This document shows, one piece after another, positions 1-64,000 of a stretch of DNA of 64,000 nt. The translations under genes were made by a program, and so were the position numbers. Below the pieces are notes generated by a model. It worked only from the letters and a program-made list of their open reading frames with translations. It ran no database searches and had not been told where the DNA came from. Source of the stretch: Gillisia sp. Hel1_33_143 (GTDB taxonomy: Bacteria; Bacteroidota; Bacteroidia; Flavobacteriales; Flavobacteriaceae); the NCBI RefSeq assembly GCF_900104765.1, contig NZ_LT629737.1, positions 2,542,001 to 2,606,000 on the forward strand, in the 5' to 3' direction. Position 1 is the first letter of the stretch, and every line of letters starts with the position of its first letter.

Positions 1-152
1 TCTGTTCTTACCTCAATAGCTTCTACAGTTTCATTCTTTGCGTTCTTAAAAGAGATAACTTGATCGTCGTCATATCCATCAGGATATTTTTCAACCAGCA
101 AGCTCAAGATCTCTGGAGTTAACTTTTTGTAATCTACAATGACTCTTTTCAT
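1..152 (-). CDS. Conserved hypothetical protein, 3' part cut by window edge
   Basis: About 50 N-terminal residues are visible, starting MKRVIVDYKKLTPEI at an ATG at 150-152 and running off the left edge without a stop. The segment is acidic (a PDGYDDD stretch) and has no motif I recognise. It lies downstream of aroB on the same strand with a 99-bp gap, so it could be co-transcribed with it. It resembles short uncharacterised flavobacterial proteins, but I assign no function. Confidence 0.6.
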   Translation of the reverse strand, partial: MKRVIVDYKKLTPEILSLLVEKYPDGYDDDQVISFKNAKNETVEAIEVRT

Positions 153-251
153 AGCGTATTTTTAATCGTGCAATTATAACAAAATTTGTAATAAAATCAA
201 TCGGTAATTAATTTAAATAAAAAAATTTATATCCCGGTGAATATCAGTAAA

Positions 252-1319
252 TTAATTTTCTCGATAATATTCAAAAGCATTGATAATTAGATCATTATTC
301 ACCTTTTGATCTAAAATAGGCTTTCCTATATCTTTCAATAATACAAAATTTATCTTACCATATTCATTCTTTTTATCAAATTTTAATAGCTCGATAATAT
401 GCTCGATATCATCTGCTTCAAAATTAACTTTAGGATAGATATCACTTAATTTTTCTGTTATATTCTTTAACTTATTTTCTGGAAAATCAAGTAAATTAGA
501 TGATATGTGGGTAGCTAGGATCATTCCTATTGCAATTGCTTCTCCATGGAGTAAAGTATTCTTATCTTCATGAGAAAGAAAATAAGACTCTATAGCGTGT
601 CCTAATGTATGTCCATAGTTTAAAGATTTTCTAACATTCTTTTCCAAAGGATCTTCTGTAACAATTGAAGATTTAATGCTCACAGATTCTTTAATAAGCG
701 CTTCTAGATCATCTAAGCCTAGATTTTCCAGATTTGTAGCTTTTTGCCAGTAAGCTTCATTTGCTATTAAACCATGTTTTAAAATTTCAGCTAAACCACT
801 TCTCATTTCTTTAGCTGAAAGAGTAGAAAGATAAGTTGGATCTATAAGAACCATATCTGGTTGGGTTATTACTCCGATCTGATTCTTCAGAGTACCTAGA
901 TCTACTCCTGTTTTACCACCAACAGATGCATCTACCATAGCGAGTAAAGAAGTTGGAATATTAATATAAGAGATGCCTCTTTTAAAAGTGCTAGCTACAA
1001 AACCGCCTAGATCTGTTACTACGCCGCCACCCAAATTAATGATCAAACTTTTCCTGTCACCATTTAATTCTGACAGTACATTCCAAATTCCTGAACAGGT
1101 CTCAATATTTTTAAATTGCTCTCCAGCATCCATTTCAATCACTTCTATTGGCGATTCTGTCACCATCTTTTGAAGAAATGCGTTTAAACAGCAATTTTGT
1201 GTATTACTATCTACTAAAATAAAGATTACGGAATGGTTTGTGCGCTTTAAGAAATAGTTTAACTGCTGATATGCATTTTCAGAAAAGTAAACTGGAGCTT
1301 GATGAGTTGTAATGGCCAT
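252..1319 (-). CDS. aroB: 3-dehydroquinate synthase
   Basis: Converts DAHP to 3-dehydroquinate, the second step of the shikimate pathway in the cytoplasm; needs NAD and a divalent metal. The 355 residues match the usual length. Visible motifs are the NAD-binding GGGVVTDLGG (97-106), the KTGVD loop (136-140), AEILKHG (177-183), LNYGHTLGH (233-241) and LHGEA (257-261); the metal ligands would be E178, H241 and H258. It is divergent from proline dehydrogenase across about 100 bp. No other shikimate genes are adjacent. The identification is secure. Confidence 0.97.
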   Translation of the reverse strand: MAITTHQAPVYFSENAYQQLNYFLKRTNHSVIFILVDSNTQNCCLNAFLQKMVTESPIEVIEMDAGEQFKNIETCSGIWNVLSELNGDRKSLIINLGGGVVTDLGGFVASTFKRGISYINIPTSLLAMVDASVGGKTGVDLGTLKNQIGVITQPDMVLIDPTYLSTLSAKEMRSGLAEILKHGLIANEAYWQKATNLENLGLDDLEALIKESVSIKSSIVTEDPLEKNVRKSLNYGHTLGHAIESYFLSHEDKNTLLHGEAIAIGMILATHISSNLLDFPENKLKNITEKLSDIYPKVNFEADDIEHIIELLKFDKKNEYGKINFVLLKDIGKPILDQKVNNDLIINAFEYYREN

Positions 1320-1393
1320 TAATATGGTTTTAAGCTAAATTTAGAAAGCTCGAAAATAAGCAGAAATTTAATAAATAATCACTACTCAATAAT

Positions 1394-1401
1394 TATATTT
1401 G
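1394..1401 (+). promoter_or_regulatory. -7 promoter box for proline dehydrogenase gene
   Basis: TATATTTG matches the Bacteroidota -7 consensus TAnnTTTG exactly and ends 19 bp before the ATG at 1421. No TTG is seen at the -33 spacing. The function is inferred from the consensus. Confidence 0.55.
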
Positions 1402-1420
1402 CGAGATTAATACATTAAGA

Positions 1421-2659
1421 ATGATCACACAAAAGATTTTTAACGATACCGAAACTGCCTTCAAACTTAAATCTGACGATGAGCTTAATAGAGCTTTACT
1501 GATGTTTGGTATGATAAATAGACCAAGTTTAGTTAAGATCGGTACGTATCTTACAAAGATTTCTCTAAAGTTACATCTACCTGTAGAGGGATTGATTAAA
1601 GCTACTATATTTAATCAATTTAGCGGTGGAGAATCTATGGAAGATTGCTTACCTAATATTGAAAAGATGTATACTAAGAAGCTTCATAGTATTTTAGATT
1701 ACTCGGTAGAAGGTAAAGAGGAAGAAGAGCAATTTGATGCTGCAATGAAAAAGAAGATAAGCATCATAGAATTTGCAGCTAATAGAAAAGAATTACCATT
1801 TGCTGTTTTTAAACCAACGGGAATCGGACGATTTGCAATCTGGGAGAAAGTTAGTTCAAAATTAACTTTGACTGCTGCAGAAGAGGAAGAATGGAAAAGA
1901 GTTCAAAGTAGGGTAGAGCAGATATGCGAAGCTGCATATCAGAATGATATTAGTGTGTTGGCAGATGGAGAAGAGACTTGGATGCAGGATGCATCTGATG
2001 AGCTTATGGTGAGAATGATGCAAAAGTATAATCAGGAAAAAACTATCGTTTTTAATACCTTGCAATGTTACCGTTGGGATAGAATGGAATATCTTCAAAA
2101 GTTGCATGAGAAAGCTAAAAAAGAAGGCTTTAAAGTGGGCGCTAAAATTGTGCGTGGAGCTTACATGGAAAAGGAAAATGAAAGAGCTAAGAAAATGGGT
2201 TATCCATCTCCTATATGTGAAAGCAAAGAAGCTACAGATGTTAGTTTTAACGGAGTACTATCATATTGTTTATCTAATATAGACGACATTTCTCTATTTG
2301 TAGGAACTCATAATGAAGTTAGTAATTATTTAGCATTACAGATATTAGAAGATAAAGGTTTGGCAATAGATGATTCTAGAGTTTGGTTTAGTCAGCTTTA
2401 TGGAATGAGTGATAATATAAGTTATAACCTGGCAAGAAAAGGATACAATGCAGCTAAGCTAGTACCATTTGGTCCTGTTAGAGATGTAGTTCCCTATCTT
2501 ATTAGACGTGCTCAGGAAAATACATCTGTTAAGGGGCAGACAGGTAGAGAGCTCTCTTTATTGATGGAAGAACGCAAAAGAAGAAAAGGAGAGGATACCA
2601 GTAAAAGGTCTAATGAGAGTTCTTCACAAAAAGATCAGCCTAAACATCACGCAGAATAG
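1421..2659 (+). CDS. Proline dehydrogenase (monofunctional)
   Basis: Oxidises proline to pyrroline-5-carboxylate using FAD, probably at the inner face of the membrane; first step of proline catabolism. The 412 residues carry only the PRODH barrel, not the aldehyde dehydrogenase half of bifunctional PutA. Family motifs are VLADGEETWMQ, KIVRGAYMEKENERA, THNE, QLYGMSDNIS and the late VPYLIRRAQENTSVKGQT, which contributes substrate-binding arginines. The C-terminal 25 residues are basic and low in complexity. The neighbouring acyltransferase gene starts 6 bp after the stop, so the two are probably one operon. Confidence 0.95.
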   Translation: MITQKIFNDTETAFKLKSDDELNRALLMFGMINRPSLVKIGTYLTKISLKLHLPVEGLIKATIFNQFSGGESMEDCLPNIEKMYTKKLHSILDYSVEGKEEEEQFDAAMKKKISIIEFAANRKELPFAVFKPTGIGRFAIWEKVSSKLTLTAAEEEEWKRVQSRVEQICEAAYQNDISVLADGEETWMQDASDELMVRMMQKYNQEKTIVFNTLQCYRWDRMEYLQKLHEKAKKEGFKVGAKIVRGAYMEKENERAKKMGYPSPICESKEATDVSFNGVLSYCLSNIDDISLFVGTHNEVSNYLALQILEDKGLAIDDSRVWFSQLYGMSDNISYNLARKGYNAAKLVPFGPVRDVVPYLIRRAQENTSVKGQTGRELSLLMEERKRRKGEDTSKRSNESSSQKDQPKHHAE

Positions 2660-2665
2660 TCATTA

Positions 2666-3205
2666 ATGAGGTGGCTCTATAAAATAATATTTTTTAAAAT
2701 TCTGGGTTGGAGTCTAAACGGTACAGTAGATCCTGCTATAAAAAAATGTGTTTTTATCGTTGCCCCTCATACCAGCTGGTTCGATTTTTATTTGGGCTTA
2801 TTAATCCGAAAAATATTGAATATAGAAATAAACTTTGTAGGTAAAAAGGAGTTGTTTAAGCCTCCTTTTGGTTGGTATTTTAGATGGGTTGGTGGAGCTC
2901 CCTTAGATAGAACCCCGGGACAAAATAAGGTTGAAGCGATAGCTGCTATTTTTCCAACCAAAGAAATATTTAGATTAGCGTTATCTCCAGAAGGCACTAG
3001 AGAAAAAGTTGATAACTGGAGAACCGGTTTTTATTATATTGCTCAGAAAGCAAATGTTCCAATAATTAAGGTAGCTTTTGATTATGGTAGAAAGGAAATA
3101 AAGATTGCAGCGCCTGTATTTTATAACAAAACATTTGAAGAAGATATTTTAGAGATTGAAAAATTCTATGCCGGAGTTACCGGAAAATATCCAGATAAAT
3201 TTTAA
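2666..3205 (+). CDS. 1-acyl-glycerol-3-phosphate acyltransferase family protein
   Basis: Membrane-associated acyltransferase of the PlsC fold, likely transferring an acyl chain onto a lysophospholipid or a related glycerol lipid. The catalytic H-x4-D pair is H35 and D40 (PHTSWFD) and the phosphate-binding block is EGTR (109-112). At 179 residues it is shorter than classical PlsC, typical of a flavobacterial subfamily whose exact substrate is not settled. It follows proline dehydrogenase by 6 bp and ends in the shared hairpin that also terminates yebC. Confidence 0.85.
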   Translation: MRWLYKIIFFKILGWSLNGTVDPAIKKCVFIVAPHTSWFDFYLGLLIRKILNIEINFVGKKELFKPPFGWYFRWVGGAPLDRTPGQNKVEAIAAIFPTKEIFRLALSPEGTREKVDNWRTGFYYIAQKANVPIIKVAFDYGRKEIKIAAPVFYNKTFEEDILEIEKFYAGVTGKYPDKF

Positions 3206-3210
3206 TAAAG

Positions 3211-3238
3211 AGAAACCGAAGATTAATCTTCGGTTTCT
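3211..3238. terminator. Bidirectional terminator, 28-bp perfect palindrome
   Basis: Two perfect 14-nt arms (AGAAACCGAAGATT and its complement) meet without a spacer between convergent genes. The right arm lies inside the last codons of yebC, whose stop is at 3223-3225. The position suggests that it ends transcription from both sides. The T-tracts are short. Confidence 0.6.
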
Positions 3239-3942
3239 TCCATTGTATGGTAAACGTTCTGAACATCATCATCCTCTTCCAGACGTTCTAATAATTTTTC
3301 TACATCTGCAGCCTCTTCTGCAGTAAGCTTCTTTGTTACTTGTGGAATTCTTTCAAAACCGGAAGACAAAATTTCCAAGTCTCTACTTTCAAGCTCCTTT
3401 TGTAAGGTTCCAAAACTTTCGAATGGAGCATAGATCATAATTCCGTCTTCATCTTCAAAAACTTCCTCTGCACCAAAATCTATTAATTCAAGTTCCAACT
3501 CTTCCGGATCTAAACCTTCTCCATTAATTCTGAAATTACAGGTATGATCAAACATAAATTCTACAGATCCTGAAGTTCCTAGATTTCCATCACTTTTGCT
3601 AAAATGCATTCTCACATTTGCAACGGTTCTATTATTATTATCTGTAGCGGTCTCTACAAGAACTGCTATTCCGTGTGGAGCATAGCCTTCAAAAAGAACG
3701 ATCTTATAGTCTCCCTGACTTTTATCGCTAGCGCGTTTAATGGCTCTTTCGATATTATCTTTAGGCATGTTAACACTCTTGGCATTTTGTATAACTGCTC
3801 TTAATCTAGAGTTACTGTCTGGATCCGGTCCGCCTTCTTTAACGGCCATCACAATATCTTTGCCTATTCTAGTGAATGCTTTGGCCATTGCAGACCAACG
3901 TTTCATCTTACGTGCTTTTCTAAATTCGAATGCTCTTCCCAT
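3223..3942 (-). CDS. YebC/PmpR family protein (TACO1-like)
   Basis: A 239-residue protein of the YebC family, annotated historically as a transcriptional regulator; recent work on the family links it to translation of difficult peptide stretches on the ribosome. The family N-terminus MGRAFEFRKARKMKRW is present, followed by GGPDPDSNSRLRAVIQNAK, the PKDNIERAIK block and the acidic C-terminus. The start is the only plausible one. It is a single-gene unit convergent with the acyltransferase gene. Confidence 0.93.
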   Translation of the reverse strand: MGRAFEFRKARKMKRWSAMAKAFTRIGKDIVMAVKEGGPDPDSNSRLRAVIQNAKSVNMPKDNIERAIKRASDKSQGDYKIVLFEGYAPHGIAVLVETATDNNNRTVANVRMHFSKSDGNLGTSGSVEFMFDHTCNFRINGEGLDPEELELELIDFGAEEVFEDEDGIMIYAPFESFGTLQKELESRDLEILSSGFERIPQVTKKLTAEEAADVEKLLERLEEDDDVQNVYHTMEETED

Positions 3943-4030
3943 AAATAATTTTAATTCTACGGTAAAAATAAAAAAAACGTTCCATAATCTACTAAAAAAT
4001 GGAACGTCAATTTATGTATGTGATTATCGC

Positions 4031-4327
4031 TTATTCAGCATTTACGATTCCTTCAATAGCTTTTGCCATTTTAAAATCTTTCTCTGTAACTCCATCTGCA
4101 TCGTGAGTAGAAAGAGTGATCTCTAATTGATTGTAGACATTAGACCAGTCTGGATGATGTTGTTGAGCTTCCGCTTCAAAAGCTATACGCGTCATTAAAG
4201 TGAATGCTTCTTTAAAGTTTTCAAATTCAAATGAGGTATGAATTGCATTATCATTGTAATTCCATCCTTCCAAAGATTCTAATTTTGATAGGATCTCATC
4301 TTCAGTTAATTTTTTCATATCATTCAT
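4031..4327 (-). CDS. 4a-hydroxytetrahydrobiopterin dehydratase (pterin carbinolamine dehydratase)
   Basis: Dehydrates 4a-hydroxytetrahydropterin to regenerate pterin cofactor for aromatic amino acid hydroxylases. The active-site signature is plain: HHPDWSNVYNQLEITLSTH, followed by DADGVTEKDFKMA. I start at the ATG at 4325-4327 (MNDMKKLTEDEI, 98 residues); 4318 is almost as good. The frame stays open to 4396, but the extra N-terminus looks non-homologous. No aromatic hydroxylase gene is nearby. Confidence 0.9.
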   Translation of the reverse strand: MNDMKKLTEDEILSKLESLEGWNYNDNAIHTSFEFENFKEAFTLMTRIAFEAEAQQHHPDWSNVYNQLEITLSTHDADGVTEKDFKMAKAIEGIVNAE

Positions 4328-4429
4328 ATTGTTAGAAATGTTTATAGTCTTTCCCATAATTCTTAAAGTTACCTTATTTGCAATAATTACCCACAATTTT
4401 GTTAGTGGTTTAAATTTATATTAGCATTC

Positions 4430-5245
4430 TTATTTTATTAGGGTGGCATTTATTACGTCTAGTACAGATACCTGTAAATTCTTTGGTAAGAGATTATCTT
4501 TAGGAAGTACCGCTAAAAATCTATCGAAATTTGAATCATAGACCTGTTTCAAATGTGGATTTTTAAACCCCAACTCTTTAGCTATATCTGTTACAAGATC
4601 ATGCTGATGTATTAGGTCATTACTCCCTAAATGAAATACACCCTGCTTTTTTCTATTTATAATATAATGAATTTGTTGTGTTAATTTAGAAATATCTGTG
4701 GCATTTATAACCACGTTAGGAAACACTTCTATAGGCTCACCAAATTCAATCTTATTCTTAATTTCTAATACTCTTGGAGAGTTAGCGCCAAAAACCATAG
4801 GCAATCTAAGAATATTGTATTTATGATTTGGTAATCTTAAAAGTGCATTTTCTATCTTAATCTTAAACCTTCCATAAACACTCATGGAGAGTGTTTTGTC
4901 ATATTCATACGAGGGAAAGTTCGTAAATCCATCAAACACATTAGAAGACGATAGAAATACTAATTTACAATCATTTTTAGCGATGTAATCAATAATAGAA
5001 AAGTGGGTGATCACTTGAGAAGTAAAGTTTCCTCTAAGCGCAGAAACTATTACAGTGGGTTTTAAGCTTTGTAATAAGATCTCAACATTTTCTGTTTCAT
5101 GATCAAATTCATAAAATTTTTGATTCTTATTAAAACCTTTTTCATTAGTATTATAGGTTCCATAAGTATCAAAATAGGAGCAGAGCTCTTTATATAAGGC
5201 ATTGCCTATAAAGCCACTCGCTCCTAAAATCAATATTTTTTCCAA
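4430..5245 (-). CDS. RmlD-like NAD(P)-dependent sugar/nucleotide reductase family protein
   Basis: Extended short-chain dehydrogenase fold of 271 residues. The Rossmann loop GASGFIG is at 8-14, the serine is in VFLSSSNVFDG (97-106), and the catalytic pair is Y124 and K128 (YGRFK). Overall similarity is to dTDP-4-dehydrorhamnose reductase (RmlD), but no other rhamnose genes are present, so the substrate is unknown. It begins 3 bp after the gcvT stop and is almost certainly transcribed with it. Confidence 0.8.
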   Translation of the reverse strand: MEKILILGASGFIGNALYKELCSYFDTYGTYNTNEKGFNKNQKFYEFDHETENVEILLQSLKPTVIVSALRGNFTSQVITHFSIIDYIAKNDCKLVFLSSSNVFDGFTNFPSYEYDKTLSMSVYGRFKIKIENALLRLPNHKYNILRLPMVFGANSPRVLEIKNKIEFGEPIEVFPNVVINATDISKLTQQIHYIINRKKQGVFHLGSNDLIHQHDLVTDIAKELGFKNPHLKQVYDSNFDRFLAVLPKDNLLPKNLQVSVLDVINATLIK

Positions 5246-5248
5246 TAG

Positions 5249-6334
5249 TTATTCTCCTTTATAAAAGGGCAACTTCACCAGGCTTGCTGGAATGGCTTTC
5301 TTACGTATCTGAATAAAGATCTTCTCATTATTCTTTGCCATTTCAGTAGGAATGTATCCCATTCCTATTCCTTTATCTAATGATGGTGACATAGTTCCCG
5401 AAGTTACTACGCCAATTATCTTGCCATTTTCATCTACAATATCATATCCATGTCGAGGGATTCCACGTTCATCTAACTCAAAAGCAATTAACTTACGTCT
5501 GGCACCCTCTTCTTTTTCTTTTAATAACGCTTCAGAATTCACGAAATCTTTGGTGAACTTTGTAATCCAGCCCAATCCGGCTTCTATAGGAGACGTATTG
5601 TCATCTATATCATTACCATATAAGCAGTAGCCCATTTCTAGTCTTAGTGTATCTCTGGCAGCCAATCCTATTGGCTTAATACCATAATCTGCACCAGCTT
5701 TCATTACTGCGTCCCATACTTGTTCTGCATCTTCATTCTTAAAGTAGATCTCAAATCCACCACTTCCGGTATATCCAGTAGCAGAAATTATTACATTTTC
5801 TACCCCAGCAAATCCTGCAACCTCAAAAGTATAGAATTTCATATTTGCAAGATCTATATCTGTGAGAGATTGCATAGCTTCTGCAGCTTTAGGACCTTGA
5901 ATTGCAAGTAATGAATAATCGTCTGATATATCTCTTGTGGTAGCATCCATAGTATTGTGCTGCGCTATCCAATTCCAGTCTTTTTCAATATTTGAAGCAT
6001 TTACCACTAGTAAATATTTCTCTTCATTAATTCTATAGATAATAAGGTCATCTACAATTCCACCGTCTTCATTAGGAAAACAAGAATATTGAGCTTTTCC
6101 ATCTACTAACTTGGAAGCATCATTAGAACAAACTTTTTGAATGAGTGCTAGTGCATTCTTTCCGGTGATCAAAAACTCACCCATATGAGATACATCAAAC
6201 ACTCCCAAGTTCTTACGAACATTCTCATGCTCTATATTAACTCCTTCATAGGATACAGGCATATTATAACCAGCAAAAGGGACCATTTTTGCATTTAAGG
6301 CTTCGTGTTTATGTTTTAAGGCGATTTCTTTCAT
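5249..6334 (-). CDS. gcvT: Aminomethyltransferase, glycine cleavage system T protein
   Basis: Transfers the methylene group from aminomethyl-lipoyl H protein to tetrahydrofolate and releases ammonia. The 361 residues match GcvT. Visible features are the N-terminal [13 protein letters not shown] and VFDVSHMGE, the catalytic aspartate in [10 protein letters not shown] (D95/D96), the folate-binding NASN (112-115), and [12 protein letters not shown]. The other glycine-cleavage genes (gcvH, gcvP) are not in the window, as is common in flavobacteria. A consensus promoter box lies 17 bp upstream. Confidence 0.97.
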
Positions 6335-6350
6335 ACGGTTAAAATTTTGG

Positions 6351-6358
6351 CAAATTTA
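6351..6358 (-). promoter_or_regulatory. -7 promoter box for gcvT operon
   Basis: On the minus strand the sequence reads TAAATTTG, an exact TAnnTTTG match, 16 bp upstream of the gcvT ATG. No clear -33 TTG is present. Confidence 0.5.
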
Positions 6359-6423
6359 TTTATTTAAGATTGAATACTGATAATTTTAAGTACTTTTTAT
6401 TAAGAATTTGTTAGTGAAATGTA

Positions 6424-6450
6424 TTGCGATAATTAGAAGGTTTATATTTG
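6424..6450 (+). promoter_or_regulatory. Promoter of the NAD(P)HX repair gene
   Basis: TTG at 6424-6426, a 16-bp spacer, then TATATTTG at 6443-6450; both Bacteroidota promoter elements are present, with a slightly short spacer. The gene starts 32 bp downstream. Confidence 0.55.
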
Positions 6451-6482
6451 TTCATAACCAACAAGGATTTAAAAATTAGACA

Positions 6483-7994
6483 ATGAAGATTTTTGATGTT
6501 AAGCAATTAGCTGAAGCCGATAAGGTAACTATGGAAAAGCAAAATATTAGTTCATTAGAACTAATGGAGCGCGCTGCAGGACTTGTATTTGAAGATATTC
6601 ATTCAAAGCTGCAAAGCGCTCAAATACCTATAAAGGTTTTTTGTGGAATAGGTAATAATGGAGGAGATGGTTTGGTAATTGGAAGGTTACTTTTAGAACA
6701 TGGATATCAAGTTACTATGTACGTAGTAAACTATTCAAATAATAGATCAGACAATTTCTTACAGAATTACGATAGGGTAAAGGATATAACCAATGATTGG
6801 CCAAAGTTGCTAAAAAGTGAAAAAGATTTCCCTGAAATAGGAAAAAATGACTTTGTAATAGATGCTATTTTTGGAATTGGTTTAAATAGAGCATTGGAGA
6901 ATTGGGTTGGGAAATTAGTAGAGCATATAAATGCATCAAATGCATTTGTTCTTTCTGTAGATATGCCTTCCGGACTATTTTCTGATAAGATTCCGACTCA
7001 AGAAGACCGTGTGATCAAAGCAAACGTAACCATCTCTTTTCAAGCTCCTAAATTTGTTTTCTTCTTACCTCAAACTTCAGATTATGTAGGAGATCTTCAA
7101 GTTATTGATATAGGCCTAGACAGAGAGTATTTAATAAAAACGCATTCTAATATTCAGCTTATTAACAAGGAAGAAGCAAAAGCAATGTTTCAGCCTAGAA
7201 AGAACAACACGCATAAAGGTAATTACGGGCATACTTTAATAATTGGAGGAAGTTATGGAAAAATAGGAAGTATAGTGCTTGCTGCAACAGCTGCATTAAG
7301 AACAGGAGCTGGATTGGTCTCTGTATATGTGCCTAAATGTGGGTATGACATTTTACAGATTTCTGTTCCGGAAGCTATGGTTCTTACAGATGAAAATGAC
7401 CAGGAATTGATTACTATAGATTTTGAACTAGACCCAGATGTGATTTGCTTTGGAATGGGAGCCGGAACATCGAGCAAAACTGCCTTAGCATTGGAAGGTC
7501 TATTAAAAAAGACGAAAAATGCCATGGTTATAGATGCAGATGGCTTAAATATATTGTCTAATCACAAAGATTATTTATCATTATTGCCAGAAAATTCTGT
7601 ATTAACTCCACACCCTAAGGAGCTGGAAAGATTAATTGGATCGTGGCAAGATGATTTTGATAAATTAGAAAAGGCCAAAAAATTCACAAAAGAATATAAA
7701 GTTATCTTGGTAATTAAAGGTGCTCACACCATGGTAATAAGTGGTGAGAATATTTATATTAATAATACTGGGAATCCGGGTATGGCAACAGCGGGTTCTG
7801 GAGATGTACTTTCTGGAGTTATTGCCGGCTTAATCTCCCAAAAGTACGATACACTAACAGCCGCAGTTTTCGGGGTATATCTTCATGGTAGAACAGGCGA
7901 TATTTTAGCTGATAAGAAAAGTTATCAAGGTTTGATCTCCGGAGACATTGCGAATAATATGGGAGAAGGATATTTAGATTTGTTCAAAAATTGA
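6483..7994 (+). CDS. nnr: Bifunctional NAD(P)H-hydrate epimerase / ADP-dependent NAD(P)H-hydrate dehydratase
   Basis: Repairs hydrated, inactive NADH and NADPH: the N-terminal YjeF domain interconverts the epimers and the C-terminal kinase-like domain dehydrates them using ADP. The epimerase motif GNNGGDG is at 57-63. The C-terminal domain shows GHTLIIGGSYGKIGS near residue 255 and the nucleotide-binding GMATAGSGDVLSGVIAG near residue 435. The 503-residue length is standard for the fused enzyme. It has its own promoter and is monocistronic, with a 112-bp gap to the next gene. Confidence 0.96.
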   Translation: MKIFDVKQLAEADKVTMEKQNISSLELMERAAGLVFEDIHSKLQSAQIPIKVFCGIGNNGGDGLVIGRLLLEHGYQVTMYVVNYSNNRSDNFLQNYDRVKDITNDWPKLLKSEKDFPEIGKNDFVIDAIFGIGLNRALENWVGKLVEHINASNAFVLSVDMPSGLFSDKIPTQEDRVIKANVTISFQAPKFVFFLPQTSDYVGDLQVIDIGLDREYLIKTHSNIQLINKEEAKAMFQPRKNNTHKGNYGHTLIIGGSYGKIGSIVLAATAALRTGAGLVSVYVPKCGYDILQISVPEAMVLTDENDQELITIDFELDPDVICFGMGAGTSSKTALALEGLLKKTKNAMVIDADGLNILSNHKDYLSLLPENSVLTPHPKELERLIGSWQDDFDKLEKAKKFTKEYKVILVIKGAHTMVISGENIYINNTGNPGMATAGSGDVLSGVIAGLISQKYDTLTAAVFGVYLHGRTGDILADKKSYQGLISGDIANNMGEGYLDLFKN

Positions 7995-8106
7995 TATTTA
8001 ATAGGACTTCAAATCGTAATTATTAATTTAATTTAGCATTTGTTTAACGATATGCATAATAACGTTACAACCTTATAACTATTAAATCGCTATTCACATT
8101 ATTACT

Positions 8107-9615
8107 ATGGATTCATTTTATATAAGCTCTGCAGTTCTTGATCTTCACATAATTCATGAGATCTTACAAGAAAATAAAAAATTAGAGCTTAGTGAAGAGG
8201 CAAGGGTTAATATTGAAAAATCTAGGAATTATTTAAATGAGAAAATAAAGAACCATAACCTACCAATCTACGGTATTAATACGGGGTTTGGATCTTTATG
8301 TAACGTTAAGATATCAACAGAGAATCTAACCCATTTGCAAGAGAATTTAGTGATGTCTCATGCCTGTGGAACCGGAGATGTAGTGGCGAAACCAATTATT
8401 AAGTTGATGCTTTTGCTAAAGATACAGTCTTTGAGTTATGGTAACTCTGGAGTAGCACTAGAGACAGTTAATAGATTAATAGAACTCTATAATAATGATA
8501 TCCTTCCGGTTATATTTGAACAAGGATCACTGGGAGCTTCTGGTGATCTGGCACCACTGGCACATCTAGCATTACCGCTTATTGGTGAGGGTGAAGTCTA
8601 TTTTGAAGGAGAAAGAATAAGTGCAGCAGAGCTTTTAAAGAAGTTTGGTTGGACTCCATTAAAATTACAATCTAAGGAAGGTTTGGCTCTATTGAATGGT
8701 ACTCAATTTATGAGCGCCCACGGTATATATGCATTGCTTGAATGTTATAAACTTAGCTACTTAGCAGATCTTGTGGGTGCCATTTCTATAGATGCCTTTA
8801 ACTGCAATATGTCTCCCTATGATGAATTAGTTCATATGGTAAGACCTCACAGGGGTCAGGTTAAAACTGCTGAAAGAATTCGAGAGTTTCTGGCAGATAG
8901 TGAAATAGCAAAAATAGAAAAGGATAGTGTACAAGATCCATATTCATTTAGATGTATTCCACAGGTGCACGGGGCAACTAAGGATACCATCTCCTTTGTA
9001 AGAAAAACATTTAAGACAGAAATAAATTCTGTAACAGACAATCCTAATATCTTTATTGAAGCTGATAAAATTATTTCCGGGGGAAATTTTCACGGGCAGC
9101 CTTTAGCCTTAGCACTAGACTATTTAGCTATCGCAATGTCTGAACTTGGAAATATTTCTGAAAGAAGAACCTATCAAATGGTTTCTGGTTTAAGAGGCCT
9201 GCCTAATTTTTTAGTTGAAAATCCTGGGTTAAATAGCGGATTCATGATTCCGCAATATACGGCAGCAAGTATTGTGAGTCAGAACAAGCAATATGCAACA
9301 CCCTCCAGTACAGATTCTATAGTCTCATCTAACGGGCAAGAAGATCATGTGAGTATGGGAGCTAATGGAGCCACCAAATTATTGAAGGTTGTTGAAAATA
9401 TAAATACGATACTCGCCATTGAGTTATTTAATGCATCTCAGGCATTATATTTTAGAGAGCCACTTAAGACCTCTAATAAGTTGGCAGAAATTATCACTAA
9501 GTTCAGAGAAGTAGTGCCTATAATTAAAGAAGATCAGGTGATGTCTATACACATTCAAGAAGCAAAAAGATTTTTAAAAGAGTTTAAAATGGATGAAAAA
9601 TCGTTGCAGGATTAG
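8107..9615 (+). CDS. hutH: Histidine ammonia-lyase
   Basis: Removes ammonia from histidine to give urocanate, using the MIO group formed autocatalytically from Ala144-Ser145-Gly146 (GSLGASGDLAPLAH). The catalytic Tyr55 is in YGINTGFG (55-62). The selectivity position reads MSHACG (H85), the Ser-His pair of histidine rather than phenylalanine lyases. The 502 residues are full length. No hutU, hutI or hutG is adjacent, so the rest of the pathway must lie elsewhere. A tyrosine-lyase activity is less likely but not excluded by sequence alone. Confidence 0.9.
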   Translation: MDSFYISSAVLDLHIIHEILQENKKLELSEEARVNIEKSRNYLNEKIKNHNLPIYGINTGFGSLCNVKISTENLTHLQENLVMSHACGTGDVVAKPIIKLMLLLKIQSLSYGNSGVALETVNRLIELYNNDILPVIFEQGSLGASGDLAPLAHLALPLIGEGEVYFEGERISAAELLKKFGWTPLKLQSKEGLALLNGTQFMSAHGIYALLECYKLSYLADLVGAISIDAFNCNMSPYDELVHMVRPHRGQVKTAERIREFLADSEIAKIEKDSVQDPYSFRCIPQVHGATKDTISFVRKTFKTEINSVTDNPNIFIEADKIISGGNFHGQPLALALDYLAIAMSELGNISERRTYQMVSGLRGLPNFLVENPGLNSGFMIPQYTAASIVSQNKQYATPSSTDSIVSSNGQEDHVSMGANGATKLLKVVENINTILAIELFNASQALYFREPLKTSNKLAEIITKFREVVPIIKEDQVMSIHIQEAKRFLKEFKMDEKSLQD

Positions 9616-9617
9616 AA

Positions 9618-9998
9618 CTAATATATATTTTCTTTAACCCAATTTATTGCTTCTTCCAAAGTTTCAAAAATGCCAAACGAATTGCTGTCATTGTAAAACT
9701 GTTTTTCTAGCATAGCATTTTTTTGTCCGATAGAATCATTAGTAACTATAGCTATTGCCTTAAGATTTGTTTCTGCTGAAGAATTTTTATATATAAGAGG
9801 ATTTACAGCATAAGAATTTATCCTGTTAGAAATATATCCATAGGGTTGACCCTTAAATACTTGAAGACCTAGTTCTAATAATACATTATTCTCTTCTATA
9901 TTGAATAACACACCTTCGTTTAACTCTGCAACAAGGATATTATCTATTATTTGAACTCTTCCAAAACTAAGATTAATTACTTTTTTAGCCATATCCAA
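9618..9998 (-). CDS. Conserved hypothetical protein, STAS/SpoIIAA-like fold suspected
   Basis: A 126-residue soluble protein with no signal peptide or membrane segment. Its alternating strands and the ending ETLEEAINWVKENIY resemble small flavobacterial proteins of the STAS or SpoIIAA-like group, where the last helix follows a phrase like FGIFETLEEA. I see no catalytic residues. It ends 2 bp from the end of hutH and is convergent with it. The start at 9998 (MDMAKK) could be two codons later. Function unknown. Confidence 0.7.
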   Translation of the reverse strand: MDMAKKVINLSFGRVQIIDNILVAELNEGVLFNIEENNVLLELGLQVFKGQPYGYISNRINSYAVNPLIYKNSSAETNLKAIAIVTNDSIGQKNAMLEKQFYNDSNSFGIFETLEEAINWVKENIY

Positions 9999-10112
9999 TT
10001 GCGCTAATTAGATACGAACATATATCCGTAATGAAGTTACACACAAATTATTAAAAAAGATACGACTTTAACAATCTGTTGATAATCAACACGATAACTT
10101 TTAGTAGAAAAC

Positions 10113-10154
10113 AAAAAAAAGCTGCATTTAGAAAATATTCTCTAAATGCAGCTT
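10113..10154 (-). terminator. Rho-independent terminator of clpC
   Basis: A 14-bp perfect stem (10119-10132 with 10141-10154) and an 8-nt loop. On the minus strand it is followed by a run of T from the A-tract at 10113-10120. It lies just past the clpC stop. Confidence 0.85.
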
Positions 10155-10175
10155 AGAATAATTGTCATCAAAAAC

Positions 10176-12728
10176 TTAAGACTCTTTTTCTTTTTTAGCT
10201 TTCTCTATTTTAATAGTAAGTTCAGATTTCTCATCATTTAGATCCATAAAGATCTTATCTCCTTCTGTAAGGTGAGAGTTAATGATCTCTTCTGCCAAGG
10301 CGTCTTCAATATACTTTTGAATAGCTCTATTTAAAGGCCTTGCTCCGTAATCTTTATCAAATCCTTTCTCAGCAATATAATCTTTCGCTTTATCTGTTAA
10401 ATTCAATTCATAACCTATAAGGTTAATTCTATCATACAATTTAGCAAGCTCAATATCTATAATTTTATGAATATCTGCTCTATCTAGAGCATTAAAGATA
10501 ACTACGTCATCAATTCTATTCAAGAACTCTGGTGCAAATGCTTTTTTTAGTGCATTTTCAATAACACTTCTAGTATTTTCATCGATCTGGGATCTTTGAG
10601 AAGCTGTACCAAAGCCAACTCCCTGACCAAAATCTTTCAGTTTTCGAGATCCAATATTAGAAGTCATTATAATAATAGTATTTCTAAAATCTATCTTTCT
10701 ACCTAAACTATCTGTTAAATAACCATCGTCTAATACCTGCAATAACATATTAAAAACATCTGGATGAGCTTTTTCTACCTCATCAAGAAGAATCACAGCA
10801 TAAGGCTTTCTTCTAACTTTCTCGGTTAACTGTCCACCTTCTTCATATCCAACATATCCCGGAGGAGCACCAATTAATCTAGAAACAGCAAACTTCTCCA
10901 TGTACTCACTCATATCAATTCTAATAAGAGTGTCTTCATTATCAAAAAGTTCTTTAGCAAGGATCTTCGCTAACTGTGTTTTACCAACTCCAGTCTGTCC
11001 TAGGAAAATAAAGGATCCAATTGGTTTGTTCGGATCTTTTAATCCGGCACGATTTCTTTGGATAGCTTTCACCACTTTGTTAACAGCATCGTCTTGACCA
11101 ATTACTTTTCCTTTTATTCTGGTTGGTAATTCTGCAAGTTTGTTAATTTCAGTTTGAGCAATCCTATTCACAGGTACACCTGTCATCATTGAGATAACAT
11201 CTGCAACGTGATCTTCAGTTACAATTTCTTTATGCAACTTAGATTCTTCTTCCCATTTTTCTTGAGCTACTTCTAATTGCTTTTCGAGATTCTTTTCATC
11301 ATCTCTAAGCTTAGCAGCTTCTTCATATTTTTGTTTTTTAACAACAGCGTTCTTGTTCTCTCTAACTTCTTCTAGTTTTCGTTCTAATTCAAGGATCTGT
11401 TTAGGAACCTCAATATTTGTAATATGAACTCTAGCTCCAGCCTCATCCAAAGCATCTATAGCTTTGTCTGGCAAGAATCTATCAGACATATATCGATTAG
11501 TAAGTTTAACACAAGCATCAATAGCCTCTACAGTGTAAGAAACATTATGATGTTCTTCATATTTAGCTTTAATATTATTTAAGATCTCTAAAGTCTCATC
11601 TACAGTAGTAGGTTCCACAATAACTTTTTGAAATCTTCTTTCTAAGGCTCCATCTTTCTCGATGTATTGTCTGTATTCATCTAGAGTAGTAGCACCAATA
11701 CATTGTATTTCACCTCTAGCCAATGCAGGTTTGAACATGTTACTAGCATCCAAACTTCCAGTAGCGCCACCTGCTCCAACTATGGTATGAATTTCATCTA
11801 TAAATAAAATGATATCATCATTCTTTTCAAGCTCATTCATCACAGCTTTCATTCTCTCTTCAAACTGTCCTCTATACTTGGTTCCTGCAACCAAGCTTGC
11901 AAGGTCTAAGGTAACCACACGTTTGTCAAAAAGAATTCTTGAAACTTTGCGTTGTACGATTCTTAGCGCTAGCCCTTCTGCAATTGCAGATTTTCCAACT
12001 CCAGGTTCACCAATTAATAATGGATTATTCTTCTTACGTCTACTTAAGATCTGGCTAACACGTTCTATTTCTTTCTCACGTCCCACCACAGGATCTAATT
12101 TATCTATTTCTGCAAGAGCTGTAAGATCTCTACCAAAATTATCTAGAACAGGAGTTTTAGACTTTTTATTGGTCTTATTTCCTCCAGTATTGCTAAATGG
12201 ATTTTCTTTTGTAGTATCGTCAGACGCACCATCATCATCAGAAAAAGACTCTGCTCGTGGGGCTTCTAAATAATCGTCATCGTTAGTTATCATATACTTG
12301 AATTGATCTTTAACTCCATCATAATCTACATTCAATCTATTCAATAATTTCGTTGTAGGATCATTCTCATTTCTAAGAATACACAACAAAAGGTGAGCGG
12401 TATTAATAGAAGAACTTTGAAAAAGTTTAGCTTCTAAAAATGTTGTTTTTAAAGCACGCTCCGCCTGTCTGGTTAGATGCAGATTCTTCTTTTCATTAGA
12501 AATTACTGTAGTATCTGGATTGGCAGGGCTTAAAATTTCAACTTTACGTCTTAAATGACTAAGATCTATATCCATGGCATTTAAGATATTTATAGCTTTA
12601 CCGTCTCCATCGCGCAAGAGACCTAACATTAAATGCTCGGTTCCTATAAAGTCATGACCAAGCCTAAGAGCTTCCTCTTTGCTGTAGGCAATAACATCTT
12701 TTACTTTGGGTGAAAAATTATCATCCAT
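10176..12728 (-). CDS. clpC: ATP-dependent Clp protease ATP-binding subunit ClpC
   Basis: AAA+ unfoldase that feeds substrates to ClpP in protein quality control. Its 850 residues contain two Clp-N repeats (1-145), a poorly conserved acidic/lysine-rich linker (150-192), a first AAA domain with Walker A GEPGVGKS (240-247), a UVR-type middle segment ([20 protein letters not shown]), and a second AAA domain with GQTGVGKT and [12 protein letters not shown]. The short middle domain and UVR motif mark it as ClpC rather than ClpB or ClpA. It is divergent from gyrA and has its own terminator. Confidence 0.96.
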
Positions 12729-12957
12729 CTTATTTTCCTTTCTCTATTATTAATTTACTCCAAAGGGTTCAAAAATTATACCTTAAAGTGTGTGTATTAG
12801 TATGTCGTAAGCTAATTGACAAAATTACTTTCAATTATCAAAATGGAAGTTAGCGAACTTATTAACGAAGCGACTATAAATATTTGTTAATAAAATTTAT
12901 CAAATGTATAGCGCTTTACCCTTAAAACATTACAGAAATGCGTAAATTGGCACGTTA

Positions 12958-12965
12958 TATTTTTG
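12958..12965 (+). promoter_or_regulatory. -7 promoter box for gyrA
   Basis: TATTTTTG, an exact TAnnTTTG match, ends 22 bp before the gyrA ATG within the 259-bp divergent clpC-gyrA intergenic region. Confidence 0.5.
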
Positions 12966-12987
12966 AACTAAAATAAAATATTTTAAT

Positions 12988-15528
12988 ATGGCTGAAGGAG
13001 AAAATTTAATTCCTATCAACATTGAAGATGAAATGAAATCGGCCTATATCGATTATTCGATGTCGGTCATTGTGTCACGTGCTTTACCAGACGTGCGTGA
13101 TGGATTAAAACCTGTACATAGAAGGGTTTTGTTCGGAATGCATGAATTGGGTATTAGAGCTACCGGTGCTCACAAAAAATCTGCTAGAATTGTAGGGGAA
13201 GTTTTAGGTAAGTATCACCCTCATGGAGATACTTCTGTTTACGACGCTATGGTGCGTATGGCTCAAGAATGGAGTTTGCGTTATATGCTTGTTGATGGTC
13301 AAGGTAACTTTGGATCTGTAGATGGCGATAGTCCTGCTGCGATGCGTTATACCGAAGCCAGAATGCGCAAGATAGCAGAAGACATGTTAGCAGATATCGA
13401 CAAAGAGACTGTAGATTTCAGACTGAATTTTGATGATACACTTCATGAACCTACTGTACTTCCAACCCGAGTTCCGAATTTATTAGTTAATGGAGCCAGC
13501 GGTATTGCTGTAGGTATGGCTACTAATATGCCCCCACATAACTTATCTGAAGTTATTGATGGTACGATAGCTTATATTGATAACAACGATATTGAAATTG
13601 AAGAGCTAATTACTCATATCAAAGCTCCAGATTTTCCTACTGGTGGAACAATCTACGGGTATGATGGAGTTAGAGAAGCTTTTAAAACAGGTAGAGGTAG
13701 AGTGATGATGAGAGCAAAATCTGCTCTAGAAGAGGTGAATGGAAGAGAATGCATCATTGTTACCGAGATTCCATATCAGGTGAATAAGGCTGATATGATC
13801 AAGAAAACTGCAGATCTTGTTAATGATAAGAAGATCGATGGAATTGCTTCCATACGTGATGAGTCTGATAGAAACGGGATGCGAATTGTATATATCCTTA
13901 AGAAGGATGCAATTCCAAACATTGTTTTAAACACCTTATATAAGCACACTGCATTACAAACTAGTTTTAGTGTTAACAATATTGCGCTTGTTAAAGGCCG
14001 TCCTGAGATGTTGAATCTTAAGGATATGATCTATCATTTTGTTGAGCATAGACATGATGTGGTTGTAAGAAGAACTCAATATGAGTTAAGAAAAGCAGAA
14101 GAAAGAGCGCACATTTTAGAAGGTTTGATCATTGCATCAGACAATATAGACGAAGTAATAGCGCTTATTAGATCTTCTAGTAATGCAGATGAAGCTAGGA
14201 ATAAGTTAATTGAAAGATTCGAATTATCAGAACTTCAGGCTAAGGCTATCGTAGAAATGAGATTGAGACAGCTTACCGGGCTGGAACAAGATAAGTTGCG
14301 TGCGGAGTATGATGAACTTTTAAAAACCATCGAAGACCTGAAGGATATTCTTGAACGTAAGGAAAGAAGAATGCAGGTTATAAAAGATGAGCTTATTGAG
14401 ATCAAAGATAAATATGGAGATGAGCGAAGATCTGTAATAGAATATGCAGGTGGAGATCTTAGCATTGAAGATATGATCCCAGATGAGCGTGTAGTAATTA
14501 CAATCTCTCACGCTGGTTATATAAAGAGAACATCTTTAAATGAATATAAAACTCAAAATAGAGGGGGAGTAGGGCAAAAAGGTTCTACTACCAGAAGTGA
14601 AGATTTCTTAGAGCATTTGTTTTCTGGTACCAATCACCAATACATGCTGTTCTTTACTCAAAAAGGAAAATGTTTCTGGATGCGAGTTTATGAAATACCA
14701 GAGGGAAGTAAAACTTCTAAAGGTAGAGCTATTCAAAACCTTATTAACATTGAGCCAGATGATAAAGTGAAAGCCTTTATCTGTACTCAAGATCTTAAGG
14801 ATGAAGAATACATCAATAGCCATTTTGTTATTATGGCTACCAAAAAAGGACAGGTTAAAAAAACGGCATTGGAGCAATATTCTCGCCCAAGAATAAACGG
14901 TATTAACGCTATTACCATTCGCGAAGATGATGAATTGTTAGAAGCGAAACTTACTACAGGGAACAGCCAAGTTATGCTAGCTGTTAAGAGTGGTAAAGCT
15001 ATTAGATTCGAAGAAGAAAAAACCAGACCAATGGGTAGAAGTGCCTCTGGAGTTAGAGGTATAACTTTGGCAGATGATAAGGATGAAGTAGTTGGAATGA
15101 TAGCTGTTAACGATATGGATGCAGATATTCTTGTAGTGTCTTCTAATGGTTATGGTAAACGTTCTTCTCTGGAAGACTATAGAATTACCAATAGAGGTGG
15201 TAAAGGAGTAAAAACTATTTCTGTAACGGAAAAAACTGGTGAACTTGTTACAATTAAAAACGTAACAGACAATGATGATTTAATGATCATTAATAGATCT
15301 GGTCTGGCAATAAGAATGAGCGTAGAGAATTTAAGAGTTATGGGTAGAGCTACACAAGGAGTTAGACTTATTAATCTTAAAGGGAATGATGCTATTGCAG
15401 CTGTAGCCAAAGTGATGAAAGATGAGGAAGTTATTGAGGAATTAGAAGAGCTAGAAAGCTCTGAAAGTACCGATTTACCTGACGAAATTACAGATGGCAC
15501 AACAATTGTAGATGACAGTGAAGAATAA
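12988..15528 (+). CDS. gyrA: DNA gyrase subunit A
   Basis: Cleaves and rejoins DNA in the gyrase tetramer that introduces negative supercoils. The catalytic tyrosine is Y121 ([10 protein letters not shown]). The quinolone-determining region reads [12 protein letters not shown] (77-88), with Thr82 where E. coli has Ser83. The C-terminal beta-pinwheel carries the GyrA-box-like QNRGGVG. The last 35 residues are strongly acidic. At 846 residues it is a normal length. A TPR-protein gene follows after 27 bp with no terminator between, so the two are probably co-transcribed. Confidence 0.97.
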
Positions 15529-15555
15529 ATAAAAACCTAAAAAAAAACAATACGA

Positions 15556-16803
15556 ATGAAAACCAATCTTTTATCAGTAGCCCTGTCATTTGCTTCGATA
15601 GTTGCTATAGCACAAAAAAAGGAAATTAAAGATGCCGGTAAGGCAGTAGAAAAAGGTAACTATTCAGAAGCTAAATCTTTTTTAGATCAGGCAAAACCAA
15701 TGTTATCTGAAGCTAAAGATAGTTACAAAGCAGACTTTTACTTATTTAAAGGTCAGGCTTATTTAGGAACTGGAGAAAATATTGCTCTAGAAGATCTAAT
15801 GACTGCATCTGAAGCTTTTAAGCAAGCGCAGGAAATGGGTAGCGCAGAGGCAGCAGACGGTTTAGCTGCAGTTACCAATTCTTTAGTACAAAGTGCTATC
15901 AATGATCAAAATGAGCAAAAGTTTGAAGAGGCTTCAAAGAAGCTTTATGCTGGATATCAAATAAATACTAAGGATACTTTATACTTATATTTTGCAGCTT
16001 CTAACGCTATTAATGCTAAAAATTATGATACGGCTTTAGATTATTACTCTCAGCTTAAAGACCTTAAATATACCGGAGTAGAAACTCAATATTTCGCTGT
16101 AAATAAGGAAACCGGTGAAGAGGAGATGATGAACAAGAATCAAAGAGATCTTATGATCAAATCTGGAAGCTATATAAAACCAGAAGATCGTACTACAGAA
16201 TCTAGAGCAGGAGAAATTGCTAAGAACATTGCACTTATCTATATTCAAGAAGGTAAGAATGATAAAGCAATTGAAGCTATGAATGATGCCAAGGCTGCAA
16301 ATCCTGGAGATCTTACATTACTTCAATCTGAAGCTAACATTTATTATCAAATGGGAGATAAGGCTAAGTATAAAGAGATCATGGAGGACATAGTTTCTAA
16401 AGATGCTAAAAATCCAACGCTTTATTATAACTTAGGAGTTACAGCTTATGAAATGGGAGATACGCAAGCAGCGATTGACTATTATAAAAAAGCTCTAGAA
16501 TTGGATCCAAAAATGTCTGAGGCGCGTTTAAATATTGCAGCGGCTATTCTTGGGAAAGAGAGTTCTATCGTAGAGGAGATGAATGGTCTTGGAATGAGTA
16601 AGGCAGATACTAAGAAGTACGATGAACTTGCAGCAGAACGTAAACAAGTTTATAATGATGCTTTACCTTATTTAGCTCAGGTAATTGAAAATGATCCTGA
16701 AAACAAAGAGGCAATAAGAACTTCTATGAACATTTATTACCAATTAGGTGAGAATGACAAAGCAGAAGCTATGAAAGCTAGAATTGCTGAATTAGAGAAG
16801 TAA
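15556..16803 (+). CDS. Secreted/periplasmic tetratricopeptide-repeat protein
   Basis: A 415-residue protein with an N-terminal signal peptide (hydrophobic LLSVALSFASIVAIA, cleavage near AQ) followed by helical repeats. The clearest TPR unit is around 290-325 (LYYNLGVTAYEMGDTQAAI then ALELDP), with others near 245-285 and 370-405. TPRs bind partner proteins; no enzyme domain is present. It follows gyrA in the same transcript and ends at a strong terminator. Specific role unknown. Confidence 0.85.
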   Translation: MKTNLLSVALSFASIVAIAQKKEIKDAGKAVEKGNYSEAKSFLDQAKPMLSEAKDSYKADFYLFKGQAYLGTGENIALEDLMTASEAFKQAQEMGSAEAADGLAAVTNSLVQSAINDQNEQKFEEASKKLYAGYQINTKDTLYLYFAASNAINAKNYDTALDYYSQLKDLKYTGVETQYFAVNKETGEEEMMNKNQRDLMIKSGSYIKPEDRTTESRAGEIAKNIALIYIQEGKNDKAIEAMNDAKAANPGDLTLLQSEANIYYQMGDKAKYKEIMEDIVSKDAKNPTLYYNLGVTAYEMGDTQAAIDYYKKALELDPKMSEARLNIAAAILGKESSIVEEMNGLGMSKADTKKYDELAAERKQVYNDALPYLAQVIENDPENKEAIRTSMNIYYQLGENDKAEAMKARIAELEK

Positions 16804-16824
16804 TATTATTTCCTAAATAGGAAC

Positions 16825-16856
16825 AAAAAAGGCTGCCAATTGGCAGCCTTTTTTAT
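16825..16856. terminator. Bidirectional rho-independent terminator
   Basis: Stem GGCTGCCA (16831-16838) pairs with TGGCAGCC (16841-16848), flanked by an A-tract on the left and a T-tract on the right, so it can act on both strands between the convergent TPR and NlpC/P60 genes. Confidence 0.9.
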
Positions 16857-16907
16857 TTATTACGTTTCAGCTAAAATAGATAAGTTAAAGAAGCTAAAAA
16901 TAGTAAA

Positions 16908-17657
16908 CTATATTATTTTCTTGATCACCCTTAGTTGATGGGTATGTCTCTTCAGATCAATATTAAAGATTCCGGAATGATCTAGCATATCTATTCTCAC
17001 CTTCCCGTTTACATGTATTATATAATTATCTTTCATGATCATTCCTACATGAGTAATATTACCTTCGTTATCATCAAAAAAAGCCAGATCGCCAACTTCG
17101 CTCTCTTCAATAAAACTAAGTGCTTCTCCTTGAGTTGCTTGTTGAGCAGAATCTCTTTTTAATGAATATCCATTTAGAGCGTAAACCATTTGTGTAAGTC
17201 CACTACAATCTATACCAAAAGGTGTTTTTCCACCCCACAGATATGGAGCGTTGAGATAAAGTAATGCAGTTTCTATTAGATAGCTTTTATCTGTTTTACC
17301 CTGATGATATATTCCATCAAAAGTATCATTTAAATAAGAAGCGCTTCCAATTGAAGATCCCATTGGGATAGAAGTTAATGCTCCTTTTTTATCGGTTATA
17401 AAATCGATAAGATCTGCAGAATAAGAATTTTCTACCTGAGAGAGATCGCTATATGTATCTTCATCAACTATTATGAATTGACGATTATCTACCCAGCCTT
17501 CATAAGCATCAAAAGCAATGCGAATTCTGCTCCATTTTCCTCGAGCCTCTAAAACCTTAAAATAATCTCCGTATAATAGTTGAGTAACCATCTCAGAGGT
17601 ATCTGCCGGTTGAATTCTAACCGGCACGATACTTAGATTGCATATCCCGTATTGCAT
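16908..17657 (-). CDS. NlpC/P60 family peptidoglycan endopeptidase
   Basis: A cysteine peptidase of family C40, expected to cut peptide bonds of peptidoglycan stems. Its 249 residues begin with an SH3-like region (1-65). The catalytic domain has Cys151 (FGIDCSGLTQM), His203 (NITHVGM) and a third polar residue at His215. No signal peptide is visible, so it may act in the cytoplasm on recycled muropeptides, as proposed for similar Bacteroidota proteins. It lies 28 bp downstream of the thiolase on the same strand. Confidence 0.88.
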   Translation of the reverse strand: MQYGICNLSIVPVRIQPADTSEMVTQLLYGDYFKVLEARGKWSRIRIAFDAYEGWVDNRQFIIVDEDTYSDLSQVENSYSADLIDFITDKKGALTSIPMGSSIGSASYLNDTFDGIYHQGKTDKSYLIETALLYLNAPYLWGGKTPFGIDCSGLTQMVYALNGYSLKRDSAQQATQGEALSFIEESEVGDLAFFDDNEGNITHVGMIMKDNYIIHVNGKVRIDMLDHSGIFNIDLKRHTHQLRVIKKII

Positions 17658-17685
17658 TAACTAAATCTTGCAATTAATTTATTAC

Positions 17686-18861
17686 TTAATCTCTTTCTAT
17701 AACAATTGCTGATGCTCCACCGCCACCATTACAGATAGCTGCAGCGCCAATTTTACCATTATTTTGTTCTAGAACACTCATAAGCGTGATCAATATTCTT
17801 ACTCCTGAACATCCTAGTGGGTGCCCTAAAGATACAGCACCTCCATTAACATTAGTGTTCTCATCAGAAAGACCTAGAATTTTCATGTTAGCAAGGCCAA
17901 CTACTGCGAAAGCTTCATTAAATTCAAAGAAATCTACATCATCTTGAGAGATTCCAGCTTTAGCCAAGGCTTTTGGTAACGCTTTAGAAGGTGCCGTTGT
18001 AAACAATTTTGGTTCGTGAGCAGCATCAGCAAAACTTTTAATGCTCGCCAAAACTTTTAATCCAAGTTCGTCTGCTTTTTCACGACTCATTAGAACTACA
18101 GCTCCTGCACCGTCGTTTATTGTTGATGCATTTGCTGCAGTAACGGTACCATCTTTAGAGAATGCAGGTCGTAAAGAGGAGATTTTATCCATTTTTACAT
18201 TTTTAAACTCTTCATCTTCCTTAAAGATTATTGGATCACCCTTTCTTTGAGGAATTTCTACAGGAACTACTTCATTATCAAACTTACCTTCTTTCCAAGC
18301 TTTTGCAGAACGCTCATAAGATTTTATAGCAAAAGCATCTTGATCTTCTCTAGAGAAATTATGTTCTGTTGCGCAAAGATCTGCACAGGTACCCATAGCA
18401 TTATGGTCATATGCGTCTACAAGACCGTCTTTTTGAAGACCATCAATCATAGTAGCAGGTCCAAATTTATGACCGTTTCTTAAATGAAGATAATGAGGGA
18501 TCATACTCATGTTTTCCATACCTCCTGCAACTACAACATTAGCATCACCCAACATAATTGCTTGTGCACCCTGCATAACTGCTTTCATTCCACTTGCACA
18601 AACTTTATTAACAGTAGTACAAGGAACTGTATCTGGTATACCGGCACCAAGAGCGGCTTGTCTTGCAGGAGCCTGTCCAACACCAGCCTGTACTACATTA
18701 CCCATTAATACTTCATCCACCAATTCTGGTTTCAAATTAATTTTATTTAAAGCGCCTTGTATGGCTATAGAACCTAATTTTGTGGCAGGAACTGTAGATA
18801 AACTTCCTAAGAAACTACCTATTGGAGTTCTTGCAGCACTTACTATTACAACTTCTTTCAT
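17686..18861 (-). CDS. Acetyl-CoA C-acetyltransferase (thiolase)
   Basis: Condenses two acetyl-CoA or cleaves acetoacetyl-CoA. The nucleophile is Cys88 (NKVCASGMKA), with the histidine in GHPLGCSG and the second cysteine in the C-terminal CNGGGGAS block. At 391 residues it has the standard thiolase length. Family members differ in chain-length preference; the acetyl-CoA acetyltransferase assignment is the best fit, without proof. It is divergent from the HD protein gene, and NlpC/P60 follows it. Confidence 0.93.
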   Translation of the reverse strand: MKEVVIVSAARTPIGSFLGSLSTVPATKLGSIAIQGALNKINLKPELVDEVLMGNVVQAGVGQAPARQAALGAGIPDTVPCTTVNKVCASGMKAVMQGAQAIMLGDANVVVAGGMENMSMIPHYLHLRNGHKFGPATMIDGLQKDGLVDAYDHNAMGTCADLCATEHNFSREDQDAFAIKSYERSAKAWKEGKFDNEVVPVEIPQRKGDPIIFKEDEEFKNVKMDKISSLRPAFSKDGTVTAANASTINDGAGAVVLMSREKADELGLKVLASIKSFADAAHEPKLFTTAPSKALPKALAKAGISQDDVDFFEFNEAFAVVGLANMKILGLSDENTNVNGGAVSLGHPLGCSGVRILITLMSVLEQNNGKIGAAAICNGGGGASAIVIERD

Positions 18862-18948
18862 AATTCAAAATTTTTATTTCACTAGTTGCGAATTTAGTGA
18901 TTTTATAAAGAACAAACCAAGGCTTCTAACAGCACCATGAATTTTTAG

Positions 18949-18956
18949 TACATTTG
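18949..18956 (+). promoter_or_regulatory. -7 promoter box for 7TM-HD gene
   Basis: TACATTTG, an exact TAnnTTTG match, ends 19 bp before the ATG at 18976. Confidence 0.5.
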
Positions 18957-18975
18957 AATATTAGTACCCAATTAA

Positions 18976-21021
18976 ATGAAGAACTTCATCAATAGTTTCT
19001 ATAGACATCAAGCTTTATTCTACAAGATCTTTTTGTTTGTTATTACTGCAGTTTTAATTATCTATTTGCTTCCTAAAGGTGGAAAATTCAAGTATGAAAT
19101 TACTAAGGGAAAACCTTGGCAATATGAGAATCTATATGCTCCTTTTGACTTTGCTATTTTAAAGAATGAAGATGAGATCATTAAGGAGAAAGATAAAATT
19201 ATCAATAATAATATTCCTTACTATACATATAGTGAAGGAGTAGTAGAAAAGGTAAAGACAGAAGTACCAAATCAGATCAATCAGATATTTCCGGATAGCG
19301 TCTTAAGAAAACGTGGATTATCTATACATTCTTTTGTAAATAAAAGTTTAGATGATCTATACGAATATGGTGTTCTAAAAGATGCACGTAAACCTGGAAA
19401 GGATGTACTAGTGTATCTTAGAAAAGGGAATGTTGCCTTTGAAATAAATTATAATAAGATCTACTCCCAAGAAGATATAAGATCTTTTGTGACTTCAGAA
19501 TTAAATACTACAAATCTAAAAAGTTTTCAGCCGGAGATTTTAGAGGTTTTCTATAATAGTGTAAAGCCTAACGTAAGTTTTGATGGAGCTTTAACTCAGA
19601 AGGAATTGGATGGTAAATTGAGAGCGATTTCTTATACTAGAGGAAGTATAAGTAGAGGTACCATTATAATATCTAAAGGAGAGATCGTTGAAGGAGAGAA
19701 GTTAGATATTCTTAATTCTTTAAAAAATGAATATGAAGCGCAAGTATGGAGCACCTCTAGCCACAACTGGATCTTACTTGGTTATAGTTTATTGGTGTGT
19801 CTTGCCTTATTAATGTTGCTTTTGTTCATTAGAAAATATAGGAACGATATTTATGAGAACAATGTAAAAGTAACTTTTATATTTTTCAATATTTTATTGA
19901 TGGTCTTTCTTACCACATTGGTAATAAAATTTGATCCTAAATATGTCTATATAGTTCCACTATGTATTCTGCCTTTAACTCTAAAAGCATTTTTTGATTC
20001 TAGACTAGGACTTTTCTCTCATGTAATTACAGTACTTATTTTAGGCTTTATAGTGCCAAATAGTTATGAGTATATGTTCCTTCAAATCATTGCCGGAATA
20101 GTTACTATTTTAACTGTTTCTGAACTATATAAAAGAGCGAATTTATTTATTTCTGTAGGACAGATCACCTTTATATATATTCTTGTTTATTTCGCTTTTA
20201 ATGTTATTCAGGAAGGAAACGTATTAGAATTGAATTCAGAAATGTTCTTGACGTTTATTCTGGGAGGTTTAGCAACGCTTTTCGTTCAACCGCTCATCTA
20301 TATCTATGAAAAATTATTTGGTCTGGTTTCAGATATGTCTCTTTTAGAGCTTTCAGATACTAATTCAAAATTATTAAAAGAACTTTCAGAAAAAGCTCCA
20401 GGTACTTTTCATCATTCTTTAAACGTGGCAAATCTTGCAGAAGCTGCTGCAAATGAAATTGGCGCTAACGCTATGTTGGTTAGGGTAGGAGCTCTTTATC
20501 ATGATATTGGTAAAATGGAGAACCCCACGTATTTTTCAGAAAATCAATCTACCTCTGTGAATTCTCATGATGAGCTTTCTCCAAAGGAAAGTGCTCAGAT
20601 TATTTTTGATCATGTTATTAATGGGGTAGAAATTGCAAAAAAGAATAATCTGCCAGATAGAGTAATAGATTTTATTAGAACTCATCACGGTACAACATTG
20701 GTCTATTATTTTTATATGAAAGAAAAGGAGTTGAATGAAAATGCCTCTCCAGCAGATTTTAGATATCCCGGTCCAATCCCTTTTAGCAAGGAAACAGCTA
20801 TTTTAATGATGTGTGATAGTGTAGAGGCTGCCAGTAAAAGCTTAAAAGAGCCTACCACTGTTAAGATTAATGATTTTGTAGAAAAGATCATTAGTAAACA
20901 GATGGAAGAGGCTCAATTTTTAAATGCAGATATTACTTTTAAGGAAATTCAGCTCATAAAAAAAATTCTCAAGCAAAAGCTTAAGAATATTTTTCATTTA
21001 AGGGTGGAGTATCCGGAGTAA
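18976..21021 (+). CDS. 7TM-HD family membrane phosphohydrolase (PgpH-like)
   Basis: A 681-residue membrane protein of the 7TMR-HD family; characterised members (PgpH) hydrolyse cyclic di-AMP. After a first membrane helix (13-33) comes an extracytoplasmic domain to about residue 260. Seven predicted membrane segments follow to about 455, and then a cytoplasmic HD domain with FHHS (480-483), YHDIGK (507-512) and RTHHGTT. Whether this protein uses cyclic di-AMP is inferred from the family. It ends flush against the convergent Gre-like gene, with no spacer. Confidence 0.9.
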   Translation: MKNFINSFYRHQALFYKIFLFVITAVLIIYLLPKGGKFKYEITKGKPWQYENLYAPFDFAILKNEDEIIKEKDKIINNNIPYYTYSEGVVEKVKTEVPNQINQIFPDSVLRKRGLSIHSFVNKSLDDLYEYGVLKDARKPGKDVLVYLRKGNVAFEINYNKIYSQEDIRSFVTSELNTTNLKSFQPEILEVFYNSVKPNVSFDGALTQKELDGKLRAISYTRGSISRGTIIISKGEIVEGEKLDILNSLKNEYEAQVWSTSSHNWILLGYSLLVCLALLMLLLFIRKYRNDIYENNVKVTFIFFNILLMVFLTTLVIKFDPKYVYIVPLCILPLTLKAFFDSRLGLFSHVITVLILGFIVPNSYEYMFLQIIAGIVTILTVSELYKRANLFISVGQITFIYILVYFAFNVIQEGNVLELNSEMFLTFILGGLATLFVQPLIYIYEKLFGLVSDMSLLELSDTNSKLLKELSEKAPGTFHHSLNVANLAEAAANEIGANAMLVRVGALYHDIGKMENPTYFSENQSTSVNSHDELSPKESAQIIFDHVINGVEIAKKNNLPDRVIDFIRTHHGTTLVYYFYMKEKELNENASPADFRYPGPIPFSKETAILMMCDSVEAASKSLKEPTTVKINDFVEKIISKQMEEAQFLNADITFKEIQLIKKILKQKLKNIFHLRVEYPE

Positions 21022-21471
21022 TTAATGAACTTCTTCAATTTCAATCTCTTCATCTCTCCATGAAAAGGAATCTCCTTGTTTTTTATTTTCTAGCTCCTTA
21101 TAAATAGGAGCTTCAGTAGAGATCACATTTATCTTAGTATCATGCAATACTACTTCTCCCAAGGCTACAGCTATAAAATATAAGTGCTTAGGAGTTTTTA
21201 CTACACTACCAAATTTCACATGTTCTGAATAATGTTCTCTATCAACTTTACTCAGTTGCAATTTCATGCTTTGTGCATTATCTAAATACTTAGCGTATTT
21301 TTCAAAGTCACCTAACAATTCTCCTTTACTTCCTTCTTCATCATAATCTGTATGAACATCATTAGCCACCATAGACTCTTTGATGTTATCCATTTCTGAT
21401 TTGTATTTATCTATTTGACCGTTGATCTTTGCTAAACAAGTCTCAAATAATTCTTTCTTATTAATTTTCAT
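21022..21471 (-). CDS. GreA/GreB-like transcription elongation factor family protein (divergent)
   Basis: A 149-residue protein. The N-terminal half is a likely coiled coil with acidic residues near its turn (HTDYDEEGSKGE). The C-terminal half resembles the FKBP-like domain of Gre factors, ending in STEAPIYKELENKKQGDSF, close to the Gre phrase in which a product is followed by KKVGD. Gre factors stimulate transcript cleavage by backtracked RNA polymerase. Similarity is partial, so it may be a Gre-family protein with another role. It is monocistronic. Confidence 0.65.
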   Translation of the reverse strand: MKINKKELFETCLAKINGQIDKYKSEMDNIKESMVANDVHTDYDEEGSKGELLGDFEKYAKYLDNAQSMKLQLSKVDREHYSEHVKFGSVVKTPKHLYFIAVALGEVVLHDTKINVISTEAPIYKELENKKQGDSFSWRDEEIEIEEVH

Positions 21472-21562
21472 TTCAGTTGTTTTTTTAAATGTAGTTATAC
21501 CTTAGTAACTGAAAGAAATTTTTACAAATATTTAATATTATTGATATATTACCTAATACGTA

Positions 21563-21642
21563 TTATAAGTCTATAAACTTATAATGAATCTTTATAAGCT
21601 TCAAGACTTATAATTATGTAATATAAGTTTTTAGACTAATAA
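21563..21642. repeat. Three 22-bp inverted repeats at 29-bp period (candidate operator array)
   Basis: Dyads TTATAAG-N8-CTTATAA occur at 21563-21584 (perfect) and 21592-21613 (perfect 7-nt arms), with a degenerate copy ATATAAG-N8-CTAATAA at 21621-21642. Start-to-start distance is exactly 29 bp twice, with 7-bp gaps. The last copy ends 7 bp before the promoter box and 18 bp before the ATG of the SatD-like gene, which encodes a helix-turn-helix. The arrangement fits cooperative binding by a dimeric repressor. Confidence 0.75.
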
Positions 21643-21649
21643 AAAAGCT

Positions 21650-21657
21650 TATATTTG
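21650..21657 (+). promoter_or_regulatory. -7 promoter box of the SatD-like/DUF3307 operon
   Basis: TATATTTG matches TAnnTTTG exactly and ends only 3 bp before the ATG at 21661, so the transcript would start at or very near the start codon. The -33 region would fall inside the third dyad repeat. Confidence 0.55.
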
Positions 21658-21660
21658 AAT

Positions 21661-22341
21661 ATGATAGCAGTTCTAACAGCAGATTTAATAGATTCTACTC
21701 ATTATGAGGAGGAAATCTTGAAAACCGTATTAAACAGTCTCTCTGAAGAATTTGAGAAGCTTGTTGCGCAATATGGTAAAGAAAACGTACGCTTTAATAT
21801 TTATAGAGGCGATAGTTTTCAGGGAATCATTAATCAGCCAGAAGCGGCATTGGAAATAATGATGCAAATAAAAACTGCGGTGAACAAAATTCATCTAAAA
21901 AAGACAAAAAAGAATAAAAGCTATTCGAAAATAGCAGATTTTAAAATGGCCATTGGAATAGGAACTTTGGATTTTGAAAGAGATTCTATATCTGAATCTA
22001 ATGGACAGGCATTTTTATATTCTGGAAGAACATTAGATACAATGAATAATGACTCCAGAAAAACCATGATAAAAACAGAATATGAAGAAATAAATGAGGA
22101 ATTTAATACAGCTTTCTATTTAATGGATACTTTAACCGAAAAGTGGAGCACAGCATCTGCAGAAGTTGTATACTATTTGCTCAAAAACCTCAAAGAAAGA
22201 GAAGTAGCAACAGCAATAGGTATTAGTCAGTCTGCCGTTAATCAGCGTAAAAAGGCAGCGGGTTGGGATGCAATAGAAGGATTATTAATAAGATTTAAAA
22301 ATGTGGTAGAAACAAGATTTGTAAATATAAAAATAATATGA
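21661..22341 (+). CDS. SatD-like protein: nucleotide-cyclase-like domain with C-terminal helix-turn-helix
   Basis: 226 residues from the ATG at 21661; a TTG two codons earlier overlaps the promoter box and is unlikely. The N-terminal domain recalls SatD and class III nucleotide cyclases: MIAVLTADLIDS with acidic residues D8 and D11, then YRGDSFQG and MAIGIGTLDF. The C-terminus has a likely helix-turn-helix (EVATAIGISQSAVNQRKKAAG) of the sigma-region-4 type. The gene overlaps the DUF3307 gene by 4 bp (ATGA). It is preceded by three operator-like dyads, so I infer an autoregulator; ligand or catalytic activity is unknown. Confidence 0.75.
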   Translation: MIAVLTADLIDSTHYEEEILKTVLNSLSEEFEKLVAQYGKENVRFNIYRGDSFQGIINQPEAALEIMMQIKTAVNKIHLKKTKKNKSYSKIADFKMAIGIGTLDFERDSISESNGQAFLYSGRTLDTMNNDSRKTMIKTEYEEINEEFNTAFYLMDTLTEKWSTASAEVVYYLLKNLKEREVATAIGISQSAVNQRKKAAGWDAIEGLLIRFKNVVETRFVNIKII

Positions 22342-23057
22342 TGATCTTATTGCAATTATTAATAGCCCATATTTTAACCGACTTTGTTTTACAGCCAGGT
22401 AGCTGGATAGCTCATAAAAGAAAATTTAAACAAAGATCTTATTTATTAATTATTCATTCCTTAATCGCTGGGGTCCTAAGCGTGGTTCTTCTTCAAAATA
22501 TCCAATTTTGGTATGTAGGTTTATTTATCACAATTACACACTATTTTATAGACTGGTGGAAATTAACACAAAAAGAAGATACGCTAAAATATTTTTTATT
22601 AGATCAATTATTCCACGTTGGCATGATAATGTTAGCATGGTTATACATCAGTAATAATTTTAATGAAATCCTTCCCGGTATACAATATGTTTTAAATTCA
22701 ACAGCAATTTTAGCTATAATTAGCGTTTATCTAATAGTGATCTTTCCTACCGGTTTTTTGATTGGAAAGGCAACAAAAAGATGGCAATCTGAAATAGAGA
22801 TCACCCATCAAAAAAATAGTCTAGAAGCTGCAGGAAGATATATAGGTATTTTCGAAAGAATATTGGTTTTAACCTTTATTCTAACCAATAATTTCTCTGC
22901 TATCGGATTTCTAATCGCGGCCAAATCTATTTTGAGGTTTAGCGAAAAGTCTGAAACAGGAGCAAGAAAGCAAACAGAATATGTGCTCATAGGAACACTA
23001 ATGAGTTTTGCTATTACTATTATCTTAGGATTGCTAGTAAGAAACCTGATTTTCTAA
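22338..23057 (+). CDS. DUF3307 domain-containing membrane protein
   Basis: A 239-residue integral membrane protein with about six hydrophobic segments. The N-terminal signature LLIAHILTDFVLQPGSWIAHK and the following HYFIDWWK are typical of DUF3307. Function is unknown. Its ATG overlaps the stop of the SatD-like gene (ATGA), which indicates translational coupling and a shared role, perhaps with the soluble protein sensing or regulating the membrane one. The last 24 bp overlap a convergent gene. Confidence 0.85.
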   Translation: MMILLQLLIAHILTDFVLQPGSWIAHKRKFKQRSYLLIIHSLIAGVLSVVLLQNIQFWYVGLFITITHYFIDWWKLTQKEDTLKYFLLDQLFHVGMIMLAWLYISNNFNEILPGIQYVLNSTAILAIISVYLIVIFPTGFLIGKATKRWQSEIEITHQKNSLEAAGRYIGIFERILVLTFILTNNFSAIGFLIAAKSILRFSEKSETGARKQTEYVLIGTLMSFAITIILGLLVRNLIF

Positions 23058-23441
23058 AAGCTGAATATTGCTAAGAATCCTTTCTTTTACCAAATTCATC
23101 ATTCGTTTATTTAGAGCAGAAGAATTCTCTATATAAGTTAAATATTCATCGATGGTGAATTGGCCAATAATAATTCCCTTAAGGCTATTTCTGAATTTTA
23201 TATCTCGTTGAATAGCATTTTCTATAAAAAGAAATTTCTTTTCGATACTAAAATTATGAAACGCATTTTTATGCTTTTTAATATAGTTCCTAAAGACTTC
23301 TATGAGTAAATCATTTTGAAGTTTTGCTATGGGTCTAAGAGTTTTATTCTGAAATTGTTCCTCCAGGCTCATGTTGTCTGAAACTTTAGCAGATGTAATA
23401 ATTGGCCTTGCCTTTAGTAATTCTAAATCTCGTGGTGTCAT
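23034..23441 (-). CDS. Conserved flavobacterial protein of unknown function
   Basis: A 135-residue, lysine-rich, all-helical-looking protein beginning MTPRDLELLKARPIITSAKV and ending with SSALNKRMMNLVKERI. I know similar proteins as widely conserved in flavobacteria, some labelled glyoxalase, but no metal-binding glyoxalase motif is visible and I would not adopt that name. Its 3' end overlaps the DUF3307 gene by 24 bp on the opposite strand. It is monocistronic. Confidence 0.75.
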   Translation of the reverse strand: MTPRDLELLKARPIITSAKVSDNMSLEEQFQNKTLRPIAKLQNDLLIEVFRNYIKKHKNAFHNFSIEKKFLFIENAIQRDIKFRNSLKGIIIGQFTIDEYLTYIENSSALNKRMMNLVKERILSNIQLLENQVSY

Positions 23442-23607
23442 AGTTTTAGAGTTTTTTAAATGTAATTAAATATCTTTTGAGATATCCAGCCAACTACTAC
23501 AAATTGTGAACCAGTTATAAACATTTAATGGTGCAGTTAAAATCATCTTAATCGGACTAAAGGATCCTGAGCTTCTTTTTATCTTTAAGAAAATTAAAAA
23601 TTGAATT

Positions 23608-24969
23608 ATGATAACTTCTAAGAATCCATACAACGGAGAAGAAATAGCTCAGATAAAAGAATTTGATCAGGCTGATATTAACAAGGCCTTAGATCTCGCA
23701 GATAATACCTTTAAGACTTGGCGAGAAACATCCTATAAGCATAGATCTGAATTAATGATGAAAGCTGCTGAAGAGTTGAAAGAGAATAAGCAGGAATATG
23801 CAAGGATGATCACTTTGGAAATGGGGAAACCTATTTCTCAATCTATTTCAGAAATTGAAAAATGTGCATGGGTTTGTGAATATTATGCAGAAAATGCCGA
23901 GAAGCATTTGGAAAATGAGATTATTGAAACAGATGCAGATACTAGTTACGTTTCTTACGAACCTATAGGAGTAGTATTAGCAGTAATGCCATGGAATTAT
24001 CCATTTTGGCAAGTATTTAGATTTGCAGCTCCGGCACTTATGGCAGGAAATATTGGGGTATTGAAACATGCCAGTAATGTTATGCAATCTGCAGAGAATA
24101 TTCAAAAAGTGTTTGAACGTGCAGGATTTCCTAAAGGATGTTTTCAAAATCTTCCAATTTCAAGTTCAAAGGTAGAAGGAATACTACGCGATAAAAGAGT
24201 GAAGGCAGCAACTTTAACAGGAAGTAAACCTGCAGGAAGCTCTGTGGCTTCAATTGCAGGAGAAGAAATTAAAAAAACGGTTCTAGAACTGGGAGGAAGT
24301 AATGCGTTGGTAATTTTTAAAGATGCGAATATTGAAGAAGCTGTAAAGACCTGCGTACAGGCGAGATTTCAAAATACAGGACAAAGCTGTATAGCGGGTA
24401 AAAGATTAATTGTTCATGAGGATATTGCAGATAGTTTCATCAAAAAATTTAAAGAGCAGGTAAGTGAATTAAAAAGTGGAGATCCTTCAGAAGAAGATAC
24501 TTTTATAGGTGTATTGTCTAGAGAAGATCTAGCAGAAGATCTAGAAAAACAAGTTAATGATTCAGTAGAACAAGGGGCTAAAATAGTGTTAGGAGGTAAA
24601 AGAAAAGGAACTTATTTTGAGCCGACAATCATTTCTAATGTTACCAAAGAAATGCCAATATTTAAAGAGGAAACTTTTGGACCGGCTATTTCTATAACTA
24701 CATTTAAGGATGATGAGGAAGCAGTATCTTTAGTAAATTATTCAGATTTTGGATTAGGAGTTTCCATTTTCACAGAAGATGTTGGGAGAGCTAAAAGATT
24801 GGTGCCTATGTTTGATGATGGTGCTGTTTTTGTAAATGAACTTGTAAAAAGTGATCCTAGATTACCATTTGGAGGAACAAAGATCTCTGGATATGGAAGA
24901 GAATTATCTGCACATGGAATTCGTGAATTCGTAAACAGAAAGACTGTTTATTTTAATAGCTATTGGTAA
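23608..24969 (+). CDS. NAD(P)-dependent succinate-semialdehyde dehydrogenase family protein
   Basis: Aldehyde dehydrogenase of 453 residues that oxidises an aldehyde, probably succinate semialdehyde, to the acid. Catalytic residues are Asn130 (MPWNYPFWQ), Glu227 (LELGGSNAL) and Cys261 (QNTGQSCIAGKR). The cofactor region contains KHASNV and LTGSKPAG. The shorter N-terminus and the SNALVIFKDA phrase fit the GabD-like branch common in flavobacteria; the substrate is inferred. A Nudix gene follows after 6 bp. Confidence 0.9.
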   Translation: MITSKNPYNGEEIAQIKEFDQADINKALDLADNTFKTWRETSYKHRSELMMKAAEELKENKQEYARMITLEMGKPISQSISEIEKCAWVCEYYAENAEKHLENEIIETDADTSYVSYEPIGVVLAVMPWNYPFWQVFRFAAPALMAGNIGVLKHASNVMQSAENIQKVFERAGFPKGCFQNLPISSSKVEGILRDKRVKAATLTGSKPAGSSVASIAGEEIKKTVLELGGSNALVIFKDANIEEAVKTCVQARFQNTGQSCIAGKRLIVHEDIADSFIKKFKEQVSELKSGDPSEEDTFIGVLSREDLAEDLEKQVNDSVEQGAKIVLGGKRKGTYFEPTIISNVTKEMPIFKEETFGPAISITTFKDDEEAVSLVNYSDFGLGVSIFTEDVGRAKRLVPMFDDGAVFVNELVKSDPRLPFGGTKISGYGRELSAHGIREFVNRKTVYFNSYW

Positions 24970-24975
24970 ATTAAT

Positions 24976-25389
24976 ATGAGACCACAAAACATCGCAATTA
25001 CTGTAGATACAGTGATCTTTTATAAAATTGATAAAGCACTGAAGTTATTATTAATTCAGAGAAAGAATTCGCCTTTTAAAGAAAAATGGGCATTGCCTGG
25101 AGGATTTTTGGAAGAAGGTGAAACTTTGGTAAATGCTGCTGCTAGAGAACTTGAAGAAGAAACAGGTCTTACCAACGTTAACCTTATCCAAATGGAGGCT
25201 TATGGAGCTATTGGCAGAGACCCTAGAGGCAGGACAATATCTATCGCGTTTATGGGATTACTAGATAAAGAAGAAATTGTAGCCGGAGCAGATGATGCTA
25301 TGAATGCAAAATGGTTCGATATTAGAAATTTACCCGAGTTAGCGTTCGATCATGCAGAAATATTAGATGCAGCGCTTTCTAGATTATAG
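24976..25389 (+). CDS. Nudix hydrolase
   Basis: Hydrolyses a nucleoside diphosphate linked to another group; the close relatives include ADP-ribose pyrophosphatases. The Nudix box is perfect: G43-x5-E49-x7-R57-E-L-E-E-E-T-G64-L. The length of 137 residues is the single-domain size. It starts 6 bp after the aldehyde dehydrogenase gene, and 46 bp separates it from the thioesterase gene, so the three may form one transcript. The exact substrate is not readable. Confidence 0.9.
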   Translation: MRPQNIAITVDTVIFYKIDKALKLLLIQRKNSPFKEKWALPGGFLEEGETLVNAAARELEEETGLTNVNLIQMEAYGAIGRDPRGRTISIAFMGLLDKEEIVAGADDAMNAKWFDIRNLPELAFDHAEILDAALSRL

Positions 25390-25435
25390 GATTTAATTAA
25401 TACCTATATTTAAAAAAAAATAGAAATTATAATTT

Positions 25436-25825
25436 ATGAGATTTCATACAAGAAAATGGATTAAGCCTGAAGATTTAAATCCAAATGCTTCCTTATTTGG
25501 TGGCAGGTTATTAGAATGGATAGATGAAGAATGTGCGCTTTACGCTATCATTCAGTTAGAGAATCAAAAAGTTGTGACGAAGTACATGAGTGAGATCAAT
25601 TTCATAAGCTCTGCTACACAAGGGGATATTATTGAAATTGGTATTGATGTAGTAAAATTTGGATTTTCTTCTTTAACATTAAAATGCGAAGTCAGAAATA
25701 AAATGACGCGTGAGACCATTATATCTATAGAAAATATAGTTATGGTTGGTTTAGATGAAATTGGAAAACCAAAACCTCATGGAAAATCTAAAATTGAATT
25801 TGTAAAAGACAGATTGAAAGATTAA
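25436..25825 (+). CDS. Acyl-CoA thioesterase, hotdog fold
   Basis: Hydrolyses acyl-CoA to free acid and CoA. At 129 residues it is a single hotdog domain of the YciA/cytosolic acyl-CoA thioesterase type: the N-terminal NPNASLFGGRLLEWIDE phrase contains the catalytic-helix signature (N-x-x-x-x-x-FGG), followed by TKYMSEINFISSA and GDIIEIG. It is the last gene of the aldehyde dehydrogenase-Nudix run and overlaps the convergent MscS gene by 4 bp. Confidence 0.88.
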   Translation: MRFHTRKWIKPEDLNPNASLFGGRLLEWIDEECALYAIIQLENQKVVTKYMSEINFISSATQGDIIEIGIDVVKFGFSSLTLKCEVRNKMTRETIISIENIVMVGLDEIGKPKPHGKSKIEFVKDRLKD

Positions 25826-26760
25826 GATTTCTTAGGAAGATTCTCTTTATTTCTATCAGATATAGTAAAAGGGAAATCATTTTCTTTACCATAGAGCTTG
25901 ATTTCCTGTATATCTGCAGGCATGTAATATCCATGATCTTCCAAGGTTTCTTTTACCGCTCTTACCACATTACCTTTTGTAATTAGGGCAGTTCTTCTAA
26001 AATCTTTGGTATCTACCCAAAAGAAAACTTTAAGATTTACAGTACTGGTATCTAATTTGTCTTCTATCACAAAATTTTCATGCTCCTCATCTTCAATAAC
26101 ATTCGGTTCATTTCTTAATGCTTTAAGTACAACCTCTTTGGCCCCGGTTATATTATCTTCATAAGCAATTCCGATGATAAAATCCCATCTAAAGAAACCA
26201 TCTTCAGTGTAGTTGGTTACAGGTTTTGTGAGTACATCGCTATTTGGTATATAAACATCTTTTCCATCAAATGTTTTTAGCTTGGTATATCTAAATTCCA
26301 TCGCTTTTACTTTTCCAAAATTCGCTCCTATCTCTACAGTATCATTTACATTAAATGGTCTATTAAAGGCTAAAATTACTCCTGCTATAAAATTTTCTCC
26401 AATATCTTTGAATGCAAAACCAAGAACTAAAGCACTTGCCCCGGCAGCAGTTAGAATACCGGTAGCTATTCCCCCTAATCCTGCGGCTCTAAGTCCTAAC
26501 ATAATTCCTACAGTAGTAAGTAGTAATCTTATTACTTTCCCTAGAAATTTACTCATTAGAGGATCATGAGTATGAGCCGAAATCCTACGTCTGGCAAATC
26601 CTCCAACCCACATACCGATAAGAACACCAAGAATAATGATTAGAAGTCCAAAACCAATGCCTGGTAATTGTTCAATTAGGCGATCGTAGAAGTGATTAAA
26701 CGATTCACCTACATTTGTTATTTTATCGGTTTTGGTTTCTTGCATGATCTTAATTTTCAA
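25822..26760 (-). CDS. Small-conductance mechanosensitive channel, MscS family
   Basis: A 312-residue inner-membrane channel that opens under tension. It has three membrane segments in the first 130 residues. The pore-lining helix is rich in Gly and Ala (LGGIATGILTAAGASALVLGF) and runs into FKDIGENFIAGVILAF and the beta domain beginning VNDTVEIG. It starts at MKIKIMQETK; the internal Met is an alternative. It is the last gene of a four-gene run with DUF3817, a second MscS and a nuclease-fold protein. Confidence 0.92.
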   Translation of the reverse strand: MKIKIMQETKTDKITNVGESFNHFYDRLIEQLPGIGFGLLIIILGVLIGMWVGGFARRRISAHTHDPLMSKFLGKVIRLLLTTVGIMLGLRAAGLGGIATGILTAAGASALVLGFAFKDIGENFIAGVILAFNRPFNVNDTVEIGANFGKVKAMEFRYTKLKTFDGKDVYIPNSDVLTKPVTNYTEDGFFRWDFIIGIAYEDNITGAKEVVLKALRNEPNVIEDEEHENFVIEDKLDTSTVNLKVFFWVDTKDFRRTALITKGNVVRAVKETLEDHGYYMPADIQEIKLYGKENDFPFTISDRNKENLPKKS

Positions 26761-26818
26761 AAAGACTTAATTATTTTCTAAGGTTGTGATCTGTAGAGCA
26801 ATATATAATTATAAAAAA

Positions 26819-27913
26819 TTATTCTCCCAATTTTTCTCCCTTCTTAGATTTTTCTTCTAGTAGATCTTTTATTTGCTCATTAGCTCGCTTTAGCTGACCT
26901 TCTGTTGGAGGTTCTGGTTTTTGTTCCTCTGCCAGATCTGGCTCTAAGCTCAAAGTAATAAAAAATGGATAATGATCTGATTTGATATTTTCGCCTGTTT
27001 TTATAGCTACAACTCTAAATTCTTCTGAAACCATAAAGTGATCTAAAGGCCATCTAAATAAGAAGCTACCCGCATCAAAAGAATTATAAAAACCTCTTCC
27101 CACTCGTACATCCAACAATCTCCCTGCATTCTTTAATAATCTAGAAGTGCTAGACCACGCTACATCATTAAAATCTCCTGCTACAAGGGTTGGAAGATTT
27201 CTTTCTCTTGCCATTTTTGCAACAAGCATCATTTCTCCGTCTCTATCTGCAGAAGAGGGATTTTCTTGAGGCATTGGAGGGGTAGGGTGAATAGCATGAA
27301 ACATAATCTGCTTCCCAGATCTTAATTTTAGAATAGTATGTATTGAGGGAATTGAATCATCTACAAGAAATTTTAATTCCGGATTTATCATCTCTAATTT
27401 AGAATATAAAAGCATACCATATGTATTATCTATTGGTGCTTCAACTCTGTATGGGTATTTAGATACAGCATCTTCAACTTGATTCATCCAAATGCTATCT
27501 GTCTCCATCAATAAAATTACATCCGGATCTTTTCTTTTGATCTCATCATTTAATAGATCAAATTTTGCGTTTTTTTGAAGCACATTAGCAGAATAGAATT
27601 TTAATTCATCATTCTTATCTGCATCTTCTGATGCATTTCCAACTTCAAAAGGAGCAAAAGCTGTGTAAGGAGCGATCTTCATGATCTGATAAACCAGACA
27701 AGCAGAAATTATAGTTACAAAAACATAGTCTTCCCACCACTTCACATCAAACTTAATGAAGTAAGATACTAGTGCAACGAAGGTTAAGATAGTAAGTTGA
27801 ATGTGAGGGAAATCAAACATTCGTATCCACCAAAAGTCAGCTGCAACTATGGGGATTAAGGTTAACACTATAGCCAAGATCCCAAAGGCTTGCAAAAATC
27901 TTTTAAACTTCAT
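26819..27913 (-). CDS. Endonuclease/exonuclease/phosphatase family membrane protein
   Basis: A 364-residue protein with three hydrophobic segments at the N-terminus (about 8-85), then an EEP domain likely facing the periplasm. Active-site phrases are VILLMETDS, GDFNDVAWS and the C-terminal SDHYPFFITL. EEP enzymes cleave phosphodiester or phosphomonoester bonds in DNA, lipids or inositides; the substrate here is unknown. The C-terminus is charged and low in complexity. It sits between two MscS genes, with gaps of 58 and 56 bp. Confidence 0.85.
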   Translation of the reverse strand: MKFKRFLQAFGILAIVLTLIPIVAADFWWIRMFDFPHIQLTILTFVALVSYFIKFDVKWWEDYVFVTIISACLVYQIMKIAPYTAFAPFEVGNASEDADKNDELKFYSANVLQKNAKFDLLNDEIKRKDPDVILLMETDSIWMNQVEDAVSKYPYRVEAPIDNTYGMLLYSKLEMINPELKFLVDDSIPSIHTILKLRSGKQIMFHAIHPTPPMPQENPSSADRDGEMMLVAKMARERNLPTLVAGDFNDVAWSSTSRLLKNAGRLLDVRVGRGFYNSFDAGSFLFRWPLDHFMVSEEFRVVAIKTGENIKSDHYPFFITLSLEPDLAEEQKPEPPTEGQLKRANEQIKDLLEEKSKKGEKLGE

Positions 27914-27969
27914 ATTGATAGATTGGTTAGGTTAAAAAAGTGTGGAAGATAGCTAAAATAAGTTATATC

Positions 27970-29262
27970 CTAATTCTTGAGATTACTTATGAATTTACCA
28001 AGATCCTGTATATCATCTCCGGAAGGTGCTTCAAAAAGTTTAAGATCAAAATAGGGTACTGCTGCTATAAGATGATCAAAGATATCTGCTGCTATGTACT
28101 CAAAATTTTCCCATCTTTTATCTCTGCTGAAACAAAGCACCTCTAAGGGAATTCCCTGAGGGGTAGGAGCTAGGTGCCTCACCATTAAATATAATTCTTT
28201 ATGAACTGCAGAATGATCATGAAGGTAAGCATCTGCATACTTTCTAAAGATTCCCAAGTTGGTCTGATTCCTTCCGTTTATTGGTAGCGTAGTATCTATT
28301 TTGTTGGTACGGTTGTATTTGTCTATTTCCTTTTGACGATGCTCCAAGTAAGGTGCTATTAAACTTATCTTCTTTAGTTTTTCATAATCTTCTGGAGTGA
28401 TAAATTTTACAGAGTTTTGTTTAATGAATATAGATCTTTTAATTCTTCTTCCTGGAGATTCTTGCATCCCTCTCCAGTTCTGAAATGAATCTGAGATCAT
28501 ACTATACGTTGGAATGGTTGTAAAAGTATTATCGAAATTCTGAACTCTTACCGTTGCTAGATTTATTTCTGTAACCGTTCCATCTGCACCATATTTGCTA
28601 AAGGTTATCCAATCTCCAATTCTTACAATATCATTCACAGAAACCTGAATAGAGGCTACAAACCCTAGAATAGTATCTTTAAAAATCAATAAAAGTATGG
28701 CAGATGCCGCCCCTAAAGATATTGCAAAACTTATTACAGATTCTCCGGTAACTTCAGAAAAAATGAACATAAAACCAACCACCCATATAAAGATCATTAA
28801 CACCTGTATATAGCTATCTATAGGTTTGTCTTTAAAAGATTCCTGAGTGCGTAGATAGTTTTTGGTAGTTCTTAATACACTTCTACAGATCCAAACAATC
28901 AATATTATTACATAAACATTGGTAAAAAATAATACTCCTTTTAAAGTAAAAACATGATCTACCAATATATAAGGGATGGTAGCATAGATTATAAAGATTG
29001 GTATGATCTGCCCTACGTATTTTGGGAAATTACTTTTAATAAGGAAGTCATCAAAAGTTGTCTTGGTCTTATTAGTGAATGTTCTAAAAGATTCTATTAC
29101 AAATCTTCTAATAATATAATTTACGAGAATTAAAAGAAGTACAAGTGCTACTAAGTTTATTGCTAAATTAAGGTAACTGGCAACCACAGGATGCATTCCC
29201 TGATTTATAAAGCTTTCCTCTAAAAAGCAGCTTATATATTTGAGATTGATGTTATTTGCCAT
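27970..29262 (-). CDS. Mechanosensitive channel, MscS family with long C-terminus (YbdG-like)
   Basis: A 430-residue channel of the MscS superfamily with about five membrane helices before the pore region. The pore leads into FKDTILGFVASIQVSVNDIVRIGDWI. A longer cytoplasmic domain follows, with the family phrase RRIKRSIFIKQNSVKFI. The size and C-terminus resemble the YbdG/MscM branch. The neighbouring DUF3817 gene ends 3 bp upstream, so the two are co-transcribed. The two MscS paralogues in this cluster are not recent duplicates. Confidence 0.9.
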   Translation of the reverse strand: MANNINLKYISCFLEESFINQGMHPVVASYLNLAINLVALVLLLILVNYIIRRFVIESFRTFTNKTKTTFDDFLIKSNFPKYVGQIIPIFIIYATIPYILVDHVFTLKGVLFFTNVYVIILIVWICRSVLRTTKNYLRTQESFKDKPIDSYIQVLMIFIWVVGFMFIFSEVTGESVISFAISLGAASAILLLIFKDTILGFVASIQVSVNDIVRIGDWITFSKYGADGTVTEINLATVRVQNFDNTFTTIPTYSMISDSFQNWRGMQESPGRRIKRSIFIKQNSVKFITPEDYEKLKKISLIAPYLEHRQKEIDKYNRTNKIDTTLPINGRNQTNLGIFRKYADAYLHDHSAVHKELYLMVRHLAPTPQGIPLEVLCFSRDKRWENFEYIAADIFDHLIAAVPYFDLKLFEAPSGDDIQDLGKFISNLKN

Positions 29263-29265
29263 ATG

Positions 29266-29550
29266 CTACAAATATTTCTTTTCTATATAGAAAGGACCTA
29301 ATGGAATTACAGAACAAAGAATTATTATTGATAGCGTTTTAAGCTTCCAGTTTAGCTGCTTAAATAATAATAAAGCTCCAAGTATATAAGTTATAAATAA
29401 TACTCCATGAGCCATTCCAACAACTCTAACATATATATCCATGTGATAGATATATTTTAAAGGCATAGCTATAAGTAGCAGAATTAAAAATGAAAGTCCT
29501 TCTAATATGCTTATGATCTTAAATATTTTAATTTGATGCTGTAAATCCAT
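29266..29550 (-). CDS. DUF3817 domain-containing membrane protein
   Basis: A 94-residue protein with three membrane segments, including the conserved first-helix phrase EGLSFLILLLIAMPLKY and VRVVGMAHGVLF, typical of DUF3817. The function of the family is unknown. It is the first gene of the MscS run, with a promoter box 27 bp upstream and a 3-bp gap to the next gene. Confidence 0.88.
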   Translation of the reverse strand: MDLQHQIKIFKIISILEGLSFLILLLIAMPLKYIYHMDIYVRVVGMAHGVLFITYILGALLLFKQLNWKLKTLSIIILCSVIPLGPFYIEKKYL

Positions 29551-29577
29551 TCTGATTTAATTTCTTACAAAGATAAT

Positions 29578-29585
29578 TTTTATAG
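29578..29585 (-). promoter_or_regulatory. -7 promoter box for DUF3817-MscS operon
   Basis: On the minus strand this reads TATCTTTG, an exact TAnnTTTG match, 27 bp upstream of the DUF3817 ATG. Confidence 0.5.
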
Positions 29586-29730
29586 GGAGAGAAGGTAATA
29601 ATTGAAGGTAATTAAAGGCATTTGTATCAAAATATATTGAAGCGTAGTTAAGACGAATTTGGATAATAAAGAAAAATATAATTCATGTCTACTGTTTTTG
29701 TTATTTTGCACCCACTTAGAAATAAAGAAA

Positions 29731-30765
29731 ATGAAATCTAAAATATTAGTTACAGGAGGTCTTGGTTTTATAGGTTCTCATACGGTAGTTGCTCTAATAG
29801 AACAAGGCTATGAAGTAGTTATCATAGATAATCTATCAAATTCATCTATAGATGTTTTGGGAGGGATAACGAAGATAACTCAGGTTACTCCAGAATTTGA
29901 GAACATAGATCTTAGAAATAAAGAGGAAGTACTAGGTTTTTTTGAGAAACATACCAATATAGCAGGTGTAATTCATTTTGCAGCATCTAAAGCGGTGGGT
30001 GAAAGTGTTGAAAATCCATTATTATATTACGAGAACAACCTTGCTACCTTAATCTACTTATTACAAAGATTAAGCGAGAAGGAAGATGCAAATTTTATCT
30101 TTAGCTCTTCTTGCACTGTATATGGACAAGCAGACACACTTCCAATAAGTGAATCTGCTCCGGTAAAGAAAGCTGAATCTCCTTATGGAAATACGAAACA
30201 AATAGGTGAAGAGATCATTAAAGATACCTGTAAGGTTCATCCTAATTTAAAGGCAATCTCTTTAAGATACTTTAATCCAATAGGAGCACATCCTAGTGCA
30301 GAAATTGGAGAATTGCCTATAGGTACTCCGCAAAATCTGGTGCCTTTTATTACACAGACAGCAATAGGAAAAAGGGAACAACTATCTGTTTTTGGAAATG
30401 ATTATCCAACCAACGATGGAACTTGTATAAGAGATTATATTCACGTAATGGATCTTGCAAGAGCACACGTGGTTGCGCTAAAGAGGCTTATGAATAATGA
30501 AGCTGAATCTAATTATGATGTTTTTAATTTAGGTACAGGTAAAGGGAATTCTGTATTAGAAGTTATACAATCGTTTGAAAGAACAACAGGGAAGAAGCTT
30601 TCTTATAAGATTGCAGAAAGAAGAGAAGGAGATATTACTGCGGCCTATGCAGATACTATAAAAGCAAATTCTGTACTTGGTTGGAGATCTGAAAAAGATC
30701 TAGATGAAGCTTTGGAAAGTGCCTGGAAATGGGAGAAAAAAGTTACAGGTTCTGAGATGAATTAA
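29731..30765 (+). CDS. galE: UDP-glucose 4-epimerase
   Basis: Interconverts UDP-glucose and UDP-galactose with bound NAD, supplying sugars for surface polysaccharides. From the ATG at 29731 the protein has 344 residues; the frame extends upstream to a TTG but the NAD motif GGLGFIGSH follows this ATG at once. The active site has the SSSCTVYG serine/threonine and the tyrosine-lysine pair in SPYGNTKQ. The C-terminal phrase YNLGTGKGNSVLEV is typical of GalE. It ends at a strong terminator. Confidence 0.94.
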   Translation: MKSKILVTGGLGFIGSHTVVALIEQGYEVVIIDNLSNSSIDVLGGITKITQVTPEFENIDLRNKEEVLGFFEKHTNIAGVIHFAASKAVGESVENPLLYYENNLATLIYLLQRLSEKEDANFIFSSSCTVYGQADTLPISESAPVKKAESPYGNTKQIGEEIIKDTCKVHPNLKAISLRYFNPIGAHPSAEIGELPIGTPQNLVPFITQTAIGKREQLSVFGNDYPTNDGTCIRDYIHVMDLARAHVVALKRLMNNEAESNYDVFNLGTGKGNSVLEVIQSFERTTGKKLSYKIAERREGDITAAYADTIKANSVLGWRSEKDLDEALESAWKWEKKVTGSEMN

Positions 30766-30784
30766 AGTGAATTTTTATAATATT

Positions 30785-30820
30785 AAAAAAGGGTTTAGAT
30801 AATTTCTAAACCCTTTTTTG
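30785..30820. terminator. Bidirectional rho-independent terminator
   Basis: GGGTTTAGA (30791-30799) pairs with TCTAAACCC (30805-30813) around a 5-nt loop, with an A-tract on the left and a T-tract on the right, between convergent galE and the Pmp3 gene. Confidence 0.9.
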
Positions 30821-30824
30821 TTTT

Positions 30825-30983
30825 TTATTTAGTTCCGTTTACCAAAAATGCATGGATTACTCCAGGTATCCAACCTAATGCAGTTAGAAGTACACTTATT
30901 AAAAAAGTTACCCCAAGTCCATGTTTCATAAATACAGCTAATGGTGGTAAAAGAATGTTTAAAATTATCGTTAATAAAGACAT
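30825..30983 (-). CDS. YqaE/Pmp3 family small membrane protein
   Basis: A 52-residue protein with two membrane helices: MSLLTIILNILLPPLAVFMK, then a helix containing LISVLLTALGWIPGVIHAF. This is the compact Pmp3/UPF0057 pattern, linked in yeast and plants to membrane potential and salt tolerance. I start at the ATG at 30983; the frame is open 12 codons further, but that extension is polar and not family-like. Confidence 0.88.
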   Translation of the reverse strand: MSLLTIILNILLPPLAVFMKHGLGVTFLISVLLTALGWIPGVIHAFLVNGTK

Positions 30984-31114
30984 ATAATTAGTTTTTTTGG
31001 TTTGGCGGAAAGGTATCAAAACCCTTATCTACCATCAAAATATCGGTCTATATTAGCTATTATTTAACTAGGTACAGGAATGTTTATTAAAATTTTTAAG
31101 AAGCTTAAATAAAG

Positions 31115-31122
31115 TATCTTTG
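31115..31122 (+). promoter_or_regulatory. -7 promoter box for DEAD-box helicase gene
   Basis: TATCTTTG matches TAnnTTTG exactly, 22 bp before the ATG at 31145. Confidence 0.5.
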
Positions 31123-31144
31123 TCGATCTAAAAAAAGTTAAAGA

Positions 31145-32254
31145 ATGAGTTTTATTGAATTAGGAGTATCTGAAGATATAAATAAGAGTTTACAAGAAAT
31201 GGGGATAGTCCACCCTACAAAGATACAAAGTGCAGCTATTCCTGTATTGTCTAAAGAAAATATAGATTTTATAGGTCAGGCGCAAACCGGAACTGGTAAA
31301 ACTGCTGCATTTGGGTTACCATTATTAGCTAAGATAGATCCGGATAATGTAAATATTCAGGCTTTAATATTAGCTCCTACTAGAGAGTTAGGTCAACAAA
31401 TAGCAAAGCAACTTTTCAAATACACGAAATACACCAATAAAGTATTTACAGAAGCTGTTTATGGCGGAGAGAAAATAGATATTCAGATTCAAAGATTGAA
31501 CAGGCCAACACAAATAGTTGTTGCTACCCCTGGGAGACTATTAGATCTTCTTACTAAGAAAGCTTTAGATATTTCGAAAATTAATACTCTTGTCTTAGAT
31601 GAAGCAGATGAAATGCTTAGCATGGGCTTTAAAGATGAGTTAACTCGAATTTTAAAGAAAACAAAGGGGAATAGAAATATCTGGCTTTTTTCTGCAACCT
31701 TACCTTCAGAATTAAACGAGATCATAGAAATGTATGTTTCTAAAGATTGTTTAAGAATTTCTGTTGATAAGACCGAGGCAGTGAACTCTAATATCCAACA
31801 TCAATTTGTTGTTGGAGATGACAACAATAAATTAGATACACTTGCTCAATTCTTAAAGACGCAAGGAAAAAATAGAGGTATAATTTTCACAAAAACGAAA
31901 GCTGCTGCTAAATTGCTCACCAAACAATTAGCTGCCAAAAATTACGAAGTAGGTCTGTTAGAAGGAGATATGCTCCAGAAAGATAGAGATAGAGTAATGA
32001 GAGCTTTTAAGAAAAAAACATTAAAAATTCTAGTTGCTACAGATGTAGCAGCCAGAGGTATAGATGTAGATAATTTAGCGTATGTTGTTCATTACCAATT
32101 ACCAGATCAAACAGAATATTACACTCATAGAAGTGGTAGAACCGCACGAGCGGGAAGATCTGGTCTATCTTTGGTGCTTGTAAATACTAAGGAACAAAGA
32201 AGGATCTGGGAATTGGAAAAAGAACTTGGTATTAAATTTCTTAAGATCAAATAG
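31145..32254 (+). CDS. DEAD-box RNA helicase (minimal core)
   Basis: ATP-dependent RNA helicase of 369 residues. It contains the Q motif region (HPTKIQSAAIP), Walker A AQTGTGKTAAF, PTRELGQQ, the DEAD box in VLDEADEML, SATLP, and the last motif HRSGRTARAGR. It stops about 20 residues after motif VI and so lacks the C-terminal RNA-binding extension of DbpA, RhlE or DeaD. Such bare cores act in RNA remodelling or ribosome assembly; the target is unknown. It is convergent with the DUF1206 gene, 4 bp away. Confidence 0.93.
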   Translation: MSFIELGVSEDINKSLQEMGIVHPTKIQSAAIPVLSKENIDFIGQAQTGTGKTAAFGLPLLAKIDPDNVNIQALILAPTRELGQQIAKQLFKYTKYTNKVFTEAVYGGEKIDIQIQRLNRPTQIVVATPGRLLDLLTKKALDISKINTLVLDEADEMLSMGFKDELTRILKKTKGNRNIWLFSATLPSELNEIIEMYVSKDCLRISVDKTEAVNSNIQHQFVVGDDNNKLDTLAQFLKTQGKNRGIIFTKTKAAAKLLTKQLAAKNYEVGLLEGDMLQKDRDRVMRAFKKKTLKILVATDVAARGIDVDNLAYVVHYQLPDQTEYYTHRSGRTARAGRSGLSLVLVNTKEQRRIWELEKELGIKFLKIK

Positions 32255-32258
32255 ATTA

Positions 32259-33044
32259 TTAGGCGCTAAACTTTCGATATTTTGCCATCATAAACATATA
32301 TATAGCATATCCTATCAATCCTGCAGCCACCGCGCCCAGTAAATAAGCTCCATACGCAGAATCTTCTAAAAATGAAAAAGCGTCTGAAGTGGTTTTAATG
32401 TCTGCAGGATTGGATGTGATGGAAGCTTTTAATAGAAAAAATCCTATTATAATAAATAGAACACCTTTAGATCCCATTCCAAAATAAGCAGAATTTTTAA
32501 TCGTTTTTCTTCGCTTCTCATCTGTCATAGATTTTAATTCAAACTTCTTGACAAAATCTGCCTTATATATTCTTACAAATTGATAAAGCCCTGTAGCTAT
32601 AGTTATACCACCTACAATTCCTAATACAATCAATCCCCAATCGTTACTTAAGATAGTGGCTTTCTTTCCAGAAGAACCTCCAGAACCTGCAGAAGAATTA
32701 ATTACTCTAAGCACAGCATAGATCGCTAATCCAAGATAAATGCAGCCACTAACAAAGAATGCTGCTCTTTTTACTTTTCCTTTTTTATCTGAACCTATAT
32801 TTTCTGGATCACTAATAGCCTGGGTAAATCTCCAATATGCATAACAGATAAGACCAAGAGCTAAAATAATGAGTATGATATTTCCAAAGGTTTGCTTGTC
32901 TAGATACTCTACAACTTTAAACTTTCCTGCTTTTTGTCCGCCTTGATTAAAAGCAGCTAATAGTGTTAAAATTCCTGTTATAGCATAAACAGCTCCCTTG
33001 GCAACATATCCAATACGTGCCGTTTTCTTTAATTTATCATTCAT
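32259..33044 (-). CDS. DUF1206 domain-containing membrane protein
   Basis: A 261-residue integral membrane protein made of three similar two-helix units, each opening with a basic stretch and a phrase like ARIGYVAKGAVYAITGIL or FGMGSKGVLFIIIGFFLL. That internal threefold repeat is the DUF1206 pattern. Function unknown. It is monocistronic and convergent with the helicase gene. Confidence 0.9.
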   Translation of the reverse strand: MNDKLKKTARIGYVAKGAVYAITGILTLLAAFNQGGQKAGKFKVVEYLDKQTFGNIILIILALGLICYAYWRFTQAISDPENIGSDKKGKVKRAAFFVSGCIYLGLAIYAVLRVINSSAGSGGSSGKKATILSNDWGLIVLGIVGGITIATGLYQFVRIYKADFVKKFELKSMTDEKRRKTIKNSAYFGMGSKGVLFIIIGFFLLKASITSNPADIKTTSDAFSFLEDSAYGAYLLGAVAAGLIGYAIYMFMMAKYRKFSA

Positions 33045-33154
33045 TTTTTTAAAAAATTGGTTGGATTCTAAAAATAATTAAATACCGCTAGAATAAACTC
33101 GTATTAAAAAAACTTTATGATAATAACTGTAGATACTAGAGAAATGTGAGAATA

Positions 33155-33772
33155 TTAAACCATTCCGAAGATAACCAAAGCGTAAGCATAGAATCTTACA
33201 AATCTTAATAAACCGAACATTAGGTAGCTCATAAAAGGGAATCTAATAATACCAGCGGCAATACTGCTCATGGCGAACGGAATTGGAAGCAGAGCTCCAA
33301 CTATAATTAAAAAACCACCCCATTTTCGAGCGTTTTTAATATGATGTGCTAAATTTATTTCCATTTGCTTATGTACAGCAGGAATTTTAGTGATTCCAAC
33401 GCCTATAAAGTAAGACACTATTCCTCCTAAGTAGGAAGCAGCAGCAAGTAAGGATAAATAGAAAATTGGCAATTCAGATTTTCCTGCCCAAGCAATAAAG
33501 AGTTCTGGGGGAACCAATCCAAGAAGAGATTCTGAAGCAAAGAATACAGATAATATTCCTGCCGGAGAATAAGTTTCAGTAATAGTGACTAAAACCTTAT
33601 TTAGATCTAAAACGAAATAATCTATTGCGAAAATGGCAGCAATAAAAACTAAAATAGGAATTATTGCCTTTTTTAAACTTTTACCCACAAAACTATAGAA
33701 ACCGGTATAGCCATAATACTGGTGCAATAAACGCAAGCGCGATTTCTTTTTAGATTTCGCATCCTTTTTCAT
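33155..33772 (-). CDS. VTT (SNARE-associated/DedA-type) domain membrane protein
   Basis: A 205-residue membrane protein with a lysine-rich cytoplasmic N-terminus and about five membrane segments. The region with PPELFIAWAGKSELPIFYL, the glycine-rich SYLGGIVSYFIGVGI and the proline-containing VGALLPIPFAMSSIAAG matches the VTT fold of DedA/YqaA proteins, thought to move lipids or drive proton-coupled transport. It probably shares a transcript with the 124-residue gene 59 bp upstream. Confidence 0.82.
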   Translation of the reverse strand: MKKDAKSKKKSRLRLLHQYYGYTGFYSFVGKSLKKAIIPILVFIAAIFAIDYFVLDLNKVLVTITETYSPAGILSVFFASESLLGLVPPELFIAWAGKSELPIFYLSLLAAASYLGGIVSYFIGVGITKIPAVHKQMEINLAHHIKNARKWGGFLIIVGALLPIPFAMSSIAAGIIRFPFMSYLMFGLLRFVRFYAYALVIFGMV

Positions 33773-33831
33773 GGAGTATTGTAATTAGGTAGATTATTTA
33801 AAAAAGGCAATCAAAAAATTAATAGAGAAGC

Positions 33832-34206
33832 TTAGTTCTCTTCAGCATACGTCTGTAATTCTTTGCTATATTCTCTAAGGTCCATTTCGTTATTCTTAAT
33901 AGAAGTATCAGACATTAGGGACATCAAATAATCTAAACTTTCTTGTGGATCAGATTCTGGAGTTGCAGATGCTTCTTCCTCTTCATCTAAAGGCTCGTCA
34001 TCCGGAATTGCAATTGCAAAAGTTTGATAAGCTTCAATATGCTCATAAGTTAAGCGAATAACCTTAGCTAATAATGGATTTTCATCTTCCACAGCAAATG
34101 GGCGAAGCTTCTTTAGATCTTCCACAACAGTGTTGATGATTATACCATTACGCATTAAGTCGCGTTGAATCTTATCGATTAATTTTTGACCTTTTGGATT
34201 TTTCAA
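33832..34206 (-). CDS. Conserved flavobacterial acidic protein of unknown function
   Basis: A 124-residue soluble protein. The N-terminal 65 residues look helical and conserved (KIQRDLMRNGIIINTVVEDL); then comes an acidic stretch (PDDEPLDEEEEASATPESDP) and a C-terminal helix. I recognise the pattern from flavobacterial genomes, but no function is known to me. A full promoter lies upstream, and the VTT-domain gene follows. Confidence 0.78.
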   Translation of the reverse strand: MKNPKGQKLIDKIQRDLMRNGIIINTVVEDLKKLRPFAVEDENPLLAKVIRLTYEHIEAYQTFAIAIPDDEPLDEEEEASATPESDPQESLDYLMSLMSDTSIKNNEMDLREYSKELQTYAEEN

Positions 34207-34283
34207 CTTTTAAGAGATTTTGAAGTATTAAAACTTTAATTAAGAGAAAAATTACACATTAGAGTGTATTTTTTCGATGAAAG

Positions 34284-34311
34284 CAAAGTTAGTTTATTAA
34301 AGTATTTTCAA
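34284..34311 (-). promoter_or_regulatory. Promoter for the 124-residue protein / VTT gene pair
   Basis: On the minus strand: TTG (34309-34311), a 17-bp spacer, and TAACTTTG (34284-34291). Both Bacteroidota promoter elements are present at normal spacing, 77 bp upstream of the ATG. Confidence 0.6.
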
Positions 34312-34475
34312 AAGAGTTTTGGCGAATTTTTATCAAGATTTTAATATAAAATTTAAAGCATTCAGTCTTAGTGGTATTGAGAAGAAATAAATAGAATTAA
34401 CAAAGTCTTAGTTCTCAAAATTTTAATAGCAAAAGCATCTTTGTTAGCTTTAAACCATTAAAAAAATAAAAATCT

Positions 34476-35195
34476 ATGGAATCATTTAAATCAAAAGTCG
34501 CATTTATAACAGGTGGAAGTAAAGGAATAGGGTATGGCGTTGCAGAAGCCCTTTTAAAGTTAAATATGAATGTTGCTATAACCAGTAGGTCTAAAGAATC
34601 TGCAGAGAAAGCTGCAAATGAACTTTCCAAATTAGGAAGTGGTAATGTTTTAGGCTTAGAAGCCGATGTACGCGATTATAAAAGTCAGCAACAAGCCATA
34701 AATAAAACTATTGAAAAATGGGGGCAACTAGACGTGTTAGTTGCTAATGCAGGAATTGGGCATTTTGGTAATATTGCAGAGTTAAGTGTGGAAGATTGGA
34801 AGGAAACTATAGATACTAATCTTTCTGGTGTTTTTTATAGCCTTAAAGCAGCAATAGATGGACTAAAAAAATCTAAAGGGTATGCTATTACCATTTCTAG
34901 TTTGGCAGGTACAAATTTCTTTGAAGGTGGTACAGCATATAATGCTAGTAAATTTGGTGTAACCGGATTAACTCAAGCAGCAATGTTAGATCTTAGAGGT
35001 CATGGTATAAATGTAAGTACTATTATGCCAGGTTCTGTAGCAACACATTTTAATGATCATACTCCAAATAAAGAGGATGCTTGGAAAATTCAAAAAGAAG
35101 ATATTGGAGAATTAGTAGTTGATCTATTGAAGATGAATCCTAGAACATTGCCAAGTAAGATCGAGGTTAGGCCATCTCAACCGCCTACTAAGTAG
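34476..35195 (+). CDS. SDR family NAD(P)-dependent oxidoreductase
   Basis: Classical short-chain dehydrogenase of 239 residues. It has the cofactor loop TGGSKGIGYG, the structural NAGIGHFGN, the catalytic serine in ISSLAG, and the tyrosine-lysine pair in YNASKFG. Overall it resembles 3-ketoacyl-ACP or sugar-alcohol reductases, but the substrate cannot be read from sequence. A near-consensus -7 box (CATCTTTG, 34436-34443) lies upstream and a terminator downstream, so it is monocistronic. Confidence 0.88.
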   Translation: MESFKSKVAFITGGSKGIGYGVAEALLKLNMNVAITSRSKESAEKAANELSKLGSGNVLGLEADVRDYKSQQQAINKTIEKWGQLDVLVANAGIGHFGNIAELSVEDWKETIDTNLSGVFYSLKAAIDGLKKSKGYAITISSLAGTNFFEGGTAYNASKFGVTGLTQAAMLDLRGHGINVSTIMPGSVATHFNDHTPNKEDAWKIQKEDIGELVVDLLKMNPRTLPSKIEVRPSQPPTK

Positions 35196-35220
35196 GTTAA
35201 TAATATATAGATATTTTAGA

Positions 35221-35249
35221 AAAGCCAGTTATTAACTGGCTTTTGTTAT
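35221..35249 (+). terminator. Rho-independent terminator
   Basis: An 11-bp perfect stem (35221-35231 with 35235-35245) with a 3-nt loop, the right arm ending in a T-run, 25 bp after the first SDR gene. Confidence 0.8.
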
Positions 35250-35454
35250 TTTCATTAAAATGTAAAACAGATACGATTATTATAGAAATAGTGGCTCGGA
35301 TTAAAGTTTTTTGTAAAACTTTCATTTTCTATTTTAGCTTAAATTCAAGCCATACTAATAGTTTAGATACTATAATATTCTTAACATCTATAAAGAATCC
35401 AGTTAAACTCAAGCTAAATAGCGCTATAAATTATATAGAAGCCTAATGCTATTT

Positions 35455-35462
35455 TAAATTTG
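35455..35462 (+). promoter_or_regulatory. -7 promoter box for second SDR gene
   Basis: TAAATTTG, an exact TAnnTTTG match, 17 bp before the ATG at 35480. Confidence 0.5.
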
Positions 35463-35479
35463 CAAAAAAAAATAATGTT

Positions 35480-36226
35480 ATGAGTATTAAAGGAAAAGTT
35501 GTAATTATTACAGGAGCATCTAGTGGAATTGGAGAAGCAACAGCTAAGAAGCTTGCTAAAGAAGGAGCTAAGGTTGTTTTAACTGCCAGAAGAAAAGAGA
35601 AGTTGAACAAACTTAAAGAAGAAATAGAGAAAGATGGTGGATTAGCAATGGTTGTAACCGGCGATGTAACAGAGAAAGGAGATTTCAAAAAAATCGTATC
35701 TCAAACTTTAGAAAAATTCAAAGGAATAGACGCCATTATAAACAATGCCGGTTTAATGCCACTATCTTATATTAAGAACTTACATACAGATGAGTGGGAT
35801 ACCATGGTAGATGTAAATATAAAAGGAGTTATGAATGGTGTGGCCGCAGTGCTTCCAACTTTTATGGAACAAAAGAGTGGAAATATTATTAATATTTCTT
35901 CTAGTGCGGGTAGAAAATATTATCCAGGAGGAGCCGTTTATTGCGCTACTAAAGCTGCAGTAAAAATGTTTTCTGAAGGATTAAGACAGGAGTTGGCGCC
36001 TAAATATGGTATTAACGTTACATCCATAGAACCTGGATTTGTTGCTACAGAATTAACAGAGACCATTACAGACGATGAAATAAAGAAAGATCTAATGCCT
36101 ATGGTGAAAGATCTTACCACTTTAGAGGCAGAAGATATTGCAGAAGCAATTTTTTACGCATTAGCGCAGCCTAAAAGAGCTAATATCAATGATATATATA
36201 TTATGCCTACAGATCAAAAGGAATAG
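35480..36226 (+). CDS. SDR family NAD(P)-dependent oxidoreductase
   Basis: A second classical SDR of 248 residues. The cofactor loop is TGASSGIGEA, followed by NNAGLMPLS, the catalytic serine in NISSSAGRKYYPGG, and Y-x3-K in YCATKAAVKMF. The C-terminal EPGFVATEL and the phrase YIMPTDQ fit the NADP-linked YdfG-like branch acting on serine or hydroxy acids. It is separated from the first SDR gene by a terminator and has its own promoter, so the two are not an operon. Confidence 0.88.
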   Translation: MSIKGKVVIITGASSGIGEATAKKLAKEGAKVVLTARRKEKLNKLKEEIEKDGGLAMVVTGDVTEKGDFKKIVSQTLEKFKGIDAIINNAGLMPLSYIKNLHTDEWDTMVDVNIKGVMNGVAAVLPTFMEQKSGNIINISSSAGRKYYPGGAVYCATKAAVKMFSEGLRQELAPKYGINVTSIEPGFVATELTETITDDEIKKDLMPMVKDLTTLEAEDIAEAIFYALAQPKRANINDIYIMPTDQKE

Positions 36227-36247
36227 TAAAAATATTATTTTATAAGG

Positions 36248-36280
36248 AAAAGGCATTGATTAATTTCAATGCCTTTTTTT
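36248..36280 (+). terminator. Rho-independent terminator
   Basis: AGGCATTGA (36251-36259) pairs with TCAATGCCT (36266-36274) and runs into a T-tract, just after the second SDR gene. Confidence 0.85.
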
Positions 36281-36389
36281 ATATAGCTATTATTGATATT
36301 TAAATTTAATTCGAATACATATTTATGTTCTCAATCTATAAATCGGAATATTTTTCGATAACATTAACGATAGTAAATTTTGTAGCAGT

Positions 36390-36397
36390 TATATTTG
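36390..36397 (+). promoter_or_regulatory. -7 promoter box for FUSC-type exporter gene
   Basis: TATATTTG, an exact TAnnTTTG match, 23 bp before the proposed TTG start at 36421. Confidence 0.45.
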
Positions 36398-36420
36398 TTT
36401 GAAGCTCAAAAAACTTAATA

Positions 36421-38652
36421 TTGAAGATTTTAAATATAGATGTGAGTGCGGGAATACAGGATTTTTTATCATTTCTAAAATCTACAGATTTTTCTAAAGC
36501 CATTATTCTTGCTCTGGCTATTACCATACCTATAATACTTGGTGTATATACAGAGCATTTAGAGATGGGTATTGCTGTAGGATTAGGAGCTTTACTAAGT
36601 TCTCCCAGCGATGTTACAGGAAGCGTAAGACACAAGTATTTTGGAATATTATTATCGTCTTTAATTGCGATTCTTGCAACATTGATAGGTGGTTATAAAC
36701 CAGATGAATTTTGGATCATATTATTTATCTTAGGGAGTACCACATTTTGTCTATCTTATCTCGCAGTGTATGGTTTTAGAGCTTCCTTAATTAGTTTCTC
36801 CGGACTTTTTGCACTGGTTTTAAGTTTTGCCAGTTTATCTAAAACTTTGGAGGTCTATGAAAAAGCCCTGCTCATTGGTTTAGGTGGATTATGGTATTTA
36901 TTATTATCTGTAGTTTGGAATAATATTAATCCTAAAGGGCAAACAAATCAATTCATGATCCAAAATCTAGAATTGACTTCCAGGTATATAAGATTGAGAG
37001 GTAGATTGTTAGAAAATGGGATTGATAGAACAGATCTGCTAAAAGAATTGCATAATCTTCAGAATGATCTAAATGAGAATCATCAAAAACTTAGAGAAAT
37101 TCTAATATCTTCACGAAAATCTTCAGGTTATTCCAACTTTCAGCGTAAGAGGTTATTAACTTTTATTCAAACTGTAGATATTTTGGAGCTTGCCATGGCT
37201 CACCCTGTAGATTATGAGAATATGGATAAGATCTTGAAGGGTTATCCGGATAGGATTAAGCCTTTTCAGGAGCTGGTGTTTACGCTTTCAGATAAACTGA
37301 ATGACCAGGCAATATATTTACAAAAAAATAAAATTTATAAAAGCGCCAAAAGTATCGGGGAGATCCGATTAGATCTTAAACAAAAACTAGATTCTTATAG
37401 AAACGAGAAACAATCTATTCATACAGAAGGTTTTCTAATTCTATTGAATTACTATGAATATTTAGAACATCAATCTGAAAAGATCGAGAAGATAGATGAA
37501 TTGTTGGTAAATCCAGATCTCACAAAATTAAGGTTGATAAAAAGCGATGATGCTCTCAAGTTTTTGAGCACTCAAGAATACAATCCTAAGATCTTATTAG
37601 AAAATCTAAATCTTAGATCTTCCATCTTTAAACATGCATTAAGAATTTCTCTAGTTATGATGGTGGGGTATTGCATAGGAGAATACTTTTCTTTTCAAAA
37701 TGCTTATTGGATACTACTTACCATTATTGTAATAATGAGGCCAGGGTATGGTCTTACCAGAGATAGGTCTAAACAACGTATTATAGGTACGGTAATTGGC
37801 GCTATTATTTCTATAGGTTTAGTGTTACTTATACATAATGTAGTTGTTTATGGTATTCTGGGAATAATTTCTCTGGTAATGGCCTTTTCCATGATACAAA
37901 AGAACTATAAGACTGCTGCCGTATTCATTACCTTAAGTGTAGTTTTTGTGTATGCACTTCTAAGGCCAGATGTGTTAAACGTTATTCAATTTAGAGTAGT
38001 AGATACTTTAGTAGGTGCAGGTCTGGCCGCATTAGGTAATTTCTTGCTTTGGCCTTCTTGGGAATTCTTAGGAATTAAGACAATAATCCTGCAAAGTATT
38101 AAAGCTAATCAGAAATTCTTGATGGAGGTAAATTCTTATTATCTAGAAAAAGGGGCTGTTTCTAATAGTTATAAGCTTAGCAGGAAAGAAGCTTTTTTAG
38201 AAACAGGAAATCTTAGTGCTGCATTACAACGAATGACTCAAGAGCCAAAATCCAAGCAACAAAATTTAGATAATATTTACCAGCTCGTAGTGCTAAATCA
38301 TAGTTTTCTAACATCATTAGCCTCCATAGGTCTTTACATTAAAACGCATAAAACTACACCTGCCTCTAATCACTTTAAAAATTTAATAGAGGCTGTAGAC
38401 CAAAATCTAGAAACGGCTATAGAGCTTCTCTCTGGTTCTGAAGTTGACATAGACCTAGAGCATCCTGAAAAGTTAAAAGAAGCACTAGATTTTTTCAATA
38501 AAAATTACAAGGCTTTGGTAGAAGAAGCGAGTACTTTTAATATGTCTGGAAATCTTCAGGAAACACAGCTTATTTTCACTCAATTAAAATGGCTGTTGAA
38601 TTTATCTCAAAATATTGTCTCTACGATTTACAAGACAAAATTTATCAATTAA
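36421..38652 (+). CDS. FUSC family / aromatic acid exporter-like membrane protein (YccS type)
   Basis: A 743-residue inner-membrane protein with two sets of about six membrane helices (residues 25-170 and 400-560), each followed by a long cytoplasmic helical region, the layout of YccS/YhfK and FUSC exporters. The second set includes the phrase ILLTIIVIMRPGYGLTRDRS, strongly conserved in this family. Start codon: there is no usable ATG; TTG at 36421 is taken, with GTG at 36442 as an alternative. Monocistronic. The substrate is unknown. Confidence 0.85.
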   Translation: MKILNIDVSAGIQDFLSFLKSTDFSKAIILALAITIPIILGVYTEHLEMGIAVGLGALLSSPSDVTGSVRHKYFGILLSSLIAILATLIGGYKPDEFWIILFILGSTTFCLSYLAVYGFRASLISFSGLFALVLSFASLSKTLEVYEKALLIGLGGLWYLLLSVVWNNINPKGQTNQFMIQNLELTSRYIRLRGRLLENGIDRTDLLKELHNLQNDLNENHQKLREILISSRKSSGYSNFQRKRLLTFIQTVDILELAMAHPVDYENMDKILKGYPDRIKPFQELVFTLSDKLNDQAIYLQKNKIYKSAKSIGEIRLDLKQKLDSYRNEKQSIHTEGFLILLNYYEYLEHQSEKIEKIDELLVNPDLTKLRLIKSDDALKFLSTQEYNPKILLENLNLRSSIFKHALRISLVMMVGYCIGEYFSFQNAYWILLTIIVIMRPGYGLTRDRSKQRIIGTVIGAIISIGLVLLIHNVVVYGILGIISLVMAFSMIQKNYKTAAVFITLSVVFVYALLRPDVLNVIQFRVVDTLVGAGLAALGNFLLWPSWEFLGIKTIILQSIKANQKFLMEVNSYYLEKGAVSNSYKLSRKEAFLETGNLSAALQRMTQEPKSKQQNLDNIYQLVVLNHSFLTSLASIGLYIKTHKTTPASNHFKNLIEAVDQNLETAIELLSGSEVDIDLEHPEKLKEALDFFNKNYKALVEEASTFNMSGNLQETQLIFTQLKWLLNLSQNIVSTIYKTKFIN

Positions 38653-39093
38653 GCTTATAAAATTATAATAACTAAACTTTTGAGATGGCTCGATTTTTTA
38701 ATTGATAGATTCATATGTTTTCGATAAAGATCTTTTTGAAACATCCTTCTTCGTTTCTTGCTTTTTTGGATGTTGTTTTGGTTGAGATTTACTGGGATTA
38801 ACTTATTGCCTTTCCATAATATTAAAATTTAAATTAATAATAATTTTAATGTAGTATATAGATCACATAATTAGTTGTTCGTTAGAATGTTAACATTAAT
38901 TTTAACTATTAAAGTTTATAGCTTGAACTCCAAATCATAGACTTATACAAAAACCCAAATTCTTCCAAAACTAGCATATCTTTATAGAGCAATTCCCTAA
39001 TTTTGATTTATAAGAATTTCAGTATGTTATTATCTAGCTTTAGAATCGACCTATTTCATGAGAAGAACATATTAGCTGCATCAAATTTAGTAT
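38653..39093. other. Intergenic region, 441 bp, no convincing gene
   Basis: AT-rich spacer between the FUSC-type gene and cysE. The minus strand at 38698-38817 holds a lysine-rich reading frame interrupted by a TAA after four codons; it may be a decayed small gene. A near-consensus -7 box TATCTTTA (38977-38984) could serve cysE with a leader of about 100 nt. I see no structured RNA. Confidence 0.5.
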
Positions 39094-39888
39094 ATGAATA
39101 AAGAACAGGTCATAGATAAGATCAAACTTCAAAAGAAGTTACCAAATTTAAAATATGCTATTAAACAAAGAACCGAAGCTTTTACCAGCAGGTTATTTTT
39201 AACGCTATTCGATCAGGATACGGAGGTTGAGAAAAATCTAAATCTTCTTGAAATTGAATTTGGAGAATTAGCAGATCTTGTATGTTGGAAACCAGAATCT
39301 CCATGTAGTAAAATATGGAAATCTTATTGTGAATTGTTACCGGATCTTTTAGAGAAACTAAGTAAAGATGCTGCCTGGATCGCAGAAAATGATCCTGCAG
39401 CAAACTCTGTAGAAGAAGTATACTTATCTTATCCCGGTTTTTACGCTATCGCAATTTATAGACTTAGTCATGAGTTTTATAAATTTGGACTTCCATTAGT
39501 TCCAAGACTCATGTCTGAATGCGCTCATCGTACTACAGGTACAGATATAAATCCGGGAGCAGTAATTGGAGTTCCATTCTTTATAGATCATGCAACTGGA
39601 GTAGTAATAGGGGAGACCACCATTATTAAGAATAATGTAAAGATCTATCAGGGTGTTACCTTGGGTGCGCTTTCTGTGGATAGATCTTTAAGAGCTTCTA
39701 AGAGACATCCCACCATAGAAGATAATGTAACTATTTATGCAAACAGCACCATATTAGGGGGTAAGACTAATATAGGTGCTAATAGTATTATTGGAGGAAA
39801 TGTTTGGTTAACCAAGTCTGTTCCTGAAGGTTCCATGGTTTCACATACACCACAAATCAATATAAAAAATTCAGTAAAAAATGAGTAA
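39094..39888 (+). CDS. cysE: Serine O-acetyltransferase
   Basis: Acetylates serine to O-acetylserine, the carbon skeleton for cysteine. The 264 residues have an alpha-helical N-terminal domain and a left-handed beta-helix of hexapeptide repeats from about 150 on (GVPFFIDHATGVVIGETTII and following). The catalytic His is in FIDHATG, and GVTLGAL with KRHPTIEDNV follows. It resembles the EpsC-type enzyme. It overlaps cysM by 8 bp, so both steps of cysteine synthesis are made from one transcript. Confidence 0.94.
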   Translation: MNKEQVIDKIKLQKKLPNLKYAIKQRTEAFTSRLFLTLFDQDTEVEKNLNLLEIEFGELADLVCWKPESPCSKIWKSYCELLPDLLEKLSKDAAWIAENDPAANSVEEVYLSYPGFYAIAIYRLSHEFYKFGLPLVPRLMSECAHRTTGTDINPGAVIGVPFFIDHATGVVIGETTIIKNNVKIYQGVTLGALSVDRSLRASKRHPTIEDNVTIYANSTILGGKTNIGANSIIGGNVWLTKSVPEGSMVSHTPQINIKNSVKNE

Positions 39889-40765
39889 TTCTATTATAGA
39901 TTTAATTGGAAATACACCATTAGTTAAGGCAGAAACTTTAATTAAAAATCCGAAGGTTAGTTTATACTTTAAATTAGAAGGGCAAAATCCTGGGGGTAGT
40001 GTAAAAGACAGGGCTGCTTATAATATGATAAAAAGCGCTCTAGATAGAGGAGCTATTAATAAAGAATCAAAACTAATTGAAGCAACTAGCGGTAATACAG
40101 GAATTGCTTTAGCTATGATAGCAGGAATATTTGGATTAGATATAGAGCTAGTAATGCCGGAAAATGCAACTATAGAACGTGTTCAAACCATGAGGGCATA
40201 TGGAGCAAAGGTTACGCTTACAAGCTCTGATGTTGGAATTGAAGGCGCTAGAGACTATGCAGAATCTAAATTGAAAGATCCAGCTTATTTCATGTTCAAT
40301 CAATTCAGTAATGACGATAATTGGAAAGCTCACTATAAAACCACTGGGCCCGAGATATGGAGAGATACAGATCATAAGGTAACTCATTTTGTATCTTCTA
40401 TGGGTACAACCGGAACTATTATGGGAACATCAACTTATTTAAAAGAGCAGAATAAAAATATACAGATTGTTGGGGTGCAACCCTCAGATAACGCTAGTAT
40501 TCCTGGAATTAGAAAGTGGCCTAAAGAATATCTGCCTAAGATCTTTAATCCTTCTAAGGTAGACCAAGTAATTGAAGTAAATGAAGAAGAAGCTATTGCA
40601 ATGAGCAGAAGGCTTGCAACAGATGAAGGGATCTTTGCAGGAATGAGTAGCGGTGGAGCTACCGCAGCAGCAGTTAAGCTATGTGAAGAATTAGAAGAAG
40701 GAATTGTAGTGAGTATAATTTGCGACAGAGGAGATAGATATCTATCATCAAACCTGTTTAAATAA
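39881..40765 (+). CDS. cysM: Cysteine synthase B
   Basis: PLP enzyme that makes cysteine from O-acetylserine and sulfide (or thiosulfate). PLP binds Lys42 (GGSVKDRAAY); the phosphate and substrate loops are TSGNTGIAL and SMGTTGTIMG; GMSSGGATAAA closes the active site. The length of 294 residues and the shortened C-terminus place it in CysM rather than CysK. It is coupled to cysE by an 8-bp overlap and ended by a very strong terminator. Confidence 0.94.
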   Translation: MSNSIIDLIGNTPLVKAETLIKNPKVSLYFKLEGQNPGGSVKDRAAYNMIKSALDRGAINKESKLIEATSGNTGIALAMIAGIFGLDIELVMPENATIERVQTMRAYGAKVTLTSSDVGIEGARDYAESKLKDPAYFMFNQFSNDDNWKAHYKTTGPEIWRDTDHKVTHFVSSMGTTGTIMGTSTYLKEQNKNIQIVGVQPSDNASIPGIRKWPKEYLPKIFNPSKVDQVIEVNEEEAIAMSRRLATDEGIFAGMSSGGATAAAVKLCEELEEGIVVSIICDRGDRYLSSNLFK

Positions 40766-40770
40766 TTGAA

Positions 40771-40800
40771 AAAGAGGAACCAAATAGTTGGTTCCTCTTT
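40771..40800. terminator. Strong rho-independent terminator
   Basis: A perfect 13-bp stem (40771-40783 with 40788-40800) with a 4-nt loop between cysM and the convergent secreted-protein gene. Both arms end in short A or T runs, so it may work in both directions. Confidence 0.88.
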
Positions 40801-40824
40801 TCATAATCCTTAGAATCCTATTTC

Positions 40825-41376
40825 TTAATTAGAAACAATTCCGGAGATCTTTGCATTATTCGGGCTCAGTTTTACATTTTGTTTTTTGTTCCCACGTTCC
40901 AATCTAATCTTATATGCTGCTTTGTCAATTTGATCTAACTTACCGCTAGCAACGTATTTGTTCTTTAAAACAGACCATCCTGTATAGTTAAGATATAATG
41001 CATCTCTAATTTCCTTGGGCATATATACATTTTTAAATTGTTGAAAAGTAGAAACTAAGTTTCCATCTCTGTCATAATTTGCATTCAAAAACCCTTTGGA
41101 ACTTCTAAAGTTTACCTTATAAGAATCATAATCCTGATTTTCTACTTCAGCAATAAACTTATTGATTATAAAATTATTCTTAACATATTCAATCGGGTTT
41201 TTGGTAAATTTTCCAGCATGCTCTTTGTCAATTTTAAATTGATATTCATTCAAACCGGTCTTGACGAAAGTGGTTTGAGAATAATTAACATTTGCTGGAT
41301 CTAGTTCGATAATCTCCTGTGCTTGCAAGCTAATAATACCGCTTATTGCAAGTAAATAAAACATAATCGCTTTCAT
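40825..41376 (-). CDS. Secreted protein of unknown function
   Basis: A 183-residue protein with an N-terminal signal peptide (MKAIMFYLLAISGIISLQAQ, cleavage after the last Ala). The mature part alternates charged strands, with the phrase VNFRSSKGFLNANYDRDGN and a duplicated YDxD-like pattern that recalls beta-lactamase-inhibitor-like or PepSY-like folds; I cannot confirm either. It is 99 bp downstream of the Crp/Fnr gene on the same strand, so it could be regulated with it. Confidence 0.7.
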   Translation of the reverse strand: MKAIMFYLLAISGIISLQAQEIIELDPANVNYSQTTFVKTGLNEYQFKIDKEHAGKFTKNPIEYVKNNFIINKFIAEVENQDYDSYKVNFRSSKGFLNANYDRDGNLVSTFQQFKNVYMPKEIRDALYLNYTGWSVLKNKYVASGKLDQIDKAAYKIRLERGNKKQNVKLSPNNAKISGIVSN

Positions 41377-41475
41377 GATATCTATATTTAATTGGTTTAT
41401 AAGCCCAATTTACAGCCAGAATAATTTTGAATTTTCTACCTGGGTAGCATAGATATTTATTTTAACATCTGTAAT

Positions 41476-42195
41476 TCACAAATAATTTTTCCCACCTTGA
41501 TTTTCTAATAGATGAAGTAGTAAATTAAGATCTTTTATCTCCAGCCTATTTCTAGATAATTTTATACACCCGTTTTTCTTCAATTTTTGCAAATGTCTAT
41601 TTACTACTGCTCTTGTAGAACCTATTAGGTTCGCCAATTCTTTATTAGAAAGATCATTAATGAGCTCTAAATTCTTGGAACTTTTATTTACATCTTTAAG
41701 AATCAACTTTATAAGTCGGGTAGAAATATTGGTAAATGTCATATCAGAAACTGTATTTTCTAGCATTCTCAACTGGGAACCTGCATAAGGAAGAAAATTT
41801 TTATAAAGTTTTGGATTTTTGTTTAACCAATCTCTTAAAGTGTCCATAGGAGCGGCAAGCACTTTAGCATCATCTAAACACTCGTAATAAACATTATGTT
41901 CACACCCGTCTAGTAAACAGAACAGATCGAAAACATCATTATTTGTCAAAAGGAAAAGAGTTAATTCTTTGCCATTAAATGTGTCTACCTGATACATTTT
42001 TATTCGGCCTGAGAGAATGATATGAAAGTGGTAAAATAGTTTTCTATGATTAATAATACACGTTTCCTTAGGCCAATCTTCTATATGGAACAATTCTAAT
42101 AAGGATGTTATCTCTTTAGAAGATAATTTCTTAAATAGTGTACATTCCTTTATAGTAGTGCTAAAAAATACTTCGTTTTGTTTTGCCCCTTTCAT
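41476..42195 (-). CDS. Crp/Fnr family transcriptional regulator
   Basis: A 239-residue regulator with an N-terminal cyclic-nucleotide-binding-like beta barrel (20-130) and a C-terminal winged helix (170-225) whose recognition helix is in LIGSTRAVVNRHLQKLK. The key arginine of cAMP binding is not evident, so it may sense another ligand or redox state. No cysteine cluster for an iron-sulfur centre is seen. It is divergent from the helicase gene. Confidence 0.87.
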   Translation of the reverse strand: MKGAKQNEVFFSTTIKECTLFKKLSSKEITSLLELFHIEDWPKETCIINHRKLFYHFHIILSGRIKMYQVDTFNGKELTLFLLTNNDVFDLFCLLDGCEHNVYYECLDDAKVLAAPMDTLRDWLNKNPKLYKNFLPYAGSQLRMLENTVSDMTFTNISTRLIKLILKDVNKSSKNLELINDLSNKELANLIGSTRAVVNRHLQKLKKNGCIKLSRNRLEIKDLNLLLHLLENQGGKNYL

Positions 42196-42334
42196 ACCGC
42201 ATCAATTAAAGGGGGAGTTATTATATCAAGATCAATTGAAGAATTATAAAGGTACTGAATTCCTGATTTTAAAGGAAGTAAAAAACTAAAACTTAAAAAG
42301 TGATTAAACATTTTAAATTAGCTTAGAAATCCAC

Positions 42335-42342
42335 TATTTTTG
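42335..42342 (+). promoter_or_regulatory. -7 promoter box for SF2 helicase gene
   Basis: TATTTTTG, an exact TAnnTTTG match, 24 bp before the ATG at 42367. Confidence 0.5.
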
Positions 42343-42366
42343 CAAACTTGCTGAAATACTTGATAT

Positions 42367-43884
42367 ATGGCCGTTGAAACCTTTGGATTAGAAGAAAAGA
42401 AAAATGATAAAGTACTTTATGATTACCAACAAGCAGACATAGATAAGATTTTTAATGTTATTGATGCTCACCCATCAAAATATAATTTACTTTATCAATT
42501 ACCAACTGGAGGAGGAAAAACCGTGATTTTCTCCCAAATTGTTAGAGAATACATACAACGCACCAATAAAAAAGTTTTAATTCTTACTCATAGAATTGAG
42601 CTTTGTAAGCAAACCTCTAAAATGCTTGCAGAATTTGGAGTACTAAATAAGATCATTAATAGTAAAGTTAAAGAGCTACCGGACCAACAAGATTATATGT
42701 GTTTTGTGGCAATGGTAGAAACTTTGAATAACAGATTGAATGATGAAAAGCTAGAAATTGATGATATAGGTCTTGTTATTATTGATGAAGCTCACTACAA
42801 CTCTTTTAGAAAATTGTTCAAATTCTTTGATAACAGCTTTATCATGGGAGTTACAGCAACTCCATTAAGCTCGAATATCAAACTTCCTATGAAGGATAAC
42901 TATAGAGAGCTTATTGTGGGTGACTCTATTACATCACTTATAGAAAAAGGATTTTTAGCACAAGCTAAAGTTTATAGCTACGATGTAGGACTGCAATCTT
43001 TAAAAGTAGGTATCAATGGAGATTATACCGTGAAATCTTCAGAAGAGCTGTATTCTAACATGTCTATGCAGGAAAAACTTTTGAATGCTTATTTACAGCG
43101 ATCAAAAGGTAAGAAGACCTTGATTTTTAATAACGGTATTAATACTTCTAAAGAAGTTTATGAAACCTTTAAAAGTGCCGGTTACCCTGTTAGACACCTG
43201 GATAATACTACCAGTAAGAACGATAGAAAGGATATTTTAAAATGGTTTAAACATACTCCAGATGCAATTGTAACTTCTGTGAGTATCTTAACCACAGGTT
43301 TTGATGAACCTTCTGTGGAAACCATAATTCTTAACAGAGCAACTAAATCTCTTACGTTATATTTCCAAATGATTGGCCGTGGATCGAGGATCCTTAAGCA
43401 TAAATCTGAATTTTCTGTTATAGATCTAGGTAATAACGTTGCCAGATTTGGGCAGTGGAGCGCTCCAGTAGATTGGAAACAACTATTTCGCTCTCCAGAT
43501 TTCTATTTTGAAAATTTATTGAGTGATGAAGAGATAGAACGAGAATTTAAATATGTGATGCCTCCAGATCTTCGAAAACAATTTTCAAATTCAGAGTCTG
43601 TAGATTTTGATGTAGAGGGGGCTTATGATACTGTTATTAAGAAAGGACTTAAATCTAAGGCAGTATTAGAATGGTCTTTAGATCAGCACGTTAAGATATG
43701 TGTTGAAAATTCTGAAGATGTATTTGATGCTCGTATTCTTGCAAAGGAACTTAAAGATGATATTTCTTCAAGAATTAAACAATATTCTTACTGTATAAGT
43801 AAGAGTACCAAGAACTATAGAGATTGGCTGGAAGAAGATTATTCAAGAAAATTACGTCTACAGATCAATCAGGAATTTGCATAA
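42367..43884 (+). CDS. Superfamily 2 DEAD/DEAH-box helicase
   Basis: A 505-residue helicase with Walker A LPTGGGKT (45-52), LILTHRIEL, the DEAH box in VIIDEAHYNS, VTATPL, and motif VI in QMIGRGSRI. The architecture resembles the helicase core of type I restriction or UvrB-like DNA enzymes, or of YqhH/SSL2-like helicases, but no nuclease or restriction domain is present. It stands alone, without restriction or defence partners nearby, so a role in DNA repair or general nucleic acid unwinding is likely. Confidence 0.9.
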   Translation: MAVETFGLEEKKNDKVLYDYQQADIDKIFNVIDAHPSKYNLLYQLPTGGGKTVIFSQIVREYIQRTNKKVLILTHRIELCKQTSKMLAEFGVLNKIINSKVKELPDQQDYMCFVAMVETLNNRLNDEKLEIDDIGLVIIDEAHYNSFRKLFKFFDNSFIMGVTATPLSSNIKLPMKDNYRELIVGDSITSLIEKGFLAQAKVYSYDVGLQSLKVGINGDYTVKSSEELYSNMSMQEKLLNAYLQRSKGKKTLIFNNGINTSKEVYETFKSAGYPVRHLDNTTSKNDRKDILKWFKHTPDAIVTSVSILTTGFDEPSVETIILNRATKSLTLYFQMIGRGSRILKHKSEFSVIDLGNNVARFGQWSAPVDWKQLFRSPDFYFENLLSDEEIEREFKYVMPPDLRKQFSNSESVDFDVEGAYDTVIKKGLKSKAVLEWSLDQHVKICVENSEDVFDARILAKELKDDISSRIKQYSYCISKSTKNYRDWLEEDYSRKLRLQINQEFA

Positions 43885-43942
43885 TATATTCTCCCTGAAA
43901 AGTAATTTTCAGGGATTTCTTTTACATTATAATTCATCAAAC

Positions 43943-44728
43943 TTGCAACGCAAACGCTTTTTTTATCTTATTAAGTTACAATATCTAGGATATCGCTTAC
44001 ATGGATGGCAGCGGCAACCAGGGATTAAAACTGTGGAAGGACTTTTAAAAAAGACCTTGAAATTTATTCTTCCAGATAGAAAATTTAAAATTCTAGGTTC
44101 AAGTAGAACAGATGCCATGGTATCTGCAAATTTGGCGGCATTTGAATTATTCTTAGATGAAGAACCACTTTCAGATAAAGAGGAATTCATGAGATTATTC
44201 AATTTTAACCTTCCCCCAGATATTAAGGTGTTAGAAATAGATGAGGTAGATGCAAAGTTCAATATCATACAGCATCCTAAGCAAAAAGAATATTGTTATT
44301 TGTTCTCATATGGAGAAAAGAATCATCCGTTCTGTGCGCCTCTAATGGCTAATTTTCAACATGATCTGGATATTGAGCTAATGCAGAAAGCAGCCAAGAT
44401 CTTTCAGGGAATTCATTATTTTAAGAATTACTGTGCTGCGCCTACAGAGAAGACAATATTTGAGAGAGAAGTTCTGTTGTCTGAAATTGAAGTGAATACC
44501 ATGCTTACAGCAAATTTCTTTCCAAAGACTAGTTATGTCTTCACCATTAAAGGAGCCGGGTTTTTAAGGTATCAGATAAGGCTTATGATGGGATCATTAA
44601 TTCAAGTAGGGAAAGGTGATTTAACCCTGCAGCAATTAAAAGAGAGTCTATCTCCAAACAACAATATTATTACCAATTATATAGCGCCAGCATCCGGCTT
44701 GATCTTACACAAGATTGACTTTGAATAA
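43943..44728 (+). CDS. TruA-like tRNA pseudouridine synthase paralogue (divergent)
   Basis: A 261-residue protein of the TruA fold, taken from a TTG at 43943 because the conserved fold starts there (FFYLIKLQYLGYRLHGWQRQ). The catalytic aspartate loop reads SSRTDAMVSA, where typical TruA has GRTDAGVHA, so the aspartate is kept but the flanking Gly and His are changed. A second conserved block is FLRYQIRLMMGSLIQVGKG. The partner gene upstream ends 58 bp before. It probably modifies RNA uridine, with a target that may differ from positions 38-40. Confidence 0.75.
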   Translation: MQRKRFFYLIKLQYLGYRLHGWQRQPGIKTVEGLLKKTLKFILPDRKFKILGSSRTDAMVSANLAAFELFLDEEPLSDKEEFMRLFNFNLPPDIKVLEIDEVDAKFNIIQHPKQKEYCYLFSYGEKNHPFCAPLMANFQHDLDIELMQKAAKIFQGIHYFKNYCAAPTEKTIFEREVLLSEIEVNTMLTANFFPKTSYVFTIKGAGFLRYQIRLMMGSLIQVGKGDLTLQQLKESLSPNNNIITNYIAPASGLILHKIDFE

Positions 44729-44745
44729 ACTCGAAAGTTTATTTT
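44724..44745 (+). terminator. Weak AT-rich hairpin with CGAA loop
   Basis: AATAAACT (44724-44731) pairs with AGTTTATT (44736-44743) around CGAA, overlapping the stop codon of the TruA-like gene and followed by T residues. The stem has only two G-C pairs. Confidence 0.45.
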
Positions 44746-44812
44746 AATCTATAATTTGGTTTCACTGTCTTACTCGTCTTCGCTCGAACTGAAAGTTTAC
44801 ATTGTGAATTTT

Positions 44813-46918
44813 TTAATTATCTTCTTTTTCCAGAACTGTCAAGGCAAATCTTATAGTCCAATAATCTAAGGCTTCATTAAAATGCTCGTAATAAGGTTTT
44901 AGTGTCTTTGGATCTTCTAGTGTCACTTTAGCTTTTTTCACCGCATCTAGATCTGCTTTGGTTAGGAACTTGTGTAAATCGATATCTTTTCCATCTGCAT
45001 AAAGTTTTGCCAGATGAGAGTAAACAGTAGTACTAGCTAATTCTCTCTTTTTAGAGATCTCTTCTACACTTAGCCCTTCATTATAAAGTTCATAAGTAAC
45101 AAGGTGCGTATTCCCTTTTTTAGACTTTTTTTTTTGTCTTTTCTCTTTACTAAATGCTATTATTTCCTTGATAAATTGGTATCCATAATCTTGCATTTTC
45201 TTTTGCCCTACACCGTTAATGGCCATAAAATCTTCATCGGTCATTGGTCGCTGTTTTTCCATTTCTTTTAAAGTGGCATCATTAAAAATAAGGTATGCCG
45301 GAATATCTTCTTCCTGGGCGAGTTTTAAACGAAGCTTTCTCAGTTTTTCAAATAAAGAATTATCAGCTTTTTGCGTTTTCTTTTCTCGAGTTTCCTGAAT
45401 TTCCTTTTGATCTGGAATATGTGCCAATTGCACTTTGGCCTTTTCGAACAGCACATTCTTAGCCAAAGGAGTTAGCTGAAGGTGATTGTGTTTATGAAAA
45501 GCAATTTCTATATATCCAATATTTATAAGCTGAATTATATATTGCTGAAGATCTCTCCAAGATAAATCTTTAGCTATGCCGTAAGTAGACAGTTTATTAT
45601 AATTTTTCTGAAGCACCGCTTCATTTTGTGCTCCACGAAGGATATCTATAATTACCGATATTGGTTCTTTTCCCTGTAATCTATAGATACAGGATAATGC
45701 TTTTTGAGCAAGGATGGTTCCATCAAAGAACTTTGGAGGATTTCTGCAAATATCACAGTTTCCGCAATCTTCTTGTTTGAGTTCTCCAAAGTAGCTTAGC
45801 AAGATCTTTCTTCGGCATGTTAATGCTTCAGAATACTGTTTCATCCTATCTAGCTTAGCCAATTGTACATCTTCATTCCCGGAGTTGGAGGCAAATTTTT
45901 GTAATTGTAATACATCCGCATAACTATGGAATAACATAGTGTCTGATGGTAAGCCATCTCTTCCTGCACGACCAATTTCTTGATAATAGCCTTCTAAATT
46001 CTTGGGCATGTTATAATGTATTACCCACCTAATATTAGATTTATCTATCCCCATACCAAAAGCTACCGTGGCACAGATAATCTGTTTTGTATCATTGATG
46101 AAATCGTCCTGGATCTTGGTTCTTTCATCATGGCCTATCCCGGCATGATATGCTTCTGCTTTTATTCCTGAAGCTTTAAGTTTAGAAGCTATTTCTTCTG
46201 TAGTCTTTCTGCTTAAACAGTAAATAATGCCACTTTCGTTTTTTCGACCTTCAATAAAATCCTGAATTTGATCAAAACGCTTTATTCCTGGACGAACATC
46301 TAGACTTAAATTTTTCCTGTCAAAAGAAGCAATATGTTTCTTTGCATTTGGAATATTAAGCTGATTGCATATATCCTTTCTAGTTGCTTTATCTGCAGTA
46401 GCTGTTAAAGCAATTATTGGAGTAGAGGGGAAGCGATTCTTTAAATATCCAAGCTGAGTGTACGCTGGTCTAAAATCATGACCCCAGCTAGAAATACAAT
46501 GTGCCTCATCTATAGCGATTAAACTTACTTTTCCGTCACTTAAAAATCTGTCTATAACCTGAAGACTTTCTGGAGCTACATATAATAATTTTAAATGATT
46601 GGTATCTATTTGATGAAAGATCTCTTGTTGCTCTGTTTCAGACTGACTGCTATTTAGGAATGCGGCCGGAACTCCATTGGCGGTAAGACCATCTACCTGA
46701 TCTTTCATTAACGCAATTAATGGGGAGATCACCAAGGTAATTTGTGGCAACAAGATTGCTGGAAGCTGGAAACAAATAGATTTTCCACCACCGGTTGGCA
46801 TAATCACTAAATTGTCTTTTCCCTCAAATACCGAATCTACTATGGTTTTTTGTAAAGGTCTAAAACTATCATATCCAAAATATTCTTTAAATGTGCTTAA
46901 AAGTTTGGTCTCTTCCAT
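44813..46918 (-). CDS. recQ: ATP-dependent DNA helicase RecQ
   Basis: 3'-to-5' DNA helicase in recombination and repair. From the ATG at 46918 the protein has 701 residues; a longer start at 46945 would lie upstream of the promoter box. Motifs: MPTGGGKSICFQLPA, DEAHCISSWGHDFRPAY, TATAD, and the zinc-binding cysteines in CRRKILLSYF and CGNCDIC. An HRDC domain follows (about 520-600, LFEKLRKLRLKLAQEE), then a helix-turn-helix-like tail (LSVEEISKKRELASTTVYSH). Confidence 0.95.
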   Translation of the reverse strand: MEETKLLSTFKEYFGYDSFRPLQKTIVDSVFEGKDNLVIMPTGGGKSICFQLPAILLPQITLVISPLIALMKDQVDGLTANGVPAAFLNSSQSETEQQEIFHQIDTNHLKLLYVAPESLQVIDRFLSDGKVSLIAIDEAHCISSWGHDFRPAYTQLGYLKNRFPSTPIIALTATADKATRKDICNQLNIPNAKKHIASFDRKNLSLDVRPGIKRFDQIQDFIEGRKNESGIIYCLSRKTTEEIASKLKASGIKAEAYHAGIGHDERTKIQDDFINDTKQIICATVAFGMGIDKSNIRWVIHYNMPKNLEGYYQEIGRAGRDGLPSDTMLFHSYADVLQLQKFASNSGNEDVQLAKLDRMKQYSEALTCRRKILLSYFGELKQEDCGNCDICRNPPKFFDGTILAQKALSCIYRLQGKEPISVIIDILRGAQNEAVLQKNYNKLSTYGIAKDLSWRDLQQYIIQLINIGYIEIAFHKHNHLQLTPLAKNVLFEKAKVQLAHIPDQKEIQETREKKTQKADNSLFEKLRKLRLKLAQEEDIPAYLIFNDATLKEMEKQRPMTDEDFMAINGVGQKKMQDYGYQFIKEIIAFSKEKRQKKKSKKGNTHLVTYELYNEGLSVEEISKKRELASTTVYSHLAKLYADGKDIDLHKFLTKADLDAVKKAKVTLEDPKTLKPYYEHFNEALDYWTIRFALTVLEKEDN

Positions 46919-46922
46919 AATG

Positions 46923-46930
46923 CAAAAATA
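46923..46930 (-). promoter_or_regulatory. -7 promoter box for recQ
   Basis: On the minus strand this reads TATTTTTG, an exact TAnnTTTG match ending 4 bp before the ATG at 46918. It argues for that start codon and for a very short or absent leader. Confidence 0.55.
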
Positions 46931-47100
46931 GGAGTTCCTTTTCAAAATAATCTATACAGACATCAGAGTTTCCTAGCTATTTTCTAATTGTTTAAGTATC
47001 AGATTTAAAGTAAATAGAGAACCAATATAAAACCAAGAACTAATCATCGTCTAACCTTATAACATGAAAATGTTTTATACTTTTATAGAAATTTAATTTT

Positions 47101-48201
47101 ATGGCTAAACGCAAAAGGCATTTGCTACGTAGACCTAAATCTACCAAAGCGCTAAATCAAATGCCGGGAACGGTTACGTACATTGGAAGAAAAGAATCTG
47201 CGGAGACCAAACTGGATGTTATAGATTATAACAAAAAGAATTACGAGCGTTTTAGCTCCAGCCATCCTGAAGACGCCTTTAAATTTGAGAACAAGGAAAA
47301 TAATACCTGGATTAATATTGATGGGTTATATAATACCTTAGAAATTGAAAAGCTGGGGAAGTATTATGAACTTCATCCTTTAATTCTAGAAGATATTGTA
47401 AACACCAATCAACGACCAAAAATAGATGAATATGAAGATTATATCTTCGTGGTGGTAAAGATGCTCTATTTTCCTAAAGACAGTGTAGATAAAGATAATA
47501 AAGATCTTGTGATAGAGCATCTAAGTCTGGTTTTGGGAAAAGATTATGTACTTAGTTTTCAGGAAGCTAATGGAGATGTATTTGATAGTATTAGAGACAG
47601 ATTGGTGAATGCCCAGGGAAGAATTAGAAATAACGGTACAGATTATTTGCTCTTCTGTTTATTAGATGCCATTATAGATCAATATTTTGAAGTTATAGAT
47701 CATATTGGAGATAAAATAGAAAATCTAGAAGATGAACTATTTCAAGCTCAACCTAATGATGATATTACTTTTGAGATACAGGAGCTAAAAAGAACAATTT
47801 TAAGAATTAGAAGAGCTGTATTTCCATTGCGAGAGGTAATTAGTAGATTAGAGAAAATTGATAGCGTTCTAATAGAAGATAAGACTCGCAATTATATTAG
47901 AGATCTTTATGATCATACCATTCAGGTTTCTGAAAATATTGATATTTATAGAGAAATGACCTGGGGATTAATGGATATGTATATGACCACTATATCCAAT
48001 AAAATGAATGAAGTGATGAAGGTACTTACCATTATGGCCACTATCTTTATTCCATTAACGTTTATTGCAGGTATCTATGGGATGAATTTTGACTATATCC
48101 CAGAGCTTCATTATAAATATAGTTATTTTGTTCTTTGGGGTATAATGATCACTATATTTCTATTAATGATCATCTATTTCAAACGTAAAAAGTGGCTGTA
48201 A
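47101..48201 (+). CDS. corA: Magnesium/cobalt transporter CorA
   Basis: Pentameric inner-membrane channel for Mg2+ uptake. The large cytoplasmic N-terminal part (1-300) precedes two C-terminal membrane helices; the first ends in the invariant GMN selectivity motif within IAGIYGMNFDYIPEL. At 366 residues it has the standard CorA length. The C-terminus is basic (KRKKWL), as expected. It is followed by the lactonase gene after 38 bp, possibly one transcript. Confidence 0.94.
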   Translation: MAKRKRHLLRRPKSTKALNQMPGTVTYIGRKESAETKLDVIDYNKKNYERFSSSHPEDAFKFENKENNTWINIDGLYNTLEIEKLGKYYELHPLILEDIVNTNQRPKIDEYEDYIFVVVKMLYFPKDSVDKDNKDLVIEHLSLVLGKDYVLSFQEANGDVFDSIRDRLVNAQGRIRNNGTDYLLFCLLDAIIDQYFEVIDHIGDKIENLEDELFQAQPNDDITFEIQELKRTILRIRRAVFPLREVISRLEKIDSVLIEDKTRNYIRDLYDHTIQVSENIDIYREMTWGLMDMYMTTISNKMNEVMKVLTIMATIFIPLTFIAGIYGMNFDYIPELHYKYSYFVLWGIMITIFLLMIIYFKRKKWL

Positions 48202-48239
48202 ATTCAGCTAATATTAAGATCCTTTAAATTAATAATTCA

Positions 48240-49376
48240 ATGAAAATTTTTAAAAGCAGTTACATTTTTGCAGTTGCATTTGCTATTTATTCACAAACTA
48301 CATATTCACAGGAAAATAAAATTTTAAATTGGATGTATGTTGGAAGTTATACCGAAGATGAAGGATTTGTAGATGGGAAAGCGGAAGGAATCTATACTCT
48401 TCAACAAAACATACAGAATGGTAAACTTACTTTAGGCTCAACAGTAGCTAAACTTAAAAATCCAAGTTTTGTGCGCGCATCTACAGACGGCAAGTATCTA
48501 CTTTCTGTAAGTGAGCTTAATGATAAAGAAGCGGAAAGTGGTTTCGTTCTTTCTTATAAGATCAATAAAGATCATAGCTTAACCAAGATCAATCAACTTT
48601 CTACACATGGTTTTGCTCCTTGTCATATTGAAATAGATAAAACCGGAAAATTTGCCTTCGTTTCCAATTATATGGGCGGAGTTGTGATGATGTATGAGAT
48701 AGAGGAAAATGGAAATCTGATAGAGAAACAGAAAATAGAACTTGAAAATCCTAAAGAATCTCATGCACATTCAGTTAATATTACTGCAAATAACAAGCAT
48801 GCTTACATAGCAGATCTAGGAAATGATAAGATCTGGATCTATAATCTGGATGCTCAGAAAGGTACTTTCTCTAAAAATGCGCAGGAGTTTGCAGAAGTTG
48901 CAAATGGTGCAGGACCAAGACATCTATCTTTTTCTAAAGATGGAAAGTTTGCTTATGTTATGAATGAATTAAATAGCAGTATAAGTACATTCCAAGTATT
49001 AGAGTCTGGCGGACTTCAATTGCTTCAAAATATTTCGTCACTTCCTTCTGGATTTATAAATAATAATTCTGGAGCAGAGATACATTTGCATCCTACAAAA
49101 GATTTTCTTTACAGCTCGAACCGAGGAGCAAACAATATTGCTGTTTTTAGAATTAATATTGAAAATGGAGAATTAAGTTTGATAGCTCACACTTCAACAG
49201 AAGGAAAAACACCACGCAATTTCAATATTTCACCTGATGGGAATTTCTTATATGCAGCAAATCAAGATTCAGGAAGTATTAGTTCTTTTAAAATAGATTT
49301 AGAAACAGGAATGTTGAACTCTTTAGGGGAAGTATTAGAGGCAAAGACACCTGTTTGTTTAGAGTTTGTAGAATAA
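48240..49376 (+). CDS. Secreted lactonase family protein (6-phosphogluconolactonase-like beta-propeller)
   Basis: A 378-residue seven-bladed propeller with an N-terminal signal peptide (hydrophobic SYIFAVAFAIYSQTTYSQ). Repeated phrases such as PSFVRASTDGKYLL, GPRHLSFSKDGKFAYVMNE and TPRNFNISPDGNFLYAANQ mark the blades. It belongs to the Pgl/3-carboxymuconate cyclase family; the export signal argues against the cytoplasmic 6-phosphogluconolactone substrate and for an extracytoplasmic lactone. It is possibly co-transcribed with corA. Confidence 0.87.
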   Translation: MKIFKSSYIFAVAFAIYSQTTYSQENKILNWMYVGSYTEDEGFVDGKAEGIYTLQQNIQNGKLTLGSTVAKLKNPSFVRASTDGKYLLSVSELNDKEAESGFVLSYKINKDHSLTKINQLSTHGFAPCHIEIDKTGKFAFVSNYMGGVVMMYEIEENGNLIEKQKIELENPKESHAHSVNITANNKHAYIADLGNDKIWIYNLDAQKGTFSKNAQEFAEVANGAGPRHLSFSKDGKFAYVMNELNSSISTFQVLESGGLQLLQNISSLPSGFINNNSGAEIHLHPTKDFLYSSNRGANNIAVFRINIENGELSLIAHTSTEGKTPRNFNISPDGNFLYAANQDSGSISSFKIDLETGMLNSLGEVLEAKTPVCLEFVE

Positions 49377-49435
49377 TCTCTAATATTCGCTTAAAATTAT
49401 TTCAAGATAAGAATTGTGTGCATTATATCAGAATA

Positions 49436-49460
49436 AATTAGCCATTTAAAATGGCTAATT
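49436..49460. terminator. 25-bp palindromic hairpin between convergent genes
   Basis: AATTAGCCAT (49436-49445) pairs with ATGGCTAATT (49451-49460) around five bases. It stands between the lactonase and GNAT genes and probably serves both, though no long T-run follows. Confidence 0.55.
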
Positions 49461-49538
49461 GAAGCTTTTAAAATTTGAATTTGGAAAACTACATGTTCAC
49501 ATTAGAGAATGATGCAACAGTTGTAAGCCTATTTAACT

Positions 49539-49997
49539 TCATTTTTGAGGGGCCAATACTTTTTCAAAACAAACGCTTGTGTTAAGACCTTTATATTGCT
49601 CATAATTGGGAATTATTAGATATCCTGCTTTCTTATAAAATCCTAAAGCTGCTATCTGGTTAATTCCTGTTTCCAGCACACATTTAGTAAATCCCGATGA
49701 TCTTGCCCAGGATTCCAATTCAGTTAGAATAGAACCTGCTATACCTTGACTGCGATAGTCTGGTACTACAAACATTCGCTTAATCTCTACTGTGTTTTCA
49801 TCAAATCTTTTGAAAGCACCGCATCCAATACGTTTATCATTCTTATAAGCAACAATTACATTCTTGATTAGCTTCAGATTGTTAAACTGATTGTAGAAGC
49901 CAAAATCTTCTCCATCTGTAATTCTTAAGCTTTCATCTAATAAACGGATAAGATTTAAGAAATCTTTATTCTTGGAATTTGTTTTAAAAAGTTTCAT
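49539..49997 (-). CDS. GNAT family N-acetyltransferase
   Basis: A 152-residue acetyltransferase. The acetyl-CoA loop is in VVPDYRSQGIAGSILTELE (Q/R-x-x-G-x-G/A pattern) and the C-terminal half has LETGINQIAALGFYKKAGY. These are the standard GNAT motifs A and B. The acceptor is unknown. It overlaps the upstream small membrane protein gene by 4 bp. Confidence 0.9.
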   Translation of the reverse strand: MKLFKTNSKNKDFLNLIRLLDESLRITDGEDFGFYNQFNNLKLIKNVIVAYKNDKRIGCGAFKRFDENTVEIKRMFVVPDYRSQGIAGSILTELESWARSSGFTKCVLETGINQIAALGFYKKAGYLIIPNYEQYKGLNTSVCFEKVLAPQK

Positions 49998-50188
49998 GAT
50001 TTATAACCAAAACCAATTTTACCAGATATAACGGTAATCACTCCAAATCCAACTAATGCACCCGCAAAAAAGTGAAGAATAGAATTATCTGAAAAATAAT
50101 GTATGCTAATTCCTAAAATTAAACAGCATGCTGCTAGAATTCGAAATTTAGTAGTGTTTCTCATGCCATTAAATTTATTAAAAAACAT
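49994..50188 (-). CDS. Small membrane protein of unknown function
   Basis: A 64-residue protein with two membrane segments (ILAACCLILGISIHYF and LHFFAGALVGFGVITVIS) joined by a short polar loop. The start could be eight codons later (50164). It overlaps the GNAT gene by 4 bp, implying coupled translation. No family is recognised. Confidence 0.7.
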   Translation of the reverse strand: MFFNKFNGMRNTTKFRILAACCLILGISIHYFSDNSILHFFAGALVGFGVITVISGKIGFGYKS

Positions 50189-50206
50189 TAAAATTTGAGC
50201 ATAAAA

Positions 50207-50230
50207 AAAGCTCCTAAAAGTAGGAGCTTT
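50207..50230 (-). terminator. Terminator of tRNA-Arg
   Basis: A 10-bp stem (50207-50216 with 50221-50230) around a 4-nt loop. On the minus strand it is followed by a run of T, 10 bp past the tRNA 3' end. Confidence 0.8.
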
Positions 50231-50240
50231 AATTAAGAAG

Positions 50241-50314
<74 letters not shown>

Positions 50315-50326
50315 TATTTCGCGCTG

Positions 50327-50356
50327 CAAATATAGTTGACTTTCTCGGTAAAACAA
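50327..50356 (-). promoter_or_regulatory. Promoter of tRNA-Arg
   Basis: On the minus strand: TTG (50354-50356), a 19-bp spacer, then TATATTTG (50327-50334), the full Bacteroidota consensus, 13 bp upstream of the mature tRNA. It is the best-matching promoter in the window. Confidence 0.75.
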
Positions 50357-50585
50357 GACTTTTTTAAAGGAAAATTATTTTTTTTATAGCTTGAACTTCT
50401 AATTACTTAATATTCAGAACTTACGAGTTGAAAAAAAAAATTAATTTTTTTAAGCTATTTAAATCGATATCTAATTTTTGGTAAAATTATAAGGTCTCAC
50501 TCAAGTTTTATAGGATTTATAGGCTTTCATAGAATTGCTATCTGATATTATTTTCAAAATGTTATATAGCAAGTCCTTATCACCG

Positions 50586-51230
50586 CTATTGCGTTTTTAC
50601 TATTTTAACGCCAGAGCTGGTACCAATTCTGCTCACACCTAAGCTTATATATTCTTTTGTAGTTATGGCATCTCTAATACCTCCAGAGGCCTTAATTTTT
50701 GCCTTTCCAGCTACTGCCAAGCTCATAAGAATTATATCCTGAATACTCGCGCCATTTGAGCCAAACCCAGTAGAGGTTTTAACATAGTCTGCTTTAGCAT
50801 CTACCGCAGCTTTGCACGCTATTTTTTTCTCTTCATCTGTAAGATAACAGGTTTCAATAATTACTTTAAGAACCTTATCTCCAATTGCTTTTTTTAGATC
50901 TCTTATCTCTGAAGTAACCTTATCTATTTCTCCAGATTTTAACCAACCTATGTTAATAACCATATCAATTTCATCTGCACCGTTCTTTAAACATTCTTCT
51001 GCCTCAAATATTTTGGCTTTAGTGGTCATGGCGCCGAGCGGGAAACTTATTACTGCAGCTATTTTTATATCTGTTTCTCTAAGAATTTCTTTACAGAAAT
51101 TTACATGAGAACCATTAACACACACGGCATAAAAATTATATTCCTGAGCCTCAATACAAAGGGTCTTGATTTCTTCTTGGGTTGCCGTTGGCTTAAGAAG
51201 GGTATGGTCTATATATTTTTCTAAGTTCAT
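50586..51230 (-). CDS. deoC: Deoxyribose-phosphate aldolase
   Basis: Splits 2-deoxyribose-5-phosphate into glyceraldehyde-3-phosphate and acetaldehyde in deoxynucleoside breakdown. The Schiff-base lysine lies in ADYVKTSTGFG, with supporting residues in GADEIDMVINIG and LKVIIETCYL and the phosphate-binding IKASGGIRD. At 214 residues it is the short bacterial form. It stands alone; no other deo genes are next to it. Confidence 0.95.
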   Translation of the reverse strand: MNLEKYIDHTLLKPTATQEEIKTLCIEAQEYNFYAVCVNGSHVNFCKEILRETDIKIAAVISFPLGAMTTKAKIFEAEECLKNGADEIDMVINIGWLKSGEIDKVTSEIRDLKKAIGDKVLKVIIETCYLTDEEKKIACKAAVDAKADYVKTSTGFGSNGASIQDIILMSLAVAGKAKIKASGGIRDAITTKEYISLGVSRIGTSSGVKIVKTQ

Positions 51231-51267
51231 AAGTTTTCTTTTAGGATTTTATTAAATATAATTTAAT

Positions 51268-51295
51268 AAAAAAAGCCAATCAATTTAAGATTGGC
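51268..51295 (-). terminator. Rho-independent terminator of the lipoprotein gene
   Basis: GCCAATC (51275-51281) pairs with GATTGGC (51289-51295) around 7 nt; on the minus strand a T-run follows (51268-51274 as A's on the plus strand). Confidence 0.8.
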
Positions 51296-51332
51296 CATAA
51301 GGTTAACATTAATATAGTATCGCTAAATTAGT

Positions 51333-51809
51333 TTAACGGCAATCTGTTCTGGTTACAATGGCATTAAGACCTAAAGCAGTATCTCCACCTTCTATCACTG
51401 CCTCCTTATCATTCAAAATAATTTTTAGAGAAGTAGAATCTTCACGTCCTTCTTGAGTAAATATATAATTAGCAGTCACTACATTGTCTTCTATAGTTCC
51501 ACGTATACTACCTTTTCTTTGATCTTTAAGTGCGGGTCTCCAATTGTAAAATCCTTCCACATTCTTACCTGTTATATTTAGAATTAGCTCTAAAACATCT
51601 TTTTTGGAAGCATCGTCTTTATAAGGTTGCTCATTTAAATAGCAGTAAGTTCTTTTGATTTCCGCTTCAGATTCTAATTTAGATTTAGTAAATGCCGGAT
51701 TTTCTTGATCTATATTTTTTAAAGAATCTTCAGGTTTAGATTTATTACAGCTTAAAATAGTTAAAGCCATAATTAGGAGAAGTGTGATTTTTAAAGTAGG
51801 TATTTTCAT
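51333..51809 (-). CDS. Predicted lipoprotein of unknown function
   Basis: 158 residues from the ATG at 51809; an in-frame ATG at 51836 is less likely because the signal peptide begins here (MKIPTLKITLLLIMALTILSC). The lipobox is LTILSC, so the mature protein would be lipid-anchored at the Cys, facing the periplasm. The mature part has phrases such as VLELILNITGKNVEGFYNW and ATNYIF-like strands seen in small Bacteroidota lipoproteins. Function unknown. Confidence 0.8.
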   Translation of the reverse strand: MKIPTLKITLLLIMALTILSCNKSKPEDSLKNIDQENPAFTKSKLESEAEIKRTYCYLNEQPYKDDASKKDVLELILNITGKNVEGFYNWRPALKDQRKGSIRGTIEDNVVTANYIFTQEGREDSTSLKIILNDKEAVIEGGDTALGLNAIVTRTDCR

Positions 51810-52133
51810 AGTAATCTGTCCTAAAATATGGTTCAAAAAGGACGTGATGAAGGTACTGCTTTTTGAAATATGTCAAAATGAATTGATGTTGAAAACCATC
51901 ATTCTTAACATTAAAATCATTTAAAAATTTATAAACAACTAGTATTCAGTATATTATATTATTAATTTATTGATATTCCAAATATAAATTTTAATAGTAT
52001 TATAAATTTATATACTTTTTGAAATAATAAGAGAACTAATTTTATGTTTTGAAAGAGAAAATGATTTTCATATATTTTAAGAGAGAATAAAACACATTTA
52101 ATTTAAGTTGCAGTCATTAAAATTTATTTGATT
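51810..52133. other. Intergenic region, 324 bp
   Basis: Divergent spacer between the lipoprotein and FAD oxidoreductase genes, very AT-rich. A near-consensus -7 box (TTTATTTG) ends 3 bp before the ATG at 52134. I see no other feature. Confidence 0.4.
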
Positions 52134-53774
52134 ATGGAATCTAAAAAGAAAGATATTGCAATTATTGGCGGAGGAATTTCAGGCTTAGTTGCTGCATTTG
52201 AGCTTAGTGAAAAGCAGGATCTAAATATAACCGTGATTGAAGGAAGTGACTCGTGCGGTGGGAAAATGAAAGGATTCTATAATAAAGAGAAAGATCTCTT
52301 CGAAGAACATTCTATACGTGCTTTAGCATCAACTTATTTTGCGCTTTTTGATGTTTTTTATCGTGCAGGAATTTTAGGTACTCTTACAGCAGTAGATACC
52401 TATATCTTTTACGAAAGTAAAACCGGTAAAAAGGTAGCTGTAGATAGAACAGAACCAATAAAATTAGAGACATTTAAGGATTTAGTAAAGACGTTTGATC
52501 TGTCTTTAATTGATATGATGACACTTGCAAAGAAAATAGCTCATCATACCAACGCATCTCAAGAAGAGCGAGATCAGCTCGCGTACAAAAATGCCGGAGA
52601 TGTTATTGGAGTGGAAGACTTTAACGATCATACCAAGCAATTCATTATTAACTGGTTTGGGATTTTAACGGGAGCTAGAATGAAAAGTAAAGCTGTAGAT
52701 ATTATGGATAGCTTTTTACTTATGTTCTTACCTATGACGGAGAGTCCGCATTTGCCACCTGGTAAAAAGTCTAAATCTTATTGTTTTAATCGTCCAACAT
52801 CCGAAGTTGTAAAACTCTTGGTTCATAAATTAGAACAGCGTGGAGTAAAATTTATTTATAACACCAGATTGACCAACATAAGACATAATATAGCAACAGA
52901 TAAAGTAGTTTTAACAACGCAAAATCATTGTGCCATTAACGAATTTGATGCATGTATTATGGCAGTACCTCATGAAGTTATGTGGAAGGTAGGCTTGCTT
53001 CCGGAAATCAAGAAACCTTTTGATGACGAATGGTCTTTTGGAACGCAATTTCTTATGAAAGATATTCCTGAAACTTTTAAAGATTTTACAGGCAAATCTT
53101 ATAATTTAAGTTTTGATGCTCCCTGGAATATTGTATTTCAAATCCAACATCAGGATGGTTTCTGGAAAAACGTGGAGTTTCCAAGATCCTATCCTTATAA
53201 TTTATCGGCTACCTGTAGTTCTCCCTTTAATAAAGGTTCCTTATACGGAAAACGCTTTATGGAGTGCACACCTTTAGAAGCAAAAAATGAGATCTTGTAT
53301 CAATTAGGAATTACCTCAGCATCAGAAAGAGAATTAATGATGAAATATGCTAGCATAGATTCTATATATCTCAAATACACAGAGAACTGGGAGGATTACT
53401 CTTATTTGGAGACTGCATCTTTAGGAATTTTACAAGAGAATGGAAAACGATGGGTAGATCTTTCTCAAATTTATGTGAGATCGGCAGGGGATGAAGAAGT
53501 TTCTGTGACTACTGCTACAAAAGGAGTTTTTCTTGCAGGAGAAGTAGTGAGTGTTCCGGGAAAATGGAAGATACCAACTATGGAGCAAGCAGCAATGTCT
53601 GGAAAACAAGCTGCTCAAGAGGTATTTGGATATATTAATTTTAAAAGATCTGTAAATATGGATCATGCTACTCTAGAAAATACAACCAGCTTTAAATTAA
53701 TGGAGGGTGTATTAAGCGGATTGACCGCATTAGCTAAACTTGTTCCTACACAAAAAGGTTCCAAAAATCATTAG
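52134..53774 (+). CDS. FAD-dependent amine-oxidase-type oxidoreductase
   Basis: 546 residues starting with the dinucleotide-binding motif IAIIGGGISGLVAAFEL and the FAD-gripping VIEGSDSCGGKMKGF; the C-terminal FAD block is VFLAGEVVSVPGKW followed by PTMEQAAMSG. This is the flavin amine oxidase/phytoene-desaturase fold (hydroxysqualene dehydroxylase and similar). Substrate not determinable. The ATG at 52134 is preferred to a TTG two codons upstream. No carotenoid or hopanoid genes are adjacent. Confidence 0.82.
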   Translation: MESKKKDIAIIGGGISGLVAAFELSEKQDLNITVIEGSDSCGGKMKGFYNKEKDLFEEHSIRALASTYFALFDVFYRAGILGTLTAVDTYIFYESKTGKKVAVDRTEPIKLETFKDLVKTFDLSLIDMMTLAKKIAHHTNASQEERDQLAYKNAGDVIGVEDFNDHTKQFIINWFGILTGARMKSKAVDIMDSFLLMFLPMTESPHLPPGKKSKSYCFNRPTSEVVKLLVHKLEQRGVKFIYNTRLTNIRHNIATDKVVLTTQNHCAINEFDACIMAVPHEVMWKVGLLPEIKKPFDDEWSFGTQFLMKDIPETFKDFTGKSYNLSFDAPWNIVFQIQHQDGFWKNVEFPRSYPYNLSATCSSPFNKGSLYGKRFMECTPLEAKNEILYQLGITSASERELMMKYASIDSIYLKYTENWEDYSYLETASLGILQENGKRWVDLSQIYVRSAGDEEVSVTTATKGVFLAGEVVSVPGKWKIPTMEQAAMSGKQAAQEVFGYINFKRSVNMDHATLENTTSFKLMEGVLSGLTALAKLVPTQKGSKNH

Positions 53775-54042
53775 ACATTTCAAATTTCAGTATTCTCTAA
53801 ATTTTTGAATGTATACTAGATGAAAGTAATTAAAATAGAGTGTTTAAATATATTCAATCTGCTTTTCTTATAAAGTGAAATTGAATGATAAAATTATTAA
53901 GGAAACTTAATTTTATGTCGAAATAATGCAACGCCTTAAACAATTCATAATTTTTTTATTATTATTGAACATTGATAAATAAGTAGTAGATTAAGAACTA
54001 ATTTGATGTTTAAAGTCTGTTACTAGAATAATCACTCATTTT

Positions 54043-56859
54043 ATGAGCAAATCTCATTTCCCTAATATTTTTCTTGATCAAAATAAAGATCCTATATGGA
54101 TGATCGATTTAGATTACCGATTGATTTACGCTAATCAACGATATTTAGACATAGTAAGAAATATTACTGGAAAAGAACAACAACTTAATGAAACGGCTTT
54201 TATAGAAGACTTTGATGAGAATTATACCATAAAATGGCGACAGTACTACAGAAGAGCTCTACATGGAGAAGCTTTTGAGATTGAAGAACACTACTCTCTG
54301 CCAGATACCAATGAAATTTATTACGGCCAGATTTCATTTGAGCCTTTATTAGGTGATGATGATAAGCTTTTTGCAATAGCTTGCCAATCTCGCGATATTT
54401 CAAAGATTGTTAAGCACAAATCTGAAGTTAATCAATTAATAGATGCCTCTTTAGATGTATTTTGTACGGTAAATGAACAGGGACGTTTTGTATATATAAG
54501 TGGAGCTGCATTAGATATTTGGGGCTATACGCCAGAAGAACTTTTGGGAAAACCTTATAAGGATTTGATAATGCCGGAAGATCTACTTGAAACTAAACAA
54601 AAACTTATTTATATTCAAGAAGGCCAAACTGTAACAGCTTTTAAGAATAGATATATAAAGAAAAATGGGGATATTGCTTACAACCTTTGGTCTGTAAAAT
54701 GGGATCCAGCATCCAGGCTATTCTATTCTACGGCAAGAGATGGTAAAGAGATCATGGAGCAGGAAGAGAAGGTCCAACAAAGTGAGCAACGTTTTAAAGC
54801 TTTGGTACAAGAAGGTTCAGATCTTATAGCCATTTTAGATGTTCATGGAAATTATAAATATGCAAGTCCTACAAACTCTTCAATAGTAGGGATTTCACAA
54901 GAGGAATTTCTCTCCAAAAATATAATAGATCTTATTCATCCAGGTGATAAAGAAAAGATTTTAACCTGTTTAAAAAAGATCAAGGTTGAAAATAAATTAG
55001 TTTTAGACACTTTCCGAATTCAGAATCATAAAAAGGAATGGCGTTGGATAGAAACAGTTTTTACCAACATGTTAGATAATCCCGCCGTAGAGGGAATTGT
55101 TTCAAATTCTAGAGATATTACCGAAGAAAAGATTTTAATAGAACTTAATCAACAAACCAGTCAGTTAGGTAAAATTGGAAGTTGGGAAGTTGGTTTTTTA
55201 AATGATGAAATCTATTGGTCTGAAGAAGTTCACAAATTGCATGAAACAGATCCTGAAAATTTTACTCCAAGTGTTTCTAAGGCTATAGATTTCTATCGTC
55301 AAGATTTTAAGGTATTTGTAGAAACTACAATTCAAAAATGTATTGAAACCGGAGAGCCTTTTGATTTTGAGGCCGTAATTCTTACCACTACAAAAAAGGA
55401 GCTGTGGGTACGTGTAATTGGAGCTGCAGAGTTTGTAGATGAGAAATGTAAGCGTATTTATGGGAGTACTCAAAATATCAACGATAAGAAAGAGGCAGAA
55501 ATTAGACTTAATTCTTTGGCAGATAACTTACCTGGAGTAGTATTTCAGTATCTCATCTTTCCTGATGGCTCAGATAATTTCAAATACATAAATAAGGGTT
55601 CTCAAGAAGTATGGGGATTTCCTGCGGAAGATTTAATTAAGAATTCAAGATTGATCTGGGATGGAATTATTGCAGGAGGGGAGATTAAAAAAGTAAGAAA
55701 GAGTCTTGCACTTTCTATAAAATCTAAATCTAAATGGACTACCAGATTCAAATATATAATGCCCAATGGGGAAGTTCGAATTCATTTATGTAATGGTACG
55801 CCAATATTTTTAACAGATGGTACAATTCTTTTTAATGCGGTTATATTAGATGTTACTCAAGAAACAAAAGATGAAAAATTATTAGAGCTTGTTACTAAAA
55901 TTGCAAGAATAGGTAGTTGGGAACTAGATTTGGTAAATCAAACAGGAGATAACATGTATTGGTCCCCGATGCTGTTCGAAATTTTAGAAATAGAAGATAA
56001 CTATAATCCTACGCTCACCGGAGGGATAGAATTTCATATAGGAGAGAGTAGAGAAAGAATAAAAAAAGCAATAGAACATCTCGTTGAAGATGGAATTGAA
56101 TTTGACGAAGAGATCTTATTGCGCACAGCTAAAGGGCATAAACGCTGGGCCAGAGCTATAGGTAAATGTGACAAAGTCCATAATAAACGCACCAGAATAT
56201 ACGGAAGTTATCAGGACATCACAGAGCGTAAGAAATCTGAATTAGAAAATAAATTTAAAGCCAATCTATTAAGTACTATAGGGCAAGCTGCAGTTGCAAC
56301 TAATATTGAAGGAGAAGTTACCTATTGGAACAGGGCTGCAGAAACTATTTATGGTTGGAAAATGGAAGAAGTATTAGGAAAAAATATTATGGAGCTCACA
56401 ATTCCTGATACTAATGCTGAACAAGCTACAGTTGTCATGGAAATGTTGAAAAAGGGTCAAACTTGGTCTGGAGAATTTGTAGTTCAAAGAAAAGATGGTT
56501 CTAGTTTTCCGGCTCTAATTACCAATTCTCCAACCTACGATGAAAATAATAAGTTATCTGGAATGATAGGAATCTCTTCAGATATTACTCAAAAAGTGAG
56601 ATATGAGAAACTCTTAGAAAAACATACTCAAGAACTTGAGCGCTCTAATTTAGCTTTAAAGAAAATAGCATGGACACAATCTCATGTGGTACGTGCACCT
56701 ATAGCCAGAATATTAGCGGTTATTAATTTATTAGAAGAGCAACCAGAGAGTTTTGACGAGATTTCATTTTGGTTGAAGCAATTAAAAATCTCTACCCATG
56801 AGATGGATGCTATTGTTAAAAAGATAATAACAGAAACTTATAGCCTGGATCAAGAATAG
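54043..56859 (+). CDS. Seven-PAS sensor protein with histidine-kinase dimerisation domain but no ATPase domain
   Basis: 938 residues, soluble, no membrane segments. I count seven PAS-like units (about 5-120, 125-240, 245-360, 365-485, 490-610, 615-735, 740-860); units 4 and 6 carry the GSWE phrase of the PAS_3 type. A short coiled coil (865-880) leads into a DHp-like segment with H-box SHVVRAPIARI (His881). The protein ends 57 residues after His881, so the ATP-binding domain is absent. The response regulator gene starts 10 bp later. Confidence 0.85.
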   Translation: MSKSHFPNIFLDQNKDPIWMIDLDYRLIYANQRYLDIVRNITGKEQQLNETAFIEDFDENYTIKWRQYYRRALHGEAFEIEEHYSLPDTNEIYYGQISFEPLLGDDDKLFAIACQSRDISKIVKHKSEVNQLIDASLDVFCTVNEQGRFVYISGAALDIWGYTPEELLGKPYKDLIMPEDLLETKQKLIYIQEGQTVTAFKNRYIKKNGDIAYNLWSVKWDPASRLFYSTARDGKEIMEQEEKVQQSEQRFKALVQEGSDLIAILDVHGNYKYASPTNSSIVGISQEEFLSKNIIDLIHPGDKEKILTCLKKIKVENKLVLDTFRIQNHKKEWRWIETVFTNMLDNPAVEGIVSNSRDITEEKILIELNQQTSQLGKIGSWEVGFLNDEIYWSEEVHKLHETDPENFTPSVSKAIDFYRQDFKVFVETTIQKCIETGEPFDFEAVILTTTKKELWVRVIGAAEFVDEKCKRIYGSTQNINDKKEAEIRLNSLADNLPGVVFQYLIFPDGSDNFKYINKGSQEVWGFPAEDLIKNSRLIWDGIIAGGEIKKVRKSLALSIKSKSKWTTRFKYIMPNGEVRIHLCNGTPIFLTDGTILFNAVILDVTQETKDEKLLELVTKIARIGSWELDLVNQTGDNMYWSPMLFEILEIEDNYNPTLTGGIEFHIGESRERIKKAIEHLVEDGIEFDEEILLRTAKGHKRWARAIGKCDKVHNKRTRIYGSYQDITERKKSELENKFKANLLSTIGQAAVATNIEGEVTYWNRAAETIYGWKMEEVLGKNIMELTIPDTNAEQATVVMEMLKKGQTWSGEFVVQRKDGSSFPALITNSPTYDENNKLSGMIGISSDITQKVRYEKLLEKHTQELERSNLALKKIAWTQSHVVRAPIARILAVINLLEEQPESFDEISFWLKQLKISTHEMDAIVKKIITETYSLDQE

Positions 56860-56868
56860 ATTAGCTTA

Positions 56869-57252
56869 ATGAAAAAGAAAATTTTTATAATTGATGATGA
56901 TCTTATCTATAGGATGATTGTCGCTAAAACCATAAAAAGTATAGATGAATCTATTCTAATTTTTGAATGCGATAATGGAAAAGAAGGATTAGAAAATCTG
57001 CAGAATTTAGAAATCAATAGTAATTTTGAAATTACTATTCTACTAGATATAAATATGCCTGTTCTTGATGGTTGGGGATTTTTAGAAGAACTTAGAAATT
57101 CTACATTATATGATGATACTAAATTTTCTATCTATTTGGTGTCTTCTTCTACAGACAAAAGTGATATGTTGAAAAGTGAAGAACATGATCTTTTAAAAGG
57201 CTTTTTCAGTAAACCGTTACGAAGAACAGATATATATAATATTTTGAAATAG
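56869..57252 (+). CDS. Single-domain response regulator
   Basis: 127 residues with only a receiver domain: acidic pair D10/D11 (FIIDDD), phosphorylated Asp60 (LLDINMPVLDGWG), Ser in LVSSST and Lys in FSKPLRR. No output domain, so it would act by protein contact or as a phosphate shuttle. It is in operon with the seven-PAS protein, 10 bp downstream, and would be its phosphorylation partner, needing a separate kinase or a reversible reaction. Confidence 0.92.
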   Translation: MKKKIFIIDDDLIYRMIVAKTIKSIDESILIFECDNGKEGLENLQNLEINSNFEITILLDINMPVLDGWGFLEELRNSTLYDDTKFSIYLVSSSTDKSDMLKSEEHDLLKGFFSKPLRRTDIYNILK

Positions 57253-57390
57253 TCTTTTTTTTCTGAATGTTTTATTATCTATGACCAGTACCTTGAGATT
57301 GAATTTAAGAATGGTGAAATTGAAAGAATCAATAATAACTTAGAATCAACTATAAAATCTATAATTACTTTTAATATAAAAGGAAAGTAA
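57253..57390 (+). pseudogene. Start-less reading frame after the response regulator (possible gene remnant)
   Basis: In the same frame as the response regulator, directly after its TAG, 45 codons remain open to TAA at 57388-57390. The translation has protein-like composition (YLEIEFKNGEIERINNN), but there is no ATG, GTG or TTG at its start. It could be the 3' end of a decayed gene or chance. I assign no family. Confidence 0.3.
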
Positions 57391-57442
57391 ATAGCGCTAA
57401 TAACTAGTATTTTTTGAACTAGTAGTAAAATTATAAAATCAA

Positions 57443-57472
57443 AAAAGCCTTGAACTTTTGTTCAAGGCTTTT
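57443..57472. terminator. Strong terminator at the island border
   Basis: A perfect 13-bp stem (57443-57455 with 57460-57472) with a TTTT loop. It is 2 bp from the tRNA-like 3' end block; on the minus strand it would be the natural terminator of the original tRNA gene into which the island integrated. On the plus strand it also ends the sensor operon. Confidence 0.88.
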
Positions 57473-57474
57473 AG

Positions 57475-57489
57475 TGGTCGGGGTGGCAG
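57475..57489 (-). other. tRNA 3'-end fragment, candidate attachment core (att)
   Basis: On the minus strand the block reads CTGCCACCCCGACCA: four T-stem bases, acceptor strand CACCCCG, discriminator A, and CCA. The implied acceptor pairing starts with C1-G72, which is typical of tRNA-Pro. The match to tRNA sequence stops abruptly before the T loop, as expected when an element has recombined into a tRNA 3' end. The complete tRNA should lie at the other end of the island, outside the window. Confidence 0.65.
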
Positions 57490-57503
57490 AACTAACTTGC
57501 CAC
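57483..57503. repeat. Core-type inverted repeat at island end
   Basis: GTGGCA (57483-57488) and TGCCAC (57498-57503) are separated by 9 bp. Paired short arms around a 7-9 bp spacer are the pattern of tyrosine-recombinase core sites. One arm lies in the tRNA-derived block, the other in element DNA. Confidence 0.55.
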
Positions 57504-57550
57504 TTGACAATATTTTAATAACCAGACACTTAGTCTATTTCAATAAATCG

Positions 57551-57570
57551 AGGTAACCGAATAGGTAACC
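57551..57570. repeat. Two tandem AGGTAACC repeats, candidate integrase arm sites
   Basis: AGGTAACC at 57551-57558 and again at 57563-57570, 12 bp apart, about 50 bp inside the island end. Short direct repeats near the core are typical of integrase arm-binding sites; the function is inferred. The rest of the spacer up to 57705 shows no gene. Confidence 0.5.
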
Positions 57571-57705
57571 TTTGCACCGATTTTATCCGTGAGAACAAAG
57601 ATATATGAATATCTTAAACTAAAAAACAATAAAAAGATTCAAATTTTATTTGTTGTCTTTTTTTGTGTGCTAATCCTTTAGCATCTGAATACTTTCTGTA
57701 TAATT

Positions 57706-58078
57706 ATGAAAAAACTAAAAGCTTGGGCAAAAAAGTTAAAGCAACAATTGGTGCTACTGCATTTGGCCTATAAGTATAAAAGAACACCTTGGTATGCCAA
57801 GGCATTGATATTTAATCATTGCCTATGCCCTGAGCCCCATAGACCTTATTCCAGATTTTATCCCGATAATTGGCTATTTGGACGATCTAATTTTGTTGCC
57901 GATAGGCATTTATTTCGCTTTCAGGCTTATCCGTGATGATGTGAAAGCGGAGTGTTTGACAAGGGCAAAGGACTATAATTGGAACAAAAAGAACAATTGG
58001 GTAATCGGGGGCATAATCATTTTGATTTGGGCGTTTATCGGTTTTTGGATTTTTAAAAGCGTATCCCCAATCAAATAG
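57706..58078 (+). pseudogene. DUF1232 (YkvA-like) membrane protein gene, frameshifted
   Basis: The frame from 57706 encodes MKKLKAWAKKLKQQ and goes on to KRTPWYAKALIF (residue 36). The family hallmark YALSPIDLIPDFIPIIGYLDD continues in another frame after the extra A at 57814/57815. Removing one base restores a 123-residue protein with two C-terminal hydrophobic segments. It is either a pseudogene or a sequencing error. It is the only plus-strand gene of the island part seen here, convergent with the stress-protein gene. Confidence 0.8.
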
Positions 58079-58113
58079 TTCAGAATAAAAGCTAAATGTG
58101 TTAATTCCAATTT

Positions 58114-58539
58114 TCAAGAAACCATCATTACCGGAATATTGGAATGGCGCATCACCCGTTCTGCAACACTCCCCATCAAAAGATGTTTTAACCCTGTCCT
58201 TCCGTGAGTTCCCAGTACAAGTAGATCGGCCTTCCAGTTTTGTGCGGTTTTTAGGATATCCTCTTCCGGATTGCCCTCGGGCATAAATTTTAAAAGCTCA
58301 TTCCCATTGTACATTTGGGCCAATTCATCCAAGGTTTGCTCGGCCTCTTTCTTTAATACGATCAAGGCCTGTTCGTGTGTGATCCCGGCATCTACATTGC
58401 CAAGTGCTTTCGATTTTTCGATTACAAAAAGCAATGCTGCTTTAGCCCCTAATTGATGAGCGAGTTCCAAGCCTTTTTTAGCGGCTTTCATTGAATACTC
58501 ACTGCTATCCACGGCAATTAAAATTTTCTTGTACGCCAT
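58114..58539 (-). CDS. Universal stress protein UspA family
   Basis: 141 residues, a single Usp domain. The ATP-binding signature G110-x2-G113-x9-G123-S124 (GTHGRTGLKHLLMGS) and D11 are intact, so it is of the nucleotide-binding type. Usp genes are found in fluoride- and stress-linked operons of other bacteria. It is the last gene of the minus-strand island operon, 26 bp after the MFS gene. The codon use is richer in G and C than in the core genes. Confidence 0.92.
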   Translation of the reverse strand: MAYKKILIAVDSSEYSMKAAKKGLELAHQLGAKAALLFVIEKSKALGNVDAGITHEQALIVLKKEAEQTLDELAQMYNGNELLKFMPEGNPEEDILKTAQNWKADLLVLGTHGRTGLKHLLMGSVAERVMRHSNIPVMMVS

Positions 58540-58565
58540 ATCTATTTATTTTTGAATTAAAAAAG

Positions 58566-59759
58566 TTATTGTGGATGTTCCATTTTATTTTTGGTTTTGG
58601 GAACAAAAAACAACATAAACAGAAATACTAAGATACTCATTATTGCGGTAAGCAGAAAGGTGGCCGATGCCCCGTAAAATGTCCATAACAATCCTGCAAA
58701 TGCACTTGCAACCATTAAAGCGATGCTTTGCAATGCAACAAAAAGCCCCATTGCCGTGCCCACTTCCTCATTCTTGACCAGGCCGGCCACCCACGCTTTT
58801 GAGATGCCCTCGGTGGCTGCCATATAAATTCCATAAATCCCGAAAAGAACATAAAAAAGGGTATTGTTTCCCGCTTCTGCCATTCCGAAGTAAATCCCCG
58901 AAAAAAGGATCAGTCCAAAAAGGAAAATCTTTTTTATACCGATACGGTCTGCCAATAAACCAAGCGGAAATGCGGCAAGGGCATAGACCAGGTTATAAAA
59001 GATATAGACCATAAGGACATTGTTTTCGCTTCCCGTGGCCTCGTTTACCTTGAGCAATAACAACATATCCGAACTATTGAAAAGGGAAAAAGTAATAAGC
59101 CCCACAATTAACCTTTTGTAGGTGGGGCTTGCAATTTTCCAATACTTAAAAAATGAAAAGAACCCTGGGGAACTTTTTTGCTTTTTTGTTGGCAATGGTT
59201 TCTCCTTTCTAAAATAGGTAATGCCTACCGAAATAATCCCCGGAACAAAAGCAATATAAAAAAGCCACCTAAGTTGGCCCGGATAAAAATATAAAAACAG
59301 TAGTGCGAGTGCAGGGCCGAATACCGCGCCCAAGGTGTCCCAGCCCCGATGAAAACTAAATACCTGCCCTTTGGTCTTTAATGTGGCCTCTCCCGAAAGC
59401 AGCGCGTCCCTTGGGGCGGTACGAAAACCTTTCCCGAGGCGGTCAATAGTCCTTGAAAAAAATATCCAGATCGGATAAACGAAAACGGCCATCATCGGTT
59501 TGGAGAGCGCGCTCAAAAAATAGCCCACCCGTACAAAGGGCATCCGTTTTCCTATCCTGTCGCTCCAGTTTCCAAAATAGCCTTTGCTAAGTCCTGCGGT
59601 CGCTTCGGCTAGTCCTTCCAGAACACCTATTAAAAATATGGAAAACCCAATATTTTGAAGATAAACGGGAATAATGGGATACAGCATTTCGCTTGCGATA
59701 TCGGCAAACATACTTACCAGGGAAAGTATCCAGACCAGACGGGTTATATTTTTAAACAT
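58566..59759 (-). CDS. MFS transporter
   Basis: 397 residues with about twelve membrane helices. Loop 2-3 reads FGNWSDRIGKRMPF and the corresponding loop in the second half LLADRIGIKKIF, both matching the MFS G-x3-D-R-x-G-K/R motif. The N-terminal MFADIASEMLYPIIPVYL is characteristic of a bacterial MFS group of uncertain substrate found in stress operons. It overlaps the upstream PAP2 gene by 8 bp. Substrate unknown; given its neighbours, fluoride or a phosphate compound may be considered. Confidence 0.88.
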   Translation of the reverse strand: MFKNITRLVWILSLVSMFADIASEMLYPIIPVYLQNIGFSIFLIGVLEGLAEATAGLSKGYFGNWSDRIGKRMPFVRVGYFLSALSKPMMAVFVYPIWIFFSRTIDRLGKGFRTAPRDALLSGEATLKTKGQVFSFHRGWDTLGAVFGPALALLFLYFYPGQLRWLFYIAFVPGIISVGITYFRKEKPLPTKKQKSSPGFFSFFKYWKIASPTYKRLIVGLITFSLFNSSDMLLLLKVNEATGSENNVLMVYIFYNLVYALAAFPLGLLADRIGIKKIFLFGLILFSGIYFGMAEAGNNTLFYVLFGIYGIYMAATEGISKAWVAGLVKNEEVGTAMGLFVALQSIALMVASAFAGLLWTFYGASATFLLTAIMSILVFLFMLFFVPKTKNKMEHPQ

Positions 59760-60336
59760 TTGAAAACTGTTTTTCTGCTTTACTCTTATAGAAAAAATAC
59801 AATTTACTCATTAAATAGCCTAAACCTATTCCTACCAAAGCCGCTATTATTACATCACCCGGATAGTGGACACCATTATATATCCGACTGTAGGAAACCA
59901 ATAATGCCCAAAAGCCCAATATCCATTTTAACCAATTGAATTTCTTTGGTAAAATGAAAAATAAAAATGCAGCAAGGGCAAAAGCATTGGCCGCGTGGGA
60001 CGACACAAAACCATATTGGCCTCCCGGCCCGGCTTTGCTCAAATGTATCAATCCTTCCAATGCCGAATTATGAGATGGCCGCAAGCGTTTTACCGTATGC
60101 TTTATAAGGTGCGAGGCTATTTGATCTGCCAAAGTAATAAGAATCCCAATGGCAAGGAAAATCGGGATACTTCTTTTTTTGTAGTGCCAAATCAAAAGAG
60201 CTGCGATTGCAGTGTAAAAGGGTATCCAAAACAGTTTATCACTTGCCCAATACATAATCGGATCAAAAAAAGCATTGTGCTTTCCGTTAAGATAAAGGAA
60301 AAGCTTGGTGTCCAATGAATTTAAATTTTCTATCAT
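59752..60336 (-). CDS. PAP2 family membrane phosphatase (first)
   Basis: 194 residues with about five membrane helices. The three PAP2 motifs are K79-x6-R86-P87, SSHA (112-115, replacing the usual PSGH) and S150-R151-x5-H157-x3-D161. It would remove a phosphate from a lipid phosphate or diphosphate on the periplasmic face. Its gene lies 3 bp after the second PAP2 gene and overlaps the MFS gene by 8 bp. Confidence 0.9.
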   Translation of the reverse strand: MIENLNSLDTKLFLYLNGKHNAFFDPIMYWASDKLFWIPFYTAIAALLIWHYKKRSIPIFLAIGILITLADQIASHLIKHTVKRLRPSHNSALEGLIHLSKAGPGGQYGFVSSHAANAFALAAFLFFILPKKFNWLKWILGFWALLVSYSRIYNGVHYPGDVIIAALVGIGLGYLMSKLYFFYKSKAEKQFSNV

Positions 60337-60339
60337 ATC

Positions 60340-60990
60340 TTAAAGGGGTTTGAAATCAGAGCTTAAAAGCAACTTTTTTTTATTAATGAGATTTTGCCTC
60401 ATTTTATAACAAAGCAAAGCAGATGATACCCCAATAATAATTCCGCCCAATACATCACTCGGATAATGCAAACCTAAATGCAATCGGGAATAGCCTACCA
60501 ATATTGCCCAGATAAATAAAATCAATTTTAAAAACCATTTTTTATATACATTAACCAGGGCAGCCACCATAGCAAATGTTAGCGTTGTATGACCAGAGGG
60601 AAATGAAGGGCTTAAACTTTCTTTGGTTTTTTCTAAATAATCATAGATAATGAATGGCCTTGTTCTGTTGAAGCCATACTTAAACAACGTAACAATAACG
60701 ACTGCAACAAAAATTGAAATGATGACATACAGCATATTTTGGATTGTGATTATTTCCTTTTTTATCAATCCCTTTATTAATACAAAAACAGGAATACTAA
60801 AGACTATCGGGTACGCCAAATTTGTAATAATCCTAAAGGTTTCGTCCAAAGATTGATCCCTGTTAAGATAGATTACCTTAAGTGTGTTGATATCCAGGTT
60901 TGGAATAAAAAAGAAGGCAAGAATGGAAAGAAAAATGCCTATCCCAATGCTTATTTTTATGTTCTTTCTATTTAATGGGTTAATTGCCAT
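60340..60990 (-). CDS. PAP2 family membrane phosphatase (second)
   Basis: 216 residues with about six membrane helices. Motifs: K104-x6-R111-P112, PSGH (131-134) and S168-R169-x5-H175-x3-D179, all canonical. It shares the fold with its neighbour but little sequence, so the pair is not a recent duplication. It is 47 bp downstream of DUF190 in the operon. Possible substrates are undecaprenyl diphosphate or phosphatidylglycerol phosphate; none is proven. Confidence 0.91.
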   Translation of the reverse strand: MAINPLNRKNIKISIGIGIFLSILAFFFIPNLDINTLKVIYLNRDQSLDETFRIITNLAYPIVFSIPVFVLIKGLIKKEIITIQNMLYVIISIFVAVVIVTLFKYGFNRTRPFIIYDYLEKTKESLSPSFPSGHTTLTFAMVAALVNVYKKWFLKLILFIWAILVGYSRLHLGLHYPSDVLGGIIIGVSSALLCYKMRQNLINKKKLLLSSDFKPL

Positions 60991-61037
60991 AATTTTTCTT
61001 AGATCGTATATTGATAAAGCTTGACCTATTCAATTCT

Positions 61038-61382
61038 TTATTTTTTCAATTCAATTTCACTTTTTACCACTACGATTTTTGTTTCCTCAAGCAATAGCTT
61101 TTGATGTTGTAAAAATTCATTGATTTTTTCTTCTGTATCAGTGAGTTCTACCACGTGCGGATGCTTATAATGCCTTGTTTCACTAATTCCCCAGTGAATT
61201 TTTCCTTTTTCAAAATACCCTTTGCTCACGTTAAAATTCAACGCCTGATCTAAATCAAAAGCTTTGGCTTTTTTTATCAATTCTGAAGCAAAATCGCCGG
61301 CCTTCAATCTGTTCCAAAAAGAAAGGTTTTTTATTTTTTGACCGTATTCAAAGTAAATCCTGATGGTTATGTGGTTTTTCAT
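61038..61382 (-). CDS. DUF190 family protein
   Basis: 114 residues with the DUF190 pattern: an N-terminal strand ending in RIYFEYGQK, the middle ALNFNVSKGYFEKGKIHWG and the valine-rich end TKIVVVKSEIEL. The fold is ferredoxin-like and related to PII signal proteins. The family is repeatedly found next to fluoride exporter genes (crcB/fluC, clc). It overlaps the CLC gene by 4 bp (ATG inside the neighbouring stop), implying coupled synthesis and perhaps regulation of the antiporter. Confidence 0.85.
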   Translation of the reverse strand: MKNHITIRIYFEYGQKIKNLSFWNRLKAGDFASELIKKAKAFDLDQALNFNVSKGYFEKGKIHWGISETRHYKHPHVVELTDTEEKINEFLQHQKLLLEETKIVVVKSEIELKK

Positions 61383-62692
61383 TTATTATTGTTTTTATTT
61401 CGTCTATGTTTAATTTCAGCTAATTGAAGACCTTTTTCGCGGGTATAAACCGGATGCTTTGGGCTTCCTATAATTTGGGAGGAATAAACCCCGGAATGGC
61501 CGGAGAATAAATAAGCAGTACTACAAGCTAACGCTATAAAGACACCTGATTCTATTCCGAAAAGTTCTATTCCCATTACCGTACAGGCAATGGGCGTATT
61601 GGTTGCCCCGGCAAAAACGGCCACAAATCCCATACCCGCCAACAAACCCATTGGCAAAGGAATAAACCAAATCAAAACGTTGCCCAATGTAGCCCCGATA
61701 TAGAACAAAGGGGTTACTTCACCTCCCTTAAAGCCTGCGCCAAGGGTAAACGAGGTGAACAAAACTTTTAATAAAAAATCATAAGAATTGAGATGAATAT
61801 TAAAAGAATCGACAATAGTTGGAATGCCAAGCCCTATATATTTGGTGGTTCCCATAAAATAGATAGCGATTGCCAAAATAACCCCACCAATTACCGGTCG
61901 TAAAGGCGGATAATTGATGTATTTTTTAAACAAATCGCTCCAGAAATGGGTCGATTTGGAAAACAGCATCCCTACCAGGCCAAAAATAATCCCTGCCAAT
62001 AATGCCCATAACAAATTTGCCGGGTTCATATTAGCTACTTCGGTTATATGATATTGGGTATGGGAAACGCCCCAAATCCTGCAAAAATAATCAGCAAAAA
62101 CAGCCGCCATAAAACTTGGGATAATAGCATCCAATCTTATACGCCCCAATACCAAAACTTCAAGGGCAAAGATTCCCCCGGCCAAGGGTGTTCCAAACAC
62201 CGAAGCAAAACCGGCACTTATCCCGGCAATCAACATAATTTTACGGTTTCGTCTTGAAAGTTTGAACAGCTTCGTAAACCTGTCGGCCACTGCGCCACCT
62301 ACCTGAACTGCCGTCCCTTCACGACCAGCTGACCCCCCGAAGAAATGGGTGAGAACAGTTCCGAACAGCACTAAAGGTGCCATCCGGAAAGGAATGATCT
62401 TTTTTGGGGAGTGAAATTCCTCCAATAATAAATTATTGCCCTTAACGACACTATTTCCATATAGATGATAAGAAAGACCAATTATAAAACCACCTACGGG
62501 CAATAAGGCAATAATCCATAAATGGGATTCCCGCCAGGCAGTTGCCCATTCCAGGCTTAAAAGAAAAAACGCAGAAATACTTCCGGCAATGGCACCTATT
62601 AACAAGCAGATCAAGATCCACTTTAAAAGATATAGAAGGGAGGGTATTTGTTCTATTGAGGCTAAAGATTCTTTAATTTTTTTCAGATTCAT
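61379..62692 (-). CDS. CLC-type fluoride/proton antiporter (CLC-F)
   Basis: 437 residues, about ten or more membrane helices. The ion-binding loop reads GNN (85-87), where chloride CLCs have GSGIP; Asn at this place is a known mark of CLC-F. The gating glutamate is E125 (GREGT, 123-127). G-F-K-G-G-E-V-T-P-L-F (320-330) supplies the Glu324/Thr326 pair that matches the fluoride-path residues of characterised CLC-F, and SGHSGVYSSQ (397-406) follows. It exports F- in exchange for H+. It is coupled to enolase (9-bp gap) and DUF190. Confidence 0.85.
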   Translation of the reverse strand: MNLKKIKESLASIEQIPSLLYLLKWILICLLIGAIAGSISAFFLLSLEWATAWRESHLWIIALLPVGGFIIGLSYHLYGNSVVKGNNLLLEEFHSPKKIIPFRMAPLVLFGTVLTHFFGGSAGREGTAVQVGGAVADRFTKLFKLSRRNRKIMLIAGISAGFASVFGTPLAGGIFALEVLVLGRIRLDAIIPSFMAAVFADYFCRIWGVSHTQYHITEVANMNPANLLWALLAGIIFGLVGMLFSKSTHFWSDLFKKYINYPPLRPVIGGVILAIAIYFMGTTKYIGLGIPTIVDSFNIHLNSYDFLLKVLFTSFTLGAGFKGGEVTPLFYIGATLGNVLIWFIPLPMGLLAGMGFVAVFAGATNTPIACTVMGIELFGIESGVFIALACSTAYLFSGHSGVYSSQIIGSPKHPVYTREKGLQLAEIKHRRNKNNNK

Positions 62693-62701
62693 ACGGCCTA
62701 A

Positions 62702-63982
62702 TTAATTATTTTTAAAGGCTTTTATCCCCGTAAACACAGCTTCTTTGCCCAATTCCTGTTCTATCCTGATGAGTTGATTGAACTTGGCAATGCGCTCGCC
62801 ACGGCTACCGCTTCCCGTTTTTATTTTTCCGGCTGCCGTTGCCACGGCCAAATCTGCGATAAAAGTATCCTCGGTCTCCCCGCTTCGATGGGAAATGAAA
62901 AAACTGTATTTGTTCTTCTTTGCCAATGCTATTGTTTCCAAGGTTTCGGTAACTGTACCTATTTGGTTCAACTTGATGAGAATGGAATTACAGGCGTTTT
63001 TATCAATGGCTTCCTGTAAAAGTCTTTTGTTGGTACACAGCAGATCATCCCCGATCAATTCGATCTTGCTCCCCAGTTCATTTGTCAGGGTCTGCCATCC
63101 TTCCCAGTCGTTTTCCGCCATTCCATCTTCCAACGAAATAATGGGATATTGATCTACCCAGCTTTTCCAAAGATCAATGAGCTGGTTGCTTGAATATTTT
63201 TTTTGAGTGCTTTTAAATAAAACATAGTTCCCTTCCTGCCATAGTTCGCTCGCTGCGGGATCTAGGCAAATGGAAATATCGGTGCCCGGTTTATAGCCTG
63301 CTTTTTCAATAGCTTCAAGAATTACTTCAATCGCTTCTTCGTTTGATTTTAAATTAGGTGCAAACCCGCCTTCATCGCCAACCCCGGTAAAGTAATTTTT
63401 ATTTTTCAGGATACTTTTCAAGGCGTGGAAAGTTTCTTCTCCCATTCGGATAGCTTCATAAAAAGCGGGGGCGTTATGGGGGGCAATCATAAATTCCTGA
63501 AAATCCACATTGTTATCGGCGTGAGCCCCGCCATTTATCACGTTCATACAGGGCACCGGCATTGTGAATTTTCCATCGGTATTCAAATAACGGTATAAAG
63601 GCTCTTTCGAAAATGCTGCTGCCGCTCTGGCAAATGCCATAGAAATGGGCAGTATGGCATTGGCGCCAAGATTTGATTTGTTGGAGGTGCCGTCCAGTTC
63701 CATTAGAAAATTGTCCAACTCCTGTTGGTTATCGAACACCTTATTGGAAAGGGCCGGTGCGATAATTTGGTTAATGTTGTTTACCGCCTTTAATACCCCT
63801 TTGCTATTGTATCGCGTTTTGCCCCCGTCCCGGAGTTCAACAGCTTCCTTTTCCCCAGTACTTGCAACGGAAGGGCAGATGGCACGGCCAAAAAATCCTT
63901 TTTCTAAAGTAATTTCTGCTTCCACAGTTGGATTTCCACGGGAGTCCAAAACTTCCCTTGCAATGAGTTTTTGAATTTTCAT
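62702..63982 (-). CDS. eno: Enolase (accessory copy in fluoride-tolerance operon)
   Basis: Converts 2-phosphoglycerate to phosphoenolpyruvate. 426 residues, full length. Mg2+ ligands D241, E285, D312; catalytic E204 (GDEGG) and K337 (LIKLNQ); H154, E163 and H365 are also present. The mobile loop reads PSVASTG (37-43), with Val39 replacing the invariant Gly of PSGASTG. It lies first in the operon and its ATG is 18 bp from the window edge. A housekeeping enolase is expected elsewhere. Enolase is a fluoride target, which explains its presence next to a fluoride exporter. Confidence 0.93.
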
Positions 63983-64000
63983 AATTTTAGTTTTTAAATT

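Follow-up and report, generated by a model that had tools for sequence, protein, structure and literature searches.

A SatD-family protein with a cyclase-like domain and its membrane partner form a conserved, probably self-regulated gene pair downstream of a 28/29-bp dyad array

The window analyzed here is a stretch of 64,000 nucleotides from Gillisia sp. Hel1_33_143 (contig NZ_LT629737.1), and positions are counted from its first letter. It carries on the forward strand a SatD-family gene encoding 226 residues (satD, 21661..22341, with its ATG at 21661), followed on the same strand by a gene for a membrane protein of 239 residues (the partner, 22338..23057). The overlap of the two genes by ATGA, which had been read from the sequence alone, is present at 22338-22341. 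Three dyads precede satD, and the claim that they repeat at exactly 29 bp was confirmed. Dyads 1 (21563..21584) and 2 (21592..21613) are exact copies of TTATAAG-N8-CTTATAA placed 29 bp apart, and dyad 3 (21621..21642), a further 29 bp downstream, reads ATATAAG-N8-CTAATAA, with one base changed in each arm. The dyads had also been said to end at the promoter. They do lie upstream of it, but the last one ends 8 bp before a putative -7 box, TATATTTG (21650..21657, forward strand), and it is this box that adjoins the satD start codon. The box is of the TAnnTTTG type, the consensus of the flavobacterial sigma-A -7 box, which is located at -12 to -5 (PMC9723704). Dyad 3 sits where the -33 region of such a promoter would be, and an mRNA starting from the TATATTTG box would be leaderless or nearly so.

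Exact matches to the dyad occur only twice in the complete 3.48-Mb genome, and both are in the array (dyads 1 and 2). When up to two mismatches were allowed, the whole genome yielded 84 matches, compared with 114 for a reversed-pattern control. Since near matches were fewer than in the control and the sole exact copies belong to the array, no regulon is indicated, and a SatD regulon was rejected.

Several other genes lie close to the pair. Upstream, with one gene between, is a gene for a 7TM-HD protein (18976-21021; PF07698 and an HD domain), which has the architecture of the c-di-AMP phosphodiesterase PgpH; its place beside the pair is not conserved among the relatives compared. A small divergent gene (21022-21471, reverse strand) has a sub-threshold match to the GreA/GreB C-terminal domain (E 0.0013); as only five loci keep it beside the pair, the array cannot by default be taken for its operator. 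On the other side, an uncharacterised gene on the reverse strand (23034-23441) converges on the partner and overlaps its 3' end by 24 bp, and 11 loci of the Gillisia clade have this gene after the pair. Neighbours of the pair are common only within clades, and conserved functional neighbours were therefore rejected.

SatD matches PF16264 with 35.6 bits, above the curated cut-off of 29, and its AlphaFold model (mean pLDDT 95) consists of a cyclase-like domain (approximately residues 2-138), a linker helix, a helix-turn-helix (HTH) and a C-terminal helix. The HTH, which the sequence-only reading had already placed in the C-terminal part of the protein, spans residues 164-199 (22150..22257, forward strand) and is built from helices 164-173, 179-186 and 190-199, the last of these being the recognition helix. 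The same reading had likened the N-terminal domain to SatD and nucleotide cyclases, and fold and sequence agree with it on this point. Foldseek matched the domain to class III cyclases, GGDEF domains and a cUMP synthase (7r65), with E values of 1e-4 to 1e-3 to cyclases and GGDEF domains, and a profile search with SatD retrieved the class III cyclase Ma1120 (E 0.0095). In the Ma1120 alignment, D8 and D51 of SatD fall on both metal-binding Asp residues of the cyclase. D8 (codon 21682..21684, forward strand) occupies the first of these positions and D51 (codon 21811..21813, forward strand), within RGDSFQ, the second; both are invariant in 120/120 sequences, as are S12, G50 and G115. SatD also has the RxxIGxG and G-helix motifs in common with class III cyclases and GGDEF domains. 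These results support a class III cyclase/GGDEF-like fold for the N-terminal domain of SatD.

SatD differs from class III cyclases in its fusion to an HTH, in its probable autoregulation, and in the Asn/Arg pair that serves the transition state in these enzymes and is not kept in SatD. The Asn is absent. An Arg stands at +7 from G115 in 28/30 sequences outside Flavobacteriaceae, but Gly replaces it in 90/90 Flavobacteriaceae, of which only 38 have an Arg at +8. Given the lost Asn and, in Flavobacteriaceae, the unconserved Arg, we consider a metal-nucleotide sensor more likely than a standard cyclase, with unusual catalysis being possible. A bound nucleotide may control the binding of SatD to DNA.

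The second gene had been described as encoding a DUF3307 membrane protein. The DUF3307 domain is indeed present at the N terminus of the partner (PF11750, 85.5 bits against a cut-off of 23), but the name is imprecise, since this domain is optional and a C-terminal membrane domain is the constant part. The latter (22785..23054, forward strand), recognizable by GIFER...AAKSILRF...EYVLIGT..S, is found in every partner, both in the long form, which has DUF3307 in addition, and in a short form of about 105-115 residues that consists of the C-terminal domain only. It has no name in Pfam. Seven residues, G169, E172, R173, K195, R199, G218 and S222, are invariant in the partner alignment. Conserved in the DUF3307 part are HxxxD, H, HxxxD and DQxxH, a pattern that resembles a metal site. 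The AlphaFold model of the partner (pLDDT 92.8) had no meaningful match in the PDB, and the identification of the partner as a SLATT-type effector was rejected, the Pfam match being sub-threshold only (E 0.0058).

A cyclase-like protein encoded beside a membrane protein recalls Pycsar, and SatD might accordingly be catalytically active, as a cyclase or nucleotidyltransferase, and gate the membrane partner through its product, while the HTH would serve only to set expression. The fold, the retention of both metal Asps, the membrane location of the partner and the presence of the cUMP synthase among the fold matches are in keeping with this. We nevertheless judge it improbable: the catalytic Asn and Arg are altered as described above, and Pfam recognised no cyclic-nucleotide-binding domain in the partner. 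The pair also differs from Pycsar systems in that SatD is probably a DNA-binding protein, and PADLOC gave no match for any protein of the window, so that membership in a known anti-phage defence system was not found.

The sequence-only reading had made its proposal depend on whether the dyads are conserved upstream of orthologous pairs. They are, in 90 Flavobacteriaceae orthologues and beyond. For 90 Flavobacteriaceae satD genes, we compared the preceding 140 bp with dinucleotide shuffles, and found an identity at lag 28 of 0.484 compared with 0.330 in the shuffles (z 41.7, range 35-42) and a second signal at lag 29 (z 11.9). Control windows placed 300-440 bp upstream, within satD or beyond the partner gene gave no peak at 28/29. 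The array unit in Flavobacteriaceae is TATnnnn-N6-nnnnATA, mostly in 3-4 copies, with a period of 28 in 66 loci and of 29 in 24. DNA upstream of satD in other Bacteroidota showed lag 29 (z 17.5), that of Lactobacillales showed lag 28 (z 15.1), and both lags (29, z 22.7; 28, z 15.3) were seen in a mixed set, mostly of other phyla, which takes in haloarchaeal plasmids, Gammaproteobacteria, Spirochaetes and Clostridia. When periods of 22-35 were searched in this mixed set (L121-L204), 61 of the 64 significant arrays had a period of 28 or 29; the array finder used for this presupposes the tandem-dyad form, whereas the lag analysis does not. The geometry is thus shared by arrays that differ in their words, which outside Flavobacteriaceae include TGTTTCA/TGAAACA, TTCAACC/GGTTGAA, GTTCGGT/ACCGAAC and ATGTCTG/AGACAT.

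The palindrome word varies together with the recognition helix. Among all SatD columns, the mutual information with positions 4-6 of the palindrome was highest for residue 195, which is Q195 in the Gillisia protein (codon 22243..22245, forward strand). Gln at this position goes with AG at positions 5-6 (AAG or TAG) in 31/34 cases, Glu with C followed by G or T in 13/13, and Lys with CC or AC in 13/16. We also compared 40 branch-disjoint pairs on a tree that was built without the HTH. The half-site class differed in 14/17 pairs in which residue 195 had changed and in 5/23 in which it had not (Fisher p 1.8e-4, or about 0.035 after Bonferroni correction over ~190 columns, phylogeny being a limit on co-variation tests of this kind). 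Residue 195 ranked first of all SatD columns in this phylogenetically independent test, and A192 of the same helix ranked second. For held-out loci, the residue-195 code gave the right word in 11/18, compared with 5.2 expected (p 1.7e-4 by label permutation, which is not corrected for phylogeny), or in 10/17 when one locus whose genome was in the first set was left out. In many cases, therefore, the word can be read from one SatD residue.

Computation thus provides strong evidence that SatD would bind the dyads. Since the array is conserved at orthologous pairs and its word co-varies with the recognition helix, the self-regulation by SatD that had been proposed earlier is strongly supported computationally. 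If the dyads were instead bound by another regulator and their association with SatD were incidental, the word would hardly track SatD's own recognition helix; in addition, the array accompanies the pair whatever its neighbours, and further exact copies are absent from the genome. We regard this alternative as very improbable.

The position of the array relative to the promoter bears on the direction of the control. An exact TAnnTTTG was found upstream in only 51/90 Flavobacteriaceae loci. Measured from the end of the last dyad, the first base of the box in this family is often at -2, -30, -58 or -86, which places it 2 bp into a dyad and in phase with the array; in the Gillisia clade, the box begins 5 to 8 bp beyond the last dyad. 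One Lactobacillales locus (L209) has a TAGACA-17-TATAAT promoter (11/12 matches), the two hexamers of which lie in dyads 2 and 3. Such overlap of promoter and dyads points to repression. SatD could also act as an autoactivator bound upstream of its own promoter, as might be thought from the position of most dyads, ahead of the -7 box, and from the last dyad of the window, which ends before it; the boxes that overlap dyads in many relatives and the -35 and -10 hexamers inside dyads of the Lactobacillales locus make this quite improbable in our view. Array position by itself does not fully separate repression from activation. With a period of 28 bp, or 2.67 turns of B-DNA, each dimer would be turned by ~240 degrees relative to the one before (~274 for 29 bp), and SatD dimers may wrap the DNA and touch one another.

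The distribution of the two genes provides a further line of evidence. SatD is present, in single copy, in 116 of 199 Flavobacteriaceae genomes, and the partner is present in 114, all of which have SatD; no genome has the partner alone. The partner adjoins SatD in 117/120 Bacteroidota loci and 29/30 Lactobacillales, and was found in at least 74/83 loci of other groups, a lower bound where contigs end. A search with the Pfam SatD profile gave 20 genomes that appeared to have only the partner. A family-specific profile detected SatD in 18 of them, one was a contig edge, and one (L268) is a real exception; most of these apparent cases are thus an artefact, because the Pfam profile reaches weakly. 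The partner is almost never found without SatD, and the pairing is near-obligate. In the exceptional locus (G430, 1553-2251), a distant full-length partner homologue has a degenerate C-terminal motif, and SatD is not adjacent.

SatD occurs without the partner in two of the Flavobacteriaceae genomes. In one (L236 in G106), a remnant of the partner C terminus directly follows satD; in the other (L235 in G150), the array is no longer clear. Elsewhere, we observed a partner split into two frames (G028:C4:314699-315387), a second partner copy that has decayed and contains two stops (G164:C15:37646-38005), and, in the Lactobacillales order sample, a genome (G525) with four SatD matches, two of which are pieces of a broken copy. 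No SatD relatives were found in IMG/VR, and viral carriage was rejected; a tblastn search of phage records likewise detected no partner. The DUF3307 domain alone does have phage relatives (PHROG 2470 and fold matches in BFVD), and it is named in one phage annotation (PMC8504454).

In Streptococcus pyogenes, satD was reported as the single essential accessory gene in the strains tested, being present in 178/249 genomes (PMC11323703). That a gene is essential yet accessory is what one would expect if it encoded the repressor or antitoxin of a neighbour that does harm. The pair might accordingly be toxin-antitoxin-like, SatD both repressing its own operon and directly neutralising a membrane toxin, the partner. 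It resembles type II toxin-antitoxin operons in its overlapping genes, its probably autoregulated first gene for a predicted DNA-binding protein, a palindromic operator over the promoter, and an effector that is rarely found without its regulator; among the Flavobacteriaceae, SatD outlives the partner, once beside a remnant of it. On the other hand, the pair is single-copy and clade-stable in this family rather than multi-copy and mobile, the large cyclase-like domain conserved in SatD has no counterpart in antitoxins, the partner is a multi-domain membrane protein, the array is fixed, with about three dyads spaced by 28/29 bp, and PADLOC did not recognise the pair. We consider direct neutralisation possible but unlikely.

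The reading that we prefer, and think probable, is that SatD is a cooperative autorepressor and nucleotide-binding sensor that guards a potentially harmful membrane effector. In this one-component system, dimers of SatD would use the C-terminal HTH to occupy the three dyads in a cooperative manner. They would thereby obstruct RNA polymerase at the promoter shared by satD and the partner gene, which is translationally coupled to it. The N-terminal class III cyclase/GGDEF-like domain would bind a metal-nucleotide ligand that alters the grip of SatD on DNA. The membrane effector would be the partner, in which the C-terminal domain is the constant part and DUF3307 an accessory domain of metal-binding-like character. 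Its uncontrolled expression is probably harmful, as suggested by the S. pyogenes report and by the distribution of the two genes.

The two-gene module of SatD and its partner is real and deeply conserved, is probably self-regulated, has a cyclase-like domain as its probable sensor, and is found in many bacteria and some archaea. More tentatively, and with somewhat less than even confidence, we propose that it is an ancient, undescribed bacterial and archaeal switch. About three dimers of a repressor with a cyclase-derived nucleotide sensor would occupy the 28/29-bp array and hold in check an effector that is toxic or remodels membranes, until a change in a nucleotide signal sets it free. Two protein families without an assigned function are in this way joined in one module with a near-universal operator geometry; as the module has a predicted DNA target, a specificity residue, a likely ligand pocket and a defined partner domain, its function is directly testable. 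It also offers a simple, testable explanation for the absence of satD, an essential gene, from some S. pyogenes lineages.

Few papers mention SatD, and the literature searched does not describe its operator, DNA binding, cyclase fold or partner domain. What has been reported on the sat genes concerns acid tolerance (via Ffh) only. The sat operon of Streptococcus mutans resembles the present locus in its SatD domain, which matches PF16264 above the curated cut-off. In a Lactobacillales locus of our set (L206), ffh is followed by the SatD-partner pair, as in the sat operon, and from this order we would guess that satE of S. mutans encodes the partner.
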